Below are positions 1-64,000 of a stretch of DNA of 64,000 nucleotides, piece by piece (the first letter of the stretch is position 1; every line of letters begins with the position of its first letter). Position numbers and translations under genes: made by a program. Source of the DNA: Halosolutus halophilus (lineage in GTDB: Archaea > Halobacteriota > Halobacteria > Halobacteriales > Natrialbaceae); the NCBI RefSeq assembly GCF_022869805.1, contig NZ_CP094974.1:1922001-1986000 (forward strand). The letters run 5' to 3'. Under the pieces are notes generated by a model. That model had not been told where the DNA came from and ran no database searches. It was given only the letters and a program-made list of their open reading frames with translations.

Positions 1-87
1 GACCACTATTGGCTGGAAATTGACAGACTCGGCGTGATGGATGTATCCTCTGAGTCGGTCACCCCGCTCCTGACAGAAGCCGAGTAG
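1..87 (+). CDS. Possible 3' end of an unidentified gene (partial)
   Basis: Frame 1 is open from the first base to a TAG at 85-87, giving 28 residues that enter from outside the window. The protein cannot be identified from so short a tail. From about position 33 the DNA also matches the left arm of the palindromic repeat family of this region, so the last 18 codons overlap a repeat. The frame may therefore be fortuitous or a gene truncated by the repeat. Confidence 0.25.
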   Translation, partial: DHYWLEIDRLGVMDVSSESVTPLLTEAE

Positions 88-130
88 TTGGAACAACCTG
101 TGCTGAACTCAACGCGCGAATGTGGCACGA
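33..130 (+). repeat. Palindromic island repeat, copy 1
   Basis: A degenerate left arm (33-64, compare the copy at 7696-7728) is followed by a loop with the shared CTGACAG motif. The right arm GTGCTGAA..GCGCGAATGTGGCACGA lies at 100-130. It sits 118 bp beyond the stop of the minus-strand PQQ-propeller gene. It has the same orientation as all other copies. Confidence 0.6.
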
Positions 131-134
131 TTGA

Positions 135-150
135 GGATTTCAATAGAGCT
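135..150. repeat. IS-end-like 16-mer (solo terminal repeat)
   Basis: GGATTTCAATAGAGCT matches, with two differences, the reverse complement of the 16-mer at 4598-4613, and resembles the 16-mer at 2930-2945. Such GTTGAAATCC ends look like terminal inverted repeats of haloarchaeal IS elements; I recall them from IS5-type ends but have not checked. No transposase is attached here, so this is a remnant. Confidence 0.45.
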
Positions 151-247
151 AAAATGCCTGTATTGACTGCTGCTCCACGATTACCTGTCCAACTTTTCTC
201 CACTTCTCGGACACACAGAATCCACGCTAAGTACAGATGCGTATCAG

Positions 248-1429
248 TCAGCGAAGCAGTGAGAGTCCCGAGGAGGATCCCTCCCGGATCACGAACCCTT
301 CCTTGACCGGGACGACCCCATCGATCGTCCCGAGGTGGTGCTCCGCACGCGACCAGGTGGTTCGCTCCTCGCCTGTCGATCGGTCGTAGACGCTGACCCC
401 GTCGTTTGTCCGACCGAACGCGACCCAGTCGTCGCCGACCACCGGACGGCCGGTGACGATGCCGGTATCGACGGCCCAGCGGATCTCGCCCGTGGTCGCG
501 TCGAGAGCCACGCTCGTGGTCCCAGTACCGGCGGGAACGAATACCTCGTCTCCAGCCACCGCAAGTCCGGAGTCGACTTTGCTGACACCAGAAAGCGAGC
601 GGGACCAGTACACCTCTCCGGTTCTGGCGTCGATAGCAGAGGCTGTCCCACGGTAGTCGGCGACCCAGACCATTCCGTTGAGGACTGAGGCGGACCCAAC
701 GAACTCACCCGAGATGCGCCAGCGCTCCTCGCCGTTCAGGTCGTACGCAAAGATACCGCTGATCTGTGAGTCACTTCGAGTCGTGTAGACGCCATCGTCG
801 TCAAGGGCCAGCGTCCCGCCGGCACCCTCGAGCCACTGGACCGTTCCGGTACGGATGTCGACGGCGGCGGGACTGAATCCAGCGACGTAGATGGTGTCGT
901 CGAGAGCCGCGGCAGTGGCATCGTTGCGGTGGTGACTTACGGCGTCAGCTCGCCAGTACCGTTCGCCCGATGCACGGTCAAGGGCGGCCAGTTGGTTCAT
1001 TCCTGGGGCGAAGACGGCCCCGCAGGCGAGCACCGGTACGGCAGTGATGCCGTTGTCGAGGTCGCGATCCCAGATCGGCCCGTTCATCGGCGCGTCGAGG
1101 TCAACCGCGACGAGTCCACCGGTCACGGGGATATACGCTGTTCCATCCGCGACCACAGGGAGAGTCGAGGCATGTTGCTGCTGACCATCGTCACGGGCGG
1201 CGGCGAGCAGGTCCACAGCGGCGGCGTCGGGTGCTGGCGGAGCGGTGTCAGCCCGACCGGTGCGTCCGGGATCACCACCGGCGGTCGGCCACGTTCCAGT
1301 TGGATTGTCACAAGGGTCTTCGATCGGGGTATAGCCCACAAGTTCGCGGCGAATCCGACCGACACAGCCGGCCGTTCCGACGGAGGCAGCAGTACCGATA
1401 GCCGACAGGAGGGCTCTCCGTGAGGGCAT
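248..1429 (-). CDS. PQQ-binding-like beta-propeller lipoprotein
   Basis: The 393-residue protein starts with a twin-arginine-like MPSRR segment, a short hydrophobic stretch and a lipobox ending AGC near residue 22. It should therefore be exported and lipid-anchored on the outer face of the membrane. The rest is a run of about six repeats of the type LDxxTGExxW (for example DARTGEVYW and DATTGEIRW), the signature of PQQ-like or BamB-like eight-bladed propellers. Function in haloarchaea is not known: such proteins may bind cofactors or act as scaffolds. It is a single-gene unit flanked on both sides by copies of the palindromic repeat, which suggests it arrived as a cargo module. Confidence 0.85.
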   Translation of the reverse strand: MPSRRALLSAIGTAASVGTAGCVGRIRRELVGYTPIEDPCDNPTGTWPTAGGDPGRTGRADTAPPAPDAAAVDLLAAARDDGQQQHASTLPVVADGTAYIPVTGGLVAVDLDAPMNGPIWDRDLDNGITAVPVLACGAVFAPGMNQLAALDRASGERYWRADAVSHHRNDATAAALDDTIYVAGFSPAAVDIRTGTVQWLEGAGGTLALDDDGVYTTRSDSQISGIFAYDLNGEERWRISGEFVGSASVLNGMVWVADYRGTASAIDARTGEVYWSRSLSGVSKVDSGLAVAGDEVFVPAGTGTTSVALDATTGEIRWAVDTGIVTGRPVVGDDWVAFGRTNDGVSVYDRSTGEERTTWSRAEHHLGTIDGVVPVKEGFVIREGSSSGLSLLR

Positions 1430-1625
1430 CGAATTACGGTGTCCTCGACAGCAAAAAGAACCTTCCGAACGAGCGTAACGTCGGGTTGAATATAGGCGAT
1501 GAGAGTGTCAGAGAAGTCTCCTTACGGTGGTGATTACACTCACGTCTATGGTGAATGGGCCGACAAGTTGGTACACGAACCTAACATAGCGGCTTCTATC
1601 AACTTCCGATAATGTTGTTAAAGTA

Positions 1626-1710
1626 GTGCTGAATACGGAGCGCGAATGTAGCACGTCACAGTGACGAGATCAGGGATAGCTCGATTTGCTCAGTACAGAA
1701 CAGTAGCGGA
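1626..1710 (+). repeat. Palindromic island repeat, copy 2 (right half)
   Basis: GTGCTGAATAC..GCGCGAATGTAGCACG at 1626-1655 is a good match to the right arm of the family. It is followed by a tail (CGATTTGCTCAGTACAG at about 1682-1698) shared with copy 7. A convincing left arm is not seen. The tail ends about 20 bp from the stop codon of the minus-strand gene at 1728. Confidence 0.65.
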
Positions 1711-1727
1711 CTGGTCAACACGAGAAA

Positions 1728-2093
1728 TCAGGACTGTCGATCACTGTATTCCGACTGCTCGGTAGTTGCTTGTTCAGCTGGGAATATCTCTGTGTCAGGT
1801 GCGTTGAATGGACTGTCTGGTCCAGTAAGCCACGCAGAGAGGTAGACAACACAGGCGGCGATGACAGCCATCGGCAGCTGGACGGTAAAAACACCATAGA
1901 CAACCGTAACAGCGATCGTAGCCCGAGTGAGCGTATGACGTTCGGCATTGCCGTAGTACACCAGTGCCGCGACAACGAACGCTGAAAGCGTGAACCTCGC
2001 TCCAATTAAGATTTGACTGATCAGCACCGAATACGCAAATCCACTTATGCCAATCAGTACCGATGCCGCCGCAATACGCTTTGAGGAGACCAT
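1728..2093 (-). CDS. Small membrane protein of unknown function
   Basis: The 121-residue product has four likely transmembrane segments between residues 5 and 95, and then a hydrophilic acidic tail of about 30 residues. I do not recognise a family. The ATG at 2093 has an AT-rich TATA-like stretch about 20-28 bp upstream, which fits a leaderless haloarchaeal transcript. The gene stands alone between two palindromic repeats. Codon use and base composition are less GC-rich than in the core genes to the right, as expected for a transferred gene. Confidence 0.6.
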   Translation of the reverse strand: MVSSKRIAAASVLIGISGFAYSVLISQILIGARFTLSAFVVAALVYYGNAERHTLTRATIAVTVVYGVFTVQLPMAVIAACVVYLSAWLTGPDSPFNAPDTEIFPAEQATTEQSEYSDRQS

Positions 2094-2107
2094 GACGAAC
2101 TCGTTTC

Positions 2108-2122
2108 GTTCAAATATATTAA
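2108..2122 (-). promoter_or_regulatory. TATA-like promoter element of the 1728-2093 gene
   Basis: On the minus strand this reads AATTTAATATATTTG-like sequence about 22 bp before the ATG at 2093. The spacing suits an archaeal TATA box with the transcript starting at or next to the start codon. No ribosome binding site is visible. Confidence 0.4.
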
Positions 2123-2169
2123 ATTACGGGCATTAGTCACGAAGCAGGCACATTCTATCGTCTAATTCG

Positions 2170-2290
2170 GGATTCAGTTGGCGAAAATAACGGAGTTCTC
2201 GTGCTGAACTCATTCTCTATATTCAGCACGCTCATTCTGACAGCATCTGAATAAAGCGTTCAGTTCCTGCTGAATAGAAAGCGCATATCT
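2170..2290 (+). repeat. Palindromic island repeat, copy 3 (both arms)
   Basis: The left arm at 2200-2231 contains a perfect 9-bp hairpin, CGTGCTGAA and TTCAGCACG separated by 13 bases. The loop contains CTGACAG, and the right arm is a decayed copy, CTGCTGAATAGAAAGCGC. A left extension (GATTCAGTTGGCGAAAA) is shared with other copies. It ends 35 bp from the stop of the minus-strand gene at 2325. Confidence 0.7.
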
Positions 2291-2324
2291 TTCAGAAGTG
2301 GTGGAACCACTCTTAGTCATTTAC

Positions 2325-2816
2325 TCAATGAGTTGGTAAAGAACCGAAGAAAACGAGCAGTCCGACTGGAATTGTAAGCACTAGCAGATACCAGAGGAGG
2401 CCACTGAGTACGAGAACTACCGTTGTCGGCGTGTGTTCGTCGCCATGCCAATTAAAGCCCTTTGCTGGAAGTACGTATAGCAGTAGAATTGGCCAAAGAA
2501 GGAGTGAAACCACCGTTGCGCCGACGATAGCGTTGACACCGGCGGTAAACATAACCGACGAGGACGTTGACGACCCAGTGTTGAGTCCAACCCGTAGGGC
2601 AATCCCGAAGATGAGATACCAGACTATTGCCGGAAGTGGCATCCAAAATAGATAATTTATTTGCCACTCAGTAGGTGGCAGAGAAGAAAATAATCTACGC
2701 CAGTGCTTCGCAAACAAGAACGGCGCCCACAGGACCGCGATAACCAAGCCTTGAACTGCACCAATGAATGCGAATTGGAGTTCAGAGATTAGAAGAGAGA
2801 CGAGGTTACCACCCAT
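2325..2816 (-). CDS. Membrane protein of unknown function
   Basis: The 163-residue protein has four or five hydrophobic segments (about residues 10-35, 45-70, 85-110 and 130-160). No motif that I can name is present. The start codon at 2816 is preceded by a very AT-rich stretch containing an inverted repeat, TCTATAT at 2819-2825 and ATATAGA at 2836-2842. This could be a promoter with an operator. The gene is isolated between two palindromic repeats, like its neighbours. Confidence 0.55.
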   Translation of the reverse strand: MGGNLVSLLISELQFAFIGAVQGLVIAVLWAPFLFAKHWRRLFSSLPPTEWQINYLFWMPLPAIVWYLIFGIALRVGLNTGSSTSSSVMFTAGVNAIVGATVVSLLLWPILLLYVLPAKGFNWHGDEHTPTTVVLVLSGLLWYLLVLTIPVGLLVFFGSLPTH

Positions 2817-2877
2817 TATCTATATATTATATGCCATATAGATAAACTTTTTTACATCAAGACACAACCCAGTCCAG

Positions 2878-2929
2878 CCTGCTGAACTCATCCCTCTGTA
2901 TTCAGCACGCCATTCCTATCAGCTACTGA
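2878..2929 (+). repeat. Palindromic island repeat, copy 4 (left half)
   Basis: GCTGAACTCATCCCTCTG..TTCAGCACGC at 2881-2910 is the left arm with one mismatch in its hairpin, followed by the start of the loop. The right arm is missing. In its place, at 2930, stands an IS-end-like 16-mer. The stop codon of the HNH gene is 51 bp to the right. Confidence 0.65.
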
Positions 2930-2945
2930 GGGTTTCAACAGAGCC
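2930..2945. repeat. 16-bp inverted repeat, left boundary of the HNH module
   Basis: GGGTTTCAACAGAGCC pairs with GGCTCTGTTGAAATCC at 4598-4613 (15 of 16 positions). The pair encloses the HNH nuclease gene, the 165-aa gene and the recombinase fragment. It could be terminal repeats of a 1.7-kb unit or two unrelated solo IS ends. Confidence 0.5.
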
Positions 2946-2985
2946 TCCGATAACCATATTTGAGACATGTGCCTCCAGCACAAAC

Positions 2986-3792
2986 TCACTGCTCGAGTCC
3001 TTGGACGACTTCGAGTAACTCTTGGTTGTATTCTTCTCCACCCTCTCCGTGATGGACATGATAATGACAATTCGGACAGAGAGCGATGACGGTATCCGGC
3101 GTGTCCGAACCACCGTCGCTCAATTCGTGGATGTGGTGAGCGTGGAGATACGGTTCTCCTGTCTTGCTGGTGAACGGAGCCTGATCCCCACACCCTTCAC
3201 AATACCCGTTTGCTCGAGCCTTGACGTATTGGCGGATCGTTGAAGAACGAGTATATTCTGGGGTCGGATGTCGTTTAGTGACTGAACCTTCAGTAATTTG
3301 CTCTACAGCAGCCTCTTCAGCCTCTTTTCGAAGTCTCTCAAGTTCGTCTGGTGAACCTTGACGCGAAAGGTCCTCCTCAGAAGGTGCCGAATCAGTATCA
3401 GATTCAGTTTGGTCGCAGTTTTCACATTTCCAGGTCCCTCCCTCGTTATAGAGCAACGTACCACAATTATCACAGAACTCAATATCGGCATCTGTCTGTA
3501 TTCCACCAGAATAACCGGACGAAAAGTCTGGTAGTACCTTTGGACTCGTGTTTCTTGTTAATCGGAGAAACTCGGAGGTGTAATTTGGTGACTTGACAGA
3601 GTCTGTAAGACACTTTGCATAGTTTCCAGATACCTTTAGAGCCTCAATCTCTTTCCCTTCACTACCCTTAACCACCGGCCCAATATTGATGGAAGCCTTA
3701 CTGGTCTCGATTATCTCGTTCCCAGAACCGCTAATTCGATCTATTTTTGCTGTGAATTTCTCACCATATTCAGGCCATTTCATAATTGTCAT
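2986..3792 (-). CDS. HNH endonuclease with zinc ribbon and TRAM-like N-terminus
   Basis: The 268-residue protein has three parts. Residues 1-60 (KWPEYGEKFTAKIDRIS..) resemble the TRAM/OB-like domain of haloarchaeal RNA-binding proteins. Residues about 110-130 hold a CxxC..CxxC zinc ribbon (CDNCGT and CENCDQ). The C-terminal part has CEGCGD, then HAHHIHELSDGG, then the asparagine-bearing LCPNCHYHVHHG, the canonical zinc-bound HNH nuclease layout. It is followed on the same strand, 10 bp upstream, by the 3803-4300 gene and probably shares a transcript with it. Substrate unknown: HNH proteins of this shape occur as restriction, homing or repair nucleases. The location inside inverted repeats fits a mobile or defence cargo. 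Confidence 0.75.
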   Translation of the reverse strand: MTIMKWPEYGEKFTAKIDRISGSGNEIIETSKASINIGPVVKGSEGKEIEALKVSGNYAKCLTDSVKSPNYTSEFLRLTRNTSPKVLPDFSSGYSGGIQTDADIEFCDNCGTLLYNEGGTWKCENCDQTESDTDSAPSEEDLSRQGSPDELERLRKEAEEAAVEQITEGSVTKRHPTPEYTRSSTIRQYVKARANGYCEGCGDQAPFTSKTGEPYLHAHHIHELSDGGSDTPDTVIALCPNCHYHVHHGEGGEEYNQELLEVVQGLEQ

Positions 3793-3802
3793 CTAAGCAA
3801 AT

Positions 3803-4300
3803 TTATGGCCATGGATCATCGGCTTGTTCGAATACGTATTCCTTCCGTAGTATAGCATACTCTGTGGACAATCCTTTGACCTCCTCACACCAGACGTCTT
3901 CTAACCCCGGAACCTGTGCGAGTGAGTCGGTATGGCTAATATTCGCCAAATGTTCCTCGCCAACTTCGAAATTCTGAAACAACCGCTGTGCTCGTCGCTG
4001 TCTTGGACTGCTTCCTGATACGATATACGCAAGCCAGACTGTATTTTCGCTAAAATCCTCTAACCGTGTCGAGGGCGTAGACGACGGGACTGGCTTTTGC
4101 AGACGGACACGAACATGCCCACAGTTTGTGTTGACGATCTCGAGTTCACCGAGTCGGATGAGATCCTCGATTGCCTGATATGCGTTCTCAAGTTCGAGTT
4201 CCTTCTCGAAGTGAGCGCTGGAGACAGCCTCACCGTCCGGTGGTGAGAGTTCATCGAGGATCGTTTCGTACAGTGCCACCCTCTCCTCGTCGAATTCCAT
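3803..4300 (-). CDS. Hypothetical protein next to the HNH nuclease
   Basis: I chose the ATG at 4300 (MEFDEERVALYE..) because the longer open frame upstream has atypical composition and overlaps the divergent recombinase fragment. The 165-residue product is acidic. Residues about 5-65 could form a winged helix (ETILDELSPPDGEAVSS..LIRLGELEIV). The second half is unfamiliar (ENTVWLAYIVSGSSPRQRRA). It ends 10 bp before the HNH start, so the two are probably co-transcribed. The winged-helix reading is an inference from pattern only. Confidence 0.55.
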   Translation of the reverse strand: MEFDEERVALYETILDELSPPDGEAVSSAHFEKELELENAYQAIEDLIRLGELEIVNTNCGHVRVRLQKPVPSSTPSTRLEDFSENTVWLAYIVSGSSPRQRRAQRLFQNFEVGEEHLANISHTDSLAQVPGLEDVWCEEVKGLSTEYAILRKEYVFEQADDPWP

Positions 4301-4390
4301 ACCGTCTCTTTGCTTGTCACTGGATGTTAAGTCCCACAGTATATCAACCAAATTAGACAAACCGTAGAAAGGGGTTGCCTCTACCGTAAT

Positions 4391-4606
4391 ATGAGCGCAG
4401 AAGCAGACAGTATCCGGGTTCTCGGCTATGGTCGGATCTCGGATGCAGATGACGATGATGAAACGTCGCTTGAGGGGCAACGTGATGACGTCGAAGAATA
4501 CTGTAAAGAACACGGGTACAAACTTGTTAAGTGGAAAAAACCGGAACGTCTCTGGTGGGACAGACCCGTTTGACAGAGATGGATTTACGGAACTCTTGGC
4601 TCTGTT
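4391..4606 (+). pseudogene. Serine recombinase (resolvase) N-terminal fragment, frameshifted
   Basis: The first frame encodes RVLGYGRISDADDDDETS then LEGQRDDVEEYCKEHGY, the start of a resolvase/invertase catalytic domain; the serine of the SLEGQ segment fits the usual nucleophile region (YxRxSxxxQ, here degenerate). After the run of six A at 4535-4540 the homology continues in another frame as SGGTDPFDRDGFTELLALL, so a one-base slip broke the gene. Homology then stops at the 16-mer GGCTCTGTTGAAATCC (4598-4613). The remaining large-serine or DNA-binding part is absent. It diverges from the 3803-4300 gene. Confidence 0.7.
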
Positions 4607-4613
4607 GAAATCC
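4598..4613. repeat. 16-bp inverted repeat, right boundary of the HNH module
   Basis: GGCTCTGTTGAAATCC is the reverse complement, with one difference, of the 16-mer at 2930-2945. It resembles IS terminal repeats. It coincides with the point where recombinase homology ends, which points to an insertion or deletion event here. Confidence 0.5.
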
Positions 4614-4680
4614 TATTGGTTCGACAACTTTCCCGCTGAAACAGCCGTTGGGTAGATGTGCTTATTGAACGCTGGACGGT

Positions 4681-4765
4681 CTATCAGGACTGAGAAATAT
4701 TCGGAATCGCGTGCTGAATACACAGCGCGAATGTCGCACGAGATCTGGCCCGATTTGCCATCTCG
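4681..4765 (+). repeat. Palindromic island repeat, copy 5 (right half)
   Basis: CGTGCTGAATACACAGCG..AATGTCGCACGAG at 4711-4743 is a near-consensus right arm. Flanks shared with the copy at 9495-9600 lie on both sides (GACTGAGAAATATTCGG before it, CCCGATTTGCC after it). The left arm is absent. Confidence 0.7.
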
Positions 4766-4787
4766 ACGCGTGCGTGGAACGTCATAG

Positions 4788-5020
4788 GCGATAATCGAGG
4801 TCGGCGTCGCGGTCGATGTCGGCATCCGCGAGGTTACAAAACGGATGGTCGAGTGGGAGGAAGTCGACTTCATCTGGCAGGTCTCGTGCGAACAGGACAT
4901 CGTCCTCGTCATCGACGCCGCCGACACCCGTGGCGTCAACGAACTCATCACGCAGGTACGCGAACAAGAAGGGTCGTGAGTACGAAGACGCGGCTCATCC
5001 TCGACGAGCAACTCGGATGA
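4788..5020 (+). pseudogene. Lrp/AsnC-type regulator C-terminal fragment, frameshifted
   Basis: Reading from 4788 gives AIIEVGVAVDVGIREVTKRM, then a segment containing WEEVDFIWQVSCEQDIVLVI and DTRGVNELITQVREQEG. This is the ligand-binding RAM/AsnC C-terminal domain of haloarchaeal Lrp-like regulators. A stop appears at 4977, but a one-base shift continues as VSTKTRLILDEQLG up to the TGA at 5018-5020, which is the usual C-terminus. The N-terminal helix-turn-helix is missing (in-frame TAG at 4785). The fragment abuts a palindromic repeat on its left. Confidence 0.7.
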
Positions 5021-5181
5021 CGTCTCGACGAGTCTGCTCTCCTATCAACTCATTCGTGTAGTTGTGAGTTCTTCGAACATCGCAAACGTATCGCGTTTGC
5101 TCATACGTTCGGCTGTACCTGCGTGAAAACACTCACTACCACATGGCAGCGAGAATTTTCCACGACGGGCAGCCGGCAGTA

Positions 5182-6033
5182 TCACGTAGCTTTCTTGCCC
5201 TCGCACTTCTCCTCCCTTTCAGACTCTTTCTCGGGTTCGTCTTCTTTTGGCTCCTCTTCGTCCGGCTCGACGACCTCTTCATCCAGAAGGGAATCCTCCG
5301 TGAGGAGTATCTCGAACGGCTCATCGGCGGGTGCTCCCTCCGGCTCGAGGTAGCCAATCGCAAACGCGGAGTAGACGGTTCCTCCGGCGAGGGAAACGTC
5401 GATTTCGAAGACGCTGGTCTCTCGGTCACCCGCAGGATAGATGACGAGTGGATACTCGCCCTCCGGAACCTCGATGTAGCCGGATTCACCGAAAGCGACG
5501 TTCTCGAACAGCGTGTCCCCGTTTTCACCAGCAACGACATCCACCGCGGGCGCGTCGGGTGAGGCGTGGAGGACGCGAACGCGAGCGGTACCCGAATTGA
5601 CCGGGCTGTTGTCGTCATCGAGAAACAGCGCCTCGAGGGGCTGGTTTTCGGCGGCCACTTCGCCGATCACTGCGAGGAGACCGTCGAGGGTGGGGTCCAC
5701 GCCGGCCTCGACGGTCTCATCGAGCACTGCTTCGGCCGGGTCTTCACCGGCGGGAACGATCTGGATCCTGTACGTGCCAGGCGCGAGGTCGCGGTAGTCG
5801 GTGACCGTCCCGTACGAGATGCCCTCCCGGACCCGCTCTCCGTCGACGTAGACGTCGATGTTGGGTGCGTCGGGTGAAAGGTGTGCAACTCGAGTTTGGA
5901 AGCAAGTATCGGTTGGCTGGTCGTTCGTTTCGTGGTCACTCGAGGCGGCCGTAGTACCTCCGACGCCACTGACCACCACGAAGCCGCCGCCGATCTGTAG
6001 AATTCGTCGTCGACTCACGCAATCTTCAGTCAT
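5182..6033 (-). CDS. Tat-exported DUF4397 protein with acidic tail
   Basis: I chose the ATG at 6033 because it gives a clean twin-arginine signal (SRRRILQIGGGFVVVSG). The 283-residue product then has two tandem DUF4397-type repeats. Each carries the hallmark VRVLHASPDAPAVDV or VAHLSPDAPNIDVYVDGE, followed by a GTYRIQIVPAG or EYPLVIYPAGD strand (about residues 40-130 and 140-240). The C-terminal 40 residues are almost all acidic and lysine-rich (EPDEEEPKEDEPEKE). DUF4397 domains are surface proteins of unknown function, possibly adhesive. It is a single gene flanked by broken genes on both sides. Confidence 0.85.
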   Translation of the reverse strand: MTEDCVSRRRILQIGGGFVVVSGVGGTTAASSDHETNDQPTDTCFQTRVAHLSPDAPNIDVYVDGERVREGISYGTVTDYRDLAPGTYRIQIVPAGEDPAEAVLDETVEAGVDPTLDGLLAVIGEVAAENQPLEALFLDDDNSPVNSGTARVRVLHASPDAPAVDVVAGENGDTLFENVAFGESGYIEVPEGEYPLVIYPAGDRETSVFEIDVSLAGGTVYSAFAIGYLEPEGAPADEPFEILLTEDSLLDEEVVEPDEEEPKEDEPEKESEREEKCEGKKAT

Positions 6034-6164
6034 GCAAATATCATGAACGGTTATATAGGTAATGGTGCTAACACTTGCAGGCACATGCCGATGCAGTTCC
6101 GAGGCTCGAGATCCAACGCTTTGGGCCGTCCGAGCGAACCACCCGATATGGAATAATCCGGATA

Positions 6165-6425
6165 CGCCCACGCCCTGCCCGTCGCCGTCGAGACGGAACG
6201 TGGCCTCGTTCTGGTCGACGTCGGATCCGAAGGGATTGCCGACGCCCTTGAGGTCCACCTCTCGGATCTGGGCTATGGACTTGAGGACATCTGGCTAGTG
6301 TCCCTAACTCACCACAACGGGGACCACGTCGGCGGGATCGAAGAGGTCCGTGCACGCGCCGATCCAATCGTCGCCGCCCATCCGGAGGAGACTGCGTTTC
6401 TTACTGGCGAGCGTGAAACGCAGAA
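6165..6425 (+). pseudogene. Metallo-beta-lactamase fold hydrolase fragment
   Basis: The plus strand encodes YAHALPVAVETERGLVLVDV, then GSEGIADALEVHLSDLGY, then VSLTHHNGDHVGGIEEVRAR with VAAHPEET further on. That is the first part of an MBL-fold protein with a slightly altered HxHxDH motif (LTHHNGDH). There is a stop just upstream (TAA at about 6152-6160), and the similarity fades after about 6420, so neither end is intact. It runs opposite to the DUF4397 gene. I read it as a decayed gene. Confidence 0.6.
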
Positions 6426-6492
6426 AGGCGGTCCACTCTCGTCTTCTAATTGCCACCGCACTTTCCTTCTCTACAAATGAGAACACGAGTAG

Positions 6493-6654
6493 CGTTCAGT
6501 TCGCAAATATACTGAGCAGGTGGTTCACCTAATTCAGCGTGAAATAAACGAAAGCGTCGTGCTGAGCTTATCCTCTGTATCTTGCACACGTTTCCTGACG
6601 GGAACTGGATGGGTCGAACGAGGCGTGCGAGATACAAGGCGCGAATGCAGCACG
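6493..6654 (+). repeat. Palindromic island repeat, copy 6 (both arms)
   Basis: The left extension GTTCAGTTCGCAAATA at about 6494 is nearly identical to that of the copy at 10139. The left arm at 6556-6590 and right arm GATACAAGGCGCGAATGC (with AGCACGA) at 6631-6655 are both present, with a loop containing CTGACG. This is one of the most complete copies. Confidence 0.7.
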
Positions 6655-6849
6655 AACTGGAGGCAGTCATCAAGAGAGGTGATCGGTCGATACAGATGAT
6701 TTATATTGTGTGCCAATTCATACCATACTTAACGGCCTCCACAAGTGGTTGGGGCCTTCGGGAGTGTCTGAGGCCATCACTCCTGCCATTTTATAATAGC
6801 AGGCCAATAGTCTCTGCTTTGTTTTTGAAACCAGTGTACTGTTTCGTTC

Positions 6850-7045
6850 GCAGGCGTAGTGAGCGGCTGGTTCAGCGTGATAGAGGCGAAACAAAAGGAA
6901 CCGTCGTGCTGACTTCATGCTCTCTATTCACCACATCACTCTTACCAGCGGCTCGTCAGTTCGGATCTGGGCTGCTGAATAGATAGCGCGAATGTAGCAC
7001 GAGGCGGAGCACGATCAATGCGAAGGGCTGAATGCTCAGTACAGT
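6850..7045 (+). repeat. Palindromic island repeat, copy 7 (both arms)
   Basis: The left extension (GTAGTGAGCGGCTGGTTCAG), left arm (CCGTCGTGCTGACTTCATGC at 6901-6920) and right arm (GCTGAATAGATAGCGCGAAT, with GTAGCACGAG, ending 7002) are present. The tail CTGAATGCTCAGTACAG is shared with copy 2. It lies about 135 bp upstream of the plus-strand EamA gene. Confidence 0.7.
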
Positions 7046-7121
7046 AGACTGACTGAACGCTGGCACCGAATTCAGTCATCGCTTGGTCAGTAAGGTTCTT
7101 TCTGCGGTTTCCATACGTGCA

Positions 7122-7143
7122 CGTGAACGTATGACACACCGAC
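7122..7143. promoter_or_regulatory. Perfect inverted repeat upstream of the EamA gene
   Basis: CATACGT (7122-7128) and ACGTATG (7137-7143) form a 7-bp perfect dyad around GCACGTGA, 38 bp before the GTG start at 7181. Position and symmetry suit an operator for a dimeric regulator. No regulator is assigned. Confidence 0.4.
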
Positions 7144-7180
7144 AAGGACGAGTAATAGTTGATCTGGAGGGAAAGGTTCT

Positions 7181-7594
7181 GTGAACTACGTGTTATGGGC
7201 ACTGCTGGCGATGGTCTGTTATTCGTTCGCGTTCCTGTTTATGAAAATTTCACTCCAAGATCTGCCGACATTCACCGTCATGCCGATTGCGGTCGGCATA
7301 CTGGCCGTAGGAGCGACGACTGTGGCGGCCCTGTTCGGTGAGTGGTCAGTTCCGTCGGTGACGAGCCGGCCCGTCGGGTTCGCACTCGCAGCAGGACTCT
7401 GTCTCGCTGGTGCTGTCGTCGGCTATTTTCGTGCGCTCTCGACTGGCCCCGTCAGCGTCGTCGTTCCAATCTTCGGGATGTTTCTCGTCGGTGGTGCACT
7501 CCTCGGCATCGTCGTATTGGGAGAGACAGTCACGGCGAAGAAAGCCCTCGGCATCGCGTTCGGTGCTGCCGCAGTCGTCCTCCTTGCGACGTGA
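7181..7594 (+). CDS. Half-size EamA/DMT-family transporter
   Basis: The 137-residue protein is almost wholly hydrophobic with four or five membrane segments and a single EamA unit. Its C-terminal GxALLGIVVLGETVTAKKAL is the typical EamA ending. Full-length DMT exporters have two such units (about 300 residues), so this member must act as a dimer, as small multidrug-resistance-like proteins do. The start is a GTG at 7181, supported by GGAGG at 7166-7170. It is the only intact plus-strand gene in the island. A second half-size EamA gene, not closely similar, lies at 62283. Substrate cannot be predicted. Confidence 0.8.
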   Translation: MNYVLWALLAMVCYSFAFLFMKISLQDLPTFTVMPIAVGILAVGATTVAALFGEWSVPSVTSRPVGFALAAGLCLAGAVVGYFRALSTGPVSVVVPIFGMFLVGGALLGIVVLGETVTAKKALGIAFGAAAVVLLAT

Positions 7595-7649
7595 TGACCC
7601 GAGTCTATGCACTCGTAGCCTGAGCAAGAGTGTACAGTAAGCATGTGTA

Positions 7650-7738
7650 GTGAGCGGGTAGTTCACCGATTTCGACGTGAAACAAACGGAGTCCTCGTGC
7701 TGAACTTATCCTCTAAGTCTTGCACGCCGATTCCAACA
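7650..7738 (+). repeat. Palindromic island repeat, copy 8 (left half)
   Basis: The left extension GTAGTGAGCGGGTAGTTCAC and the left arm CTCGTGCTGAACTTATCCTC (to TTGCACGCC) end at about 7728. No right arm is seen before the stop codon of the minus-strand CNNM gene, 50 bp away. Confidence 0.65.
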
Positions 7739-7788
7739 GATTTGTGATCTGCTACACTGGAAAGTATGAGGATCAACGCAAATCCCTA

Positions 7789-9120
7789 TCAGTCCACTGC
7801 TGGATCGTCGATATCTCTTTCGTGGACCCATACCGTCGAAATTCGGGTCCCCTCGACGCTCGTTACCTCAACGACGTGACCGTCGATCTTGACGCGGTCG
7901 CCGCGTTCCGGCGCGCGGTTGAGTCGTCCCAGCACCAGCCCACCGATCGTTTCAACCGCTTCGCTATCGAAGTCGCCATCGAGGGCGTCAGAAACTTTCG
8001 ACAATGGGACTCCGCCGTCAATGTCGTACCCCCCATCGTCACGCTGGCGTATCGAATGTTCGCGCTCATCGAGATCAAACCCGTCCCGAAGGTCCCCGAC
8101 GAGGGCCTCGACGATGTCTTCGACCGTCGCAATCCCCTCGAACGCTCCCCACTCGTCGATGACTGCGGCCATCTGCTGGCGATCCTCCCTGAACTGTATC
8201 AGGAGATCGCTAATTGCCATCGTCTCCGGGACGATGAGAATCTCACGGGCGATGTCACCGACCATCTCGGCATCCCCATTGTCCACCTCTACTCGCAGCA
8301 CGTCCTTGACATCTACGAATCCGACCACTTGGTCACCGTCATTGGCATCCAGAACCGGATAGCGCGTGTGTCCGGCCTCTAAGACGATCGAATGAAGTTC
8401 AGATAGTGTGGCATCCGCCGGAACGCTCACCACGTCCGGTCGTGGGACCATGACCTCCCGTACCACGGTGTCGTCAAGATCGAAGACGCGCTCGATCATC
8501 GTCACTTCTGCCACGTCAATGTCCCCGCCCTCGCCGGATCGTGTTAGTACCCGAAGGAGCTCCCGCTCACCGAGTGTCTCATCCGTTTCGGAAGCGGGTG
8601 GCACACCGAGCGACTTCGTGAACGCGTTGGCCGCCCCGTTGAAGACGACAATTCCCGGATAGAGTATGAAATAAAAGGCCTTCATGGGCGGGGCGAGGAA
8701 CAGCGAGAGTCGCTCGGTCTTGGCAATTGCGATCGTCTTCGGCGCGAGTTCACCGAAGACGACGTGGAGAAACGTGATGATACTAAAGCCGATTGCGAAC
8801 GCGACGAGATGGATGAGATCTGCCGGGAGAACCGATTCCAGTACGGGTTCGATGAGCGCCGCCACTGCGGGTTCGCCGACCCATCCCAACCCGAGAGATG
8901 CGATGGTGATGCCGAGTTGTGTCGTGGCGAGGTAGTTGTCGAGGTTCGTCATCACTTCTTGGAGCGTTCCCGAGCCGGGCCGCCCCTCCTCGACGAGTTG
9001 GTCAACCGACGTTCCCCGAATCCGAACGAAGGCGAACTCTGCTGCGACAAAAAAGCCGTTGAGCACCACGAGTAACAGCGCTAAGACGATTTGTGCCGCC
9101 GAGAGCGCGACGTTTACCAT
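7789..9120 (-). CDS. CNNM/CorC-family membrane protein (HlyC/CorC type)
   Basis: I chose the ATG at 9120, which begins MVNVALSAAQIVLALLLVVL just like family members. An open frame extends to an ATG at 9312, but its 64 extra residues are polar and unlike the family. The 443-residue product has an N-terminal DUF21 membrane domain with NGFFVAAEFAFVRIR (about residues 1-190). A CBS-pair region follows (about 205-330, with MVPRPDVVSVPADATL and VVGFVDVKDVLR), then a C-terminal CorC/HlyC transporter-associated domain. Known relatives are implicated in magnesium or cobalt efflux and metal homeostasis. It stands alone between repeat copies. Confidence 0.85.
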   Translation of the reverse strand: MVNVALSAAQIVLALLLVVLNGFFVAAEFAFVRIRGTSVDQLVEEGRPGSGTLQEVMTNLDNYLATTQLGITIASLGLGWVGEPAVAALIEPVLESVLPADLIHLVAFAIGFSIITFLHVVFGELAPKTIAIAKTERLSLFLAPPMKAFYFILYPGIVVFNGAANAFTKSLGVPPASETDETLGERELLRVLTRSGEGGDIDVAEVTMIERVFDLDDTVVREVMVPRPDVVSVPADATLSELHSIVLEAGHTRYPVLDANDGDQVVGFVDVKDVLRVEVDNGDAEMVGDIAREILIVPETMAISDLLIQFREDRQQMAAVIDEWGAFEGIATVEDIVEALVGDLRDGFDLDEREHSIRQRDDGGYDIDGGVPLSKVSDALDGDFDSEAVETIGGLVLGRLNRAPERGDRVKIDGHVVEVTSVEGTRISTVWVHERDIDDPAVD

Positions 9121-9331
9121 CGGTACCCCCGGAACGTACTGCCGTTCGATTGTAGCGTGTCCATATTCATGCATCTCGTTCCATCGACTAAAACCATCTA
9201 ATGAATTCGCGGGTGACTGACTGCTGTCAGTAGTGAACTGGTTCTGTGGATCTAGAGGCCATCGACTGTCCTCCTCGTTCTGCCGACTGCCTGCGAACAT
9301 GGGCTCCGACATTTAGTAGGCGCATCAACAT

Positions 9332-9600
9332 CGGGTCCTGCTGAAGAGATGCTCTGGGCCTTGTTTAGACGCGGTGCAGATCGTCCTCTACGGCTGTTAT
9401 CCAAACAACAAACCGAGTCGAAAGACGCTCTCGGACTGGTTCTATTTACCCGTCGTAACTGCTAACCGGTGCCTGCGGGACCGTCTAAACAAGGCTGAAG
9501 CTCTGTATTCAGCACGCCGCTCGTGACAGCGACTCGGGATCTCGGTCAGGAGTTGCCGAATACAGGGTGCGAATGTCGCACGAGATTCGGGTCGATTTGC
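9332..9600 (+). repeat. Palindromic island repeat, copy 9, interrupted by a MITE
   Basis: The start of a left arm (GTCCTGCTGAAGAGATGCTC at 9335-9354) is separated from its continuation (CTCTGTATTCAGCACGC at 9501-9517) by a 137-bp insertion. The loop (CTCGTGACAG) and right arm (GCCGAATACAGGGTGCGAAT, with GTCGCACGAG) follow to 9584. A tail matches copy 5. The stop of the minus-strand HTH gene is 60 bp to the right. Confidence 0.65.
9358..9494. mobile_element. MITE-like insertion with 13-bp terminal inverted repeats
   Basis: CCTTGTTTAGACG at 9358-9370 is the exact reverse complement of CGTCTAAACAAGG at 9482-9494. The 137-bp unit has no coding capacity. GCTCTG occurs on both sides (9351-9356 and 9500-9505), which may be part of a target duplication although the spacing is not exact. 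It lies within the left arm of a palindromic repeat, so it arrived after that repeat. Confidence 0.65.
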
Positions 9601-9659
9601 GAAGGTTAGTGATCGTTCAGTCTAGGAGAACTGTTGAACAGTGTCTTCTGTCTCACCCC

Positions 9660-10037
9660 TCATCTACGAAGGGTTGCAACGGGACCCTTTGTACGGTGTC
9701 TCTCCTGCTTTTCAGCCGATAGTTTGAGATGAGGTCGTATCTCGTCAAAATGGGGGCCTTGCATTACAAGCTCGTCATTTCGATCCCACTCGATGAACCC
9801 GTACTCCGATAATTTAGGAAGGTGGACGTGGTGCATACTAACCGAGTACTCATCGGCTTCTGCAATCGTTCGAGAACTGGATAGATGTCTGTGAAGTAGG
9901 TTCTCGTCTGCTTCTGCAACCTCTCGGGAAATGCCGGACGGTTTTGAGACGCGTTGGGGGCTGGAGAGTAATTTGACTAGTAACTGTCGTCGGTGGCTAT
10001 CCGCCAATGCGTCAAAGACATCATCATAATTGACCAT
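9660..10037 (-). CDS. Haloarchaeal winged-helix protein (DUF7344-like)
   Basis: The 125-residue protein begins DVFDALADSHRRQLLVKLL and contains MHHVHLPKLSEYGFIEWDRN. These are the paired features of a common haloarchaeal ArsR-like domain (helix-turn-helix near residues 5-90, wing near 85-95). It probably acts as a DNA-binding regulator, target unknown. The segment at residues 30-65 contains two similar stretches (REVAEADENLLHRHL and RTIAEADEYSVSMHH), which suggests an internal duplication. It is monocistronic and sits between repeat copies 9 and 10. Confidence 0.7.
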   Translation of the reverse strand: MVNYDDVFDALADSHRRQLLVKLLSSPQRVSKPSGISREVAEADENLLHRHLSSSRTIAEADEYSVSMHHVHLPKLSEYGFIEWDRNDELVMQGPHFDEIRPHLKLSAEKQERHRTKGPVATLRR

Positions 10038-10138
10038 TCCACATCCCTTGGCCTCAACTATGGTCCCTCATGACGTTAAATATGCATCATTTTTACGATT
10101 CACTGTTGTTTTGATTAACTGAGTGATTAAGTGTGCCC

Positions 10139-10262
10139 CGTTCAGTTCGCATATTCACTGAACAGCTGATTCATTGACTTCAGGATGAAACAAACGAAGC
10201 CGTCGTGCTAAACTCATCCTCTGTATTCAGCACGCTGTTCTTGGCAGTTATCAGAGGTATTG
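10139..10262 (+). repeat. Palindromic island repeat, copy 10 (left half)
   Basis: This copy has the fullest left extension (GTTCAGTTCGCATATTCACT from 10140) and a near-consensus left arm at 10201-10235 with one mismatch in its hairpin. No right arm is found. The stop codon of the minus-strand HTH gene is about 60 bp to the right. This is the last copy seen in the window. Confidence 0.7.
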
Positions 10263-10320
10263 ACTGCCTTTGCGGTAACTGCTTGACCTGTAGTGAGCGA
10301 TCATCCAGAAAGGGCGAGGC

Positions 10321-10548
10321 TTACGTTAGGTAGTAGACGTCTTGACGAAGATCTGTCCGCAGGGGATGGCTGTCGACGATGTCGATCTTTTCGAGATCTT
10401 GGAGCGCATTGTAGACGGTCCGCTGAGTCAGCTGTGTCTCCTCGATGATCTCTTTCTGTGTGAGCGGTGCCTCGTATTCGAGGACTTTGCACACGAACTT
10501 CGCACTCGGTGAGAGGGCCTCGAGGTCCCGTACTTGCTGTTTAGACAT
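10321..10548 (-). CDS. Small winged-helix regulator (MarR/TrmB-like)
   Basis: I chose the ATG at 10548 (MSKQQVRDLEALSPSAKFVC); the open frame upstream is not protein-like. The 75-residue product is a bare helix-turn-helix: APLTQKEIIEETQLTQRTVY contains the recognition helix, followed by NALQDLEKIDIVDSHPL. Proteins of this form (MarR-like, DprA/ArsR-type halves) are common in haloarchaeal mobile regions. It is the last gene of a minus-strand cluster that starts near 11511. Confidence 0.7.
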   Translation of the reverse strand: MSKQQVRDLEALSPSAKFVCKVLEYEAPLTQKEIIEETQLTQRTVYNALQDLEKIDIVDSHPLRTDLRQDVYYLT

Positions 10549-10672
10549 CGGTCTGGTCACCTCGATTGAAATCGATCGCGACGACCCCGTCGGGATCCAA
10601 GATCGCCATGTCGAGTCGGACGGCGTCGGATTCGGCGTACTCACAGCTACTCGACAGTTTGTACAAACGCCA

Positions 10673-11221
10673 CTACAACGCAATTTTCACTCTATGAAAC
10701 TGATGGTGGAATCCCTCGGTGGAAGAAACCCATCGGTAGATCTCCCCCTCCGAATCCGTTTTCTTCGCGGACGAAAACGAGGCGCCGGTTCTTGCCTCGC
10801 GGGCGTCCACGATCAGTTGCTTCCCCTTCCCGGTGGGGTTCTGGTACTCGAATCCCGGCTCCTTCGCGGCGAGACGCATCAGCTTGTAGCAGTAGTCCGC
10901 GCTGGGTTCGCCGTCGAACACGCTCCACATTATGTCGTTGTAGTCGAGTGCGGCCTTCCCGTGGCTCTCGGTCGCCCCGCGGAAGGCGTGTTCGCGAACA
11001 GCGCCGACACGGCCATCTCGATCGAGATCGTCGTAGGAGCGGTTCTCCTCGATGCCCTCGTAGCGCAACTCCAGTGCAGTGACTCGTTCCTGGAGATCGA
11101 GGTTGTCTTCCCGGAGTTCGTCGACGATGTCTTCCAGTTCCGAGCAGCGAGCCATCGCCCGTTGGGCGACCCGGAGTGCGTCCTCCGGCCGGACGTTGCT
11201 GCCGTCACTTGTCGAGATCAC
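10673..11221 (-). CDS. Hypothetical protein with N-terminal coiled coil
   Basis: The 182-residue protein starts at a GTG (11219-11221). Residues 12-55 form a predicted coiled coil (ARCSELEDIVDELREDNLDL). The C-terminal half, about 70-182, is a distinct domain (DYNDIMWSVFDGEPSADYCY and EGFHHQFHRVKIAL) that I do not recognise. The start overlaps the end of the upstream 11205-11369 gene by 17 bp, so translation is probably coupled. Its N-terminus is clearly similar to that upstream product, which points to a tandem duplication. Such proteins are typical of plasmid or virus-derived haloarchaeal clusters. Confidence 0.6.
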   Translation of the reverse strand: MISTSDGSNVRPEDALRVAQRAMARCSELEDIVDELREDNLDLQERVTALELRYEGIEENRSYDDLDRDGRVGAVREHAFRGATESHGKAALDYNDIMWSVFDGEPSADYCYKLMRLAAKEPGFEYQNPTGKGKQLIVDAREARTGASFSSAKKTDSEGEIYRWVSSTEGFHHQFHRVKIAL

Positions 11222-11369
11222 GCTCCAGGGCCCTGACTCGGCGATCGAGATCGTCTATCTCCTCGCGGAGTTCGGCGAGGTCGCGCTCGAGGTCGACGCA
11301 TCGACCGAGCGCGCGTTGCGACATGACGAGCGCATCCGATGCTCTCGCGTCACCGACCTCACTACACAT
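11205..11369 (-). CDS. Small coiled-coil protein, paralogue of the downstream gene
   Basis: A 54-residue frame from ATG 11369 (MCSEVGDARASDALVMSQRA) ends at TGA 11205-11207; an internal ATG at 11324 would give 39 residues. The sequence LGRCVDLERDLAELREEIDD is an ideal acidic coiled coil. It aligns residue for residue with the N-terminus of the next gene (SDALxxxQRAxxRCxxLExxxxELRE). It overlaps the upstream zinc-finger gene by 8 bp and the downstream gene by 17 bp. It could pair with the long paralogue to form a heteromeric coil. Confidence 0.55.
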   Translation of the reverse strand: MCSEVGDARASDALVMSQRALGRCVDLERDLAELREEIDDLDRRVRALERDLDK

Positions 11370-11511
11370 GCCGGATCACCTCGTAGTCGCCGGCGCAGCC
11401 CTCGCAGACCGTCCGTTCGCCGTGCTCGGGGTGATCGATGACCACGTCGGCCTTTTCGGTACAGCCGAGCGCTCCGCAGAACGGGCCGAACCCGTCGGTC
11501 GCGGAGTTCAA
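11362..11511 (-). CDS. Small zinc-finger protein
   Basis: Starting from TTG at 11511 the frame encodes 49 residues. It contains FCGALGCTEKADVVIDH and RTVCEGCAGDYEVIRHV, that is, two cysteine pairs (CxxxxC and CxxC) suited to one zinc ion. No ATG or GTG is available before an upstream stop, so the TTG start is an inference. It is the first gene of the overlapping minus-strand cluster 11511-10321 and lies 145 bp from the 3' end of tRNA-Met. Function is unknown: such mini zinc fingers often modulate protein contacts or DNA binding. Confidence 0.5.
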   Translation of the reverse strand: MNSATDGFGPFCGALGCTEKADVVIDHPEHGERTVCEGCAGDYEVIRHV

Positions 11512-11655
11512 GCGCAGATACCCCCCGTTAGAAGCCCTATCGCAGCCGCTATCGCGGAATGTGGTTCATCCCCGACAGTATCTGAAGTATCGGAAGCCCC
11601 GCGAACGCCCCGGTAGAAGGGGTTTTTTACGCGGGCATATAAAGAATTTGAGTAG

Positions 11656-11806
11656 TGCCCGGGGAGGGCTCCGAACCCTCGATCTCCGCATGTCCCAGGT
11701 CCGAGGCTCGGCAGTCCTCTCGGGGACACGGAGGCTTCCAAGGCGTACCGCACCGAATCTCTGAACCCTATGAGTGCGGCGCTATGTCCAGCTAAGCCAC
11801 CCGGGC
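11656..11806 (-). tRNA. Elongator tRNA-Met (CAT) with intron
   Basis: The minus strand folds as a tRNA: acceptor GCCCGGG with CCCGGGC, T arm GAGGG/CCCTC with TTCGGAG loop, anticodon stem CCGCA/TGCGG. The 5' exon (11769-11806) ends CTCATA, so the anticodon is CAT followed by A37. A 77-nt intron (11692-11768) interrupts the loop and the 3' exon resumes at 11691. Introns at this place in tRNA-Met are established for haloarchaea. CCA is not encoded. The accessory island begins immediately past its 3' end, which is the usual integration side. Confidence 0.9.
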
Positions 11807-11918
11807 TCGTTCTCCCGTAGTGCGGTGCTGTTCTTTAACCTTCTCATTCGTGACCGTCGTGCAAGAGGAACTCACAGGGACCCACGGATTTATGGCAGGG
11901 CCATACGAACTGCGGAGC

Positions 11919-13109
11919 ATGAGCGTTCCCGGCATCGTCCAGTCTACCCTCGATGGCGAGGAGATTTCGGCGCGAGTTTCTCTCGGCGGGGAAGACGAAC
12001 TCTTCATCACCCCCACGAACACGATCATCTATCGCGCCGATGGTCTCCTGAGTGACGAATCGGTCGACAAATTTCCCCACGACGCTGATCGCCTCACCCT
12101 CTCGGAGGGGCGACGCAAGACCAAGTTCACCCTCGAGTACGCCCTCGAGGGGACCACGAAATTCTCGGTCCCGGCAAGCAAGACCGACGCCGTGCTCCAC
12201 CCCGTCCTCGCGGGCGTGTTGAACGGCAACGGTATCACGGACGCCGGCGAGACGGTCGTCAAGACCTACCGCTTCAGCGAACTCACGCTGATCATCACCA
12301 GCGATCGGCTCGTCAAGCACATCGGCGAAGCCGTCTGGGACGAGGACTACGAGGAGTACCACTTCGACGACGTGACCCACCTCGCCTTCGAGGACGGAAG
12401 CGTCGCCACGCAGATCGTCCTCACCGTCGACGGCCGTCCCCAGCGGATCAAGGCTCCGAACGACGAAGCCAACGACTGTCGGGAACGGCTCAAACGCGCC
12501 CTGTTCGAGTATCACGACGTCGACTCGCTGGCGGAACTCAACGAGGTCGTAGGCGAGGACGAGGAGCCAGTGGCCGATCGTAGCAACGGAACCGTCGACT
12601 TCGGCGACGGTGTCGATCCGCTCGACGCGGACCCGCCGGAGCCCGACGAGCACGCCGGTGACGGCGAGACGACAGTCACGACCGGCGAATCGAACGGTTC
12701 CTCCCGGACCGAATCAGGATCGCAGACCGCGTCCCAGTCCCAGTCCCAGTCGTCCGACCCGCTCGCGAGCGATAGCGCGGTCCCCGACGCCGTCGACGCC
12801 AGCCGGGACCGTGATCGAATCGCCGAGTCGGACGGACAGCCCGCTCGACGGGAATCCCCGGAGGAAACTCTCGATTCGACGGGCATCGATCCCGACGACC
12901 TGTTGGACGCGGCCACGAGTACGACCGACGTCGCGACGGAGACGGCCCCCGAATCCACGTCGATCGCCGGAACCAGCGGCGGTCCCGATCCCGAGATCCT
13001 CGACCGACTCGAGGATCTGGAGGCCGCCGTCGAACGGCAGAACGACCGCATCGAGAAACAGCAACAGACGATCGAACAGTTGATCGCGGAACTGCGACAG
13101 GGTCGATAG
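11919..13109 (+). CDS. Conserved haloarchaeal protein (DUF7115-like) with coiled-coil tail
   Basis: I chose the ATG at 11919 (MSVPGIVQSTLDGEEISARV); an open frame extends upstream but overlaps the tRNA promoter zone. The 396-residue product has a conserved N-terminal region (about 1-220). It contains two similar PH-like halves: GGEDELFITPTNTIIYRADG with a later KTKFTLEYALEG, then FSELTLIITSDRLVKHIGEA with QIVLTVDGRPQRIKAP. A long acidic disordered linker follows (about 230-360), then a C-terminal coil (DRLEDLEAAVERQNDRIEKQ). The domain layout suggests a scaffold or membrane-linked sensor. The family name is from memory and uncertain. Confidence 0.7.
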   Translation: MSVPGIVQSTLDGEEISARVSLGGEDELFITPTNTIIYRADGLLSDESVDKFPHDADRLTLSEGRRKTKFTLEYALEGTTKFSVPASKTDAVLHPVLAGVLNGNGITDAGETVVKTYRFSELTLIITSDRLVKHIGEAVWDEDYEEYHFDDVTHLAFEDGSVATQIVLTVDGRPQRIKAPNDEANDCRERLKRALFEYHDVDSLAELNEVVGEDEEPVADRSNGTVDFGDGVDPLDADPPEPDEHAGDGETTVTTGESNGSSRTESGSQTASQSQSQSSDPLASDSAVPDAVDASRDRDRIAESDGQPARRESPEETLDSTGIDPDDLLDAATSTTDVATETAPESTSIAGTSGGPDPEILDRLEDLEAAVERQNDRIEKQQQTIEQLIAELRQGR

Positions 13110-13165
13110 CCGACCCCGGGCGATCCGGGCCGATCAGACCGATCGACGGCGGTTCGTGCGGGGCC

Positions 13166-13588
13166 TCACTCTCGACCGGTCACCTTTCGAATACACGAGG
13201 AGCCGAACGGCCCGAGTTCACCGGCCTCGAGGTCGATAAAGTAGCCGGTCGACAGGCCCGAGCCACAGCGCTTGCAGGAAAAGTCGCCGTCCTTCGTGAT
13301 CACGTCCTGCTCGAACCGGACGTACTGGCGACTCTTCGGGCGGATGATGCCGTCCTCGCGGTCGATGATCCCGTGCAACTCGGCGCGGTCGAGGATGGTC
13401 CGAGTCACCGTCGGATCGGTCGTCACCGTCTCGATGCGATCGACGACCTCGGGAAGCGGGAGCGACTCGTGTTCCAACCGTTCGAGCAGTGCGAGACCGA
13501 GTGCGACGCGATCGTCGGCAACGTCGTCGCTGGCGGTCCCGCCCTCGCCGCGATCGGCATCGGTTGCGTGCCCGGGGTCGTCGGCCAT
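13166..13588 (-). CDS. DUF5830-like protein, winged helix plus zinc knuckle
   Basis: I chose the ATG at 13588 (MADDPGHATDADRGEGG). The 140-residue product has an acidic lead. A helical region (RVALGLALLERLEHESLPLP..ILDRAELHGIIDRE, about 30-90) looks like a winged helix. The C-terminal domain has FSCKRCGSGLSTGYFIDL then GPFGSSCIRKVTGRE, with two cysteines in a knuckle and a third further on. Conserved in haloarchaea, function unknown; the family name is recalled, not checked. It converges with the preceding gene. Confidence 0.65.
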   Translation of the reverse strand: MADDPGHATDADRGEGGTASDDVADDRVALGLALLERLEHESLPLPEVVDRIETVTTDPTVTRTILDRAELHGIIDREDGIIRPKSRQYVRFEQDVITKDGDFSCKRCGSGLSTGYFIDLEAGELGPFGSSCIRKVTGRE

Positions 13589-13683
13589 CGTTGTGTCCTG
13601 TTTTCGCGGGTCGAATAAACGTTGCGTCGCTCGGCGTGGGACGAGGCACAAAAGCTTCAATACTCGAGAGAAAACTGCGACCG

Positions 13684-14463
13684 ATGACGGCGGCGACCGG
13701 TCGTGCGATCGCTGGCCTCCTGGCCGTCAGCGGCATGGTCGCCGTGGGACTGCTGGTCTCTCCGTCGCGGACGATGGAATTCGTCGCGAGCCTCGCGACG
13801 GACCCATACCAGTTCGGGCTCGTCGTCGCGGGGCTCTATTTCGTGCGCCCGCTGTTCGCCTGGCCGACGACGCCGCTCGCGGTCGTCGTCGGCTACGGCT
13901 ACGGCGTCTCACTCGGCGTGCCGATCGCCCTGCTCGGCGTCGTTGCCACCGTGATTCCAGTTTTCGTCGCCGTGCGCTGGCTCACCGGGACCGCCACGGC
14001 CGCCTGCCACGACGGTGGACCCGATGGCGGGGTCGAGCCGACGGGCGGGTCCGGTCGGCCGACGCGAACAGTCCCGATCGGCGGGGCGGCCGATCGGCTT
14101 CTCGAACGGACCGGCACCGCGCTCGCTCGCTACTACGAGGCTGCCGGGCCGCTCCGGGGCGTCGTCGCGTCGCGACTGGCACCCCTCCCGTCGGACGTGG
14201 CGACGGCTGCAGCGGCGGCCAGCGACGTTCGACTCCGGCACCTCGTGCTCGGGACCGCGATCGGAGAACTGCCGTGGACGATCGCCGCGGTCGTCGTCGG
14301 TGCGTCGGCAGCGACGGTGACGACCGACGGACTCGGTGAGGTCGGAGCCCTCCTCACGGTGGTCTGTGCGATCGCGGCGGGAGTCTTGCTCGCGGGACCC
14401 GTGTATCGCGCGGTTCGAACCCGGCGCGGATCGGCGGAGTCGGGGCACGCGACGGACGGCTGA
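13684..14463 (+). CDS. TVP38/TMEM64 (VTT/DedA-like) membrane protein
   Basis: The ATG at 13684 gives 259 residues. There are about six membrane segments: 8-28, 45-65, 68-100, and three more beyond residue 170. The central region has the VTT features (FVRPLFAWPTTPLAVVVGYG, then RLAPLPSDVATAAAAASDVR and GTAIGELPWTIAAVVVG). VTT proteins are phospholipid scramblase or transporter-like proteins in membranes. A polar loop of about 50 residues (110-160) is unusually rich in glycine. The upstream open frame was not used because it overlaps the divergent DUF5830 gene. Confidence 0.8.
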   Translation: MTAATGRAIAGLLAVSGMVAVGLLVSPSRTMEFVASLATDPYQFGLVVAGLYFVRPLFAWPTTPLAVVVGYGYGVSLGVPIALLGVVATVIPVFVAVRWLTGTATAACHDGGPDGGVEPTGGSGRPTRTVPIGGAADRLLERTGTALARYYEAAGPLRGVVASRLAPLPSDVATAAAAASDVRLRHLVLGTAIGELPWTIAAVVVGASAATVTTDGLGEVGALLTVVCAIAAGVLLAGPVYRAVRTRRGSAESGHATDG

Positions 14464-14601
14464 GACGGTGGCCACCGTTCGACCGTCGTCGACGGTCCGT
14501 GGACACGCCCCAGTGTCGATCGACCGTCGTGCAGCCAGGACGTCGTACTCTCCGTCGCCTCGCGTCGATCGCGATCCGCGAGTTCTCGATCGTCGGCGTG
14601 A

Positions 14602-14742
14602 TCACTGCCAGAACGGATCCGAACAGTCGTAGACGACGCCGTGTTGCGGACAGACGTACTTGCAGTGGCGCCTGAACAGGGGCTGCTCACACCGGGGACA
14701 GGGCGGGCCACCACGCTGCTCGACGTCCTCGTCGTCCGTCAT
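14602..14742 (-). CDS. Small haloarchaeal zinc-finger protein (46 aa)
   Basis: The frame from ATG 14742 encodes MTDDEDVEQRGGPPCPRCEQ then PLFRRHCKYVCPQHGVVYDC and ends SDPFWQ. It has CPRC, then C..C with HC and C spacing suited to a zinc ribbon. I recognise it as a widely conserved haloarchaeal mini-protein of the HVO_2523 kind (recalled, not checked). It lies 140 bp downstream of the ribonucleotide reductase stop, on the same strand. Confidence 0.8.
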   Translation of the reverse strand: MTDDEDVEQRGGPPCPRCEQPLFRRHCKYVCPQHGVVYDCSDPFWQ

Positions 14743-14883
14743 CGCGGGTAGCTTCGGACGCCGGGGTGCTAAGTACTCGGAAACGCCGGGCGAAAATCGA
14801 ACCCGGCTCCGCTCGCGGTCCGAGCGGCGTGCGTTCTGCGACGAGCCGCCGTCAGCGTCCGTCAGAAACGGATCGACGCGGCG

Positions 14884-17800
14884 TCAGCACTCGCTCCAGC
14901 CACAGGACTCGCAGGTCTTGCAACCTTCGGAGTAGTACAGCGACAGCGAGCCACAGTCGGGACACTCCGGCGATTCGCCGGCGTCGATGAGGTCCTGAGT
15001 GGCGCCGTCGGTCGATTCGCTCGCGGCCGCTGCGCCGCCGTCGGTCTTGGGCCCGTCGGGGTCGACTGCCCCGGGGTCGGCCGACTCCTCCAGGGTCTGC
15101 TGGGTGGGGTACGGCTTGTCGATTTCGTCCTCAAGGTACCGCCGCATCGCGGTGCCGATCGCGTCCGGGATCGACTGGATCTGTTCGCCCTTGTCCCAGG
15201 CGACCTTCGGGGAGCGGGTTCCGCAGAGTTCGTCGACGATCTCCTCGGGGTCGACGCCCGATCGCAGCGAGGTCGAGATGACCTTCGCCAGCGCCTCGGT
15301 GAAGGAGTTGGTGAACCCGCCCGAGTGACCGATGTTCGCGAACAGTTCGAACGGCTGGCCCGTCTCGGGGTCCTCGTTGATCGTCACGTAGACCTTGCCG
15401 TAGCCGGTGTCGATGCGCTGGCTGACGCCCTGGAGTGCGTCGGGCCGTTCGCGCTTCTCGGTGAAGTCGATCTCGACCGGCTGTCGATCGTCGCCGAGCA
15501 GCGAGTCGACGTCTTCCTCGAGCACGTCCTTGACCTCCTGGCTGTCGAGGAAGGCCTCGAGGCCACCGAAGATCTCGTCGATCTGTTCGACGAGGGCTTC
15601 CGCGGCTTCGGTCTCGTCGGCGAAGTCCGCGTTGTCGGCCCGGGTCGTCAGCACCTGCTTGCTCCGGGTGCCGTCGCGGTAGTAGGTGACGCCCTTGCCG
15701 CCGTGCTCGTAGATGTACTCGAAGACCTCCTTGGCGTCCTCGAGCGTGGAGTCGTTCGGCGCGTTGACGGTCTTCGAGATGGCGGAGTCGACGCCCTGCT
15801 GACAGGCACACTGCACGGCAGCGTGGTCTTTCGCCGAGAGGTCACTGGTGATGACGAACAGTTCGCCGATCGCGTCCGGCACCGTCGAGAGGCCTTCGAC
15901 GCCCTCGAACTGGTTGGTCGCCATCTGTTCCTGTGCCTCTTCCTTGACGGCGTCGACGTCGATGTCGTTCGCCTCCAGCGTCCGGAGGAAGTAGTCGTCG
16001 AACTCGACCAGCATCTCGTCGCCCTGGACGTCGTCGGTGACGTTCTTGTAGTAGGCGACGTTGTAGATCGGCTCACAGCCGCCGGTGGTGTTGCCGACCA
16101 TCGAGGTCGTGCCCGTCGGCGCGATCGTCGTCACGTTGTGGTTCCGAATGGGGAACCCGTCGTCCCAGTCGTCGGCGTCCTCGCCGGTCTGGTGTTCGAA
16201 CCACTCGCGGTACTCGGTCGGGTCGGCGTACTTGGAGTCGTCCCAGTCGTTGAACGAGCCCCGCTCCGTGGCGAGTTCGTGACTCGTGGCCTTGGCCCCG
16301 TGGTTGATGTGGGTCATCAACTGGCGGGCGACCTCGTTGCCCTCCTCGCTGCCGTACTTGATACCGAGCTGGATGTACAGCTGGGCCAGTCCCATCACGC
16401 CCAGCCCGATCTTGCGCATGTCTCGGACCTTCTCCTCGATCTCCTCGACCGGGAAGTCGGACATCGTGACGACGTTCTCGAGGAAGCGGGTGCCGTACTC
16501 GATGCGCTCGTCGAACTCCTCGTAGTCGATCGCTTCCTCTAGGAAGGCGTCGACGGCCGCTTCCCGGGAGTCGTACTCGTCGGCGTGGGCCTCGCTCCAG
16601 ACGCGCCAGTCGGGGGCGTCCTCGTCCGCCAGCGTCGAGAGGTTGATGTGGCCGAGGTTGCAGGCCTCGTACTCCTCTAAGGGTTGCTCGCCACAGGGGT
16701 TGGTCGCCAGCATCCGGTGGTCGTCCTGCTCCTCGACGTCGAAGGAGTGCTGTTTGTTCACGCGCTCGAGGTAGATGACGCCCGGTTCGCCGTTCTCGTG
16801 GGCCCCCTCGACGATACGGTCCCAGACGAGTTCCGCGGGGATCGAGAGCGGTTCGCCGACCTCGACGTACTCGCCGAGGTCGTACCGGCTGTACATCTCC
16901 TTGGTCTCCTCGGTGGCGATATGGGGCTCCTCCGTGCGCGGGTTGGTGAAGGTGTACTCCTCGCCGTTCTGCACCGCGTCCATGAAGTCGTCGGTGACGC
17001 CGACGGAGATGTTGAAGTTCGAGAGGTGGCCCTCGACGGCGTTGCGCAGGTGCTCGGGAACGCGCCCCTCCTCGTCGATGAGGTCGCGGGCCTCCTCGAG
17101 CGCCTCGGAGAAGCTGGTGTAGGTGTAGTCGTCGGGATCGTTGAGACGGAGACAGTGGGCCAGGGAAACGTCCTTGTTCTTGGCGTGGATGAACTCGATG
17201 ACGTCGGGGTGGGAGATTCGCATGATGCCCATCTGGGCGCCGCGTCGAGTACCGCCCTGGGCGATCGTCTCACAGAGCTGGTCGTAGGTCCGCATGAAGG
17301 TGATCGGCCCCGAGGCGATGCCGCCCGTCGAGCCGACGGCGTCCCCGTAGGGACGCAGTTGCCAGAACCCGTAGCCGACGCCGCCGCCGGACTGGAAGAC
17401 CTCCGCCGCCTTCTTGGCGGTCTCGTGGATGTCCGAGAGGTCGTCGTCCGGACTCATGACGAAACAGGCCGAGAGCTGCTGGAGTTCGTCGCCCGCGTTC
17501 ATCAGGGTCGGCGAGTTCGGCATGAAGGAGAGCGACTCCATACCCTCGATGAACGTGTCCGCGACGTCCTCGACGTGCCCGCGAACCTCGTCGGGGAGTT
17601 CGGGAACGATCGTGTCGTAGGCGAACTTGTTGACGTTGTACTCGGTGAGCGTCGTCTTGGCGTCGTCCGCCGCCGTGACTCCCTCCCCGAAGACCTCCTC
17701 GGCGAGTTCGTCCCGCCGCGGGTGGTCCGGCTTGAGCTGGTCGGGCGTGACGGTGATCTCGACGTCGCGCTTCTCGGCCTCGTAGACGGCCTCGGCCAGC

Positions 17801-17994
17801 GCGATGTTCTTGCCGACGCGATCGAAGAGGTCCTCCTGTTCCTCGACGAGTTCGCCGTCGGCGTCCTTGCGCAGATAGCGCGCCGGGAGGATGTTGTGAT
17901 AGGCGTTGTCCGTCAACCGCTCCTCGAGCGTGTCGCCGTCGGTGCGCTTGATCGGAAGGGTGAGTTCCGCCGCGGAGAGTTCGGAGTCGCTCAT
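14884..17994 (-). CDS. nrdJ: Adenosylcobalamin-dependent (class II) ribonucleotide reductase
   Basis: The 1036-residue enzyme reduces ribonucleotides to deoxyribonucleotides using a B12-generated thiyl radical. The catalytic set is visible: redox cysteine C177 (QQLSACFVMSPDDD), radical cysteine C434 in TNPCGEQPL, partner C445 in EACNLGHINL. The substrate-phosphate loop APTGTTSMVGNTTGG lies near residue 635. The far C-terminus carries a zinc ribbon with CPDCG and CETC/CGW plus a terminal C, used for re-reduction. A low-complexity linker precedes it. No intein is present. It is monocistronic. Its length is normal for haloarchaeal NrdJ. Confidence 0.95.
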   Translation of the reverse strand: MSDSELSAAELTLPIKRTDGDTLEERLTDNAYHNILPARYLRKDADGELVEEQEDLFDRVGKNIALAEAVYEAEKRDVEITVTPDQLKPDHPRRDELAEEVFGEGVTAADDAKTTLTEYNVNKFAYDTIVPELPDEVRGHVEDVADTFIEGMESLSFMPNSPTLMNAGDELQQLSACFVMSPDDDLSDIHETAKKAAEVFQSGGGVGYGFWQLRPYGDAVGSTGGIASGPITFMRTYDQLCETIAQGGTRRGAQMGIMRISHPDVIEFIHAKNKDVSLAHCLRLNDPDDYTYTSFSEALEEARDLIDEEGRVPEHLRNAVEGHLSNFNISVGVTDDFMDAVQNGEEYTFTNPRTEEPHIATEETKEMYSRYDLGEYVEVGEPLSIPAELVWDRIVEGAHENGEPGVIYLERVNKQHSFDVEEQDDHRMLATNPCGEQPLEEYEACNLGHINLSTLADEDAPDWRVWSEAHADEYDSREAAVDAFLEEAIDYEEFDERIEYGTRFLENVVTMSDFPVEEIEEKVRDMRKIGLGVMGLAQLYIQLGIKYGSEEGNEVARQLMTHINHGAKATSHELATERGSFNDWDDSKYADPTEYREWFEHQTGEDADDWDDGFPIRNHNVTTIAPTGTTSMVGNTTGGCEPIYNVAYYKNVTDDVQGDEMLVEFDDYFLRTLEANDIDVDAVKEEAQEQMATNQFEGVEGLSTVPDAIGELFVITSDLSAKDHAAVQCACQQGVDSAISKTVNAPNDSTLEDAKEVFEYIYEHGGKGVTYYRDGTRSKQVLTTRADNADFADETEAAEALVEQIDEIFGGLEAFLDSQEVKDVLEEDVDSLLGDDRQPVEIDFTEKRERPDALQGVSQRIDTGYGKVYVTINEDPETGQPFELFANIGHSGGFTNSFTEALAKVISTSLRSGVDPEEIVDELCGTRSPKVAWDKGEQIQSIPDAIGTAMRRYLEDEIDKPYPTQQTLEESADPGAVDPDGPKTDGGAAAASESTDGATQDLIDAGESPECPDCGSLSLYYSEGCKTCESCGWSEC

Positions 17995-18453
17995 GCGCGG
18001 GTCACCTCGTCGCTATCCCGCTGCCACACGCCGATTTCGGCCTGGGGTCTGGTCGTGAGTTCCATCATTCGTGACGAAGGTCTGGTATTCTTGCATCCAT
18101 CTTAAAACGTGTGATGTCCTCCTACTTTTCTTGTATTAGTGCAACTGTGGTTGTACAGATGGGTCTGTACCCTATTCGAGTCCATCCCCGCCACGACTGT
18201 CGAATCGGCCGTGGTGTCGTCTGTGACGGTCTACGTGGCCAACTGCCTTAACGATTTTCAGACCGACCTGAAAGTGAACTCGATAGACGCGAGTCGCCGT
18301 TCCCGCACGTGATTTTCTCTTTTACGACGCTGCCGGCGGTTCGTCACGGCGTCGGGGTTCTCGGTACGACAGTTCAGCTATCGGTACAGTCGTCGGCGAT
18401 ATTGTGTCACGATATCCAGAAAGATTACGTCCCTTCAGTGCAGGGACTGTGGT
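17995..18453. other. Intergenic region between nrdJ and a small membrane gene
   Basis: I see no gene in these 459 bp. They hold the nrdJ promoter region and a perfect dyad at 18153-18170. T-rich runs near 18120 and 18312 could end or start transcripts, but no clear promoter pair can be assigned. Confidence 0.5.
18153..18170. promoter_or_regulatory. Perfect dyad GTACAGA-TGGG-TCTGTAC
   Basis: Seven-base arms at 18153-18159 and 18164-18170 are exact reverse complements around TGGG. The site lies about 160 bp upstream of nrdJ and 280 bp upstream of the plus-strand gene at 18454. It has the form of an operator for a dimeric regulator. Which gene it controls, if any, is not shown. Confidence 0.4.
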
Positions 18454-18633
18454 ATGCCGGAACCACTGATATCTGGATCGGCGATACTCCTCGTCCTGGC
18501 AGCGCTCGCTGCCATCGCCGTCGCCATCGTGGCGATCCGAATCGCGATCAAACTGGCGGTCCGCGTCGGACTCCTCGCTGCCGTCGTCCTCGCCGCACTC
18601 TATACGGCAGGCATCGTCGATCTGCCGTTCTAA
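18454..18633 (+). CDS. Small membrane protein (59 aa)
   Basis: ATG 18454 to TAA 18631-18633 encodes MPEPLISGSAILLVLAALAA followed by IAVAIVAIRIAIKLAVRVGL and a second hydrophobic run ending AGIVDLPF. It forms two membrane helices linked by a short basic turn (RIAIKLAVR). No family is recognised. It converges with trpG, 57 bp away. Confidence 0.65.
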   Translation: MPEPLISGSAILLVLAALAAIAVAIVAIRIAIKLAVRVGLLAAVVLAALYTAGIVDLPF

Positions 18634-18689
18634 CCGTCCGGTTTACGCCCCGGGTCGTCCTCCTCCGACGATCGTCCACTGTGGCAGTA

Positions 18690-19388
18690 CTACTCGGGGG
18701 TCCGGACTCGGATCGACTCGAGGAAGTTCTCGATCACGTCGTGGCCGACGGCCGTGAGCACGCTCTCGGGGTGGAACTGCACGCACTCGATCGGGTGCTC
18801 GCGGTGGCGGACGCCCATGACGAGCGTCTCGTCGTTCTGCGATGCCATCGCAGCGTCGGCGGCACTTCGTTCCGCGCTACCGTGTTCGGCCGTCGCCGTC
18901 ACCTCGAAACAGCCCGGAACGTCCGTGGCGATCAGCGAGTGGTATCGACCCGCGCGAAAGCCCTGCTCGAGGCCCTCGAAGACGCCCGCGCCGTCGTGGT
19001 CGACCGCCGAGGCCTTGCCGTGGATCGGTGCCGGCGCACGGCCGATCGAACCACCGTACTCGTAGACGGCGGCTTCGAGGCCGAGACAGACTCCGAGCGT
19101 CGGCACGTCGGGGCTGAGTTCGCGCAGGACGGCCATCGACACGCCGACGTCCCGATCGTTCTTCGGGTGGCCGGGTCCGGGGCTGATGACGATCGCGTCG
19201 GGGTCGACCGCCCGGACGTCGTCGAGCGACGCCGTATTCTTCAGGACCTCGGTCTCGGTCCCGGCCTGCTGGCTGACGTACTCGACGATGTTGTAGGTGA
19301 ACGAGTCGTAGTTGTCGACAAACAGGACCCGGACCGGTTCCGCGTCCGCGTCCGAATCGACGGCCTGTTCCTCTCCCGTCGCGCTCAT
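18690..19388 (-). CDS. trpG: Anthranilate synthase component II (glutamine amidotransferase)
   Basis: The 232-residue protein supplies ammonia from glutamine to TrpE. Class I amidotransferase motifs are present: LFVDNYDSFTYNIVEYV at the start, VISPGPGHPK (oxyanion region), nucleophile in TLGVCLGLEAA, and catalytic His-Glu in CVQFHPESVL. About 18 acidic residues precede the domain. Its ATG overlaps the trpE stop by four bases, so synthesis is probably coupled. A 20-residue insertion near residue 175 (AEHGSAERSAADAAMASQND) is typical of haloarchaeal loop expansion. Confidence 0.95.
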   Translation of the reverse strand: MSATGEEQAVDSDADAEPVRVLFVDNYDSFTYNIVEYVSQQAGTETEVLKNTASLDDVRAVDPDAIVISPGPGHPKNDRDVGVSMAVLRELSPDVPTLGVCLGLEAAVYEYGGSIGRAPAPIHGKASAVDHDGAGVFEGLEQGFRAGRYHSLIATDVPGCFEVTATAEHGSAERSAADAAMASQNDETLVMGVRHREHPIECVQFHPESVLTAVGHDVIENFLESIRVRTPE

Positions 19389-21043
19389 CGGCTCACCTCC
19401 GGGGTCGGTTCGGCTTCGTCGGTCGGACTCGCGTCGTCGGCCGGTGTCTCGATCTTCTCGAGCGCCGCGAGGACGCCGCCCATCTTCTTCTCGGTCTCTT
19501 CGTACTCGGCGGTCGGATCGCTGTCGGCGACCAGGCCTGCACCGGCCTGGACCGTGATCCGGTCCCGCTCACCACCGGTTTCTACCGTGGCGGTCCTGAT
19601 TACGATCGCGAAGTCCGCATCGCCACACCACGAGTAGTAGCCGACGCCGCCGCCGTAGAGCCCCCGCGGCTCGGCTTCCAGGTCGTGGATGATCTCCATG
19701 GCTCGGATCTTGGGCGCGCCCGAGAGCGTCCCGGCGGGGAACGACGCGCGAGTCGCGTCGAAGGCGTCCGCGTCGGCCGACAGTTCGCCCGTCACCGTCG
19801 ACTCGATGTGCTGGACGTGGCTGTACTTCAGGACGTTCATGAACTCGTCGACCCTGACGGTTCCGGGTTCGGATACGCGACGCACGTCGTTTCGAGCGAG
19901 GTCGACCAGCATCGTGTGTTCGGCACGTTCCTTCTCGTCGGCCAGCATCTCGCCCGCGAGTCGGCGGTCCTCGACGGGACTCGTTCCCCGATCGCAGGTG
20001 CCGGCGATCGGATTCGCCATGACCTCGCGCCCGCGAACGGAGACCAGCGTCTCGGGACTCGCCCCGACGACGGTGAGGTCGTCGTGGTCCAGCAGGTACA
20101 TGTACGGCGACGGGTTCACGTCGCGCATGGCCTCGTAGAAGCCGATCGGATCGATCTCGCCGTAGAGTTCCCGCGTCCGCGAGACGACGCCCTGGTAGAT
20201 GTCGCCGTCGAGGACGTGTTCTTTCGCGCGCCGGACGCTCTCCTCGTACTCGGCTTTCGGCCCGGCGTCCTCGGATTCCCGATCGAATCCTCCGGTTTCC
20301 GGGGGGTCCGCCTCGCGGAGCGTCTCCGCGACCGCGGCGGCTTCCGATCGGAGTTCGTCGTAGACCGCGTCTGGATCGTCGTCGGCGTCGAGGACCGGCG
20401 TGAAGACGAGCGAGATCGTCCCCTCGAGTTCGTCGAACGCGAGGGTCTTCGTGTTCAGGACGAACTGGGCGTCCGGGAACCGCGACTCGGGTCGCTCGAG
20501 TCCGACCTCCTCGAGCCAGAGGTCGTAGACGGCGTCGTAGGCGAGGAAGCCGACGAGGCCGCCTTCGAGGTGCTGGCGATCGTGCTCCGGTAGGTTGGGG
20601 AGTCGGACGTCCGGGAGCGCACCTCGAAGCGCGTCGACGGTGTCGCCGTCGACGGCCGGTTCGATCAGATCGACCGGGGCGCCCTCGGAGAGGGCCTCGA
20701 CGGTCGTTCCATCGGGGCCGACCGTCACCGCGGCCTCGGGATCGTAACCGACGTAGGAGAAACGGGCGTGGCGTTCGGCGTCGGCAGAACTGGGACGGAA
20801 CGCGCCGTCGGGATCGCTCGAGGCCGTCTTCTCGGCGCTCTCGAGCAGGAACGCGTACGACGATCGGTCGCGGTCGCTTCCGTTCGATCGGCCGGTGAGC
20901 GCGGCGTAGGCGGCCAGCGGCGACGTATCGAGGTCGAGCGTGGCGACGGCGCGAACGACCGCCGGTCGCTCGTCGCTGCTGCCGGCGTGGTCGCGGAACG
21001 CGTCTCGATCGACGTCCAGCGTCGGCGGTGTGAGGCCGCTCAT
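19385..21043 (-). CDS. trpE: Anthranilate synthase component I
   Basis: The 552-residue chorismate-using subunit carries the C-terminal chorismate-binding domain, with TSPETL-type ASPETLVSVRGREVMANPIA, GTCDRG and FPAGTLSGAPKIRAMEII near residues 350-460. The N-terminal domain (about 25-230) is the usual anthranilate synthase component I lead, interrupted by acidic loops. It overlaps trpF upstream (4 bp) and trpG downstream (4 bp) in the operon trpDFEG. Together the four genes cover chorismate to the isomerised phosphoribosyl intermediate of tryptophan synthesis. trpC, trpB and trpA are not in this window. Confidence 0.95.
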   Translation of the reverse strand: MSGLTPPTLDVDRDAFRDHAGSSDERPAVVRAVATLDLDTSPLAAYAALTGRSNGSDRDRSSYAFLLESAEKTASSDPDGAFRPSSADAERHARFSYVGYDPEAAVTVGPDGTTVEALSEGAPVDLIEPAVDGDTVDALRGALPDVRLPNLPEHDRQHLEGGLVGFLAYDAVYDLWLEEVGLERPESRFPDAQFVLNTKTLAFDELEGTISLVFTPVLDADDDPDAVYDELRSEAAAVAETLREADPPETGGFDRESEDAGPKAEYEESVRRAKEHVLDGDIYQGVVSRTRELYGEIDPIGFYEAMRDVNPSPYMYLLDHDDLTVVGASPETLVSVRGREVMANPIAGTCDRGTSPVEDRRLAGEMLADEKERAEHTMLVDLARNDVRRVSEPGTVRVDEFMNVLKYSHVQHIESTVTGELSADADAFDATRASFPAGTLSGAPKIRAMEIIHDLEAEPRGLYGGGVGYYSWCGDADFAIVIRTATVETGGERDRITVQAGAGLVADSDPTAEYEETEKKMGGVLAALEKIETPADDASPTDEAEPTPEVSR

Positions 21044-21696
21044 GATTCCGGGTGTACCGATCGGTGGGCGGTCGTCGCCCGTTCGACGAACGATCGTACG
21101 GCGGCAGCGTCCTTGACGCCACCCTCGGCCTCGACGCCGCTCGCGACGTCGACGGCGAACGGGTCGACGGCCCGGACGGCTTCTGCGACGTTGTCGGGGG
21201 TGAGGCCCCCGGCGAGGATCAGTGGCGAATCGAGGTCGGTGGCAACGATCCGGGTGCGATTCCAGTCGTGCGTTTCGCCGGTCCCGCCACCGCCATCGTC
21301 GCTCGTCGTGTCGACGAGGAGGGCGTCGGCGACCTCGTCGTACCGTTCGGCCGTGGCGGCGTCGTCGGCGTCGATCGCGAGCAGGATCCCGGCGTCGACG
21401 GCGGCACGGAGATAGGCGAGGTCGCCGAGGCGAATCCCGCCGTGGATCTGGACCGCGTCGGGCTCGACTGCCTCCACGAGATCGATCGCGTCCGCGGGCG
21501 TGTCCGGCATCGTCACCAGCACGCTCGTGACGAACGGCGGAACGGCCGCCGCGAGCGCCGCGGCGCGCTCCGTCGAGACCTCCCGTGGGGTGTCGACCGG
21601 AACGTCACAGATGATGCCGACGGCGTCGGCACCGGCGACGATCGCCGTCTCGAGGTCGTCCTCGGTCGTCAGTCCGCAGATCTTCACGCGGGTCAT
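21040..21696 (-). CDS. trpF: Phosphoribosylanthranilate isomerase
   Basis: The 218-residue TIM-barrel enzyme opens with TRVKICGLTTEDDLETAIVA, the family start with the catalytic cysteine in KICG. It has the barrel strand DAVGIICDVPVDTPREVS and the later phosphate-binding SPLILAGGLTPDNV and VDVASGVEA. A 15-residue glycine-rich insertion (TTSDDGGGGTGETHDW) is a haloarchaeal elaboration. It overlaps trpD upstream and trpE downstream by four bases each. Confidence 0.95.
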   Translation of the reverse strand: MTRVKICGLTTEDDLETAIVAGADAVGIICDVPVDTPREVSTERAAALAAAVPPFVTSVLVTMPDTPADAIDLVEAVEPDAVQIHGGIRLGDLAYLRAAVDAGILLAIDADDAATAERYDEVADALLVDTTSDDGGGGTGETHDWNRTRIVATDLDSPLILAGGLTPDNVAEAVRAVDPFAVDVASGVEAEGGVKDAAAVRSFVERATTAHRSVHPES

Positions 21697-22721
21697 CGTC
21701 CGTCCACTTCCGCCGTCTCCGGCTCCTGTGCCGTCCGGAGCCGGTCGAGCGTGCTCGCTGCGTCTCCGGACTCGATCGCCTCGCGTGCGGCGTCGGCACC
21801 CGCTTCGAGCGAGTCGGCCTTCCCCGCGACGTAGATCGCCGCGCCCGCGTTCGCGAGAATGACGTCGCGTTTCGCGCCGGTGACGTCGCCCTCGACGATG
21901 CCGCGGAGGTCCGCCGCGTTCTCCGCCGGCGCTCCGCCCGCGATATCCGCGACGTCGTGTTCCGGGAGTCCGATGTCGGCCGGTTCGAGGCTGTACTCCT
22001 CGACGTCCTCGCCGTCGACTTCCGCGACGGTCGTCTCCCCGTGAATGGCGATTTCGTCGGTTCCGGAACCGTGGACGACCAGCGCGCGCTCCGTGTCCAT
22101 TCGCGCGAGGGCGTTCGCGAGGACGTGTGCGAGGTCGGGATCGTAGACCCCGACGACCTGTGTGTTCGCACCTGCGGGGTTCGTCAGCGGACCGAGCACG
22201 TTGAAGATCGTCCGCATCTCGAGTTCGCGACGGGGGCCGATGACGGCCTTCATCGCGGGGTGGAACGCGGGCGCGTGCATGTAACCGATGCCGCGGTCCT
22301 CGATCGACGCCTCGACGGCCGGCGGTTCGGCGTCGAGCGTGACGCCGAGTTCCGCGAGCACGTCTGAACTCCCCGACGTCGAGGAGACCGAGTAGTTTCC
22401 GTGCTTGGCGACCGGCACCCCTGCCCCGGCGGCGACTATCGCGCTCGTCGTCGAGACGTTGATCGTGTCGTAGTCGTCACCGCCCGTGCCGCAGGTGTCG
22501 ACCAGCGGCTCCCGATCGGGATCGATCGTCCGGGCGGCCGCGCGCATGCCCTCGGCGAAGCCGGCGATCTCGGCCTCGGTCTCGCCTTTCGTGCGCAGTG
22601 CCGCCAGCAGCGCTCCGATCTGTGCCTCCGTCGCGTCCTCGAAGACGGCCGTCGAGGCCGCGCGAGCGTCCGCCTGTGAAAGGTCCTCTCCGTCGGTAAC
22701 CCGTTTGACGTACTCCTGCAT
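21693..22721 (-). CDS. trpD: Anthranilate phosphoribosyltransferase
   Basis: I chose the ATG at 22721 (MQEYVKRVTDGEDLSQADAR); the frame extends 13 codons further but into the promoter zone. The 342-residue enzyme joins anthranilate to phosphoribosyl pyrophosphate. The PRPP-binding DTCGTGGDDYDTINVST, the KHGNYSVSSTSGSSDVL glycine loop and NPAGANTQVVGVYDPD are all present. It is the first gene of the trpDFEG operon. Confidence 0.95.
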   Translation of the reverse strand: MQEYVKRVTDGEDLSQADARAASTAVFEDATEAQIGALLAALRTKGETEAEIAGFAEGMRAAARTIDPDREPLVDTCGTGGDDYDTINVSTTSAIVAAGAGVPVAKHGNYSVSSTSGSSDVLAELGVTLDAEPPAVEASIEDRGIGYMHAPAFHPAMKAVIGPRRELEMRTIFNVLGPLTNPAGANTQVVGVYDPDLAHVLANALARMDTERALVVHGSGTDEIAIHGETTVAEVDGEDVEEYSLEPADIGLPEHDVADIAGGAPAENAADLRGIVEGDVTGAKRDVILANAGAAIYVAGKADSLEAGADAAREAIESGDAASTLDRLRTAQEPETAEVDGR

Positions 22722-22724
22722 AGT

Positions 22725-22770
22725 GGACACCAATGTACGTAGTTGTCTTACAATGTCCAAATCAGTACAT
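22725..22770 (-). promoter_or_regulatory. Candidate trp operon control region
   Basis: Just upstream of trpD two inverted motifs are nested: ATGTAC (22733-22738) with GTACAT (22765-22770), and GGACA (22725-22729) with TGTCC (22755-22759). An AT-rich CTTAAG lies just beyond. The symmetry next to the start codon suggests an operator for tryptophan or another amino-acid regulator. The regulator is not known. Confidence 0.35.
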
Positions 22771-22903
22771 CAACTTAAGGCTGTCGGAGGGGTCGTGGGT
22801 CGCACTCGCGTACGGCGCCCGATTCGAAACCTTCAATTACGGCGGCGGGCAACGAACGAGTGCAGACAACGTGGCGACGGACGCCGCGGGAGCGAAACCA
22901 GGC

Positions 22904-22978
22904 GGGTTGGTGGTCTAGTCTGGTTATGACACCTCCTTGACATGGAGGAGGCCGGCAGTTCAAATCTGCCCCAACCCA
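22904..22978 (+). tRNA. tRNA-Val (GAC)
   Basis: Acceptor GGGTTGG pairs with CCAACCC (22971-22977) with discriminator A. The anticodon stem CCTCC/GGAGG encloses loop TTGACAT, so the anticodon is GAC. The T arm GGCAG/CTGCC encloses TTCAAAT. There is no intron, and CCA is not encoded. It is divergent from the trp operon. Confidence 0.95.
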
Positions 22979-23401
22979 CTCGGAACCTTACTCCTGACGA
23001 AGCACGGGACGGCGGAGAGACGTTTATATATTCTCTCAGATTCTGCGAGTTGGTTAGAGGATAGTCATTCTCATTTGCTGCTCACACAGAGACATCGTAC
23101 GAGGCAGGCCCGTTCTCTCTGAGGATCTCTCACACCGATCGGGCCCGCCGGAACCCGACCGTTGCCTTTCGAGGGGGTATTCCAGCACTGTTCTCGAAAA
23201 CGAACGATGGATCGACCGCCCTCAAGCGAGGCCTGCGAAAGTACACACAGCCGAAACGATCGATCCAACAGTTGCACCGATCGTCGCGAGTTGGAAACGG
23301 TCAACCGACGTCGTTGCGAGCAGTCCAACGATCGGTAAGTCACGGTAAGCGACGGGAACGGTCGAGTCGGTTTATGCTGGGTCCATCGAGACGCGAGGGC
23401 G
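22979..23401. other. Gene-free region after tRNA-Val
   Basis: I see no convincing gene in these 423 bp. A TATA-like TTTATATA lies at 23021-23028, and T-rich DNA around 23065 could be a tRNA or small-RNA transcript boundary. The ATG of the next gene is at 23402. Confidence 0.4.
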
Positions 23402-24322
23402 ATGCGTCGTGAGCCACGAACGTCACGCCGTACCGTACTGACAGCCACTGGAACGCTTTCCCTGTTCGGGATCACCGGCGTCGTCGCCGGCGGGTCTTCG
23501 TCGACGGTCGCGAACGCGCCGGTGCCGGAGAATGCGGACGCGAACACGTACCCGACGATGGGGACCGACAGCGACGCCCCGACGGCGACGATTTATGGAA
23601 ATTACAAGTGTCCCTATACGCGGGACTTCGTCTTCGGGAACCTCGAGGCGATCGTCGAGGAGTTCGTCGAACCGGGACGGCTCAACCTCGAGTTCTACAA
23701 CCTGGCCTACGAACCGGGTGACACGTCGGAGTACTACATCTCCAGTAGCGATCCGCGCCTCGCGGCCGTCGGTGTCGGTGTCTGGAACGAGGACCCGGAC
23801 AACTACTGGGGGTTCCACCGCGAAACGTTCGCCGACATGCCGAGTGGGACCGTCGACTACGACGAACTCGAGGAGCGAGTCCGGTCGGCGGGCGTCTCCA
23901 ACGCCGAGGCGATCGTCGATCGCGCTCGAGCGGGGGAGTACGACGACGAGATCGAACGGGTCGCCACAACGGCGGCCGACGACGGCGTCGCGTTCACCCC
24001 GACGATGGAACTCGCCGGCGACACGACTGCGCCACATCACGAACGAGACGCCATTCTCGACTGGATCGAGCGTCGTCTCGGGGACGACGACGAAGAACAA
24101 GACTCCGATGACGAAGAGCAGGACTCCGAGACCGGCGACTCCGTCGACGCCGAAGAAGGAACCGAGGACGAAGCCGAGACGGAAGACGACCCCGACGAGG
24201 AAGACGAAGCGACGGACGATAGTGATGGAGAGAGTGAAGACGACGAATTCGTGTGGGTCACGGAACCCGCGGAATCGGATTCCGGCGGTGAGACCGGGAT
24301 CGGCACCGAGGATGACTGTTAG
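23402..24322 (+). CDS. Tat-exported DsbA-like thioredoxin-fold protein, single catalytic cysteine
   Basis: The 306-residue protein starts with a twin-arginine signal (RREPRTSRRTVLTATGTLSL). A thioredoxin-like domain follows, about 50-225: TATIYGNYKCPYTRDFVFGN, then FYNLAYEPGDTSEYYIS and FTPTMELAGDTTAPHHERDA, the cis-proline strand and C-terminal helix of DsbA-type proteins. The active site reads CPYT, with no second cysteine, so a normal dithiol redox cycle is not possible. The last 80 residues are almost all Asp and Glu, with a final Cys. It may act as an extracytoplasmic chaperone or a monothiol protein. Confidence 0.8.
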   Translation: MRREPRTSRRTVLTATGTLSLFGITGVVAGGSSSTVANAPVPENADANTYPTMGTDSDAPTATIYGNYKCPYTRDFVFGNLEAIVEEFVEPGRLNLEFYNLAYEPGDTSEYYISSSDPRLAAVGVGVWNEDPDNYWGFHRETFADMPSGTVDYDELEERVRSAGVSNAEAIVDRARAGEYDDEIERVATTAADDGVAFTPTMELAGDTTAPHHERDAILDWIERRLGDDDEEQDSDDEEQDSETGDSVDAEEGTEDEAETEDDPDEEDEATDDSDGESEDDEFVWVTEPAESDSGGETGIGTEDDC

Positions 24323-24679
24323 TTCCGATGATTCGAGACGGTCTCGACGAACGATCGCGTTGACTCGAGACGGTCTCGACGACCGGTCGTAACCGGGATC
24401 GAGGGGCGAACCGCGGACCGAACCGATCGCCCGAGACGAGAGCCAGTTCGAAACCCAGAGCACGACTGAATCCCCGCGGCAATGGTCTGAGGCGGACCGA
24501 TCGACTCGGTGCGGAGGGGTCTCTCCCGGTCCGCGTCCGGGCATCGACGCCGTGAGGCCCCGCATCGAGGGGGTTCGTTGTCTGGGTACCGCCGAACGGG
24601 GACGCTGTGCGACAGTCGATCGCCAAATTCACGGCCCATCCCTGAGATGGACACGTCGTGACGACTGTCGACGGGCACG
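24323..24679. other. Gene-free region with duplicated palindrome
   Basis: No gene is seen in these 357 bp. The left end holds two copies of an 18-bp palindromic sequence (see 24333-24382). The rest is ordinary GC-rich DNA without an assignable promoter. Confidence 0.45.
24333..24382. promoter_or_regulatory. Two 18-bp palindromic repeats, 32 bp apart
   Basis: TCGAGACGGTCTCGACGA occurs at 24333-24350 and again at 24365-24382. Each contains the dyad TCGAGAC-G-GTCTCGA. Identical palindromes about three helical turns apart suggest paired operator sites or a duplicated terminator hairpin after the DsbA-like gene. Confidence 0.45.
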
Positions 24680-25477
24680 GTGATCGTGGTGCCAGGGGAT
24701 GATGGCCAGACGAACCTGATCCAGTTCGACGGCGACGAGGCTCCGATCGAGGACGACGGTCGAACCGATAGCGAGAGCGACGATCGACCGCCCGAAGAGC
24801 CGTTCGTGCTCGAACTCAAGCCCAGCACCCGCGAGCGCAATCCCGCAGTCGACGCGATCGCTGCCGACGGCGGGCGACTACTCGAGTTCGATTCCCGTGT
24901 CGAGGCAGAGGCGTTCGCCGCCCGAATGACCGGAGAGGGTGGCGTTCGCGTCCGACTCCAGGCCGTCGCGCCGCAGGACGAGACGACGGCGGACGCTTAC
25001 CTCGTCCCGCAGCCGATTCGCCACAGGGACGCCCCGATCGATCCCGACGCGACGACGTGGGCCTTCCAGCCGGGTGCGAACCAGTACGGCGCGATCGGGC
25101 AGGCCCTGATGACCACGCCGCGGACCAACCCGCCGGCGCTGACCTACTACGTCCGGCAGGACCTCGGGATCGACGACGAGGGGGGTCTCAGGGTGCGTCT
25201 GCGCGAGCCGTCGGTCGTGACGGCGCGGACGGCCGACGGGGCGCGAGCGCGGTGGCTTCCGGACGCCGTCGCCGAGGCGACTCGCGAGTCGACCGGAGCA
25301 CTCCTCCGGACGTACTGCTGTGAGATCAAGACCGGCAACGCGTCGTTCGAGCGGCAGCAAGCCACGGTGATGGAACGGAAAGCCGCGGAGCCAGGCACCA
25401 CCGTGTTGCAAATCCGGGTCGAGATCGACGCCTTGCCGGACGAGTACGGCGTCCGGATTCACGAAGTCGAACCGTGA
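24680..25477 (+). CDS. Hypothetical protein with a PD-(D/E)xK-like C-terminal motif
   Basis: The 265-residue frame begins at a GTG (24680); a GTG three codons later is equally possible. The N-terminal 45 residues are acidic. A middle region (about 50-170) is a mixed domain containing WAFQPGANQYGAIGQALMTT. The C-terminal part has STGALLRTYCCEIKTGNASF followed by ERQQATVMERKA. A hydrophobic strand with ExK, then a helix with Q and E, is the core pattern of PD-(D/E)xK nucleases, but the upstream catalytic Asp is not obvious. No operon partner is present. Confidence 0.5.
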   Translation: MIVVPGDDGQTNLIQFDGDEAPIEDDGRTDSESDDRPPEEPFVLELKPSTRERNPAVDAIAADGGRLLEFDSRVEAEAFAARMTGEGGVRVRLQAVAPQDETTADAYLVPQPIRHRDAPIDPDATTWAFQPGANQYGAIGQALMTTPRTNPPALTYYVRQDLGIDDEGGLRVRLREPSVVTARTADGARARWLPDAVAEATRESTGALLRTYCCEIKTGNASFERQQATVMERKAAEPGTTVLQIRVEIDALPDEYGVRIHEVEP

Positions 25478-25604
25478 CGACGGTCACGAGGGTACACTGT
25501 GAGGACGGCGGTCACGAGGAAACCCGTACGGACGACCGGACAGCCACCTGGCTGGCGGGTTCCTGCGACGAACGTTTAAACGACGGCGTGTCGTATGGTA
25601 CAAT

Positions 25605-25745
25605 ATGGCATACCGTCTCCGGTGCGATAGCTGTGATCTCGATCGCGAGTTCGCGGACTGGGCCGACGCGAACAGGTACGCCAGCGATCACGAGGCCGAG
25701 TTCACCGAGCACTGGGTGAGCATTCACGACCTGCAACACGCCTGA
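25605..25745 (+). CDS. Small C2H2-type zinc-finger protein (46 aa)
   Basis: ATG 25605 to TGA 25743-25745 encodes MAYRLRCDSCDLDREFADWA followed by DANRYASDHEAEFTEHWVSI and HDLQHA. The CxxC pair plus two spaced histidines (SDHEAEFTEHW) form a classical zinc-binding pattern. Similar mini zinc fingers are common in haloarchaea. It lies 130 bp after the preceding gene on the same strand, with an AT-rich stretch (TTTAAACG) upstream that may hold its own promoter. Confidence 0.75.
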   Translation: MAYRLRCDSCDLDREFADWADANRYASDHEAEFTEHWVSIHDLQHA

Positions 25746-25921
25746 TCGCGACACCCCGCGACCGACCGGTCCCCGTATAGCGGGCTAGCGGCGTCTACCA
25801 CGTCCGTCAACCCCCTGCAACCCATCACGCCCTCGCAGGTCCATTGCGACGCCGCGATCGCCTTCCCGTCGCGGCTACGAACCGACGATCGGGCCGAGTC
25901 GACCACTGTGGCGACTCGGCC

Positions 25922-26071
25922 CTAGACGATGGCCTGCACCCAGTCCGCAGTGGCGAACTTGTACCGGCAGCCCTCGCAGAGGCGCACCTCGACGACCTCG
26001 TCCGTCGCCAGGTAGACGTGGTAGCGATCGGTCGGGACGGCGTCGCCGCAGTTCGCGCAGGATTCGGTCAT
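25922..26071 (-). CDS. Small zinc-ribbon protein (49 aa)
   Basis: The frame from ATG 26071 encodes MTESCANCGDAVPTDRYHVY then LATDEVVEVRLCEGCRYKFA and ends DWVQAIV. Two CxxC pairs (CANC and CEGC) 27 residues apart make a zinc ribbon. Longer in-frame sequence upstream overlaps msrA and was not used. It follows msrA by about 100 bp on the same strand. Function unknown. Confidence 0.75.
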   Translation of the reverse strand: MTESCANCGDAVPTDRYHVYLATDEVVEVRLCEGCRYKFATADWVQAIV

Positions 26072-26171
26072 CGCCCCTCTACGAGGGAGTAGGGGCGGGA
26101 ACGGCAAAATAGCTCGCCCGCGGAATCGGATGGCTGTCGGTCGAGCCGAATCGATCGGGGCGGCCGGCGAC

Positions 26172-26852
26172 TCAGAGCCGCCGGCGGAGTTCAGAGACGG
26201 CGGCCGGCGGCAACTCCAGACGAGCCAGCCACTCGCGGTGCTGGTCCGGATCGCCGTGGCCCGCGACGAACCCGTTGAGCCGTGCGACGACCGTGGAGTC
26301 GACGAACGCGTCGCCGTACAGGGCCACGAGTTCGTCACCGACGATCGGGGTCGATCGGAGTTCGTACTTCTGGTGGTAGTCTTCGGCGGGGGTGAACTCG
26401 CCGAGGGGCTCGACGTCGGTCGTGACGGACTGGCCGGTTCGCTCCGCGAGTTTCTCACGGCGCTGCTGGGCGGCCTCCCGCTGGCTCTCGTCGGTGGTGA
26501 GGACGACGCCCCGGTACTGGCGCTTCGGTCCCGACGATCGCCAGTCGTGGTTCGCCCAGAACACGTCGAGCAAATCCTGATACGACAACACCTCGGGATC
26601 GTACTCGACCTGGACGACCTCCGTGTGGTCGCCGAGCGAGTAGTAGGCCGGGTCCGGCGTCGTCCCGCCGGCGTAGCCCGTACGCGTCCGGACGACGCCG
26701 TCGATCGCCCCGAACCGGGCGTCGGGCCCCCAGAAACACCCCATTCCGAACGTCGCCGTTCGCGTCGTCGCCGGGGTCAGCGTCGCCGCCTCCGCGGGCG
26801 GTGCCGCGAGTGCCGGTTCCCTGCTCGACTGGTCCACGTTCGTCCGTTCCAT
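26172..26852 (-). CDS. msrA: Peptide methionine-S-sulfoxide reductase
   Basis: The 226-residue enzyme repairs oxidised methionine. The catalytic cysteine C39 lies in TATFGMGCFWGPDARF, followed by GVVRTRTGYAGG, GDHTEVVQVEYDPE and the FWANHDW and AEDYHQKYELR motifs of MsrA. The N-terminal 30 residues are an alanine-rich acidic lead typical of halophiles, and the C-terminal 30 residues extend the standard domain. No clear recycling cysteines are seen beyond C39, so reduction by an external thiol partner is likely. Single gene. Confidence 0.9.
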   Translation of the reverse strand: MERTNVDQSSREPALAAPPAEAATLTPATTRTATFGMGCFWGPDARFGAIDGVVRTRTGYAGGTTPDPAYYSLGDHTEVVQVEYDPEVLSYQDLLDVFWANHDWRSSGPKRQYRGVVLTTDESQREAAQQRREKLAERTGQSVTTDVEPLGEFTPAEDYHQKYELRSTPIVGDELVALYGDAFVDSTVVARLNGFVAGHGDPDQHREWLARLELPPAAVSELRRRL

Positions 26853-27045
26853 ACGGTCCCGACGCCCTGCAACCGTATCCGTCCTCCGCTGCGATCGGAC
26901 GCGAGCGACTGGCTCGATCGGAACGGGGACGACCTAGCGATCGTCACCGATCGGAACCGAGTTGCCGGCCGGCGGCAGGCGCAGAATCGCCGACTACGCC
27001 TCCCGACGCGGTCGTCACGGATCGTCGCTGTCCGTCCGGTCGACC

Positions 27046-27225
27046 CTAGATGAAGAACGTGCCGACCAGCGCGAGGATGAACAGGGCGGCGACGATCGCG
27101 AGGACGTCGTAGCCGCGAGTCGACTCGCCTCCGGGATCGGGCGTCCCGAACACGACCGCGAGGAGGCCCCCGGCGGCGACGATCAGGACGGCGATCGCGT
27201 AGATCGAGTACACGAGGCCCGCCAT
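27046..27225 (-). CDS. Small membrane protein (59 aa)
   Basis: From ATG 27225 the minus strand encodes MAGLVYSIYAIAVLIVAAGG then LLAVVFGTPDPGGESTRGYD and VLAIVAALFILALVGTFFI. Two membrane helices flank a short polar loop with a GTPDPGG turn. It ends with TAG at 27046-27048. No family is recognised. Confidence 0.65.
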   Translation of the reverse strand: MAGLVYSIYAIAVLIVAAGGLLAVVFGTPDPGGESTRGYDVLAIVAALFILALVGTFFI

Positions 27226-27373
27226 GGTTTCACGTACTGCAGCCAGCGACGTAAATCCCCGACGGACCGGTCGGATTTCGTCGATATCGTGGGGAACTCG
27301 ATTCGAAGATCGACGGGGTACGCGACCCGAATATCGCGGTCCGATCGGGAGGACGGGATCGCAGGGACGGGAG

Positions 27374-28414
27374 TCAGTCGTCGGTTCCGTTCGCGGCGGC
27401 CCGGTCCCCCTGGGCGTCGGTCTCGCCCCCGTCGGCGGCGGGCGTGCTGGAAGCCGGCTCCTCGCGGCGCTGGCGCATGTAGCGCGCTCGCAGGACGTTC
27501 CCGTACATCGAGAGCACGAGTCCGAGCAGGAGGACGAAGATTCCGATGTTGATCCCGATCGTCCGCAGGACGCTACCCTCGCCGAACACGAGCCCGTCCG
27601 GCACCGGATAGCCGCCGTACTCGAGACTGGCTATGAGGAAGCTGACGATGCCGACGACGACCAGCACGCCCACGACGTTCGTCGCCCACCGCCACGAGGG
27701 CCGCAGCTGGAGGCGCTCGATCCCGGTCGTCTCGTACTCCTCGGGATCGCCGTGGAAGTTCGGCGTCCGGTCTTTCGGTAGGAACGCCTTCATCTCGACC
27801 GGGTAAAAGGCGGGGTGGAAGCCGTGTTCGAAGGTGTGGAACATCACCCCCATCAGCATGATGACTCCGAGCAGGCCGTGGAACGCGACGAACGCCATCA
27901 CGACCGACTGGGAGTTGTAGACGTCGATCAGCCACGTCTTCCGCCAGATGAGCAGCCCCGAGAGCATCAAGAGGACCAGTTCGATCGTGAAGATGGCGAC
28001 GACGCCCTTGCCGACGTAGGAGAGCAGCGGCACCTCGTCGGCCTTGTAGCCGGCGAACTGGCGGGCGGCCGGGTGGCGTTCGTCGGCCCGGCCGAGCGCG
28101 AACTTGACGTCCTGGACGAACGCCGCCGTATCGGCCCGGAGATCGGGCAGGACCTCGCCGAAGTTCGATCGACTGCTCGATCGGATGAGCATGTAGGGCA
28201 CCCAGAACCCCGTCAGCAGGATCAGCGTGAAGCCGGCGAGTCGGTGGATCGAGAGCACGCCCTCGTTGCCGCCCATCAGTTCGATCAGCCACCACAGTTC
28301 CGTGTTGAAGGCGATCGAGTAGCCGGTGAAGAACAGGACGAACACCGTCAGCGCCAGTAGCGAGTGGAACATCGTGGTGACCCGCGAGAACTTGCCGTGG
28401 TCGAGGTTCGTCAC
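27374..28414 (-). CDS. Cytochrome b subunit of the formate-dehydrogenase-type complex
   Basis: The 346-residue protein has five to six membrane helices. The histidines expected to bind two b-type hemes lie in TTMFHSLLALTVFVLFFTGY, LSIHRLAGFTLILLTGFWVP, MAFVAFHGLLGVIMLMGVMF and the following HTFEHGFHPAFYP. It would carry electrons from the iron-sulfur subunit into the membrane quinone pool. It is the last gene of the minus-strand operon, its ATG overlapping the stop of the 28411-29085 gene by four bases. The C-terminal 35 residues are a soluble tail. Confidence 0.85.
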   Translation of the reverse strand: MTNLDHGKFSRVTTMFHSLLALTVFVLFFTGYSIAFNTELWWLIELMGGNEGVLSIHRLAGFTLILLTGFWVPYMLIRSSSRSNFGEVLPDLRADTAAFVQDVKFALGRADERHPAARQFAGYKADEVPLLSYVGKGVVAIFTIELVLLMLSGLLIWRKTWLIDVYNSQSVVMAFVAFHGLLGVIMLMGVMFHTFEHGFHPAFYPVEMKAFLPKDRTPNFHGDPEEYETTGIERLQLRPSWRWATNVVGVLVVVGIVSFLIASLEYGGYPVPDGLVFGEGSVLRTIGINIGIFVLLLGLVLSMYGNVLRARYMRQRREEPASSTPAADGGETDAQGDRAAANGTDD

Positions 28415-29085
28415 GGACGGTCACCTCCGCTGGATGGATCGGTCGAACCCTCGTCGGGCGATTCACGAGCTTCGTCGTGGGTCCTCGCGCCGCCGTCGGT
28501 CGCGGCGGCCGTCTCCCGCGTGCGCGTCCTCGTCCCCGGCGGCTGCATCCGCGCTGCCAGTCGGCGGAACGCGGCCCAGTGGATGAACAGGATCACGAGG
28601 ATGAAGATACCCAGGACGACGTCCGCGAAGTGGACCAGCACGATCAGCCACTCGAGTACCGGTTCCGTGTTGCCGACGACCCAGTCCGCAGCGACGCCGC
28701 CGCCCTCGACGCTGGGGCGGACGCGCAGGACGTTCTCGAAGAACGGGGCCTGGCTGGTGACGAGCGCGATCGATCCGACCGAGAGGACGACCCCGATCAG
28801 GACGCCGATCCAGAAGGCGGCGCGGTCGGAGAGGCCGCCGGTCTCCGTTTCGGTCTCGGTTTCGCGCGGTGCGACTCGCTCGTCCGCCGCGCTCTCTCGG
28901 GACCGATCGTCGCTGTAGCCGCCGTTTGCCTGTCCCTCGGGAGAAGGGGCGTCGGGCCCGTCGCCGTCGGGACGATCGGCGTCGGTCTCGTGATCGGTCG
29001 GTTCGTCTACGGGCGAGTCGTCGCTCGGGTCGGTCGGCCCGCCGGCGCGATCGTCGGGATCGTCGGGTGGTCGGTCGTCACTCAT
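28411..29085 (-). CDS. Small membrane subunit of the formate-dehydrogenase-type complex
   Basis: I chose the ATG at 29085 (MSDDRPPDDPDDRAGGPTDP), which overlaps the upstream iron-sulfur gene by eight bases. The 224-residue product begins with about 90 disordered acidic residues. Two membrane helices follow (about 95-115, AAFWIGVLIGVVLSVGSIAL, and 150-178, LIVLVHFADVVLGIFILVIL). A polar tail closes the protein. I do not recognise a family; the location between beta and cytochrome subunits argues for a structural or heme-supporting subunit (there is a lone VHFADVV histidine). Confidence 0.65.
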   Translation of the reverse strand: MSDDRPPDDPDDRAGGPTDPSDDSPVDEPTDHETDADRPDGDGPDAPSPEGQANGGYSDDRSRESAADERVAPRETETETETGGLSDRAAFWIGVLIGVVLSVGSIALVTSQAPFFENVLRVRPSVEGGGVAADWVVGNTEPVLEWLIVLVHFADVVLGIFILVILFIHWAAFRRLAARMQPPGTRTRTRETAAATDGGARTHDEARESPDEGSTDPSSGGDRP

Positions 29086-29761
29086 TGTCCTGGAAGTTCC
29101 GGGCGTCCTCCTCGCCGAAGATGATTTCCATGGCCTCGTCGTTGAAGAACGAGCCGCTGCCGCGTTTCTCGAGTTCGTCCGCGATCTCTCCGGCGCTGCC
29201 CACGAGGATCGCGTTGGTCGCACACTCCTCTGCGCAGGCAGGCCCCTTCCCGGCCTCCTGTCGCGGCCGACAGCCGGTACACTTGTCCATGATGCCGCCG
29301 GTGCCGAAGATCTGGGCCGTGCCGTCGTCGCTGTCGGGGAACTGCGGCGCGCCGAACGGACACCCCGAGAGGCAGTACTGGCAGCCCACGCAGAGATCGT
29401 CCGTCACCGTCACGAAACCGTCGTCTTCCTTCTGCAGGGCGTTCGTCGGACAGACCGACACGCAGGGCGCGTTCTCGCAGTGGTAACACTGCATCGGAAG
29501 GCTCGTCTCGCCGGGGTTCTCGCCGGCGACCAGCCGATCGGTCTTGCTGGCGTTCTCGCCCTGGGGACCCGCGGTCCCCTCGGCCATCGTCGTGATGTCG
29601 ATGCGCTGGTTCTGGACCTCCCGGTCCCAGGTGCGCTTGCAGGCGACGACGCAGCCCCCGCAGTCGATACAGGCCTCGACGTCGGGGAAGATCCGCATCC
29701 CCTCGCCGGTGCTCATCACGCCCTGACTCAGTACCTCGCCGACTGGCTCCTCCTGTGTCAT
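29078..29761 (-). CDS. Iron-sulfur (beta) subunit, 4Fe-4S dicluster type
   Basis: The 227-residue protein has the four cysteine groups of the FdhB/HybA/DmsB family: ACIDCGGCVVACKRTW, QCYHCENAPCVSVCPTNAL, DLCVGCQYCLSGCPFGAPQF and DKCTGCRPRQEAGKGPAC. It conducts electrons from the molybdenum subunit to the cytochrome. Its ATG overlaps the catalytic subunit stop by four bases. No signal peptide is present, so it is probably exported by hitch-hiking on the Tat signal of the catalytic subunit. Confidence 0.9.
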   Translation of the reverse strand: MTQEEPVGEVLSQGVMSTGEGMRIFPDVEACIDCGGCVVACKRTWDREVQNQRIDITTMAEGTAGPQGENASKTDRLVAGENPGETSLPMQCYHCENAPCVSVCPTNALQKEDDGFVTVTDDLCVGCQYCLSGCPFGAPQFPDSDDGTAQIFGTGGIMDKCTGCRPRQEAGKGPACAEECATNAILVGSAGEIADELEKRGSGSFFNDEAMEIIFGEEDARNFQDNE

Positions 29762-32700
29762 AGCTGCTCACCTCCGTCCATGAGATCCCACTCACGGACG
29801 TCGTACTTCTTCTGCGCGCCGAGTCCGTGCTCGTCCTGCGGGTAGTCGATGAACTCCAGGTCCAGGTCGTCGACCACCTGCTGGGTGGCCTTCTGGACGT
29901 GGACGACGCCCGACTTCGTCTCCTGCATCTGGGTCTCGGCGTCGAACCCGCTCGGGGTGATGACGTTCGCGCTCTCCCCGATCGCCAGCGGCTCGGTCCC
30001 GTCGGGCCAGTTGCCGGAGCGGTTCTCGCCGTGGAAGACCCCGCCCCAGTGGTAGGGGAGGAAGATCTCCTCGCCGTTGACCCGATTGGTCACCTTGGCC
30101 TTCACGAGGATCGATCCCTTGTCGGCCGACGTGACGACGACGTAGTCGTCGCCGCCGACGACGTCGAGATTCTCCGCGAGACCGGGGCTGATCTCCGCGT
30201 ACATGTGCGGCTGGAGATCGGCGGTGTACTCGTTGTTTCGCGTCTCCGCGCCGCCGCCCTGGTGTTCGACCTGCCGACCGGAGGTCATGATCACGGTCCG
30301 GCCGCCCTCGGCGTCGCTGCCGAGTTCCGTGTGGACCGCCTCGGTCGCCCGCTGCTGGACCGTCGCGTTGTTCTGGTCGAGTCGCCAGAAGTTGACCTGT
30401 TCGCCGTTGGCCGGCCACTCCTCGACGAGGTCCGGGCGCGGGCTCTCGACGGGTTCCCGGTGGACCGGCACCGTATCGAGGAAGTTCCAGACGACCGCTC
30501 GCGCCTTCCCGCGGCCCGTCGGCGGATCCGGCTGTGCGTAGTCGTACTCCTCGTACTCGTCGGGATCGACGTCGACGTCGGCGTACTGGTCGGCGACCTC
30601 CTGAGCCGCGTCGTACACCGACGACTCCTCGTCGAGCGCCATCTCCACCGGCGTCGTCTGGGTCGACGCGTTGGCTCGATCGTCGGGCAGGATCGTCGCG
30701 TAGCCCGGGTACGACGGGACGCCGTTGATCTCCTGGTCGTCCCACCACGGAGCCTCGAACGAGCCGGCGATCAGGTCGAGGCCGTCCTCGCCGCCCTGGT
30801 CGTAGGTCTCCTGCATCGGGTAGTCCTTGTCGACGTTCATCTCCTCCCACTCGTCCGGAGTCGGTGCCGTCGTCCCCCAGTTCTCGCGGAAGTCGTGGCC
30901 GCCGTCTCGCGGGTCGGCCTCCTTCGTCCAGATGATCGGCGAGCCGGGGTGGTCGTCGCCCCAGTAGGGCCAGGGTAAGGACCAGTAGTCGCCGTCGACC
31001 GGCAGCCCCTCGGTGTCCGCCCGGAGGGTCTCCGTGCTGAACGCCCAGTCGTACTCCTGGTGCTGCTGGAGCTTTTCCGGGGACTGCTGGTAGCCGATCG
31101 AGCGGACGCCGAGGTTGATCTCCCGGAGGGCGTCCTCGTAGGAGCTCTGTCCGTTGTGGATCTCGGGGCCGGAGCCCCAGTCGAAGTGCTCGCCGAAGCC
31201 CATCTCGCGGGCCAGTTCCTGCATGATCCGGAGGTCGGGCCGCGAGTTGTGCGCCGGCGGGCCGACGGCCTGGCTCCACTGGACCGATCGGTGGGAGTTC
31301 GTCACCGATCGGACGTGCTCGTACTGGCTGGAGGCCGGCAACAGGAGCACGTCGGCGTCGTCGGGGAGCGTTCCCGCAACCGCCGGGAAGACGTCGACGA
31401 CGACCATGAGGTCCAGGTTCTCCATGGCCTGTTTCATCCGGTCCATCTCGCTGATGGAGTTGGCCGAGTGGCCCCAGAAGAACGCCATCTTCAGCGGCTC
31501 CGGCTGGTAGAGTTCCGACTCGAGGAGTCGGTCCTCCTGCTGGAGCGCCGCTTCGTACCACCGGGCGACGGTTAGCCCTTTCTGGAACATCAGCGACTGC
31601 GGATCGGGTTCTTCTATCGGCGCGTCTTCGCTCTCCTCGAGGCCGTCCTCCTCGCCCTCCTGTTCGGCCTCGCTCTCGGTGTCCTCCCCCTCTTCGTCCT
31701 CGGTGGATTCCTCCTCCTCGACCTGAGCCGGCACCTGGAGGGCGTTCCACATCTCGTCGGGCATCATCTCGAACCGCTCGTACAGGTCCGCGAAGGAGAT
31801 ACTGCCGCTGGTCCACGGGCTCTCGGTCCAGACCTCCGTCCAGTGTTCCCACGAGCCCGGCGAGTCGACGCCGTAGTAGCCGGGCAGAATGCTCGCGTCG
31901 ACGCCGAGGTCCGTCGCTCCCTGGACGTTCGCGTGGCCGCGCATGACCTGCAGGCCGCCGCCCGATCGGGCCGCGCTCCCCGTCGCGAGACTGAACAGCG
32001 CGTACGAGCGGATGTTCTGGGTCCCGTTGTTGTGCTGGGTGCCGCCCATCGCCCACTCGACCTGGATACGGGGCTTGTTCTCGATGATCAGGTCGCCGAT
32101 GTCTTCGAGTTGCTCGACGTCGAGCCAGGTGATGTCGGCGACCGTCTCGCGGTCGTACTGGTCGAGTTCCGTCGCGGCGTCCGGCCACCCGAATACGCGG
32201 CCGTCGAGGAACTCGTCGTCGAGTTCGCCCTGCTCGCGGACGTAGTTGAGCAGCCCCATCACCAGCGCGACGTCCGTCCCGGGCCGCATCCGGTAGTAGT
32301 AATCGGCGTGGGCCGACGTCTTCGTGTACCGCGGGTCGATCGAGACGATCGTCCCGCCGCGGGCCTGCCCCTCCAGGATGTGCTGCATCGCGATCGGGTG
32401 CGATTCGGCGGGATTCTGCCCGAGGATGATGAGCAGGTCGAAGTTACGGTAGTCGTTGATCGTGTTCGTCATCGCGCCGAAGCCCCAGGTGTTGGCCAGC
32501 CCGGTGACCGTCGGGGAGTGACAGATCCGCGCCTGATGGTCGACGTTATTGGTTCCCATGAACGCCGCCAGTTTCCGAATGGCGTAAGCCTCCTCGTTGG
32601 CGTGGTGGGCGCTTCCCAGCAGCATCACGCTCTCGCGGCTGTACTCGTCGATCGTCTCCTGCCAGGTGTCTACGATCTCCTGGTAGGCCTCGTTCCAGGA

Positions 32701-33075
32701 GACCTTCTGCCACTCGCCGTCCTCCTTGCGCATCGGGTGTTTGAGCCGCTTGGGCGAGTGTTCGGTCTCGAGGATGCCGGCCCCCTTCGAACAGAGCGAG
32801 CCGTTGTTGATCGGGTTCTCGTGCCAGGGTTCCATCGCGGTGAAGGAGTCGCCCTCTTTCACCGCTTTGAACCCGCAGCCGACGGCACAGTAGTTACAGA
32901 TCACCTTCGACGTGTCCGCGTCGGCGACGACGCCGTCCTCCTCGTCCTCCTGTGCTCCGCCGAGGACGTGCCCGGTGACGCCACCGCCGAGGAACAGTCC
33001 GCCGGCGAGCGCACTCGCTTTCACGAACGAGCGCCGATCGAGGTCGATCGTCACCGGTTCCCGGTCGGTACTCAT
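29758..33075 (-). CDS. Tat-exported molybdopterin oxidoreductase, formate dehydrogenase type
   Basis: The 1105-residue catalytic subunit has a twin-arginine signal (RRSFVKASALAGGLFLGG). An N-terminal 4Fe-4S site has C60, C63, C67 and C95 (CNYCAVGCGFK..SLCSKG). The segment QARICHSPTVTGLANTWGFG places Cys185 followed by His186 exactly where formate dehydrogenases carry Sec/Cys-His, so formate is the likely substrate, though other C1 donors are possible. A low-complexity acidic loop of about 45 residues (EEEESTEDEEGEDTESEAEQ) near residue 445 is a halophilic insertion. The molybdopterin-dinucleotide binding domain is at the C-terminus. It heads an operon of four overlapping genes. Confidence 0.9.
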   Translation of the reverse strand: MSTDREPVTIDLDRRSFVKASALAGGLFLGGGVTGHVLGGAQEDEEDGVVADADTSKVICNYCAVGCGFKAVKEGDSFTAMEPWHENPINNGSLCSKGAGILETEHSPKRLKHPMRKEDGEWQKVSWNEAYQEIVDTWQETIDEYSRESVMLLGSAHHANEEAYAIRKLAAFMGTNNVDHQARICHSPTVTGLANTWGFGAMTNTINDYRNFDLLIILGQNPAESHPIAMQHILEGQARGGTIVSIDPRYTKTSAHADYYYRMRPGTDVALVMGLLNYVREQGELDDEFLDGRVFGWPDAATELDQYDRETVADITWLDVEQLEDIGDLIIENKPRIQVEWAMGGTQHNNGTQNIRSYALFSLATGSAARSGGGLQVMRGHANVQGATDLGVDASILPGYYGVDSPGSWEHWTEVWTESPWTSGSISFADLYERFEMMPDEMWNALQVPAQVEEEESTEDEEGEDTESEAEQEGEEDGLEESEDAPIEEPDPQSLMFQKGLTVARWYEAALQQEDRLLESELYQPEPLKMAFFWGHSANSISEMDRMKQAMENLDLMVVVDVFPAVAGTLPDDADVLLLPASSQYEHVRSVTNSHRSVQWSQAVGPPAHNSRPDLRIMQELAREMGFGEHFDWGSGPEIHNGQSSYEDALREINLGVRSIGYQQSPEKLQQHQEYDWAFSTETLRADTEGLPVDGDYWSLPWPYWGDDHPGSPIIWTKEADPRDGGHDFRENWGTTAPTPDEWEEMNVDKDYPMQETYDQGGEDGLDLIAGSFEAPWWDDQEINGVPSYPGYATILPDDRANASTQTTPVEMALDEESSVYDAAQEVADQYADVDVDPDEYEEYDYAQPDPPTGRGKARAVVWNFLDTVPVHREPVESPRPDLVEEWPANGEQVNFWRLDQNNATVQQRATEAVHTELGSDAEGGRTVIMTSGRQVEHQGGGAETRNNEYTADLQPHMYAEISPGLAENLDVVGGDDYVVVTSADKGSILVKAKVTNRVNGEEIFLPYHWGGVFHGENRSGNWPDGTEPLAIGESANVITPSGFDAETQMQETKSGVVHVQKATQQVVDDLDLEFIDYPQDEHGLGAQKKYDVREWDLMDGGEQL

Positions 33076-33336
33076 CTGCGTGCCACCACGACAGGGACGA
33101 GGTATGCGGTCGATCGTGATACCGTGTTACTGCTACCCATTCCCATGAGCGCACTTCCCCGCTAGCCACTATGAATATTTGCTTTGAAAATGCATATGTA
33201 ATTTATATATCGACTAGAGTTGTGGCCACTCAAAGAACAAATTATACATTATATGTGATTAACTCATGCCGGATTCGTGGAACGTTAGCAATTTCGCACA
33301 TAACGCTATTATCGTGCCACGAAATAGCACGACGGG
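33076..33336. promoter_or_regulatory. Divergent promoter region of the formate dehydrogenase module
   Basis: This AT-rich 261-bp stretch separates the catalytic subunit gene (minus) from the polyferredoxin gene (plus). A dyad TCGTGC (33312-33317) and GCACGA (33327-33332) with a 9-bp spacer sits directly before the ATG at 33337. TATA-like AATTTATATATCGAC lies near 33200. Shared control of both arms is plausible. Confidence 0.45.
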
Positions 33337-35514
33337 ATGAGAGTCGGGAGCTTCGTCTGTTCGTGTGCTGACACCTGTGACGTCGATCTCGAGGGGGTCC
33401 GGGAGGGGATCGAGGACGTCGAGGTCGCGGCGAGTTCGAGTCTGCTCTGTCAGGACGGACTCCCCGCGATGGAGGAGGTGGTCGACGAGTACGACCTCGA
33501 CCAGTTGATCGTGACCTGTCCCGAGCGAGGCGCCCAGCGGAAAATCGAACGCGTCGCCGAGCAACGGGGGTTACATCCCGACGCGGTCTCGTTCGTCGAC
33601 CAGCGCGAGAGCGCCGGCTGGGTTCACGGCGAGGCCGGAGCGACGGCCAAGACGGCCCGCATGGTCAACGCCCGGTACGCCGGTCTCGAGGCGGAGTCCG
33701 TCTCCCGATCGATCTCGCGGGAGGCGGGCGACAGCGTCGCGGTCGTCGCGGATCCGGAGACGGCCGCAGCACTCTCGGGAGAGGCCGAGGTCACCCTGAT
33801 CGCGGACGGGAACGAGTACGTCGATGCGGCTGCGAATCTGGACGAGGTCACGATCGAGCGCGGGCGCGTCGTCGACGTCGACGGGCGCTACGGCGACTTC
33901 TCCGTCCGTCTCGAGGCGCAGGTAACCGCGGACTGTATCTCCTGCATGAAGTGCGTCCACGAGGGCCCGGACGGCGCGGTGACGCGCTACCCGGTCGATA
34001 TCGACCCCGACGCGCCCGAGGGGGAGTGGACCGACGTCTGTCCCACCGACGCGATCGATCTCGAGGGGGCCGAGCGGACCCTCGCGTTCGACCAGATCGT
34101 CTACCCGGCCGCCGGTCGCCGGACCCGGGGCGGGCGGATCGGCTTCTACACGGCTCCGATCGACGCGGCGACGATCTCGGCCGTCAAAGACCTGCTCGGC
34201 GGCATCGAGAAACCGGACCACCTCGACCTCGAGATGGACGTCTGCGCGGCCGGGAACTCTAGTCAGCCGGGCTGTAACGAGTGCGTCGAGGCCTGTCCCC
34301 ACGACGCCGTCGAGCGATCGCGCATCGACGAGGTCGAGTTCCACAAGGAGGCCTGTCAGAACTGCGGCGCTTGCACCAGCGCCTGTCCGACTGGCGCGAC
34401 GAGGCTCCGCGAACCGTCGAACGAACGACTCGCCCGCGAGGTCGAGGCCCTCCTCCGGCCCACCGACGAGGAGGGCGGCTGGGTCCTCGATCGATCGAGA
34501 TCGGACGTCGACACGGCGATCGTCGCGTTCGTCTGCTCGGAACGGGCGGACGACGCGCTGGCCGAGTACGGCCGCCTGGCCGCTGCGGGCAAGGCCGAGG
34601 TCGAGTACCCGCCGATCCTCCCCGTCCACGTGAACTGTACCGACACCGTCGGCGAGGCCCACGCGATGCACGCGCTGGCCTGCGGCGCGGACGGGGTCGC
34701 GATCGTCGGCTGCGGCGGCGACTGTCTGCACTCCGGCCCCGATCCGAAAGCAGACCTCGTGGCCCGGCTCAACCGGGCCGCGACGGACCTCGGGCTGAGC
34801 GAGCGGGTCGGTTTCTTCGCGCCCGATCCCGACGATCACGGCGCGTTCGTCGAAGAAATCTCGACGTTCGCCGCCGAACTGGACGACTCGTCGATCCCCG
34901 CCGGCGAGCACGAGGCCACCGGCGGCATCGACAGCGCGGAACCACGTTCCGCGAACAGCCGGACGCAGTCCGGCGACGCCGATCGGGAGACCCCGCCGTT
35001 CGACAGTCACGGCTGGACGTTAGAGAGCGTCCGTGCGATCGTCGAGCACGTCGACCCCGATCGGGACGTGATCCGCGGCCTGAAAGACTTCGGACGGATG
35101 GACGTCGCGGAGGGCTGTACGCTCACGCCGACCTGCTCCAACCTCTGTCCGACCGACGCGATCCGGCGCGACGAGGAGACGGCGACGCTCGAGTTCAACC
35201 ACGAGCAGTGCGTCAACTGCGGAACCTGTGAAGAGGGCTGTATCGAGGACGTCATCACCATGCGCGACGGCCTCGACCTCTCCCTGCTCCCGGAGCGCCG
35301 CGACGGCGATCCGTGGATCGAGGTGTTCGAGGGCTCGATGCGCGAGTGTGCACGCTGTGGAACGCCGTTCACGAGCGAGGAGTCCGTCGAGAAGATCCAG
35401 TCGGAAGTCGGCGATCTCGTCGCCGACCTCGCGCCGAGCGCGTCGGGGACTATCTTCGACTACTGTGGCGACTGTCGCGCCACGCTCCTGTACGATCGAG
35501 GTGGGAACGAATGA
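33337..35514 (+). CDS. HdrA/MvhD-like multi-cluster polyferredoxin fusion
   Basis: The 725-residue protein has several parts. Residues 1-120 resemble the N-terminal HdrA domain (VGSFVCSCADTCDVDLEGVR, then QLIVTCPERGAQRKIERVAE). A degenerate Rossmann-like stretch follows (SVAVVADPETAAALSG, no GxGxxG, so FAD binding is doubtful). Ferredoxin clusters lie at about 200-240 (CISCMKCVHEGP..CPTDAI) and 310-355 (GCNECVEACPHDA, CQNCGACTSACPTGA). An MvhD-like domain spans about 385-500 (IVAFVCSERADDALAEYGRL, CTDTVGEAHAMHALACGADG). Another ferredoxin pair follows (CSNLCPTDAI, CVNCGTCEEGC), then a zinc ribbon. It is divergent from the formate dehydrogenase operon and probably exchanges electrons between cytoplasmic carriers and that complex. 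Confidence 0.8.
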   Translation: MRVGSFVCSCADTCDVDLEGVREGIEDVEVAASSSLLCQDGLPAMEEVVDEYDLDQLIVTCPERGAQRKIERVAEQRGLHPDAVSFVDQRESAGWVHGEAGATAKTARMVNARYAGLEAESVSRSISREAGDSVAVVADPETAAALSGEAEVTLIADGNEYVDAAANLDEVTIERGRVVDVDGRYGDFSVRLEAQVTADCISCMKCVHEGPDGAVTRYPVDIDPDAPEGEWTDVCPTDAIDLEGAERTLAFDQIVYPAAGRRTRGGRIGFYTAPIDAATISAVKDLLGGIEKPDHLDLEMDVCAAGNSSQPGCNECVEACPHDAVERSRIDEVEFHKEACQNCGACTSACPTGATRLREPSNERLAREVEALLRPTDEEGGWVLDRSRSDVDTAIVAFVCSERADDALAEYGRLAAAGKAEVEYPPILPVHVNCTDTVGEAHAMHALACGADGVAIVGCGGDCLHSGPDPKADLVARLNRAATDLGLSERVGFFAPDPDDHGAFVEEISTFAAELDDSSIPAGEHEATGGIDSAEPRSANSRTQSGDADRETPPFDSHGWTLESVRAIVEHVDPDRDVIRGLKDFGRMDVAEGCTLTPTCSNLCPTDAIRRDEETATLEFNHEQCVNCGTCEEGCIEDVITMRDGLDLSLLPERRDGDPWIEVFEGSMRECARCGTPFTSEESVEKIQSEVGDLVADLAPSASGTIFDYCGDCRATLLYDRGGNE

Positions 35515-36143
35515 GCGTCGATCAGGAGGCGCTGTACGACGCCAGACTCGAACTCGTGAACTTCTTGGTCGACGCGTTCGCGGACGTCCCGACCGAGTCG
35601 TTCGTCGAGACGCTGCTGACCGGCGAGATCCGGCTTCCGGAAGAGAGCGTCGGCGCGGACCTCGATCGGGGATTCGACGCACTCGAGACGTTCGTCGAGG
35701 CGAACGCGGACCGCGATCCCGGGGCCGTCCGGGACGAACTGGAACGGGAGTTCACGCGCCTGTTCGTCGGTCCGCGACCGCAGATCATGGCACACGAGAC
35801 CTACTACCGCGAGGACACCGACTTCCGCGGGTCGGGGCTGGCACAGGTCGAGGCGAGTTACGGTGCTGCCGGCTGGTCGCCGCCCGAGGAGTATCCCGAG
35901 GAGAACGATTACGTCGCCGTAGAACTCGCCTTCCTACGGCACCTGATCCGAAAGCAGCGCCGGGGGGACGAGGAGACCTTCGGCTACCAGCGCGTCTTCC
36001 ACGAGGAGCACCTCTCGGCGTGGATCGACGATCTCGCCGCCGACGTCCGCGAGGAGACCGACGATCGGTTCTACGAAGCAGTGGCGGCGATCCTGCAGGG
36101 ATACGTCGCGTTCGAGGAAGAGATCGCGATGCAGATGGCCTGA
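35511..36143 (+). CDS. TorD/DmsD-family maturation chaperone
   Basis: I chose the ATG at 35511, which overlaps the previous stop by four bases. The 210-residue all-helical protein has the family core: DELEREFTRLFVGPRPQIMA, HETYYREDTDFRGSGLAQVE, YVAVELAFLRHLIRKQ and FHEEHLSAWIDDLA. Such chaperones bind Tat signals of molybdoenzymes and hold them until cofactor loading. Here the client should be the 29758-33075 subunit, encoded across the divergent promoter. The family EPxDH-type motif is altered to PPEEYPEENDYVAVE. Confidence 0.85.
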   Translation: MSVDQEALYDARLELVNFLVDAFADVPTESFVETLLTGEIRLPEESVGADLDRGFDALETFVEANADRDPGAVRDELEREFTRLFVGPRPQIMAHETYYREDTDFRGSGLAQVEASYGAAGWSPPEEYPEENDYVAVELAFLRHLIRKQRRGDEETFGYQRVFHEEHLSAWIDDLAADVREETDDRFYEAVAAILQGYVAFEEEIAMQMA

Positions 36144-36203
36144 GACGCCGCGTCCTCGGTCTCGTCGTCGCGGAACGGTCCGGGAACGTCTCGTCGACGG
36201 CTC

Positions 36204-36362
36204 TCACTCGTCGTCGCGGAACGGTTCCAGTATCTCCTCGTCGAACGAGACCTCCCCGTCCACTTCGCCGTCGTTGACGTCGTGTGGCGCGGTGTGGTAC
36301 CAGATCTCCTTTGCGTACTTCCTGTCGAGACCCGGTTTCGGTCGCCAGTTCGTGTGGGTCAT
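36204..36362 (-). CDS. Small acidic protein next to the formate dehydrogenase module (52 aa)
   Basis: The frame from ATG 36362 encodes MTHTNWRPKPGLDRKYAKEI then WYHTAPHDVNDGEVDGEVSF and DEEILEPFRDDE. The sequence has normal amino-acid bias and conserved-looking aromatic positions, but I recognise no family. It is convergent with the TorD gene, 60 bp away. A role with the complex is only suggested by position. Confidence 0.55.
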   Translation of the reverse strand: MTHTNWRPKPGLDRKYAKEIWYHTAPHDVNDGEVDGEVSFDEEILEPFRDDE

Positions 36363-36511
36363 TCTATGTCCATGTGTACCGGTAGCGCGGATATAGCTTT
36401 GTGGCGATCGGGCTGTCTGTCAGGTCCGCCGACCGGTTTCGGGTGGCGCTCTCGTCCGGCCGGACGAGCGGGGTGGGCGGGTCGATCGCGCGGCCGTCTC
36501 CGATCGGCGAC

Positions 36512-36865
36512 TCACCGTCCGGGACGGGGATCGTCGGACCAGTCCGGGCCCGATCCGCCCTCGTCCTCGAGAAACGCGCGAGCGAAGAGGTCGACGTGCA
36601 ACGCGAGCACGTCCGCCGGATCGAGCCCGTACGCGTCGGCCTGTCGCTGGAGATACGCCTCCAGATCGTCGCTCGGTTCGTGACGGATCGTCTCACCGTC
36701 GACCTCGAAGGAGACCTCGCTACTTCCGGCGACGAGGTGTTCGATCTCGAGCAGCGCCTGTTCGGCCTTGGTCTCGAGCGCCCGTTCCTCGTCCACGAGC
36801 CGATCGTCGCCCCAGTCGGCCGCGGCCTCCCGGAACCGATCGCTGACGGTGATCGAGAGCGTCAT
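36512..36865 (-). CDS. Conserved hypothetical haloarchaeal protein
   Basis: The 117-residue soluble protein (MTLSITVSDRFREAAADWGD) has a beta segment at 50-62 (EVSFEVDGETIRHEPSDD). Helices around it include ERALETKAEQALLEIEHLVA and LEAYLQRQADAYGLDPADVL. No catalytic motif is visible. Its ATG overlaps the stop of the 36862-37008 gene by four bases, so the two are translated together. Confidence 0.65.
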   Translation of the reverse strand: MTLSITVSDRFREAAADWGDDRLVDEERALETKAEQALLEIEHLVAGSSEVSFEVDGETIRHEPSDDLEAYLQRQADAYGLDPADVLALHVDLFARAFLEDEGGSGPDWSDDPRPGR

Positions 36866-37008
36866 CGCGGTTGTCCCTCCGCGTTCGTCTCGATCTCGAT
36901 CGGCCAGCGAGTCGGATCTTCGACGATATGAGCGGGGCGAAACGGGTCGGTGGCCGCTTCGCGTCCGATACGATTCGATCGTCCGCAGCGTGTCGAGTCG
37001 GAGTACAT
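36862..37008 (-). CDS. Small hypothetical protein coupled to the downstream gene (48 aa)
   Basis: ATG 37008 to TGA 36862-36864 encodes MYSDSTRCGRSNRIGREAAT then DPFRPAHIVEDPTRWPIEIE and TNAEGQPR. The stop overlaps the next start in an ATGA arrangement, which is the main evidence that it is real. The segment RPAHIVEDPTRWPIEIE looks like a conserved peptide. Family unknown. Confidence 0.5.
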   Translation of the reverse strand: MYSDSTRCGRSNRIGREAATDPFRPAHIVEDPTRWPIEIETNAEGQPR

Positions 37009-37048
37009 GGTCGTAGCGCGGGGACGAAGTGACGATTCTGTCGGTTAA

Positions 37049-37306
37049 CTACTCGGGCGGCCACTCCTCGGGTGCCGGGTCCGGTTCGCCGAGCGCACCG
37101 AACGCGAGCAGGATCAGTCCGAGGAACGCGGCCATCACGATCACGCCCATCAGGCCGCCGAAGCCGTGCTGTCCGACCCAGTTGCCGGGACCGAGACCCC
37201 CCATCTGGTTGACGACGTTGAGTCCGATCAGCACGGTCCAGCCCGCTACGAACAGCAGTCCGAACGCGATCAGCGGATTGTGGTCGATTGCAGTTCGGAT
37301 CCCCAT
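37049..37306 (-). CDS. Small membrane protein with two helices (85 aa)
   Basis: I chose the ATG at 37306 (MGIRTAIDHNPLIAFGLLFV). Two membrane helices (about 11-30 and 53-75) are joined by NQMGGLGPGNWVGQHGFGG. The soluble tail is short and proline-rich (EPDPAPEEWPPE). No family is recognised. It lies upstream, on the same strand, of the small 48-aa gene. Confidence 0.6.
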   Translation of the reverse strand: MGIRTAIDHNPLIAFGLLFVAGWTVLIGLNVVNQMGGLGPGNWVGQHGFGGLMGVIVMAAFLGLILLAFGALGEPDPAPEEWPPE

Positions 37307-37435
37307 AGGCGCGGTATCGCGTCCCACCGTGAAAATTCCTCCCGACACCGGTTTCCGGCCGTGAGTGTCACGGACGTCGATCGGTGTACCGGCTCGCTCG
37401 AGCGAGCGGCGCAAAACGAAGTTTCAGCCCACCGA

Positions 37436-38200
37436 TCACGCCGCGTCGTCGTCCGACGCGAGGTTCCAGTCGGCTTTCGCGGCCGCCTCCGCGAACGGGA
37501 CGAACTCCCAGTCGGCGTTTTCGGCGATCGGTTCGTCCTCGCCCTCCAGTCCGACGACGACCAGCCGATCGGCGTAGAACATGGAGTTGCGATCGATCTC
37601 GGCGAGGCGTTCGGCCGGGGCCGTCCCGGTGCCGTTGAAGAAGTCCGCGTCGATCCCGCGGTCGCGCTGGAACTTCTGTATCACGTGTGCGGGGACGTCA
37701 CCGACGATGCCGATCCAGTCGGCCCACGTCGCGCCCGCGAAGACCCGGTCCGGTCGTTCGAGTTTCCGAACGGCGTCGTACGTGATCGCCATCGTCATGT
37801 CGTCGGCACCGCCGCCGTGGGGACCAGACGCTTCGTCGGTACCCATCGCTCGGGGCGTCGAGGGATCGGCGCCGCCCGCTCTCTCACCGGTCGATCGTGA
37901 TTCGTCTCCGCTGCTTCCTGCGGCCGGAATTCCGGCCGGCATCCTGTCGCCCGTTTTCGGGACGTGCGGTGCCGGGGCGTCCGAAGGGTCGACACTCTCG
38001 GCGGTCCCCGCCGCGTCGTCGGCCGATTCCTCACGGTCCCGACCCCGATCGGCCGCCGTCGACCGCCGAGAGGAAGCAGCGTCCGGTTCGGGGTCCGCAC
38101 CGCCGTCGTCGCGCCAGATCCAGTTCCCGTCGTTCCCGTCCGGTTCGTCGTCCTCGTCGGATTCGGTTTCGACGTCGTCGAGATCGATCCGATCAGTCAT
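37436..38200 (-). CDS. DUF7124-like protein following the AOR gene
   Basis: The 254-residue protein has a long disordered acidic/serine-rich N-terminal half (1-130). The compact C-terminal domain of about 115 residues includes MTMAITYDAVRKLERPDRVF, VIQKFQRDRGIDADFFNGTG and NSMFYADRLVVVGLEGEDEP. Its start overlaps the stop of the upstream AOR gene by eight bases, so they form one transcript. I recall this domain as a haloarchaeal family often placed with tungsten/molybdenum enzymes. The family name is uncertain and its role unknown. Confidence 0.65.
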   Translation of the reverse strand: MTDRIDLDDVETESDEDDEPDGNDGNWIWRDDGGADPEPDAASSRRSTAADRGRDREESADDAAGTAESVDPSDAPAPHVPKTGDRMPAGIPAAGSSGDESRSTGERAGGADPSTPRAMGTDEASGPHGGGADDMTMAITYDAVRKLERPDRVFAGATWADWIGIVGDVPAHVIQKFQRDRGIDADFFNGTGTAPAERLAEIDRNSMFYADRLVVVGLEGEDEPIAENADWEFVPFAEAAAKADWNLASDDDAA

Positions 38201-40004
38201 CGTCGGTGGCCTCCGTGACGTGATCGCCTCCGGGCCCGTCCGACGCGGGAACGGGCGTCGCGTCGTCGACGACCGACGCCAGTCCGAGTCGACGAACGGT
38301 CTCCCGGGTCGGTCGCCCCTCCTCGTTCCAGCCCCGGTATCGGTAGTACTGATCGAGCAGCGACTCGAACTCCGCCGGATCGATCGCGTTCCCGTCGGCG
38401 GGGCCGTCCGCGATCGGGTCGAGCATGGGGGCTGGCAGGTCGTCGTCGGCCCGGTCGAACCCCTCGCGCACGTTAAACAGTCGGATCAGCGTCCAGACCC
38501 GTTCGCCCACGGTCGCGAGGGCGTCCCGATCGTACGGCCGGCCCACGGCGGCGAGCCACTCGGCCCCGAGATCGGCCAGCGCGTCCTCGAGGAAGTCGTC
38601 GACGATGAGGCACCAGAGGAGGGCGCGACGGTTCTGTTCGCCGACGACGGCGGCGACTCTGGCCCGATCCGTCGGCCACGATCGGCCGAGCGCCTCGGAC
38701 TCGACGGGCCGGGCGCGACGGTGACAGGCACCGCGATCGCTCGTCGCGTAGGCGAGTGCCATCGTCTCGGCACCGCGAGGGTCGTACGACGACAGGTCCA
38801 TCCCCTTCACGGTCGGGATCAGGTCTTCGCCGCCGAACTCGCGGACTGCACCGTCGATTCCGTCCGCGAGGGCGTCGCCGAGCGGCGTCTCCCGGGTCGC
38901 GATCTCGCGGATCAGACGCCTCGCGGCCTCGTAGTCGCCGAACGCGAGGTCCCGGTCGATTATTCCTTCCTCGCTCGCGCGGACGGCCCAGGCCACGGCG
39001 TTCCCGGCCGTGATGACGTCGAGCGCGAGCCGGTCGCAGATCGCCCCGAGCGCGGTGACGGCGTCGAAGTCGTCGATCCCGAGGCCGGCCCCGAGGACGA
39101 TCGGCGTCGCACCTCTGGGGACGCTGTCGCCCTCCTCGCTCTCGATGCGGTAGCCGCCGGGAACGGACTCGTCCTCGCGCTCGCGTTCGCTGGCGTTCTC
39201 GCGGGCCGCCTCGATGCCGATCTCGCTCGCGCCGTCGAACTGCCCCTCTTGCCAGCCCCGGGTCGGCAGGACGCCGACCTCGTTCGCGAAGTCGATCGTT
39301 TCGAGCGTCTCGCTCGCACGCTGCCAGCGGCCGGCGTCGCTCTCGGCGAACTCCCGTTCGTAGCGCTCGCGGAGGGCGGCGTGCTCGTCGAGGGGGTCTC
39401 CGCGGGCGACGATCGCCTTGAGCCGCTTCGATCCCATCACGGTCCCGGCACCGCCGCGTCCGGCGTGGTGGTCGCCGCCGTCGGAGGCGATCGTCGCGTA
39501 CTGGACGCCGTGCTCTCCCGCGGGACCGATGCAGGCGACGGCCGCGTCGGGGAACGCCTCGCAGGTCGCTTCGGCGTCGTACCCCCAGTAGTCGGCCGCG
39601 GATTCGAGCCGTCCGTCGCCGTCGTCGATTTCGAGGACGACCGGCTCGTCCGATCGACCGGTCACGAGGATCCCCATGTGAGCGCCGAGCGACCCGGCGA
39701 GGCGATCGGGGAAGCTCCCGCCGCCGTAGGAGTCGAGAAAGGCACCGGTCAGCGGCGACTTCGTTATCGCCGCGTACCGGGCCTCGCCGGGCGTCAGTCC
39801 GGAGACCGGTCCGAGCATGAACAGCAGGGCGTTTTCGGGTGCCAGCGGGTCCGTCTCCGCCTCGAGTTCCTCGTAGAGATATCTCGCGCCGAGTCCTTTC
39901 CCCCCGACGTAGGCCTCGAGCCACGCCTCCGGGATCCGCTCGCTGGTAACGGTCCGGGTCGTGCAGTCGACCCGGAGGAGGCGTCCCGGAGTTTCCCGTG
40001 CCAT
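38193..40004 (-). CDS. Aldehyde:ferredoxin oxidoreductase paralogue lacking cluster cysteines
   Basis: The 603-residue protein has the AOR N-terminal domain (PGRLLRVDCTTRTVTSERIP, YVGGKGLGARYLYEELEAET) and the pterin-binding core (LLFMLGPVSGLTPGEARYAA, TKSPLTGAFLDSYGGGSFPD, ASDGGDHHAGRGGAGTVMGS). At about 265-300, where family members have CxxCxxxC for the 4Fe-4S cluster, this one has an acidic serine-rich stretch with no cysteine. The distal cysteine may remain in RRALLWCLIVDDFLEDALAD. Unless electrons leave another way it would not use ferredoxin normally. It is co-transcribed with the DUF7124-like gene. Confidence 0.8.
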   Translation of the reverse strand: MARETPGRLLRVDCTTRTVTSERIPEAWLEAYVGGKGLGARYLYEELEAETDPLAPENALLFMLGPVSGLTPGEARYAAITKSPLTGAFLDSYGGGSFPDRLAGSLGAHMGILVTGRSDEPVVLEIDDGDGRLESAADYWGYDAEATCEAFPDAAVACIGPAGEHGVQYATIASDGGDHHAGRGGAGTVMGSKRLKAIVARGDPLDEHAALRERYEREFAESDAGRWQRASETLETIDFANEVGVLPTRGWQEGQFDGASEIGIEAARENASEREREDESVPGGYRIESEEGDSVPRGATPIVLGAGLGIDDFDAVTALGAICDRLALDVITAGNAVAWAVRASEEGIIDRDLAFGDYEAARRLIREIATRETPLGDALADGIDGAVREFGGEDLIPTVKGMDLSSYDPRGAETMALAYATSDRGACHRRARPVESEALGRSWPTDRARVAAVVGEQNRRALLWCLIVDDFLEDALADLGAEWLAAVGRPYDRDALATVGERVWTLIRLFNVREGFDRADDDLPAPMLDPIADGPADGNAIDPAEFESLLDQYYRYRGWNEEGRPTRETVRRLGLASVVDDATPVPASDGPGGDHVTEATDDD

Positions 40005-40213
40005 TGATTCCCACGTACGGGCCCGGCGGTCTTTAACAGTTGGCCGGGAATCTGCAACTACCGTCGACGGTCCGCCGTCGTCGATCGTCTTCTCACGACG
40101 AACGTCTTTGTACGCGGATCGTTAGTTTTCTCGACGGGGAGACCTGACGAATGTACCGACTCTCACGTCTGCTCACGAAAATTCCCTTGCCCGTCCATCG
40201 CTAGCAGGGAGAC

Positions 40214-40621
40214 ATGCGAATGGAACTACGGGTCTGCAATCACTGTTACGAGGGGACCCACGGGAACGACTCGAAGACGGCCATCACGCGGGACATGGTC
40301 GCGTGTGCCGAGGTGGTCCGGGAGTACAAGGACCTGATCGGGGTCGAGGCGCTGTACATCGCCAGAGTCGAGGAAGGCGACGTCGGCGGCGCGGAGGCGC
40401 TTCCGGCGATCGCGGCCCGGATCGAGGAGGATCAGGTGACCCTCGCGGATACGCAACTCGTGATGGAAGACGGGGACGGCAACCTGCTCGTCTACCCCGA
40501 ACCCGAAGACGTCCTCGAGGTCCTGACGCGGAACATCGACCAGATCGACGACCAGACCCGTCAGGACGTCACCGTCGAACTCTCCCCCGAGAGTTCGGAA
40601 CTGCTGGTCGGATCGCGGTGA
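40214..40621 (+). CDS. Hypothetical protein upstream of an alcohol dehydrogenase gene
   Basis: The 135-residue soluble protein starts MRMELRVCNHCYEGTHGNDS with a CxxC and a histidine. It has a Rossmann-like beta-alpha pattern (MVACAEVVREYKDLIGVEAL, YIARVEEGDVGGAEALPAIA). A second ATG two codons on is an alternative start. No family is recognised. It is followed 62 bp later by the alcohol dehydrogenase gene on the same strand. An operon is possible. Confidence 0.6.
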   Translation: MRMELRVCNHCYEGTHGNDSKTAITRDMVACAEVVREYKDLIGVEALYIARVEEGDVGGAEALPAIAARIEEDQVTLADTQLVMEDGDGNLLVYPEPEDVLEVLTRNIDQIDDQTRQDVTVELSPESSELLVGSR

Positions 40622-40683
40622 GGCCCACCGGCGCTCGCGAACACCTCCCACACTTTTGTACTCGTTCGCTGAATTGTCTGTCC

Positions 40684-41751
40684 ATGCGAGCCGCCGTACT
40701 CGAAGAACACGGGGAGTTGCTCGAAGTACAGGACGTCGACTATCCGGAACCGGAGCCGGACCAGGTCATCGTCGAGACGGAAGCCTGCGGGGTCTGCCGG
40801 AGCGACTGGCACGCCTGGCGTGGCGACTGGGGATGGGTCGGGGTGCAAGCCCCGAAAGGACAGATCCTCGGACACGAACCCGCAGGGATCGTCTCCGCCG
40901 TCGGCGAGGACGTCGAGACGCTGTCGGAAGGCGATCGTGTCACGGTCCCGTTCCACCTCGGCGACGGGACCTGTCCCCACTGTCGGGAGGGACGGGCCAA
41001 CAACTGTGAAACGGTCATCCCGCTCGGGTTCACGAGCATCGCGCCGGGTGCGTTCGCCGAAGCGTTCCCCGTTCGCGAGGCCGACTACAACTGCGTGAAA
41101 CTTCCCGACGAGGTCGACTTCACCGAGATGGCCGGCCTCGGCTGCCGGTTCATGACGGCCTACCACGCGCTGGCCGATCGGGCCGACCTCCGGCCCGGCG
41201 ACTGGGTGGCGGTCCACGGCTGTGGCGGCGTGGGCCTCTCGGCGATCCACATCGCCAGCGCCCTCGGCGCGCATCCGATCGCGGTCGACGTCCGCGAGGA
41301 CAAACTCGATCGCGCCCGCGAACTGGGTGCCGTCGAGACGGTCAACGTAACCGAGGTCGAGAACCCGGCGAACGAGGTGAAGGCGCTGGCCGGCGGCGGC
41401 GCGGACGTCTCCATCGACGCACTGGGGATCGCGGAGACGTGCCAGAACTCGATCGATAGCCTCGCCACGCGGGGGACTCACGTACAGGTCGGTCTGACGA
41501 CCGGCGAGGAAGCGGGACATATCGATCTCCCCGTCGACAGGATGACGATGCAGGAGATCGACTTCCACGGCTCCTTCGGGATGCCGCTGGTTCGCTACGA
41601 GGAACTGTTCGACCTGATCGCACAGGGCACCCTCGAACCGGGCAAGATCGTCGGCGAAACGCTCTCGCTCGACGAACTGCCCGAGACGCTGGCCTCGATG
41701 GACGACTACGAGACGATCGGCATTCCCGTCGTGACCGAGTTCGAGGAGTAA
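40684..41751 (+). CDS. Zinc-dependent alcohol dehydrogenase (MDR family)
   Basis: The 355-residue enzyme carries the catalytic zinc set CGVCRSDWHAW..GHEPAGIV. The structural zinc lobe (GTCPHCREGRANNCE) has three cysteines in place of the classical four. The nucleotide-binding GCGGVGLSAIHIASALGAHP is followed by DVREDKLDRARELGA, where Asp after the second strand favours NAD. A GroES-like N-terminal half and Rossmann C-terminal half are both complete. The substrate is likely a short alcohol or aldehyde but cannot be read from sequence. Start ATG 40684. Confidence 0.9.
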   Translation: MRAAVLEEHGELLEVQDVDYPEPEPDQVIVETEACGVCRSDWHAWRGDWGWVGVQAPKGQILGHEPAGIVSAVGEDVETLSEGDRVTVPFHLGDGTCPHCREGRANNCETVIPLGFTSIAPGAFAEAFPVREADYNCVKLPDEVDFTEMAGLGCRFMTAYHALADRADLRPGDWVAVHGCGGVGLSAIHIASALGAHPIAVDVREDKLDRARELGAVETVNVTEVENPANEVKALAGGGADVSIDALGIAETCQNSIDSLATRGTHVQVGLTTGEEAGHIDLPVDRMTMQEIDFHGSFGMPLVRYEELFDLIAQGTLEPGKIVGETLSLDELPETLASMDDYETIGIPVVTEFEE

Positions 41752-41753
41752 CG

Positions 41754-42535
41754 GGCCGGCGCTGTAACTCCGTTCTGAGCCGGTGACACTGGCGATCCGA
41801 TCGAGACCGGGTGGTCATCGATCGTCGGTGCTGCAAGCCGGGCGGGGGCGGGAACCCGCCTGGCGTGAGAGACATGAGCTAACTCGAAGCGGGGGCGAGT
41901 CCACTTCCGAGCGATCCGGGCACGAACGCACGCAATCGGCTGGTCAGCACATCGTGGTCTGGGCCTGGCGTGTACCCGGCGGGGCGTTCCATCCCCGCAC
42001 GTCAGGCCAACGAGTGAACCCCCATTTGTTATACGGCGGTTTTACGCCCGGTAGCGTCGCCGATCCACAGCAAGGGACGGACTACCTCGGGGCTAAGAGC
42101 GACCTACGAATCCCCCGGACGGCCATCGCGGCTCTAGCCCCCGCATAAACGGTTCTGCTTGCAACGGCCGGGCGTGCGGTCCGACTCCTGTCGATGGTGG
42201 CGGGACCCGACCGTCGACTCCCGACCGTCGGGGACGGGAGCGACGACGCCGTCGTATACGACCGGACGAAGAGTCCGTCTCGATCGCGAATAAGCGACCG
42301 TTTCTAGCGGTCGCGCCGTGGTTACAGAATCGATCGTATCCCATCGGTGTCCGGCGATTAGGGACCGATTACGGACCGTGTACGGACTGGCTGACCCCCT
42401 GTCAGTAGGTGTGGGAAAGAATAACACGATTCGGGGGCGACTGTGTGCGGGATTTCGGAGTAAGACGGCCATAGGAAACGCTCGCTTTCGGTTACAAGCC
42501 GGATAACTACAACCGATCGTCCTGACGGATTGGAT
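41754..42535. other. Long gap without a clear protein gene
   Basis: No frame here has convincing protein character. The part 41832-42163 has strong internal complementarity and is listed separately as an RNA candidate. The last 250 bp hold further GC-rich inverted repeats around 42195-42250 but nothing nameable. Confidence 0.5.
41832..42163 (+). ncRNA. Candidate structured non-coding RNA
   Basis: TGCAAGC at 41832-41838 is the reverse complement of GCTTGCA at 42157-42163 and would close the molecule. Inside, GCGGGGGC (41842-41849) can pair with GCCCCCGC (42137-42144). Alternatively, GGCGGG can pair with CCCGCC locally, and GGGGCTA (42089-42095) with TAGCCCC (42135-42141). The last pair is extended by GAGC/GCTC. 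Hallmarks of RNase P RNA (GAGGAAAGTC) or SRP RNA (GGAAGGAGCAGC-like loop) were looked for and not found, so the class is unknown. Strand is inferred. Confidence 0.35.
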
Positions 42536-42751
42536 ATGATCACCTGCACTAACTGCGAGACCCCCCAGTTCCTGCAGATCACCCAGAGCCGCGTCTACTT
42601 CGAGGACGGGGAGATGATCAACGAGATCTCCGAGACCTACGAGTGTACCCTCTGCGAGGGAACCGGCCAGTACGTCTACGACGACGATCGGGACGAGGCC
42701 ACCGTCTCCGGCGACGTCGAACTCACGACGGAACGGCCGAAGCAAGCCTGA
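42536..42751 (+). CDS. Small zinc beta-ribbon protein (71 aa)
   Basis: The ATG at 42536 starts MITCTNCETPQFLQITQSRV then YFEDGEMINEISETYECTLC and EGTGQYVYDDDRDE. The two CxxC pairs (CTNC and CTLC) and the beta-hairpin between them form a zinc ribbon of the DUF7835-like kind (recalled, unverified). A TTG two codons earlier is an alternative start. Single gene. Confidence 0.75.
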   Translation: MITCTNCETPQFLQITQSRVYFEDGEMINEISETYECTLCEGTGQYVYDDDRDEATVSGDVELTTERPKQA

Positions 42752-42866
42752 CCGATCGCCCCCGATCCGGGGGCGACCGACGACCGATTGCGCCACGTTC
42801 GATCGCGGCTCTGGTCGTGATTGCCCTCCACGATGCCGCCCGAACCTACCGTTGATTTTTGCTGTT

Positions 42867-42975
42867 CCCAACCGTTCCGCTCGTTGTTATCGATGTTCCC
42901 AACCGTTCCGCTCCTGATAATGGATGTCGCCAACCGTTCCGCTGGTTGCTATCGTTCGTCCTCGGCAGTTCCGCT
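42867..42975. repeat. Tandem repeat with a 31-bp period downstream of gvpM
   Basis: CCCAACCGTTCCGCT occurs at 42867-42881 and 42898-42912, and as GCCAACCGTTCCGCT at 42929-42943; the period is exactly 31. A weaker fourth copy (AGTTCCGCT, ending at about 42975) falls inside the last codons of gvpM. The 16 bases between copies vary. It lies in the 3' region of the minus-strand gvp transcript. Confidence 0.75.
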
Positions 42976-43350
42976 GGAGGCGCTATCTTCGTCGGTGTGC
43001 TCGCCGTTGGGGTCGCCCTCCGCGGTCGTCCGTTCTCCGTCTGCGTCGGCAACTCCGTTCCTGTGACCGACGGCGAGTCGATCGGCCAGATCGTCGGCCA
43101 CCTGCTCGCCGAGTTCGCCGTCCTCGCGGCGCTGCCGACCGATCGCTCGGCGGCGCCGTCTGGCGTCCCACTCCTCGAAGAGTCCGTACTCGGTCATCGT
43201 CTCCATCCCGGCGATGGCCGCCGTGAGTTTGATCCCGACGAGTGGAATTTCCGCGACCGAGACGATCACGTCCGCACGCACGATCGCCCCGTCCCTGAGC
43301 AGTACGTCGAGCACGTCGACGAACGTCTCGTCGTCCTTTCGCGGCCTCAT
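42949..43350 (-). CDS. gvpM: Gas vesicle protein GvpM (GvpA/J family)
   Basis: I chose the ATG at 43350, which overlaps the gvpL stop by four bases. The 133-residue protein has a GvpA-like core: DDETFVDVLDVLLRDGAIVR, then ADVIVSVAEIPLVGIKLTAA and IAGMETMTEYGLFEEWD. A long acidic tail not found in GvpA follows. GvpM is an accessory protein thought to act at vesicle nucleation. It is the last gene of the minus-strand operon. Its final codons overlap a 31-bp repeat. Confidence 0.85.
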   Translation of the reverse strand: MRPRKDDETFVDVLDVLLRDGAIVRADVIVSVAEIPLVGIKLTAAIAGMETMTEYGLFEEWDARRRRRAIGRQRREDGELGEQVADDLADRLAVGHRNGVADADGERTTAEGDPNGEHTDEDSASSGTAEDER

Positions 43351-44273
43351 GAGTGGGACTGTGTCGCCTCCTCGTCGTCGCCGCCCAGTTCCGGCGCGAA
43401 CGTGTACGGCGGCCACGGACCCGTGAATCTGACCGTCAGCCCGTCGGTGGCCGCGACATCGTCGAGTACCGAGCCGATGGCCTCCTCGTCGTCTTCGTGA
43501 GCGAGCAGCGTGAGACGACAGAGCGTCTCGCCGTCGGTTCCGGCCTCACCCGCTCCCGTCACGTCGTCCGAGAGCGATGCAGTCGGCGACCGCTCCAGGG
43601 CGTGGACCTCCCGTGCGTGCTCGTCCAGTCGGGCCTGCAGATCGGTCGTCAGTGACTCTCGGCGGGCCGTCCGCAGTTCCGTGAGCCGCTGGTCGAACTT
43701 CTTCTCGAGCAGGAACGCCGTTCCCTCCCCGGAATCGTCGATCTGCGCGTCGAGATCGGCCAGCCGCTCGTCGCGGTCGATCAGCGCGTCGTCGCTGATC
43801 GGGTCGGTTTCGACGACCTCGACGCGGTACTCCCAGTGGCCTTCGAGTTCCGACAGCGCCGTTTCGAGCGTCTCGTACTCGTCGCGAAGCCACTCGCGGA
43901 CGCCGTCGTCGTCGGCCCGAAGGATCGTGTCGAACTGGAACGGAATGGGGGTGCCGAAGGCCTCGCCAGCCTCGTCGACGACCGTCTGGTGGCGGACGAG
44001 CCAGCGCCGGACCTGCGTGAGATCCGCCGAATCGTAGATCGAGTCGCACTCGTGGACGATCGCTCCGATACCGTCCTCGGCGACGACCGACACGGGTTCG
44101 CCGTCGACGCCGGTCGTCTCGAGCGTCGCGTCGTCGTCGGCCCGGACGACGCAGTAGAGATACCGTCCGTCGTCGATCTCGGGGAGCTCCTCGTGATCGG
44201 CGGCCGTCTCGACGTCGTCGATACCCTCGACGTCGTCGAGCGTTTCGATTCCATCGGGCTGGTCGGAACTCAT
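43347..44273 (-). CDS. gvpL: Gas vesicle protein GvpL (GvpF/L family)
   Basis: The 308-residue protein contains both family halves. [20 protein letters not shown] and [20 protein letters not shown] are followed by [20 protein letters not shown]. Near the end are [18 protein letters not shown] and similar motifs. An acidic 40-residue lead is extra. It overlaps gvpK upstream and gvpM downstream by four bases each. GvpL is an accessory protein contacting several other Gvp proteins in haloarchaea. Confidence 0.9.
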
Positions 44274-44614
44274 TCGTTCTCACCTCCAAAGACGGAGTAG
44301 CCGGGCGCGGACGTGACCGTCGGCTCGCCGTGGAGCTGTTCGATCGCGTCGTTGACCAGTCCGTCCAGGTCGCTTCGGAGGTCGTCGACGCCCTCTTCGA
44401 TCCCCTCGTCGTCTTTGAGCTGTTCGATTTCCGCCTCGATCGTCGCGAGCTGACCGCCGAGCCGTTCGATCTCCTCGTCGGTGAGGTTGCCCGACTCCAT
44501 GCGACGAACCGCCTCGCGCTCTAAGGCTTCGATCAGGATCTCGACGACGGTGACGACGAGGGTGATCAGTCCCTGGCGTGCGTCCTCACCGTCGCCGACG
44601 TCGATCGTCGTCAT
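44270..44614 (-). CDS. gvpK: Gas vesicle protein GvpK
   Basis: I chose the ATG at 44614 ([20 protein letters not shown]), one base after the gvpJ stop codon. The 114-residue protein has the GvpK core [20 protein letters not shown] followed by [20 protein letters not shown]. The C-terminal region is an acidic helix ([20 protein letters not shown]) and a short tail. GvpK is an accessory protein for vesicle assembly. Confidence 0.9.
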
Positions 44615-44615
44615 C

Positions 44616-45185
44616 TCAGGACTCCTCCGTTTTCGGGGCCGCTTCCGCTTCGTCTTCGCTACCGTCCTCGCCACCCTCTTCTGCCGACGATTCGTCGCCC
44701 CCCTCGTCCGCGTCGTCACTGGGCAGGTCGAACCCGCCGCTGGTAGGCCGTTCGGGTTCGGGCCGCTTCCCGAGCCGATCGGTCACGCGATCCTCATCCA
44801 GCGAGGTGCTTTCGTCGCCGTCGTCGCTCGCGTCGGCATCGGTCCCGTCGCCGCCCTCCGCCTCTTCCTCGTCCTCCGGATTCGGCGTCACGTTGACGCC
44901 GCGGGTGGGGTCGATCGCCGGGTTCGGCCGTTCCATCTCCGCGAGTTCCGGTTCGTCGACCGCCGCCGCGAGCCGTTGCATGTCGGTCCCCTCCGGGAAC
45001 TCGAGACCGTACTTGGCCGCCGTCTCGAAGGAGGCGATCGCGGCCCGGACCTGCACGCCGAGCAGTTGCGTGTCGCCGATCGAGACGGCGATGTCTGCGT
45101 TGATGACGATCCCCTTGTCGAGCAGCATCTCGACGACCTCGGCGAGGTCGGTCTTCTGGCGGCTGGGCTGGAAGTCATGCGGCAC
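44616..45185 (-). CDS. gvpJ: Gas vesicle protein GvpJ (GvpA/J family) with long acidic tail
   Basis: I prefer the GTG at 45185 ([20 protein letters not shown]): a GAGGTGA Shine-Dalgarno-like sequence precedes it by five bases. A GTG at 45209 is also open. The GvpA-like core is [20 protein letters not shown] followed by [20 protein letters not shown]. The last 85 residues of this 189-residue protein are acidic and disordered, longer than the tail in classic GvpJ. It follows the 301-aa gene by 77 bp. Confidence 0.85.
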
Positions 45186-45262
45186 GGGTCTCACCTCTCG
45201 ATCCGGCACCTCGCGACCGCAGTGCAGTTCCCGCCCGGTACGCCTGACGTCGAGGTGGTGGT

Positions 45263-46168
45263 TCAGTCGTCATTCTGGTTTCTCCGTTTCTGTCGCTCGA
45301 TCTCGAATCGCCGGCCGTAGATCCGCTTGCGGCTGGGGGCCGTCGAGAGTTTGACCTGCTGTGGCACCGTCGCGTGCCGGGCGCCGCCGCCGAGGTCGCG
45401 CCGATCGGTCTGAATCGTCGACGCCGCCGTCGGATTCCGGGAGTTCGCGCTGGTGTCGTGGCGGCGCATCTTCTCGCGGTTGATCTCGTACAGGCGCTCG
45501 AACTTCGCGTTGGTCTCGAGCAGCGCACCCCGGAACGCGTCGATTCCCCGCGTCGCCTGCTCCTGGATGAACGCCTGGTACGCCTCGGGGTCCTCGGTGA
45601 CGTCGGGCTTGCCGAGCGCTTCCTTCGCACCCGCCATTGGATCCACGTCGGTCTCGATCAGGTCCCCGTCGTCGTCGCCGATCAGATCCTCGTCGTCGTC
45701 CGCAACGGTCGCGGCGGCCTTCTCGACCACGCTTGCGTCCTCACCCTCGTCGGCAGCCGCCTCGAGCGCGTCGTCGAGTTCGCGTTTCTCACCCCAGAGG
45801 TCTACCAAGTCCGTGGCGTCCCACGCGTTCAGCAGGTCGATCGCCCTGAACACCTGTGTGAAGTCCACGACGTCTCCGGCGTCGGTGTCCTCGTCCGTGA
45901 TCGCGTCCGGAATCTCACCGGCGTCGATCGCTTCGAGCAACTCGTCGGCGTCGACGGCGTCCGGGAGGTCGGTCAGATCGATCGCCTCGACCAGTTCGCT
46001 TACTTCCGTCGCGACCTGCGTGAGCGTGTCGACGTCCGTTCGTACCTGTCCGAGGGTCTCGTCGTCGAGGTCGTCGAGGCTCTCGACGCCGCCGAGACAC
46101 TCGTCGAGGTTCTCGAGGCAGTCCTCCGCGTCCGCCAGTAGGCGCTCGAAGGAGTCCTCGTCACCCAT
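45263..46168 (-). CDS. Unassigned 301-aa protein in the gvpI position
   Basis: The product lies between gvpH and gvpJ, where haloarchaeal clusters carry gvpI. Residues 1-180 are very acidic and helical (FERLLADAEDCLENLDECLG, TLTQVATEVSELVEAIDLTD). The last 50 are basic and glycine-rich (TIQTDRRDLGGGARHATVPQ, KRIYGRRFEIERQKRRN), like the basic character of GvpI. It is twice the usual GvpI length of about 140 residues. It may be an expanded GvpI or a fusion; sequence alone does not settle this. It overlaps gvpH by eight bases. Confidence 0.6.
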   Translation of the reverse strand: MGDEDSFERLLADAEDCLENLDECLGGVESLDDLDDETLGQVRTDVDTLTQVATEVSELVEAIDLTDLPDAVDADELLEAIDAGEIPDAITDEDTDAGDVVDFTQVFRAIDLLNAWDATDLVDLWGEKRELDDALEAAADEGEDASVVEKAAATVADDDEDLIGDDDGDLIETDVDPMAGAKEALGKPDVTEDPEAYQAFIQEQATRGIDAFRGALLETNAKFERLYEINREKMRRHDTSANSRNPTAASTIQTDRRDLGGGARHATVPQQVKLSTAPSRKRIYGRRFEIERQKRRNQNDD

Positions 46169-46964
46169 CCTCGTCCTCCTCGCCCGTCGATTTAGGACCG
46201 GGCGTCACCTCGACGGTCAGGATCCCGTTCTTGATTGACGCGTCCGCCGATCGATCGGCCCAGGGGACGTCGACCCGATCGAGTTCCCAGCCCGCGACGG
46301 CGACGACGAGCGTTCCGTCGTCGAACCCGACCGTGACGTCGGCCGGATCGGCGCCGGCGACGTCGGCGGTTACCAGCAGTTCGTCCTCGGTGGTCCGCGT
46401 CGTCAGGTGATGGGCCCCCGACGAACTGTGCCGACGGCGGCGTTTTCGTGATCGCCCCCGTCGCGAGTCCTCCCCCGACGACTCGTCGATCGGATTGGAA
46501 CCGAACGGCGAGTCCGATACCTCGTCGTCCGAATCGAACGCCGTGCCGATCGAGACGTCGTAGTCGAGGACCGTCCGGTCACTGCGGCGCTGGCCCGACG
46601 TCGAACTCCCCTCGAGTCGCTCGAGCGCGTCGATCAGGCTCGAAAGCCAGTGGTCGTCCCCATCCCCGTCGGAGCCGGCGTTCGTAGCCCTGGTGTGTGG
46701 GTGTGGATCACGGGATGTGGCTGGCCGGTCGTCGTGGGGCTCTCGATCCGGCTCGTCTCCGTCGCGAGTATCGTCCCCGGACGCGGTTGCGTTCGGCTCG
46801 CGATCGTTCTGCTCCGACTCCGTCTCAGACGAATCGTCTGCTACCTCGACGTCGCTCGGCTCGTCGGCCATCTCCTCGGTTTCCTCGGCCTCGTCGGCCT
46901 CGTCGGACTCCTCGCGGTGGTCGTCGGCCGGTTCGTCGTCGCTGTCGTCGGTCCACTCGCTCAT
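46161..46964 (-). CDS. gvpH: Gas vesicle protein GvpH (Hsp20-like)
   Basis: The 267-residue protein has a long acidic, low-complexity lead (1-170). A C-terminal alpha-crystallin-like domain follows (about 180-255): HHLTTRTTEDELLVTADVAG, ADPADVTVGFDDGTLVVAVA and SIKNGILTVEVTPG. In known clusters GvpH is an Hsp20-type chaperone that interacts with GvpF-M complexes. Its ATG shares one base with the gvpG stop codon. Confidence 0.85.
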   Translation of the reverse strand: MSEWTDDSDDEPADDHREESDEADEAEETEEMADEPSDVEVADDSSETESEQNDREPNATASGDDTRDGDEPDREPHDDRPATSRDPHPHTRATNAGSDGDGDDHWLSSLIDALERLEGSSTSGQRRSDRTVLDYDVSIGTAFDSDDEVSDSPFGSNPIDESSGEDSRRGRSRKRRRRHSSSGAHHLTTRTTEDELLVTADVAGADPADVTVGFDDGTLVVAVAGWELDRVDVPWADRSADASIKNGILTVEVTPGPKSTGEEDEDG

Positions 46965-47218
46965 TATCGTTTCACCTCTACGCGGCCGCTCGCGAGTTCT
47001 TCGTGGATCTCCCGGGCGATCTCGAGTTCTTCCTCGAGTTCTTCTTTCCGGCGCTGGTACTCCTCCTCGGAGCGCTCACCGAGTTCGTACAGCAACTGGT
47101 TCTCCTTGAGTTCGTCCTCGAGCCCCTCCACGTCGTACAGTTCGTCGAGTGCCAGCGTGTGGAGCGTGTCGACGATGCCGACGATCGGTCGAAACAGGAG
47201 GTCGTCGAGGATGAACAT
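46964..47218 (-). CDS. gvpG: Gas vesicle protein GvpG
   Basis: The 84-residue protein opens MFILDDLLFRPIVGIVDTLH, the hydrophobic GvpG start, and continues as a charged coiled coil (YQRRKEELEEELEIAREIHE). It ends with a basic VEVKR. The ATG at 47218 is two bases from the gvpF stop. GvpG is an accessory protein that binds GvpF-family partners. Confidence 0.9.
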   Translation of the reverse strand: MFILDDLLFRPIVGIVDTLHTLALDELYDVEGLEDELKENQLLYELGERSEEEYQRRKEELEEELEIAREIHEELASGRVEVKR

Positions 47219-47220
47219 GG

Positions 47221-47838
47221 TTATCGCTGCGCCCCGATCTTGACGTCGACGAAGCTGTACGGCGCGAACGGACCCGTATACCGGACCGTGAGGTCCTCGT
47301 GTTCGTCCTCGAGACGGACGATCGCCGCGTCGAACTCCTCGCGATCGTCGCGCTCGACGAGATAGGAGCGATTAAGTACGAGTCGATCGCTGAACAGGTC
47401 GTTCGCGACGGACTGTGCTGCGATCGGTTCGAGTTCGTCCGCGACCGATTCCTCGATCGCCGCCCGATCGACGTCGGCGTCCTCGTCGCGGACGATCTTG
47501 ATGCCGAGTTCGATCCGGCCCTCGACATCGTTCAATGCCCGGCGGAACGCGGGGCGAGCGCCCCGCAGGACGTTCTTCAGTGCGCGATCGCTCTCGAACG
47601 CCATGCCGAACTGCATCGGGACGACCGTTTGGCCGTCGTCCATGATCTCGCGGAGGACGTCGTCGTGGCGCTGTGCGTCCTCGTCGGTCTCTTCGGGATC
47701 GGTCGTGTCGATGTCGGAGACGACGGCACCGAGTCGGCGGTGCGAGATCGTGTAGATCTGCGTCGCTCCGGCGACGGCGTCGGTCTCGAATTCGACGTCA
47801 TCGGAGTCGACGACGCCGTAGACGTAGCGGTGTGTCAT
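47221..47838 (-). CDS. gvpF: Gas vesicle protein GvpF
   Basis: The 205-residue protein starts THRYVYGVVDSDDVEFETDA and contains TVVPMQFGMAFESDRALKNV and VRYTGPFAPYSFVDVKIG, the GvpF/L signature. It is the first gene of the minus-strand operon gvpFGH-(301 aa)-JKLM and is divergent from gvpA. GvpF is an early assembly factor that binds GvpA. Confidence 0.9.
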   Translation of the reverse strand: MTHRYVYGVVDSDDVEFETDAVAGATQIYTISHRRLGAVVSDIDTTDPEETDEDAQRHDDVLREIMDDGQTVVPMQFGMAFESDRALKNVLRGARPAFRRALNDVEGRIELGIKIVRDEDADVDRAAIEESVADELEPIAAQSVANDLFSDRLVLNRSYLVERDDREEFDAAIVRLEDEHEDLTVRYTGPFAPYSFVDVKIGAQR

Positions 47839-48127
47839 CGGTCGGGGACGTGCTCGTGGGGGTTGAGTCGTGGTGGGCCGTGCAGTTCGATTCGGCTGCT
47901 CGAACGCGATCTGGAACGATACTCCGGTTGTTCTGATAACTCGTCACGCGACGTTTGGGTCCCCGCGTCGTTATCGTGGTGCTTGCAATGGCAGCGCAGC
48001 GATCCCGTGGCGCTCATCTCGTGGATTCCGTGACGGTCGACCCGCGAACTCCTGACCTCGCTCCTGACGGCTTGCAGTCGCAGCGCAAGCCGTGTTACGA
48101 GGCAGGCGTGAACGATCGGACGTAGCT
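47839..48127. promoter_or_regulatory. Divergent gvpF/gvpA promoter region
   Basis: These 289 bp hold two copies of a related sequence: GCTTGCAATGGCAGCGCAGC (47981-48000) and GCTTGCAGTCGCAGCGCAAG (48070-48089). No clear ORF is present. TATA boxes are not obvious. In classic clusters GvpE/GvpD would act here, but those genes are not in the window. Confidence 0.5.
48068..48092. promoter_or_regulatory. Perfect 8-bp dyad upstream of gvpA
   Basis: CGGCTTGC (48068-48075) and GCAAGCCG (48085-48092) are exact reverse complements around nine bases. The site ends 35 bp before the gvpA ATG, in the core promoter zone. It could be an operator or an RNA hairpin in a leader. Confidence 0.45.
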
Positions 48128-48415
48128 ATGGCACAACCACAACGAAGACCCGACTCCTCGAGTCTCGCGGAAGTACTGGACCGCATTCTCGACAAGGGTG
48201 TCGTCATCGACGTCTGGGCGCGAATCTCGGTCGTCGGGATCGAGTTGCTGACGATCGAGGCCCGCGTGGTCGTCGCATCGGTCGACACGTTCCTCCACTA
48301 CGCGGAGGAGATCGCAAAAATTGAGCAAGCCACCGCAGAGGGCGATCTCGAGGAACTCGAGGAACTCGAGGTCGAGCCACGGCCGGAGTCATCACCGCAA
48401 TCCGCGACCGAATAA
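48128..48415 (+). CDS. gvpA: Major gas vesicle structural protein GvpA
   Basis: I chose the ATG at 48128 ([20 protein letters not shown]). The core [20 protein letters not shown] then [20 protein letters not shown] is nearly invariant among GvpA proteins and builds the ribbed vesicle wall. The 95-residue protein is about 20 residues longer than typical haloarchaeal GvpA because of an acidic tail ([18 protein letters not shown]). It is followed directly by gvpN (5-bp gap) and gvpO. gvpC is missing. Confidence 0.95.
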
Positions 48416-48420
48416 CCAGA

Positions 48421-49449
48421 ATGGCCGACGATTCGTCTTCCCGCGAGCGCAAGGTCCGCGGGCGCAAGATCAGACGCGATCGCGAGCAGAAGGAGGGCCG
48501 GCAAGCGAAGAAAGAACTCGCGCGAACGGCGTCGAAGGCGGGCGAACGCAACGGCGACAGCCCGCTCGCCGATCCCGCGGCGGTCGTTCCCGACCCGTTC
48601 GTCGAGACCGACGCGGTCGCGTCGATCCGCGATCGGATTACCGGCTGGCTCGAAGCGAACCAGCCAGTGCATCTGATCGGCCCGACGGGGTGTGGGAAGA
48701 CGGCACTCGCGCTGGCGGCCGCGGCCGAACGCGGCCGTCCGGTCGTCTGGCTCAACGGTGACGAAGCCGTCGACACCGCGGCGCTCGTCGGCACCCACGC
48801 CGGCGGAGAACGGTACGAGGAGCACGATCGGTTCGTCAGCGGCGTGGACAAGAAGACCCAGATCGTCCGTCAGCGATGGGTCGACAACCCCCTCTCGGTC
48901 GCGGTTCGAGAGGGCGCGACGCTCGTCTACAACGAGTTCTCGCGCAGCGATCCGGAGGCTCACAACGTGTTGCTCTCGGTGCTCGAGGAGGGCGTCCTCG
49001 AGCGACCGGGCAAGCGTGGCGCGGACCGGACGATCGACGTCCACCCGGAGTTCCGGGTGATCCTCACCTCGAACGACGCGGAGTACGCCGGCGTCCACCA
49101 GCAACAGGACGCGCTGCTCGATCGGTTCGTCGGCGTCCACGTCGACTACTACGACGAGGAGACGGAACGCGAGATCGTCGCCGCTCACGTCGACCTCGCC
49201 GACGAGGACATCGCGACGATCGTCGCGACGACCCGCAGACTTCGCGACGAACTCGAGATGGTCGTCGGGACGCGCGCGGCGATCACGGCCGCGAAGGGCG
49301 TGACCGTCTTCGACGGCGCGGCCGAGAACGGCACGATCGACGACGAGGTACTCACGGACGTCTTCACCGACGTGCTCGCGCCGAAGATCGCGGGTGAGGG
49401 AACGGACGACGTCGACGCGCTCCGATCGACGATCGCCGAGACGATCTGA
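48421..49449 (+). CDS. gvpN: Gas vesicle protein GvpN (MoxR-like AAA ATPase)
   Basis: The 342-residue protein has a Walker A (HLIGPTGCGKTALALAAAAE), a Walker B-like region (GATLVYNEFSRSDPEAHNVL) and the sensor region VILTSNDAEYAG, all as in the MoxR branch of AAA+ ATPases. The first 55 residues are basic and charged (REQKEGRQAKKELARTASKA), an extension. GvpN is thought to energise gas-vesicle growth. It sits 5 bp after gvpA. Confidence 0.9.
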   Translation: MADDSSSRERKVRGRKIRRDREQKEGRQAKKELARTASKAGERNGDSPLADPAAVVPDPFVETDAVASIRDRITGWLEANQPVHLIGPTGCGKTALALAAAAERGRPVVWLNGDEAVDTAALVGTHAGGERYEEHDRFVSGVDKKTQIVRQRWVDNPLSVAVREGATLVYNEFSRSDPEAHNVLLSVLEEGVLERPGKRGADRTIDVHPEFRVILTSNDAEYAGVHQQQDALLDRFVGVHVDYYDEETEREIVAAHVDLADEDIATIVATTRRLRDELEMVVGTRAAITAAKGVTVFDGAAENGTIDDEVLTDVFTDVLAPKIAGEGTDDVDALRSTIAETI

Positions 49450-49503
49450 GCCGGCACCGGTCCGGCGCACGCACAGCACGCACACCGAGATCCACCACGA
49501 CCC

Positions 49504-50046
49504 ATGGCCGAAGCCGATACGAAACAATCAGCCGACCAGTGCAAGGCGCTCACCGGGGACGGCGAGCGCTGCTCGCGGCCGGCCCAGGACGACGGATTCT
49601 GTTTCCAGCACGACGAGAGTGATCCAACCGTGAACGACAGCCAGGCCGTCGAACAGGAGGAGCGAGCGGACGAACAGGAGACGGAAAGCGACGCCGGGGA
49701 ACCGCCCGCGGCCCACATGACCGACGAGGAACGGGTCGACCCGGAGACGGTCGACGCCGACGTCGACGCCGATCGGGAGGAGATCGCGGGCGTCCTCGCC
49801 ATTCGCGAGACCGTCCGATCGACTGCGGGCCAGCTTATCGGCCGAGAGTTCGACGCCGTCAGCGAGATCGCACCGACCGACGACGGCTGGCGCGCGATCG
49901 TCGAAGTCGTCGAACGCCGATCGGTGCCCGACACGCAGGACATCATCGGCCGGTACGAGATCGAACTCGGCACCGAGGGCACCGTCCACGGCTACCGCCG
50001 ACTCGATCGCTACCGGCGCGGCGACACGACGTCGTTCGAGGGCTAG
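49504..50046 (+). CDS. gvpO: Gas vesicle protein GvpO with N-terminal zinc-finger-like lead
   Basis: The C-terminal 95 residues (IAGVLAIRETVRSTAGQLIG.. then RAIVEVVERRSVPDTQDIIG.. and YEIELGTEGTVHGYRRLDRY) are the GvpO domain. The N-terminal residues 10-40 contain CKALTGDGERCSRPAQDDGF then CFQHD, a C..C..C..H pattern seen in small zinc modules of haloarchaea. The middle is acidic linker. It is last of the plus-strand gvpANO unit. Confidence 0.85.
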   Translation: MAEADTKQSADQCKALTGDGERCSRPAQDDGFCFQHDESDPTVNDSQAVEQEERADEQETESDAGEPPAAHMTDEERVDPETVDADVDADREEIAGVLAIRETVRSTAGQLIGREFDAVSEIAPTDDGWRAIVEVVERRSVPDTQDIIGRYEIELGTEGTVHGYRRLDRYRRGDTTSFEG

Positions 50047-50341
50047 GTCGATCTGCGCTCGGAACTCTCGTCTCCCCACTCGCCTGGGGCCGTCAGTCAC
50101 GACTCCGTCACCAGGTTCCGGTTCCGGTACGAATCGATCACTCCCTCGCACTCGGTACGGCTCACCACCCCCGCACCAGCGCCGGTTCGGCCACTCCATC
50201 ACCGACGCGGTACCGATCGATACCGGTCGAGGCCCGCGGGCCACGACTTCTGTGAACGGCACACCGAAGGTCTAGCCAGTGGTCGGATCGATCGTTACAC
50301 CACAGCGGATTCGATCCAGCAGTACAGGACGAGGCCGCCAC
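50047..50341. other. Convergent intergenic region after gvpO
   Basis: I see no gene in these 295 bp between gvpO and the convergent regulator gene. No clear terminator hairpin with a T-run is present. Confidence 0.45.
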
Positions 50342-51940
50342 TCAATCGTCCGCGAGAGTCGGCGACGAGGCATCGCCCTCGGTCGTCTCTTCGCCGGCGA
50401 GGACCGCCTCGACCTTCGGTGCGAGTTCGTTGGCGATCGATCGTCCGTCGCGTTCTCGGACGACGAGGTCGTCCTCCGCGAGCGAGGAGAGGTGGTGCGA
50501 GACCGTGCTCGGGTCCCGATCGATGGCGTCCGCGAGTCGCCCGTTGTGTGCCCGGCCGAGTTCCGCGAGCGTCTCGAGGACCTCGCGTTTGGCCGGTTCG
50601 TCGAGTGCGGCGTGGAGTTCGACGTCCTCGACGGCGAAGTCGTTTCTCTGAGCCGCCGCGGACGTCTCGCAATCCACGTAGTACCGCCGTTTCCCGTTGA
50701 CCTTGGCGGTCGTCACCAGCCCCTCGTCCTCGAGGATGCGGACGTGGTGGCGGACCGTCGAGAGGGAGACGTCGCTGCGCTCGCCGATCCGCGAGAGGTA
50801 ACAGCCGGGATCGGCCTGAATGATCTCGTAGACCGTCCGCCGGCGATCGTTCTCGAGCGGATCGGAATCGTCGTACCGGCTGTACTTGAAGATCGGGAGG
50901 AGCTTCCAGGGGAGACCCGATCCCGCGCGCCGGACGCGGCGAAGCGGGTTCGTGGTGGTCGTCGTTCCGCTCGCACCGCCAGCACCCGCGCCGGTGCCGC
51001 CGGTCGCAGCGCCCGTTGCAGCCATCGCACCCAGTAGTCCGACCAGGACGGCGTCGGCAGCCGTGGCCCTGGCACCCGGATTCGAGCGATCGGAACTGCC
51101 AGTATCGTCGTCGCTCGCGTCTGCGCCGCCCGAGTCGCCGTCCGTCGACGTCTCGACCGATGCGGACGACTCCGCCCCCAGCGTCCCGTCCTCGACGGTC
51201 GTGAGCGTTCCCGTCTCCGACACGATGGTGTCGACCAGGGTCGTCGTTCCAGAAACCGTGTACTCGATCGCGTCGGTCGTTTCGTCGACGGTGTACTGGA
51301 CGAGTCCGGTGGTCAATTCGACGCTGTCGTCGAGGATTCCGGTCGTCACCGCTGTCGCGTTCTCGAGTTCGTCGGAGGCGGTCGCGACGTCGTCGTCGGT
51401 CGCGTTGGTGACGGGGTCGTCCAGTTCGCCAGTGGTTTCGTTCGTCGTGTTCCGGACGGTATCGGTCGTCTGGTTCGTCGTCTCCTCGATCGTATCCGCC
51501 GTCTCGTTCGTCGTATTCTGGACGCCGTCCGTCGTCTCGTTCGTCGTGCCCTCGATCGCGTCCGTCGTCTCGTTCGTCGTGCCCTCGATCGCGTCCGTCG
51601 TCTCGTTCGTCGTGCCCTCGATCGCGTCCGTCGTCTCGTTCGTCGTGCCCTCGATCGCGTCCGTCGTCTCGTTCGTCGTGCCCTCGATCGCGTCCGTCGT
51701 CTCGTTCGTCGTATTCTGGACGGTGTCGGTCGTCTCGTCGGTGGTGTTCTCGATCGCGTCCGTCGTCTCGTTCAGTTCGTCGTCGATGGAGGCGGTTCGA
51801 TCGGTGCGCTCCGCGTCCAGCAGGTCGCCGTCGGCTGCACTCGCCGGCGTGGCGACGGCGACACCAGCGAGTGTGCTGCCGATCACCAGTGCGACGACCA
51901 GACACGCGAGTGTTCGTCCGATCGACGAGCCCGGTTCCAT
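50342..51940 (-). CDS. Membrane-anchored winged-helix regulator with 11-residue repeat ectodomain
   Basis: I chose the ATG at 51940 (MEPGSSIGRTLACLVVALVI), which starts a clear signal peptide cleaved near ATPASAADG. The 532-residue product has an external region with TNETTDAIEGT repeated five times in tandem plus degenerate versions (N-x-T sequons throughout). It then has a threonine-rich region, a membrane helix (ADAVLVGLLGAMAATGAATG, about 330-350), and two cytoplasmic winged helices. The first is ENDRRRTVYEIIQADPGCYL with RIGERSDVSLSTVRHHVRIL; the second is LDEPAKREVLETLAELGRAH with AIDRDPSTVSHHLSSLAED. It resembles a one-component transmembrane transcription factor. It is convergent to gvpO. 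Confidence 0.75.
   Translation of the reverse strand: MEPGSSIGRTLACLVVALVIGSTLAGVAVATPASAADGDLLDAERTDRTASIDDELNETTDAIENTTDETTDTVQNTTNETTDAIEGTTNETTDAIEGTTNETTDAIEGTTNETTDAIEGTTNETTDAIEGTTNETTDGVQNTTNETADTIEETTNQTTDTVRNTTNETTGELDDPVTNATDDDVATASDELENATAVTTGILDDSVELTTGLVQYTVDETTDAIEYTVSGTTTLVDTIVSETGTLTTVEDGTLGAESSASVETSTDGDSGGADASDDDTGSSDRSNPGARATAADAVLVGLLGAMAATGAATGGTGAGAGGASGTTTTTNPLRRVRRAGSGLPWKLLPIFKYSRYDDSDPLENDRRRTVYEIIQADPGCYLSRIGERSDVSLSTVRHHVRILEDEGLVTTAKVNGKRRYYVDCETSAAAQRNDFAVEDVELHAALDEPAKREVLETLAELGRAHNGRLADAIDRDPSTVSHHLSSLAEDDLVVRERDGRSIANELAPKVEAVLAGEETTEGDASSPTLADD
51540..51715. repeat. 33-bp tandem repeats encoding an 11-residue unit
   Basis: The unit GTGCCCTCGATCGCGTCCGT (first 20 of 33 bases, plus strand) recurs about five times without change inside the regulator gene at 50342-51940. 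Near-identical DNA indicates recent slippage or conversion, and copy number is likely to vary between strains. Confidence 0.85.
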
Positions 51941-52098
51941 GTCAATCACTCCCCCTCTTCGAGAGTATCCGTAATACGCTTTTTCCGTTTTCGTGATAGT
52001 CATGCAACCCGACCAGTCGGACGGAAGACGGGTCGATCGCTGGCGAGCCGGGAGCCGATCCAGCAAGGTATTTCACCGTGCAGCGGCGGGATTGAGAC

Positions 52099-54864
52099 AT
52101 GGATTCGGCGCTTGGCCCGCCCGACGCGATGGCCGAGAAACGCGACGAGTTGACGCCGATGATGCGCCAGTACCACGATCTCTGCGCGCGCTACGACGAC
52201 GCGCTCGTGCTCTTCCAGGTCGGCGACTTCTACGAGACCTTCTGTGAGGCTGCCGAACGGTCCGCGCGGCTGCTCGAGATCACGCTCACGAGCCGCGAGG
52301 ACAGCACCGGCGAGTACCCGATGGCCGGCATCCCGATCGACAACGCGGAATCGTACGTCGAGACGCTACTCGAGGCGGGGTACCGTGTCGCGGTCGCGGA
52401 CCAGGTCGAGGAACCGGAGGAGTCGTCCGGCGTCGTCGAGCGAGCGGTCACCCGCGTGATCACGCCGGGGACGCTCACCGAGGACGAACTGCTCGCGGGC
52501 GACGACAACAACTTCGTCGCGGCGATCGCACGGGACGGCGACGACCTCGCGCTCTCCTTCCTCGACGTCTCGACCGGGGACTTCCTCGCGACGAGTTCGA
52601 CCGCGAGCGAGTCGATCGCCGACGAGGTAAGCCGATTCGCGCCCTCGGAGGCGGTGGTCGGCCCCGACGCACCCGCCGATCTCTTCCCCGAGGATTGCAT
52701 GGTGACGCCGTTCGACGCGCGGGCGTTCGATCGCGATCGGGCCGGTGAGAAAGTTTCGACGTACTTCCGGAACCCCGACGCGTTGCTCGCGAGCGAGGCC
52801 GAAATTCGAGCCAGCGGTGCGTTGCTCTCCTACGCCGAGTACGTTCGCGGTGGGGACCACGAGGGTGAACGCGGCGATGGCGACGGTAGCGAAGACGGGG
52901 ATCACGACGCAGACGCGACGGGAGACGGCGTCGATACGGTACTCGGCGACGGCACGAGCCAGCGCCTCGAGTACATCACGCACCTCACCCGGTACGATCC
53001 TCGCGAGTACCTGCTGCTCGACGCCGTCGCCCTGCGGAGCCTCGAACTGTTCGAGCCGCGGGCCGTCCACGGCCGGGACGACGCCACGCTCGTCGGCGTG
53101 CTCGACGAGACCGCCAGCGCGCTCGGCGGCCGCAAACTCAGGGACTGGCTCCGTCGACCGCTGCTCGATCCCGATCGGATCGCGGCCCGCCACGACGCGG
53201 TCGAGGAGCTAACGGAGGCGGTCCAGCAACGGGAACGGCTTCACGACCGCCTGCGAGACGTCTACGATCTCGAACGGCTGATCGGCCGCATCTCCCGCGA
53301 ACGAGCCAACGCGCGGGACCTGCGATCGCTCCGCGACACGCTGGCCGGCGTCCCGGGGCTCCGAGAGGGACTCGCCGACGCCGACTGTGAGCGGCTGCAG
53401 GACCTTCACGGAGCCCTCGATCCGCTCGCGGACGTCCGGGACCTGATCGACGACGCGATCGTCGCGGACCCGCCGATCGAGATCACCGAAGGCGGGGTCA
53501 TCGCCGAGGGGTACGACGACGATCTCGACGACCTTCGCGACACCGCACGGGACGGCAAACGGTGGATCGACGACCTCGAGGCGTCGGAACGGGACCGGAC
53601 CGGGATCGACTCGCTGAAGGTCGGCTACAACTCGGTCCACGGCTACTACATCGAGGTGACCAACCCGAACCTCGACGCGGTGCCGGAGAACTACCAGCGT
53701 CGCCAGACGCTGAAGAACTCCGAGCGGTTCGTCACGCCCGAACTCAAAACGCGCGAGGACGAGATCGTCGGTGCGGAAGAGCGCGCGGACCAGCGCGAAT
53801 ACGAACTCTTTCGGAAGACCCGCCGCGAGGTCGCAGCGGAGGTCGAACGCGTCCAGGCCCTCGCCGACGCGATCGCGACGCTCGACGCGCTCGTCTCGCT
53901 GGCCACCGTCGCGGCCCAGTACGACTACTGTCGCCCCGAGATCCTCGATCGGGGCGGGCACGGCGGACACGACGGAACCGACGACGGCCTCGTCATCGAC
54001 GTCGAGGGCGGCCGCCACCCGGTCGTCGAACGCACGCAGGAGTCGTTCGTCCCGAACGACGCGCGGTTTGACCCCGATCGGCGACTGGCGGTGATCACGG
54101 GTCCGAACATGTCGGGCAAGTCGACGTACATGCGGCAGGTGGCCCAGATCGTGCTGCTCGCGCAGATCGGCAGTTTCGTCCCGGCCCGATCGGCCCGGCT
54201 GACGCCCGTCGATCGGATCTTCACCCGCGTTGGCGCGAGCGACGACATCGCCGGCGGCCGATCGACGTTCATGGTCGAGATGGACGAACTCGCGACGATT
54301 CTGCGCGAGGCGGACGAGGGGGCGCTGGTGCTGCTCGACGAGGTGGGCCGCGGCACGTCCACCGCGGACGGCCTCGCGATCGCGCAGGCGATCACCGAAC
54401 ACATCCACGACGAAGTCGGGGCGACGACGCTGTTCGCGACGCATCACCACCCCCTTACAGAACTGGCAACCGACCTTCCGGCCGCGTTCACGCTTCACTT
54501 CGAGGTCGACCAGCGGGACGGCGAAGTCGTCTTCCACCACGAGATCGCCCCCGGCGCGGCGACGGGGTCCTACGGCGTCGAAGTCGCCACCGCTGCGGGG
54601 ATTCCGGAGTCGGTGGTGGATCGATCGCGGGAACTGGTCGCGGAGGCGGCCGACGACACGGACGATCCGTCGGTCGAGTCGACAGCCGAATTGAGTCCAG
54701 AGGTTGCCAGCGGCGACGATCCCGGCGGTGGACAGGCGACTGCTGACGGTGGAGACGTCCCGACCGACGTCGCCGCCGAACTCCGCGCGCTCGACCTCGC
54801 GCACCTCACGCCCGTCGAGGCGCTGACGGAACTCGATCGGCTGAAACGGTTGCTCGAAGAATAA
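52099..54864 (+). CDS. mutS: DNA mismatch repair protein MutS (MutS1 type)
   Basis: The 921-residue protein has the N-terminal mismatch-recognition domain with [20 protein letters not shown] followed by [20 protein letters not shown]. The conserved Phe-x-Glu signature is degenerate (DFYETF). A connector and clamp follow (about 130-560), with an acidic insert near residue 255 ([20 protein letters not shown]). The ATPase has [26 protein letters not shown]-like [13 protein letters not shown] and [20 protein letters not shown], and ends with the dimer helix. A start at the internal ATG ([14 protein letters not shown]) is possible. MutL is not in the window. Confidence 0.95.
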
Positions 54865-54874
54865 GCGGTACGCG

Positions 54875-55402
54875 CTACGGACCGCTCGTCAGCGATTTCT
54901 CGTAGACCAGCAGCTCGAACGGCTCGTCGAACGAATCGATCCGTTCGCGACTCGTCAGTTCGAACCCGTTCGTCTCGTAGAACGCCTGTGCTGCGGTCTG
55001 GATCGCTCTCGTATCGAGGACGACGTGGTGATAGTCGTTCGATCGCATCCGCGCTTCGAGCGCTTCGTAGATCGCCTGTCCGTACCCCTGTCGCTGGTGG
55101 TCTGGATCGATGCGCATCCGCGTCAGCTCGACCGTCGAGGTCGGCAGCTCGGACACGAAGTTCCAGAGATAGTGATCGTCCGCGACCGGCTGGAACGCAC
55201 CCATCGCGACGAGCCGATCGTCGATCGTCCCGACCAGAAACTCGCCGCCGGTGTCGAGATACGATTCGGTGATGTTCTCGAGATCCTCGTCAGGCCCGCC
55301 CTCGACGTATGCCCCCACATCTCGCATAGCCGCTTCGTGCAGTTCGCGAACTCGCTCGACGTCACCCGGTCGGTAGCGCCGGACCGTGAGCTGAGATCCC
55401 AT
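54875..55402 (-). CDS. GNAT-family N-acetyltransferase
   Basis: I chose the ATG at 55402 (MGSQLTVRRYRPGDVERVRE). The 175-residue protein has the acetyl-CoA-binding motif A (LTRMRIDPDHQRQGYGQAIY) and motif B (DTRAIQTAAQAFYETNGFEL). It converges with mutS, 10 bp apart. The substrate cannot be predicted from this sequence. Confidence 0.85.
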   Translation of the reverse strand: MGSQLTVRRYRPGDVERVRELHEAAMRDVGAYVEGGPDEDLENITESYLDTGGEFLVGTIDDRLVAMGAFQPVADDHYLWNFVSELPTSTVELTRMRIDPDHQRQGYGQAIYEALEARMRSNDYHHVVLDTRAIQTAAQAFYETNGFELTSRERIDSFDEPFELLVYEKSLTSGP

Positions 55403-55692
55403 ATCCGAACGCCCTATCGGGTGTTGCAAATAATACCGTCTGTCGGTAAGTACTGCGCCAGTTTGACGGCGCTGGTTGCGACGCTCGTGTAAGAGTGCAC
55501 TTCTCAGTCGTCGCTTTGACCGGTTTCAGGGCCAGGAGAACGGACGGTCGACCGTGATTCGGTCGATCGTATTGACGGGGTCACTGTAAGGTTATTTTTG
55601 ATCGCTGTGGAACGTCCATCTGTAGCGTGGCCGTCTCGATCGGCTGGGAGCCCACGACACCGCCGACGGCCGCCCAACAATAGGTGATACAC

Positions 55693-56148
55693 ATGACAGC
55701 CCTCATGCTCACGAGCGACGCGTTCGACGACGGCGAACGGATACCCGACCGGTACGGCTATCGGAGAGATAACGTCAACCCGCCCCTGTCGATCGACGGC
55801 GCGCCGGACGACGCCGAATCGTTGGCTCTCGTGATGGACGATCCCGACGCGGTCGAACCGGCGGGGAAGGTGTGGGACCACTGGATCGTCTGGAATATCC
55901 CGCCGGAGCGGACGGAGATTCCGGAGGACTGGAGCCCCGACGACGCCGACGAAGGAACGAACGATTACGGCGAACCCGGCTACGGCGGTCCGAACCCGCC
56001 GGACAGAGAACACACCTACGAGTTCACGCTCTACGCGCTGGACACGACCCTCGATCTGGACGCCGGGACGGACGCCGACGCGCTCGAGTCGGCGGTCGAG
56101 GGGCACGTTCTCGAGGAGGCACGACTCGAGGGAACCTATCCCGCCTGA
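55693..56148 (+). CDS. PEBP-family protein (YbhB/YbcL type)
   Basis: The ATG at 55693 (MTALMLTSDAFDDGERIPDR) gives 151 residues; a GTG three codons upstream is an alternative. The phosphatidylethanolamine-binding fold motifs are clear: NVNPPLSIDGAPDDAESLAL, VMDDPDAVEPAGKVWDHWIV and TNDYGEPGYGGPNPPDREHTYEF (in part). These proteins bind small anionic ligands, with the DPD..DHW residues lining the pocket. The role in archaea is not established. Single gene. Confidence 0.9.
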   Translation: MTALMLTSDAFDDGERIPDRYGYRRDNVNPPLSIDGAPDDAESLALVMDDPDAVEPAGKVWDHWIVWNIPPERTEIPEDWSPDDADEGTNDYGEPGYGGPNPPDREHTYEFTLYALDTTLDLDAGTDADALESAVEGHVLEEARLEGTYPA

Positions 56149-56304
56149 GTCGCGGTCGCACCGATCGGCGTCGGTGCCGAGGGTCGATCGATGACCGGCC
56201 TCGCCGTCGAAAACCGATCGGCGGACACTCACTCCACGGTTGTTCGACCGACCGGGTACTCACCATGGGTTTCTTCCGACTCCCCGACCGTGTAACATAG
56301 AACG

Positions 56305-57898
56305 ATGGGTGTCCAATCGGTGGAGACGCTCGTCGTCGCCCCCGACCCGGATCTCGAGGCGATCGTTCCGGATCTCCGAGCCGGCGACTTCGATATCGAC
56401 GTCCGAACCGCGTCGACCGCGACCAGCGCGCTCGACGTCCTCGAATCGGACGACTGGCGACTCGATTGCGTCGTCAGTGCACTGGACCTGCCCGAGAACG
56501 ACGGCCTGTCGTTGCTGTACGAGGTGCGCGACGATCGGCCGGAACTCCCTTTCTTTCTGTACGCCGCCGAGGGGAGCGAGGAGACCGCGAGCGAAGCGAT
56601 CTCGGCGGACGTGACCGACTACGCCCCGACCGAACCTCGAGACGAACGGGCGGCCGTCCTCGGGAACCGCATCGAAAACGTCGTGTCCCACCAGCAGACC
56701 GAACTCGAACTCGTCGAGCGGGAACGCCAGCTCGACACCCTCATCGGCAATCTCCCCGGAGTCGTCTACCGCTGTCGCAACGAGCGGGACTGGCCGATGG
56801 AGGTCGTCCGCGGCAAATGCGAAGCGTTGACCGGCTACGATCCCGACGCGATCACCGGCGGAGACGTCTCCTGGAGCACGGACCTGATCCATCCCGGTGA
56901 CCGCGATCGCGTCTGGGAGTCGATCCAGGCGCAACTCGCGGACGTCGATCGGTTCCAGGTCACCTACCGGATCCAGACCGCCAGCGGCGCACACAGATGG
57001 GTCGAGGAACGCGGCTCGGCCGTCTACGCGGGTCGGAACGGTCAGGAAGACGACGACGGGATCAGGGAAGCGGTCGCTCTGAAGGGGTTCGTCATGGACG
57101 TCACCGAACGCCACCAGCACAAGCAGAACCTCGAGGAGTACGAGACGGTTGTGGAGACGGTTCCCGACGGCGTCTACGTCCTCGACGACTCGTTCTGCTT
57201 CCGGTTCGTCAACGACGCGCTGGTCTCGATGACGGACTACGACCGGGAGGAGTTGCTCGGCCGGCACGTCTCGACGATCGACGACTCGATGGAGGACTCG
57301 GAGCGGCTGCGCTCCGAACTGGCCGCCGGCAGACGCGACGTGGCGACGAGAGAGGCCCGGATCGAACGAGCGGACGGAGAGACGTTCCCGGCGGAGGTCC
57401 GGTTCACGACCCTTCCGGCCGCCGAGCTGGCTGACGAGGACGACGAGCAGCCGGCCCCGCGCGCGACCGCTGGCGTCGTCAGGGACACGAGCGACCGCAA
57501 GGAGCGGATGCGACAGCTCGAGCGCCAGCGCGAACGGCTTACGGCAATCAACCAGCTCCACCGGGTCCAGCAGGACATCACGCAGTCGCTGATCGACCTC
57601 TCCTCGCGCGAGGAGATGGAACGGCGGGTCTGTGATCGACTCGCCGAGACCGAGTCCGACCGGTTCGCCTGGATCGGCGGAATCGATCGCGGGACCGAGG
57701 AGATCGAACCGCGGACAGCAGCCGGCGTCGAACGGGGGTACCTCGAGGAGGGAGGTCGCCGAGACGCTCGACATCGCGCCGGCGACGTTCTCCCAGCACC
57801 TCCGGACGGCCGAGCGAAAACTCGTCGATGCGGTGCTAGAGGACGAACCCGAACTCGAATTCGCGTCCACGTCTGCGTCCGAGTCCGAGTCCGAGTAG
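56305..57898 (+). pseudogene. Bat-type PAS/GAF/HTH sensor-regulator with internal deletion and frameshift
   Basis: The frame from ATG 56305 encodes a receiver-like N-terminus (1-130), PAS domains (about 150-265 and 275-395) and the first 50 residues of a GAF domain ending GVERGYL near 57745. The DNA then jumps, with a changed frame, to RREVAETLDIAPATFSQHLR and TAERKLVDAVLEDEPEL, the Bat-type HTH_10 C-terminus, ending at TAG 57896-57898. About 200 residues of GAF and Bat domain are missing. The unshifted frame continues to 57930 with an arginine-rich tail overlapping nucS. The regulator is therefore probably not functional. Confidence 0.75.
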
Positions 57899-57906
57899 TG
57901 AGCGAC

Positions 57907-58650
57907 TTACTCCGCCGTCGGCTCGAGTGAGACGAACTCGAGTCCGTGCTCTGCCAGCAGCCGATCGGCCCGATCGGTCACCGAGGGCGCGACGAGCAAG
58001 CCGCGAACGGCGGCGTCGGCGTGGAGGTCGCGTTCGAGGGCGTCGACGTACCGACGGAGTTGACTCACGGCGTCGGGACCGACCCGGCGGCGTTTGAGTT
58101 CGACGACCAGCGCGCGGCCGGAGGCGTCCTCGCCGTAGATGTCCACGGCACCGGCCGGCGTGTCGCGTTCGGTCGCGAGCGGCGTGAACCCGTCCTCGAG
58201 CAGGGCTGGCTCGTCGAGGATCCGCTGGCGGAGATCCTCCTCGGTCCCCTGCAACGTGAGTTCGTTCGTATCCGTGCCCGAGAAGGCCGAGACCTGCAGC
58301 ACCCGCTGGAATCGCACGCGGAGCCGTTCCTCGGGCGTCGACCGGCGGCTCTCGAGGAGGAGGTCGTCGTCCGCACAGGAGACCTCGTGGTCACAGCCCG
58401 GCGGCTGCCAGTTGACCGGCTGCTGGCCCTCGTGGGTGTGGACCAGCGCCGCGCCGTCGGGTTTCAGCATGACGTGGCGATCGCCCGCGTCGAGCGTGCT
58501 CGCTGCGCGGCCCTCGTAGTCGACGGTGCAGCGACCGAACACCGTGACCAGAGCCTCGCGTTCGATCCCGTCGGCGACCGCCTCGCACGCGGCCGCGAGC
58601 GAAGGCTGCTCGAGCGTGACCGCTCGCGAGGAGTGGGAACTGGCTGTCAC
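57907..58650 (-). CDS. nucS: Endonuclease NucS
   Basis: The 247-residue protein is a single-strand and mismatch-specific DNA nuclease of archaea and actinobacteria. The N-terminal domain has GRCTVDYEGRAASTLDAGDR and KPDGAALVHTHEGQQPVNWQ. The C-terminal RecB-like nuclease domain has PAGAVDIYGEDASGRALVVE followed by LKRRRVGPDAVSQLRRYVDA; D and ExK are the metal-binding catalytic residues. No PCNA-binding peptide is obvious at the C-terminus (LEFVSLEPTAE). Confidence 0.9.
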   Translation of the reverse strand: MTASSHSSRAVTLEQPSLAAACEAVADGIEREALVTVFGRCTVDYEGRAASTLDAGDRHVMLKPDGAALVHTHEGQQPVNWQPPGCDHEVSCADDDLLLESRRSTPEERLRVRFQRVLQVSAFSGTDTNELTLQGTEEDLRQRILDEPALLEDGFTPLATERDTPAGAVDIYGEDASGRALVVELKRRRVGPDAVSQLRRYVDALERDLHADAAVRGLLVAPSVTDRADRLLAEHGLEFVSLEPTAE

Positions 58651-58771
58651 TGTGTCGGGATAGCCTGCCGTCGAATAAAAGCGACCCGGACCCGTCGTGA
58701 CTGGCAGTTCGGATCGTGTGACAGCGTGTCAAAAACCATTATCTCCCCGGGGGGTGGCGTTGGACCACGAC

Positions 58772-59281
58772 ATGACTACCGATCACGATCGCAGACGGTT
58801 CCTCCAGATCGCCGGCACAGGCGCTACAGCGTCGATCGCGGGCTGTACCGAAGCAAGTCTTCTAAGCCAGGACGACGGCGGCGACGAAGGGGACGAAGGG
58901 GACGAACGGATCACCGCCGTCGTCAACGTTTCACAGGAGGATTTCGAGGAACTCTCCGAGCAACTCGAGGCGGGAGAGATCGACCGGTCCGAACTCCAGC
59001 AGGAACTCGAGCAACGGAGACAGGACGCGATCGAGGAGTTCGAACGGTACGTCGACGACGAAGACGTGACGATCGAGGAGTCGAGCGACGAGGTCGAGGG
59101 GCTGTACCTGATCGACGGCGACGACGGGGCGATCCTCGAGGCACTCCGGAGCGGTCCCCTGACCGTCCTGTACGGAAGCGAGGCCTACGACCTGATCATC
59201 GAGCAACAGCAACAACAGCAGGGTCCTGCCCCCGGTGAGGGATCGGAGAACGAGACGGACAACTCGTCGGACGGAGAATAG
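58772..59281 (+). CDS. Tat/lipobox-exported acidic protein of unknown function
   Basis: I chose the ATG at 58772 (MTTDHDRRRFLQIAGTGATA): it starts a twin-arginine signal with a lipobox (SIAGC). The 169-residue product has an acidic spacer, a coiled-coil segment (EDFEELSEQLEAGEIDRSEL, QQELEQRRQDAIEEFERYVD) and a small beta domain (EGLYLIDGDDGAILEALRSG). A poly-glutamine run of seven follows. Lipid-anchored on the cell surface by prediction. No family is recognised. Confidence 0.7.
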   Translation: MTTDHDRRRFLQIAGTGATASIAGCTEASLLSQDDGGDEGDEGDERITAVVNVSQEDFEELSEQLEAGEIDRSELQQELEQRRQDAIEEFERYVDDEDVTIEESSDEVEGLYLIDGDDGAILEALRSGPLTVLYGSEAYDLIIEQQQQQQGPAPGEGSENETDNSSDGE

Positions 59282-59374
59282 GACGCGGACGACGACTCCG
59301 ACACCGCCTGGGTACGCGTTCCGGTCTGTGCCGACGATCCGTCTCGGTTTGGCCGACCGATCGCCGCCGGCTCC

Positions 59375-59854
59375 TCAGTCGACGCTGAACGGGCTCTCGC
59401 GTTCGGTCCAGTTCCAGCCGGGGATCCGGACCTGGAAGCCGGCCGCGAGCGCCGCCTCGCAGTCGTCGACGCCCGCGTTCTCGTCGTCGCCGTGGACCTG
59501 CAGGTCCGCGTAGTGGAAGGTGGCCTCGCCCAGCGTCCGCAGCGGCTGCGTACCGGCGATCGTCGCCGCGAGTTCGCGACCGAGAATCTCGTCGACGACG
59601 AAGCCGGGATAATCTCCTTCGACGTCTAACTCGCGGAGGATGGCGATCATCGCCGCGACGTTGACGGCCAGATCACCGTCGGCGAAGACGGCGTCGACTT
59701 CCGCGCGGTACTGCTCGTCGGTCACCGGGTCGACGTCGGTGTCGAAGACCTCGCCGAGATCCGATCGGACGAGGTTGATCAGCGGAACGACGCGGTCAGC
59801 ACGCTGTACGACCCAGTCGCGTTCGGCCACGACGCGGTCCAGTGTCAGTCGCAT
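59375..59854 (-). CDS. Conserved hypothetical archaeal protein (159 aa)
   Basis: I chose the ATG at 59854 (MRLTLDRVVAERDWVVQRAD). The protein is soluble, helical in the first half (VPLINLVRSDLGEVFDTDVD, EVDAVFADGDLAVNVAAMIA) and has ADLQVHGDDENAGVDDCEAA later, where H, D and E could bind metal. The end WNWTERESPFSVD is tight and probably structural. No family is named with confidence. Confidence 0.65.
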   Translation of the reverse strand: MRLTLDRVVAERDWVVQRADRVVPLINLVRSDLGEVFDTDVDPVTDEQYRAEVDAVFADGDLAVNVAAMIAILRELDVEGDYPGFVVDEILGRELAATIAGTQPLRTLGEATFHYADLQVHGDDENAGVDDCEAALAAGFQVRIPGWNWTERESPFSVD

Positions 59855-60174
59855 AGGAGGGGTAACGTGTCGAACGGCCCTGGTTTTTGCGAAGGCTTTT
59901 ATACCACGCAAAGAATAGCGTCGGGTAAGCGGGTTCTCCCTGGAATCTTCCCGCACGGACCAGGACGACCGACCCGGGAGCGTGTCGTCACGCACGGAAC
60001 AGGACAGGATGATCCGGAACACGAGACGGCATCGGACTCTCGTCGTCTTCCGTCATCACACCCTATCACAATCAGTTCACAACCGAGTGGATATCGATGG
60101 TCGATGGGAACCGGTTCCGAGACGACGACACGAGGACTCCCGTCGGCGAGTTCACGCAAGCCCAATCGGCGATT
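59855..60174 (+). other. Promoter and long leader region upstream of aCPSF1
   Basis: These 320 bp lack a gene. A TATA-like TTTTATACC lies near 59896-59904, about 270 bp before the aCPSF1 start. If that is its promoter the transcript has an unusually long leader for a haloarchaeon; a nearer promoter is not evident. Confidence 0.4.
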
Positions 60175-62109
60175 ATGAGTACTGTAGAGCAGCAACTCGA
60201 CGATCTGAAAGCAGAGATCACGAGCGAGTTACCGAGCGATATCTCGGTCTCCTCGGTGAAATACGAAGGCCCGGAACTGGTGGTCTACACGCGCGACCCG
60301 AAGAAATTCGCCCAGCAGGGCGACCTGATTCGGAAACTCGCGAGTAAACTCCGCAAGCGCATCACCGTCCGCCCCGATCCGAGCGTTCTCTCGCGACCGG
60401 ACGAGGCCCGCGAGCAGATCATGAACGTCATCCCGGACGAGGCGGGCGTCACCGACCTCGACTTCCACGCCGACACCGGTGAGGTCGTCATCGAGGCCGA
60501 AAAGCCCGGCATGGTGATCGGTCGCCACGGCTCGACGCTTCGGGACATCACCAAGAACGTCGGCTGGACCCCCGAAGTCGTCCGCACGCCGCCGATCGAG
60601 TCCTCGACCGTCTCGAACGTCCGAAGCTTCCTCAAGCAGGAGCGCGACGAGCGCCGGGACATCCTGGAGAAGGTGGGCCGACAGATCCACCGCGAGGAGA
60701 TGTCCGACGACGAGTACGTCCGCATCACGACGCTCGGCTGCTGTCGCGAGGTCGGCCGCGCCTCATTTATTCTTTCGACCCCCGAGACGCGGATTCTCAT
60801 CGACTGCGGTGACAAACCGGGAGCCGAAGGCGAGGTGCCGTACCTCCACGCACCCGAGGCGCTCGGTGCCGGCCCGCAGACGATCGACGCGGTCGTCCTC
60901 ACCCACGCCCACCTGGACCACTCCGCGCTCATTCCCCTCCTCTTCAAGTACGGCTACGACGGCCCGATCTACTGTACCGAACCCACGCGGGACTTGATGG
61001 GGCTGCTCACGCTGGACTACCTCGACGTCGCCGCAAAGGAGGGACGTACCCCGCCGTACGAGAGCGAACAGGTTCGCGAGGCGATCAAACACACCATTCC
61101 GCTGGAGTACGGCGACGTCACCGACATCGCGCCGGACGTCAAACTCACGTTCCACAACGCGGGACACATCCTCGGCTCGGCCGTCTCGCACTTCCACATC
61201 GGCGACGGACTCTACAACGTCGCGTTCTCCGGTGACATTCACTACGAGGACACCCGCCTGTTCAACGGCGCGGTCAACGACTTCCCGCGCGTCGAGACGC
61301 TCGTGCTCGAGTCGACCTACGGCGGCCGCAACGACTACCAGACCGACCAGGAGGACTCCGAGCGGAAACTGAAACAGGTCATCAAGGACACCTACGACAG
61401 GGGCGGCAAGGTCCTCATTCCCGCCTTCGCCGTTGGTCGCTCACAGGAGATTATGCTCGTTCTCGAAGAGGCGATGCGCAACGGCGACATCCCCTCGATG
61501 CCGGTCCACCTCGACGGGATGATCTGGGAGGCGACCGCCATTCACACGACCTACCCCGAGTATCTCCGGGACGATCTGCGGGACCGTATCTTCCACGAGG
61601 ACGAGAACCCGTTCCTCGCGGAGGAGTTCAACCACATCGACGCCGGCGAGGAGGAACGACAGGACGTCGCCGACGGCGAACCCTGTATCATCCTCTCGAC
61701 CTCCGGGATGGTCACCGGCGGCCCGATCATGTCGTGGCTCTCCCACATCGGCCCCGATCCGGACTCGACGCTCGTCTTCGTCGGCTACCAGGCCCAGGGA
61801 ACCCTCGGCCGGCGCATCCAGAACGGCTGGGACGAGATCCCCACCAACGAGGTCGGCGCCATGGGCAACGGCGGCGGCCGCGGCACCCTCTCGCTGAACA
61901 TGGACGTCGAGACCGTCGACGGTTTCTCCGGCCACGCCGATCGGGCCGGCCTCGAGAACTTCGTCCGGACGATGAACCCACGTCCGGAGAAGGTGCTCTG
62001 CGTCCACGGCGACGAACGCTCCACGCAGGACCTCTCCTCGGCTCTCTACCACGATTTCGACATGCGGACGTTCGCTCCGAAGAACCTCGAGACGTTCAGA
62101 TTCCTGTGA
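60175..62109 (+). CDS. KH-domain beta-CASP ribonuclease aCPSF1
   Basis: I chose the ATG at 60175 (MSTVEQQLDDLKAEITSELP). The 644-residue enzyme has two KH domains (about 1-145, with EAEKPGMVIGRHGSTLRDIT). The metallo-beta-lactamase domain has VVLTHAHLDHSALIPLLFKY, FHNAGHILGSAVSHFHIGDG and VAFSGDIHYED. The beta-CASP domain follows (ESTYGGRNDYQTDQEDSERK, VLIPAFAVGRSQEIMLVLEE, and the late His in DGFSGHADRAGL). It trims RNA 3' ends and terminates transcription in archaea. Confidence 0.95.
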   Translation: MSTVEQQLDDLKAEITSELPSDISVSSVKYEGPELVVYTRDPKKFAQQGDLIRKLASKLRKRITVRPDPSVLSRPDEAREQIMNVIPDEAGVTDLDFHADTGEVVIEAEKPGMVIGRHGSTLRDITKNVGWTPEVVRTPPIESSTVSNVRSFLKQERDERRDILEKVGRQIHREEMSDDEYVRITTLGCCREVGRASFILSTPETRILIDCGDKPGAEGEVPYLHAPEALGAGPQTIDAVVLTHAHLDHSALIPLLFKYGYDGPIYCTEPTRDLMGLLTLDYLDVAAKEGRTPPYESEQVREAIKHTIPLEYGDVTDIAPDVKLTFHNAGHILGSAVSHFHIGDGLYNVAFSGDIHYEDTRLFNGAVNDFPRVETLVLESTYGGRNDYQTDQEDSERKLKQVIKDTYDRGGKVLIPAFAVGRSQEIMLVLEEAMRNGDIPSMPVHLDGMIWEATAIHTTYPEYLRDDLRDRIFHEDENPFLAEEFNHIDAGEEERQDVADGEPCIILSTSGMVTGGPIMSWLSHIGPDPDSTLVFVGYQAQGTLGRRIQNGWDEIPTNEVGAMGNGGGRGTLSLNMDVETVDGFSGHADRAGLENFVRTMNPRPEKVLCVHGDERSTQDLSSALYHDFDMRTFAPKNLETFRFL

Positions 62110-62282
62110 CACCCGCTTCGGCCTAAAGAGCCGGATTTCTCCGCGCCGTTCCGTACCCGCGACTCGTTTTCGACTCGTTTTCGGTACGACGGGCGTTCGG
62201 GTCGTCTCGCGTAGCAGGTTCCGGCGGCGACGACGGCCACCCACTGCGAAGCAATGAGGAGTGCGCGGTCCGATCATCGCGT

Positions 62283-62693
62283 ATGAACCACGCCATCACG
62301 CTCGCCGTCCTCTCGATGCTCGGCTGGGGCGTCTGGACCGTCCTCGCGAACGAAGCGACGCGAACGATCGATCCCCCGATTGCGATGATCCTCTCGTACG
62401 CGACCGGCGTCGTCGTCGCGCTCGGGTACGTCGGCTTCCAGAACGATCCGATCTCCCTCGATCGATCGGGCGTGATTCTGGCGCTCGCCGCGGGCGTCTT
62501 CGCCGGACTCGGCGCCGTCGCGTTCTACGCCGGCCTCAGCTACGGTCGCGTCGGCGTCGTGACGACGGTCTCGGCGCTGTATTTCGTCGTCGCCACCGTG
62601 CTCGGCGTGTTCGTGCTGGGGGAATCGATCGCGATCACGGACGTCCTCGGGATCGGATTCGCGGTGCTCGCGGTGGTTCTTCTCGCCAACTGA
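62283..62693 (+). CDS. Half-size EamA/DMT-family transporter
   Basis: The 136-residue protein is one EamA unit with four to five helices (AITLAVLSMLGWGVWTVLAN, MILSYATGVVVALGYVGFQN, VILALAAGVFAGLGAVAFYA). It ends with GVFVLGESIAITDVLGIGFA. Like the island copy at 7181 it is half the length of normal members and would need to dimerise. The two are only distantly similar. Substrate unknown. Confidence 0.8.
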   Translation: MNHAITLAVLSMLGWGVWTVLANEATRTIDPPIAMILSYATGVVVALGYVGFQNDPISLDRSGVILALAAGVFAGLGAVAFYAGLSYGRVGVVTTVSALYFVVATVLGVFVLGESIAITDVLGIGFAVLAVVLLAN

Positions 62694-62756
62694 GCCGCTA
62701 CTCTGACTCGATCGGTCGAAATCGAAGCCGACCGGGGAACCGGCGTACCGGTTTCG

Positions 62757-63569
62757 TCACTCGATCGTCGCGGCGGGATCGACGACCTCGTCGGTCGCGG
62801 GATAGACGCCGACTCGCTCGCACAGATCGGCCAGCGGGCAGGCCTCCGGGTCGTCCAGACAGGCCGGCTTGCGGGCGCTGCAGTACTCGCGGCCGAACTG
62901 GATCGTCGCCGTGTGACCGAAGCCGCACTTCGCGGCGGGGACGTCCCGTTTGAGGACGGCACGGACCCCCTCGTGGTCGGCGTCTGGCTCCGCGATCCCC
63001 ATCCGACGGTAGATCCGGTGGACGTGCGTGTCCACGGGAAAGACGCCGCCGCGGCCGCCCGCGAACAGCAGGACGCAGTCGGCGGTCTTCGGCCCGACAC
63101 CGCGGACGTCGAGCAGGGTTTCGCGCACCGTCTTCGGGTCCTCGTCCTTCACGAACTCGTCGAAGGCTGTGGCGGAACCGAACTCCTGGCGGACCCAGTC
63201 GGCGGTCTCGACGAGGATCTCGGACTTCTGGTTGTACAGCCCCGCGGAACTGATAGTCTCGGCGAGTGCCGACTGCTCGGCGGCGGCGAGCGACTCGGCG
63301 AGGTCCACTTCGTCACCGTCGTATTTCGAGATCAGCGCGTCGTGAGCCGGCTGGCTCGCCTTGTCGCTCGTGTTCTGGCTCAGGATCGTCCGGACGAGAC
63401 AGGTGAACGCGTCCCGGCCGCCGTAGGACTTCTGCCAGTACAGTTCGCCGAGTCGATCGACGACGCGCTCGGCGCGCGTCTCGGCGGTCGCCGGATCGAA
63501 CTCGGCGGGCGTCCCGCCGCCGGTCGTCCCGCCGCTGATGTTGACCGCAGGCTCCGGATCGTCGCTCAT
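62757..63569 (-). CDS. nth: Endonuclease III (DNA glycosylase/AP lyase)
   Basis: I chose the ATG at 63569 (MSDDPEPAVNISGGTTGGGT). The 270-residue base-excision enzyme has the helix-hairpin-helix LLDVRGVGPKTADCVLLFAG with the catalytic lysine. The catalytic Asp is in VFPVDTHVHRIYRRMGIAEP. The C-terminal 4Fe-4S loop is CSARKPACLDDPEACPLADLC in spacing C-x6-C-x6-C-x5-C; the classical middle spacing is C-x2-C. The first 40 residues are an acidic, glycine-rich lead. Confidence 0.9.
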   Translation of the reverse strand: MSDDPEPAVNISGGTTGGGTPAEFDPATAETRAERVVDRLGELYWQKSYGGRDAFTCLVRTILSQNTSDKASQPAHDALISKYDGDEVDLAESLAAAEQSALAETISSAGLYNQKSEILVETADWVRQEFGSATAFDEFVKDEDPKTVRETLLDVRGVGPKTADCVLLFAGGRGGVFPVDTHVHRIYRRMGIAEPDADHEGVRAVLKRDVPAAKCGFGHTATIQFGREYCSARKPACLDDPEACPLADLCERVGVYPATDEVVDPAATIE

Positions 63570-63658
63570 ACGGACGCTTGGAACGCAGTCCTCAAAACCG
63601 CGACGGAATCGGCCCTGTCCGATCGTCTCGCCGCCCCGTACCTCGCCCCATCCGGGCG

Positions 63659-64000
63659 TCACTCGACGGTTATCGTCACCGTCGCCTCGCCCCCGTCGGC
63701 CAGCGCATCGACGAGGTCCCGATCGAATCCCTCGGCGGCGAACTCGGCACCGGTCATGATCGTCCGATCGTCCACGTAGTCGCTGGTCCGGCCGACCGCG
63801 CTGCGCTCGTTGGTAAACTCGAGGTCGGGATCGCCACGGCCCGTCACGCTGTCGCTGTGCCCGTCGGCCTCGATCGTGACCGTGATCGTCGCGTCGGCGT
63901 TCCGGCAGGCCGCGACGAACTCGGGATCGAAGTCGGCCGGCGCGCGATCGGCACGGATTGCGAGGATGCAGTCGCCGGCGGGCGTGAGGTAGTCGTCGGT
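63659..64000 (-). CDS. DUF371 protein, 3' part (5' end beyond the window)
   Basis: The minus-strand frame enters from position 64000 and ends at 63659, giving 113 residues. TDDYLTPAGDCILAIRADRA, FVAACRNADATITVTIEADG and RTSDYVDDRTIMTGAEFAAE are the DUF371 signature of archaea. The N-terminal part (expected GHxNVxAxHxTTFEVT) lies outside. Function unknown. Confidence 0.8.
   Translation of the reverse strand, partial: TDDYLTPAGDCILAIRADRAPADFDPEFVAACRNADATITVTIEADGHSDSVTGRGDPDLEFTNERSAVGRTSDYVDDRTIMTGAEFAAEGFDRDLVDALADGGEATVTITVE

Follow-up and report, generated by a model that had tools for sequence, protein, structure and literature searches.

The 64,000-nucleotide stretch of the Halosolutus halophilus genome analyzed here (the window) encodes, at positions 33,337–35,514 of the forward strand, a 725-residue fusion of a flavin-less HdrA, an MvhD domain, and a HycF-like module, hereafter HFD725. 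We think it fairly probable that HFD725 serves in the cytoplasm, together with a TorD-type chaperone, as an accessory protein for the precursor of a molybdenum or tungsten (Mo/W) enzyme that is then exported by the Tat pathway. The main rival is a role in electron relay. A preliminary description of the gene, made from the sequence, had left relay and maturation side by side; the comparative evidence favors maturation because the TorD-type chaperone is the constant neighbor of an exported enzyme that, like its membrane anchor, differs between loci. In the literature we searched, which included DUF3305/DUF3306, SreD, and fdhT, we found no functional study of a protein of this family (HFD) and no published description of an HdrA–MvhD–HycF make-up.

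Domain Architecture of HFD725

The HFD725 reading frame begins with ATG, has no internal stop, and occurs once in the 5.06-Mb single-contig genome; databases name members of the family ‘hydrogenase iron-sulfur subunit’ or ‘4Fe-4S binding protein’. Sequence searches and an AlphaFold model, built on 48 relatives (mean pLDDT 86.1, pTM 0.83), agree on an architecture consisting of a degenerate HdrA (residues 1–375), an MvhD/FlpD domain (residues 395–515), and a HycF-like module (residues 586–720). In the model, residues 1–375 match whole HdrA chains with structural Z scores of 16.8–18.6 over 320–368 residues.

The degenerate HdrA has three parts, all encoded on the forward strand. (i) An HdrA-type N-terminal domain (residues 1–120; 33,337–33,696), identified by conservation and by phmmer comparison with HdrA chains, which aligns residues 2–112; the VCxC motif, C38, and C61 are conserved, and C8, C10, C38, and C61 match the ligands of the HdrA N-terminal cluster. 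(ii) A remnant of the flavin (TrxR-like) domain (residues 125–291; 33,709–34,209), recognized by structure match and motif comparison, which in the model matches HdrA residues 143–587 over only about 162–165 residues and contains one inserted 4Fe-4S motif (C200/C203/C206/C235). (iii) The HdrA C-terminal two-cluster ferredoxin (residues 296–375; 34,222–34,461), found by domain search, phmmer, conservation, and structure, with cysteines C303, C313, C316, C320, C340, C343, C346, and C350.

The MvhD/FlpD domain (34,519–34,881, forward strand) scores 64.1 bits against Pfam PF02662 (cut-off 22.3), and its modeled fold resembles MvhD chains in Foldseek, with TM scores of 0.68–0.76 of target; its cysteines are C400, C434, C459, and C463. 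A disordered linker separates it from the HycF-like module (35,092–35,496, forward strand), which was recognized from sequence, conservation, and a VIA match of the model to HycF (7z0t_F; Z 10.5, 126 of 136 residues) and comprises two 4Fe-4S motifs followed by a four-cysteine metal site, C671/C674/C710/C713. Ferredoxin motifs thus lie at about residues 200–235, 303–350, and 594–635, in addition to the N-terminal cysteine set. Counting FlpD, seven clusters and one four-cysteine metal site are predicted, a count that rests on cysteine motifs because the predicted structure contains no cofactors. Domain searches confirmed the HdrA-type N-terminus and MvhD domain named in the preliminary description, and its estimate of at least four 4Fe-4S regions is borne out. 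The terminal ‘zinc ribbon’ proposed there is this four-cysteine metal site and belongs to the HycF-type module.

Decay of the Flavin Site and Conservation of Cysteines

Where HdrA has the GxGxxG motif, HFD725 reads VVADPETAAAL. In a motif comparison, no haloarchaeal member of the family kept GxGxxG, and these proteins have a VVGDPETAxxL-like sequence in its place. Two relatives from another archaeal family retain VGGGAVG and the remaining relatives are intermediate, so the ancestor of the family probably resembled HdrA, and its flavin site later decayed. HdrA-type flavin-based bifurcation by HFD725, already doubted on account of the eroded FAD motif, can be rejected: the motif and half of the domain are gone. 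HFD725 would also illustrate the possible decay of a flavin-based bifurcating subunit into a plain electron wire.

Nearly all cysteines of HFD725 fall in columns conserved across 66 close relatives, and most are also conserved across the wider family, far beyond chance. The universally kept part among aligned relatives is the HdrA C-terminal ferredoxin pair (C303–C350) together with the HycF-like module (C594–C713), and the C671/C674/C710/C713 metal site is present in every aligned relative. The FlpD cysteines C400/C434/C459/C463 occur in 29 of 29 main haloarchaeal members, are partly kept in other archaea, and are absent from divergent haloarchaeal members and from two aligned bacterial relatives, which also lack parts of the N-terminal or middle clusters. 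By this alignment, the FlpD and N-terminal cysteines appear dispensable in divergent members. In HFD725, T597 (window positions 35,125–35,127) stands where the first C-terminal motif would have its second cysteine. This threonine is invariant in the 29 main-clade haloarchaeal members, whereas the divergent members and those from other archaea and bacteria keep the cysteine. This pattern suggests that, in the main haloarchaeal clade, the cluster may be of the 3Fe-4S or a site-differentiated type.

The Formate Dehydrogenase Locus

The gene for the TorD/NarJ-type chaperone (210 aa; 35,511–36,143, forward strand; PF02613 91.9 bits, gathering score 22.2) follows HFD725 directly, its start overlapping the HFD725 stop by 4 bp (ATGA), and the co-transcription with a chaperone noted earlier holds. 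Also as described before, HFD725 is transcribed divergently from an exported molybdoenzyme, FdhA (1105 aa; 29,758–33,075, reverse strand), which has a DRRSF Tat signal and a RICHS active-site Cys-His motif. Its score of 435.7 bits against TIGR01591 is below the equivalog cut-off of 666.25; TIGR01591 is still its best model, and FdhA is a putative formate dehydrogenase with formate as its putative substrate. Downstream on the same strand lie FdhB, an FDH3-beta-like iron–sulfur subunit with four clusters (29,078–29,761; NF038355 133 bits, below the cut-off of 240), FdhX, a membrane protein conserved in loci of this type, with an uncertain start codon (28,411–29,079), and FdhC, a cytochrome b561-type membrane subunit (27,374–28,414; PF01292 65.4 bits).

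Beyond torD, the reverse strand encodes two proteins conserved by synteny, of 117 aa (36,512–36,865) and 85 aa (37,049–37,306; hydrophobic), a 254-aa DUF7124 paralogue (37,436–38,200; PF23439), and an aldehyde ferredoxin oxidoreductase (AOR) family protein (38,193–40,004; PF01314/PF02730); a syntenic 135-aa protein is encoded on the forward strand (40,214–40,621). In our genome scan, the long form of the DUF7124 paralogue and the close version (≥65% identity) of the 135-aa protein occurred only in genomes with HFD725 and a formate dehydrogenase. No hydrogenase or antiporter genes were seen in the conserved haloarchaeal locus, and HdrB/HdrC partner genes are not apparent in this conserved neighborhood. 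HFD725 has no signal peptide, from which we infer a cytoplasmic location; since its partner enzymes are exported, HFD725 probably does not belong to the finished enzyme outside the cell.

Distribution and Partner Enzymes

The HFD family is present in 108 of 391 haloarchaeal genomes. Full-length relatives occur in other Halobacteriota, at 27–32% identity, and in Proteobacteria, at about 25%. Among 77 distinct HFD genes, 58 are accompanied by a TorD-type gene in the same orientation no more than 300 bp away, and a Mo enzyme gene lies within 10 kb of 67. The partners belong to at least three kinds of exported Mo/W enzymes, whose membrane anchors differ or are unrelated: (i) FdhA type 1 with FdhB, FdhX, and a b561-type cytochrome subunit, as in the window; (ii) FdhA type 2 with an NrfD-like subunit; and (iii) a PhsA-like enzyme with NrfD. 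Twin-arginine motifs can be recognized in almost all catalytic subunits of the partners, and the Cys-His active-site motif was found in most partner enzymes examined. The constant companion is the chaperone and not one electron acceptor or anchor.

Biosynthetic genes accompany several loci. PhsA-type operons have the order Mo enzyme–FeS–NrfD–TorD–HFD–ApbC/Mrp (Fe-S carrier)–MobA, with MobB added in one case, and MobA lies near 12 of 53 HFD loci. YqeC, a selenium cofactor biosynthesis family, is found near 14 of 53 haloarchaeal FDH/AOR loci (L034, L036, L039, and L079 included). Proteobacteria share a DUF3305–DUF3306–4Fe4S–TorD–fdhABC block; in Variovorax, the order is DUF3305–DUF3306–4Fe4S protein–TorD–fdhA–FeS–fdhC–moeA. 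An 83-aa ORF in the Variovorax fdh operon (L131:15,669–15,920) is labeled ‘CAE beta-lactamase, 100%’ by the resistance prediction of a plasmid database, which looks like a mislabel judging by its place and size.

Not every locus follows this pattern. In some FDH2-type loci, HFD is 5.9–8 kb from torD, and at four loci (L034, L060, L066, and L143) neither TorD nor a Mo enzyme is near HFD. In the unlinked haloarchaeal cases checked genome-wide (G257, G318, G360, G378, and, for a near relative of L034, G298), the genome encodes a formate dehydrogenase at another site. At one locus of an archaeal relative (L126, 6042–11,107), HFD heads a run of genes for a Tat-exported NiFe hydrogenase and its Hyp maturation proteins, with no molybdoenzyme or TorD, which suggests that the role of the family is not Mo-specific. 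Orthologues without a linked molybdoenzyme, taken in the preliminary description as evidence against its reading, thus exist: four are unlinked, and a fifth is linked to another exported metalloenzyme. These loci all count against maturation with TorD, as do exported FDH copies in two genomes (G298 and G264) that adjoin TorD with no adjacent HFD.

The AOR-family gene is at the center of the relay alternative, in which HFD725 would be a soluble protein carrying electrons between a cytoplasmic oxidoreductase (the AOR-family neighbor or a cytoplasmic FDH pool) and ferredoxin. Models for such a role are BamC/E/F with BamB and WorS with WorL. In 34 of 53 loci, an AOR gene is found no more than a few kb away, and in L045 and L136 it comes directly after HFD. 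Both the MvhD and the HdrA part are modules for electron transfer, and the C-terminal region of HFD725 matches 6x1o_B, the Fe-S subunit of a solved oxidoreductase, which we take to be the AOR-family enzyme WOR5. AOR was thus a serious lead as a Bam-like electron partner, but it was demoted because the loci examined show it to be optional and confined to haloarchaea: it is not evident in PhsA-type operons, in non-haloarchaeal archaeal loci, or in annotated bacterial loci. It is frequent in haloarchaea and a less specific companion, present in 37 of 40 HFD-positive genomes and also in 14 of 40 HFD-negative ones, while TorD and the exported enzyme are the constant partners. We regard the relay as possible and rather unlikely.

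Membrane anchors bear on another alternative, in which HFD725 would receive, on the cytoplasmic side, electrons that leave the exported enzyme and cross the membrane via the cytochrome b subunit, and would pass them to a low-potential cytoplasmic acceptor. An analogous path has been proposed for Isp1/Isp2 hydrogenases, and both the b561-type FdhC of type-1 loci and the exported NiFe hydrogenase paired with HFD in L126 would fit it. The HFD–TorD pair, however, also occurs with NrfD-type anchors, a class that is not generally known to carry haem across the membrane; cytochrome b is not a constant partner, and no flavin is left for splitting electrons. Such a path seems improbable for HFD725.

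Co-Occurrence, Co-Evolution, and the Absence of FdhD

We sampled 80 haloarchaeal genomes, 40 HFD-positive and 40 HFD-negative (the window genome is G000). FdhA of type 1 or 2 was found in 36/40 HFD-positive genomes versus 1/40 HFD-negative genomes. The lone exception, G052, was a false negative of the first search and is rejected as an FdhA genome without HFD, because it has a divergent 607-aa HFD between torD and AOR; hence, no genome in the sample has FdhA without HFD. The G052 FdhA gene (L136:7755–11,731) is interrupted by a transposase-like ORF at 8125–9117, and the downstream torD, HFD, and AOR reading frames stay open. Three of the four HFD-positive genomes without FdhA have a PhsA-type operon; in the remaining one, G160, an HFD with a shortened N-terminus lies next to Mrp.

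HFD clades follow the partner enzyme and not host taxonomy. Mapping partner-enzyme labels on the HFD tree takes six changes, with a minimum of five and a mean of 24.9 for shuffled labels. Of the two HFD copies in G029, one falls in the FDH2 clade and the other in the PhsA clade.

In the formate dehydrogenases that have been studied well, sulfuration by FdhD is considered essential. A search that detects FdhD (PF02634) in E. coli, M. jannaschii, and S. acidocaldarius gave no match in any of the 80 haloarchaeal genomes sampled, and FdhE (PF04216) turned up in none of the 59 HFD-carrying genomes tested. With 36 of the 40 HFD-positive genomes carrying a formate dehydrogenase, haloarchaea are a large-scale case of formate dehydrogenase without FdhD. 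Since haloarchaeal FdhA keeps the Cys-His motif, as in other formate dehydrogenases, its cofactor would be expected to bear a sulfido ligand (PMC10609526); the same review names FDH-expressing organisms without fdhD as a caveat. The idea that HFD is a straight replacement for FdhD is weakened, and HFD is not simply its substitute, because FdhD is present in 17 of 18 non-haloarchaeal archaeal HFD carriers. In the literature searched, we found no published link between the absence of FdhD/FdhE in haloarchaea and an HFD-type protein.

A Proposed Role in Maturation

In the maturation role we favor, HFD725 would be a flavin-less electron wire acting with the TorD-type chaperone on the FdhA, or FdhAB, precursor before export. 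The HycF-like module, together with MvhD where present, may dock on immature FdhA/FdhB, which is plausible because parts of these two kinds are neighbors of formate dehydrogenase or hydrogenase subunits in the Hdr and formate hydrogenlyase complexes. The HdrA-type ferredoxin pair would link these docking modules to a cytoplasmic source of electrons or Fe-S clusters. HFD725 would then most likely provide the electrons, the Fe-S clusters, or both, that are needed for completion and reductive activation of the clusters and cofactor of FdhA, while TorD holds the signal peptide or the enzyme, a division of labor comparable to that of NapF serving NapA. Both the docking and the delivered chemistry are our inference, and the conserved redox wiring fits an electron-transfer role equally well.

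The conserved metal site also invites a reading as a quality-control sensor, in which HFD725 and TorD would check whether electrons pass through the precursor and then release it to Tat, with the HycF-type site as a redox-sensitive contact. In HycF, the corresponding quartet (CxxC-x34-CPxC) lies at the interface with the formate dehydrogenase FdhF and is proposed to adjust FdhF binding according to redox state (PMC9474812), and in the HFD family the site is conserved in every aligned relative. A seven-cluster protein nevertheless seems elaborate for proofreading alone, and the sensor overlaps with maturation; we give it little credence.

A broader version of the maturation role is speculative. 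HFD725 and TorD might represent a distinct class of machinery that matures exported Mo/W enzymes, completing and reductively activating (perhaps sulfurating) the cofactor where FdhD and FdhE are absent, which is the case in all haloarchaea sampled, and having arisen by stripping flavin from an HdrA–MvhD bifurcator and adding a HycF-type FDH docking module. With HFD725 and its chaperone, the finishing of these formate dehydrogenases becomes directly testable in a genetically tractable haloarchaeon.

Comparison with Known Systems

HFD725 shares with HdrA and HdrA2 the order of N-terminal cluster domain, flavin domain (a remnant in HFD725), C-terminal ferredoxin, and MvhD, which is fused in HdrA2. 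HdrA2 is its best NCBIfam match, with a score far below the HdrA cut-offs. Unlike HdrA, HFD725 has a flavin domain cut to ~165 residues, without GxGxxG and with one inserted cluster instead of two, an additional HycF-like C-terminus, and a non-methanogen host. With HycF, it shares a pair of ferredoxin clusters and, after them, a CxxC-x34/35-CxxC metal site; the x35 spacing of HFD725 (C671xxC674-x35-C710xxC713) is taken straight from the translation. It differs from HycF in its fusion to HdrA–MvhD, in the cysteine-to-threonine change in one haloarchaeal cluster, and in a locus with no hydrogenlyase complex.

Likeness to FdhE, a rubredoxin-like accessory of exported FDH with metal-binding CxxC pairs (PMC10609526), is functional only, as a Pfam search found no FdhE domain in HFD725. 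The nearest functional precedent is NapF, a cytoplasmic protein with several 4Fe-4S motifs implicated in the maturation of a Tat-exported Mo enzyme, NapA, on which it acts before export (PMC10609526). NapF is small and has four clusters, unlike HFD725, which scores 40.4 bits against TIGR00402 (equivalog cut-off 102.2). The nearest positional precedent, likened by operon description, is SreD, a polyferredoxin encoded in the sreABCDE sulfur reductase operon beside the sreE chaperone gene and a Tat-exported Mo enzyme (PMC3189178). Hypothetical ferredoxins are frequent (43%) in TorD–fdh operons (PMC4464133), and these bacterial ‘fer4’ or hypothetical ferredoxins occupy the same type of locus as HFD725, with ~25% full-length homology; the two aligned bacterial members differ in the FlpD, N-terminal, and middle cysteines described above. 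In archaea and bacteria alike, no other extra genes accompany the enzyme as consistently as those for an HFD725-type protein and a chaperone.
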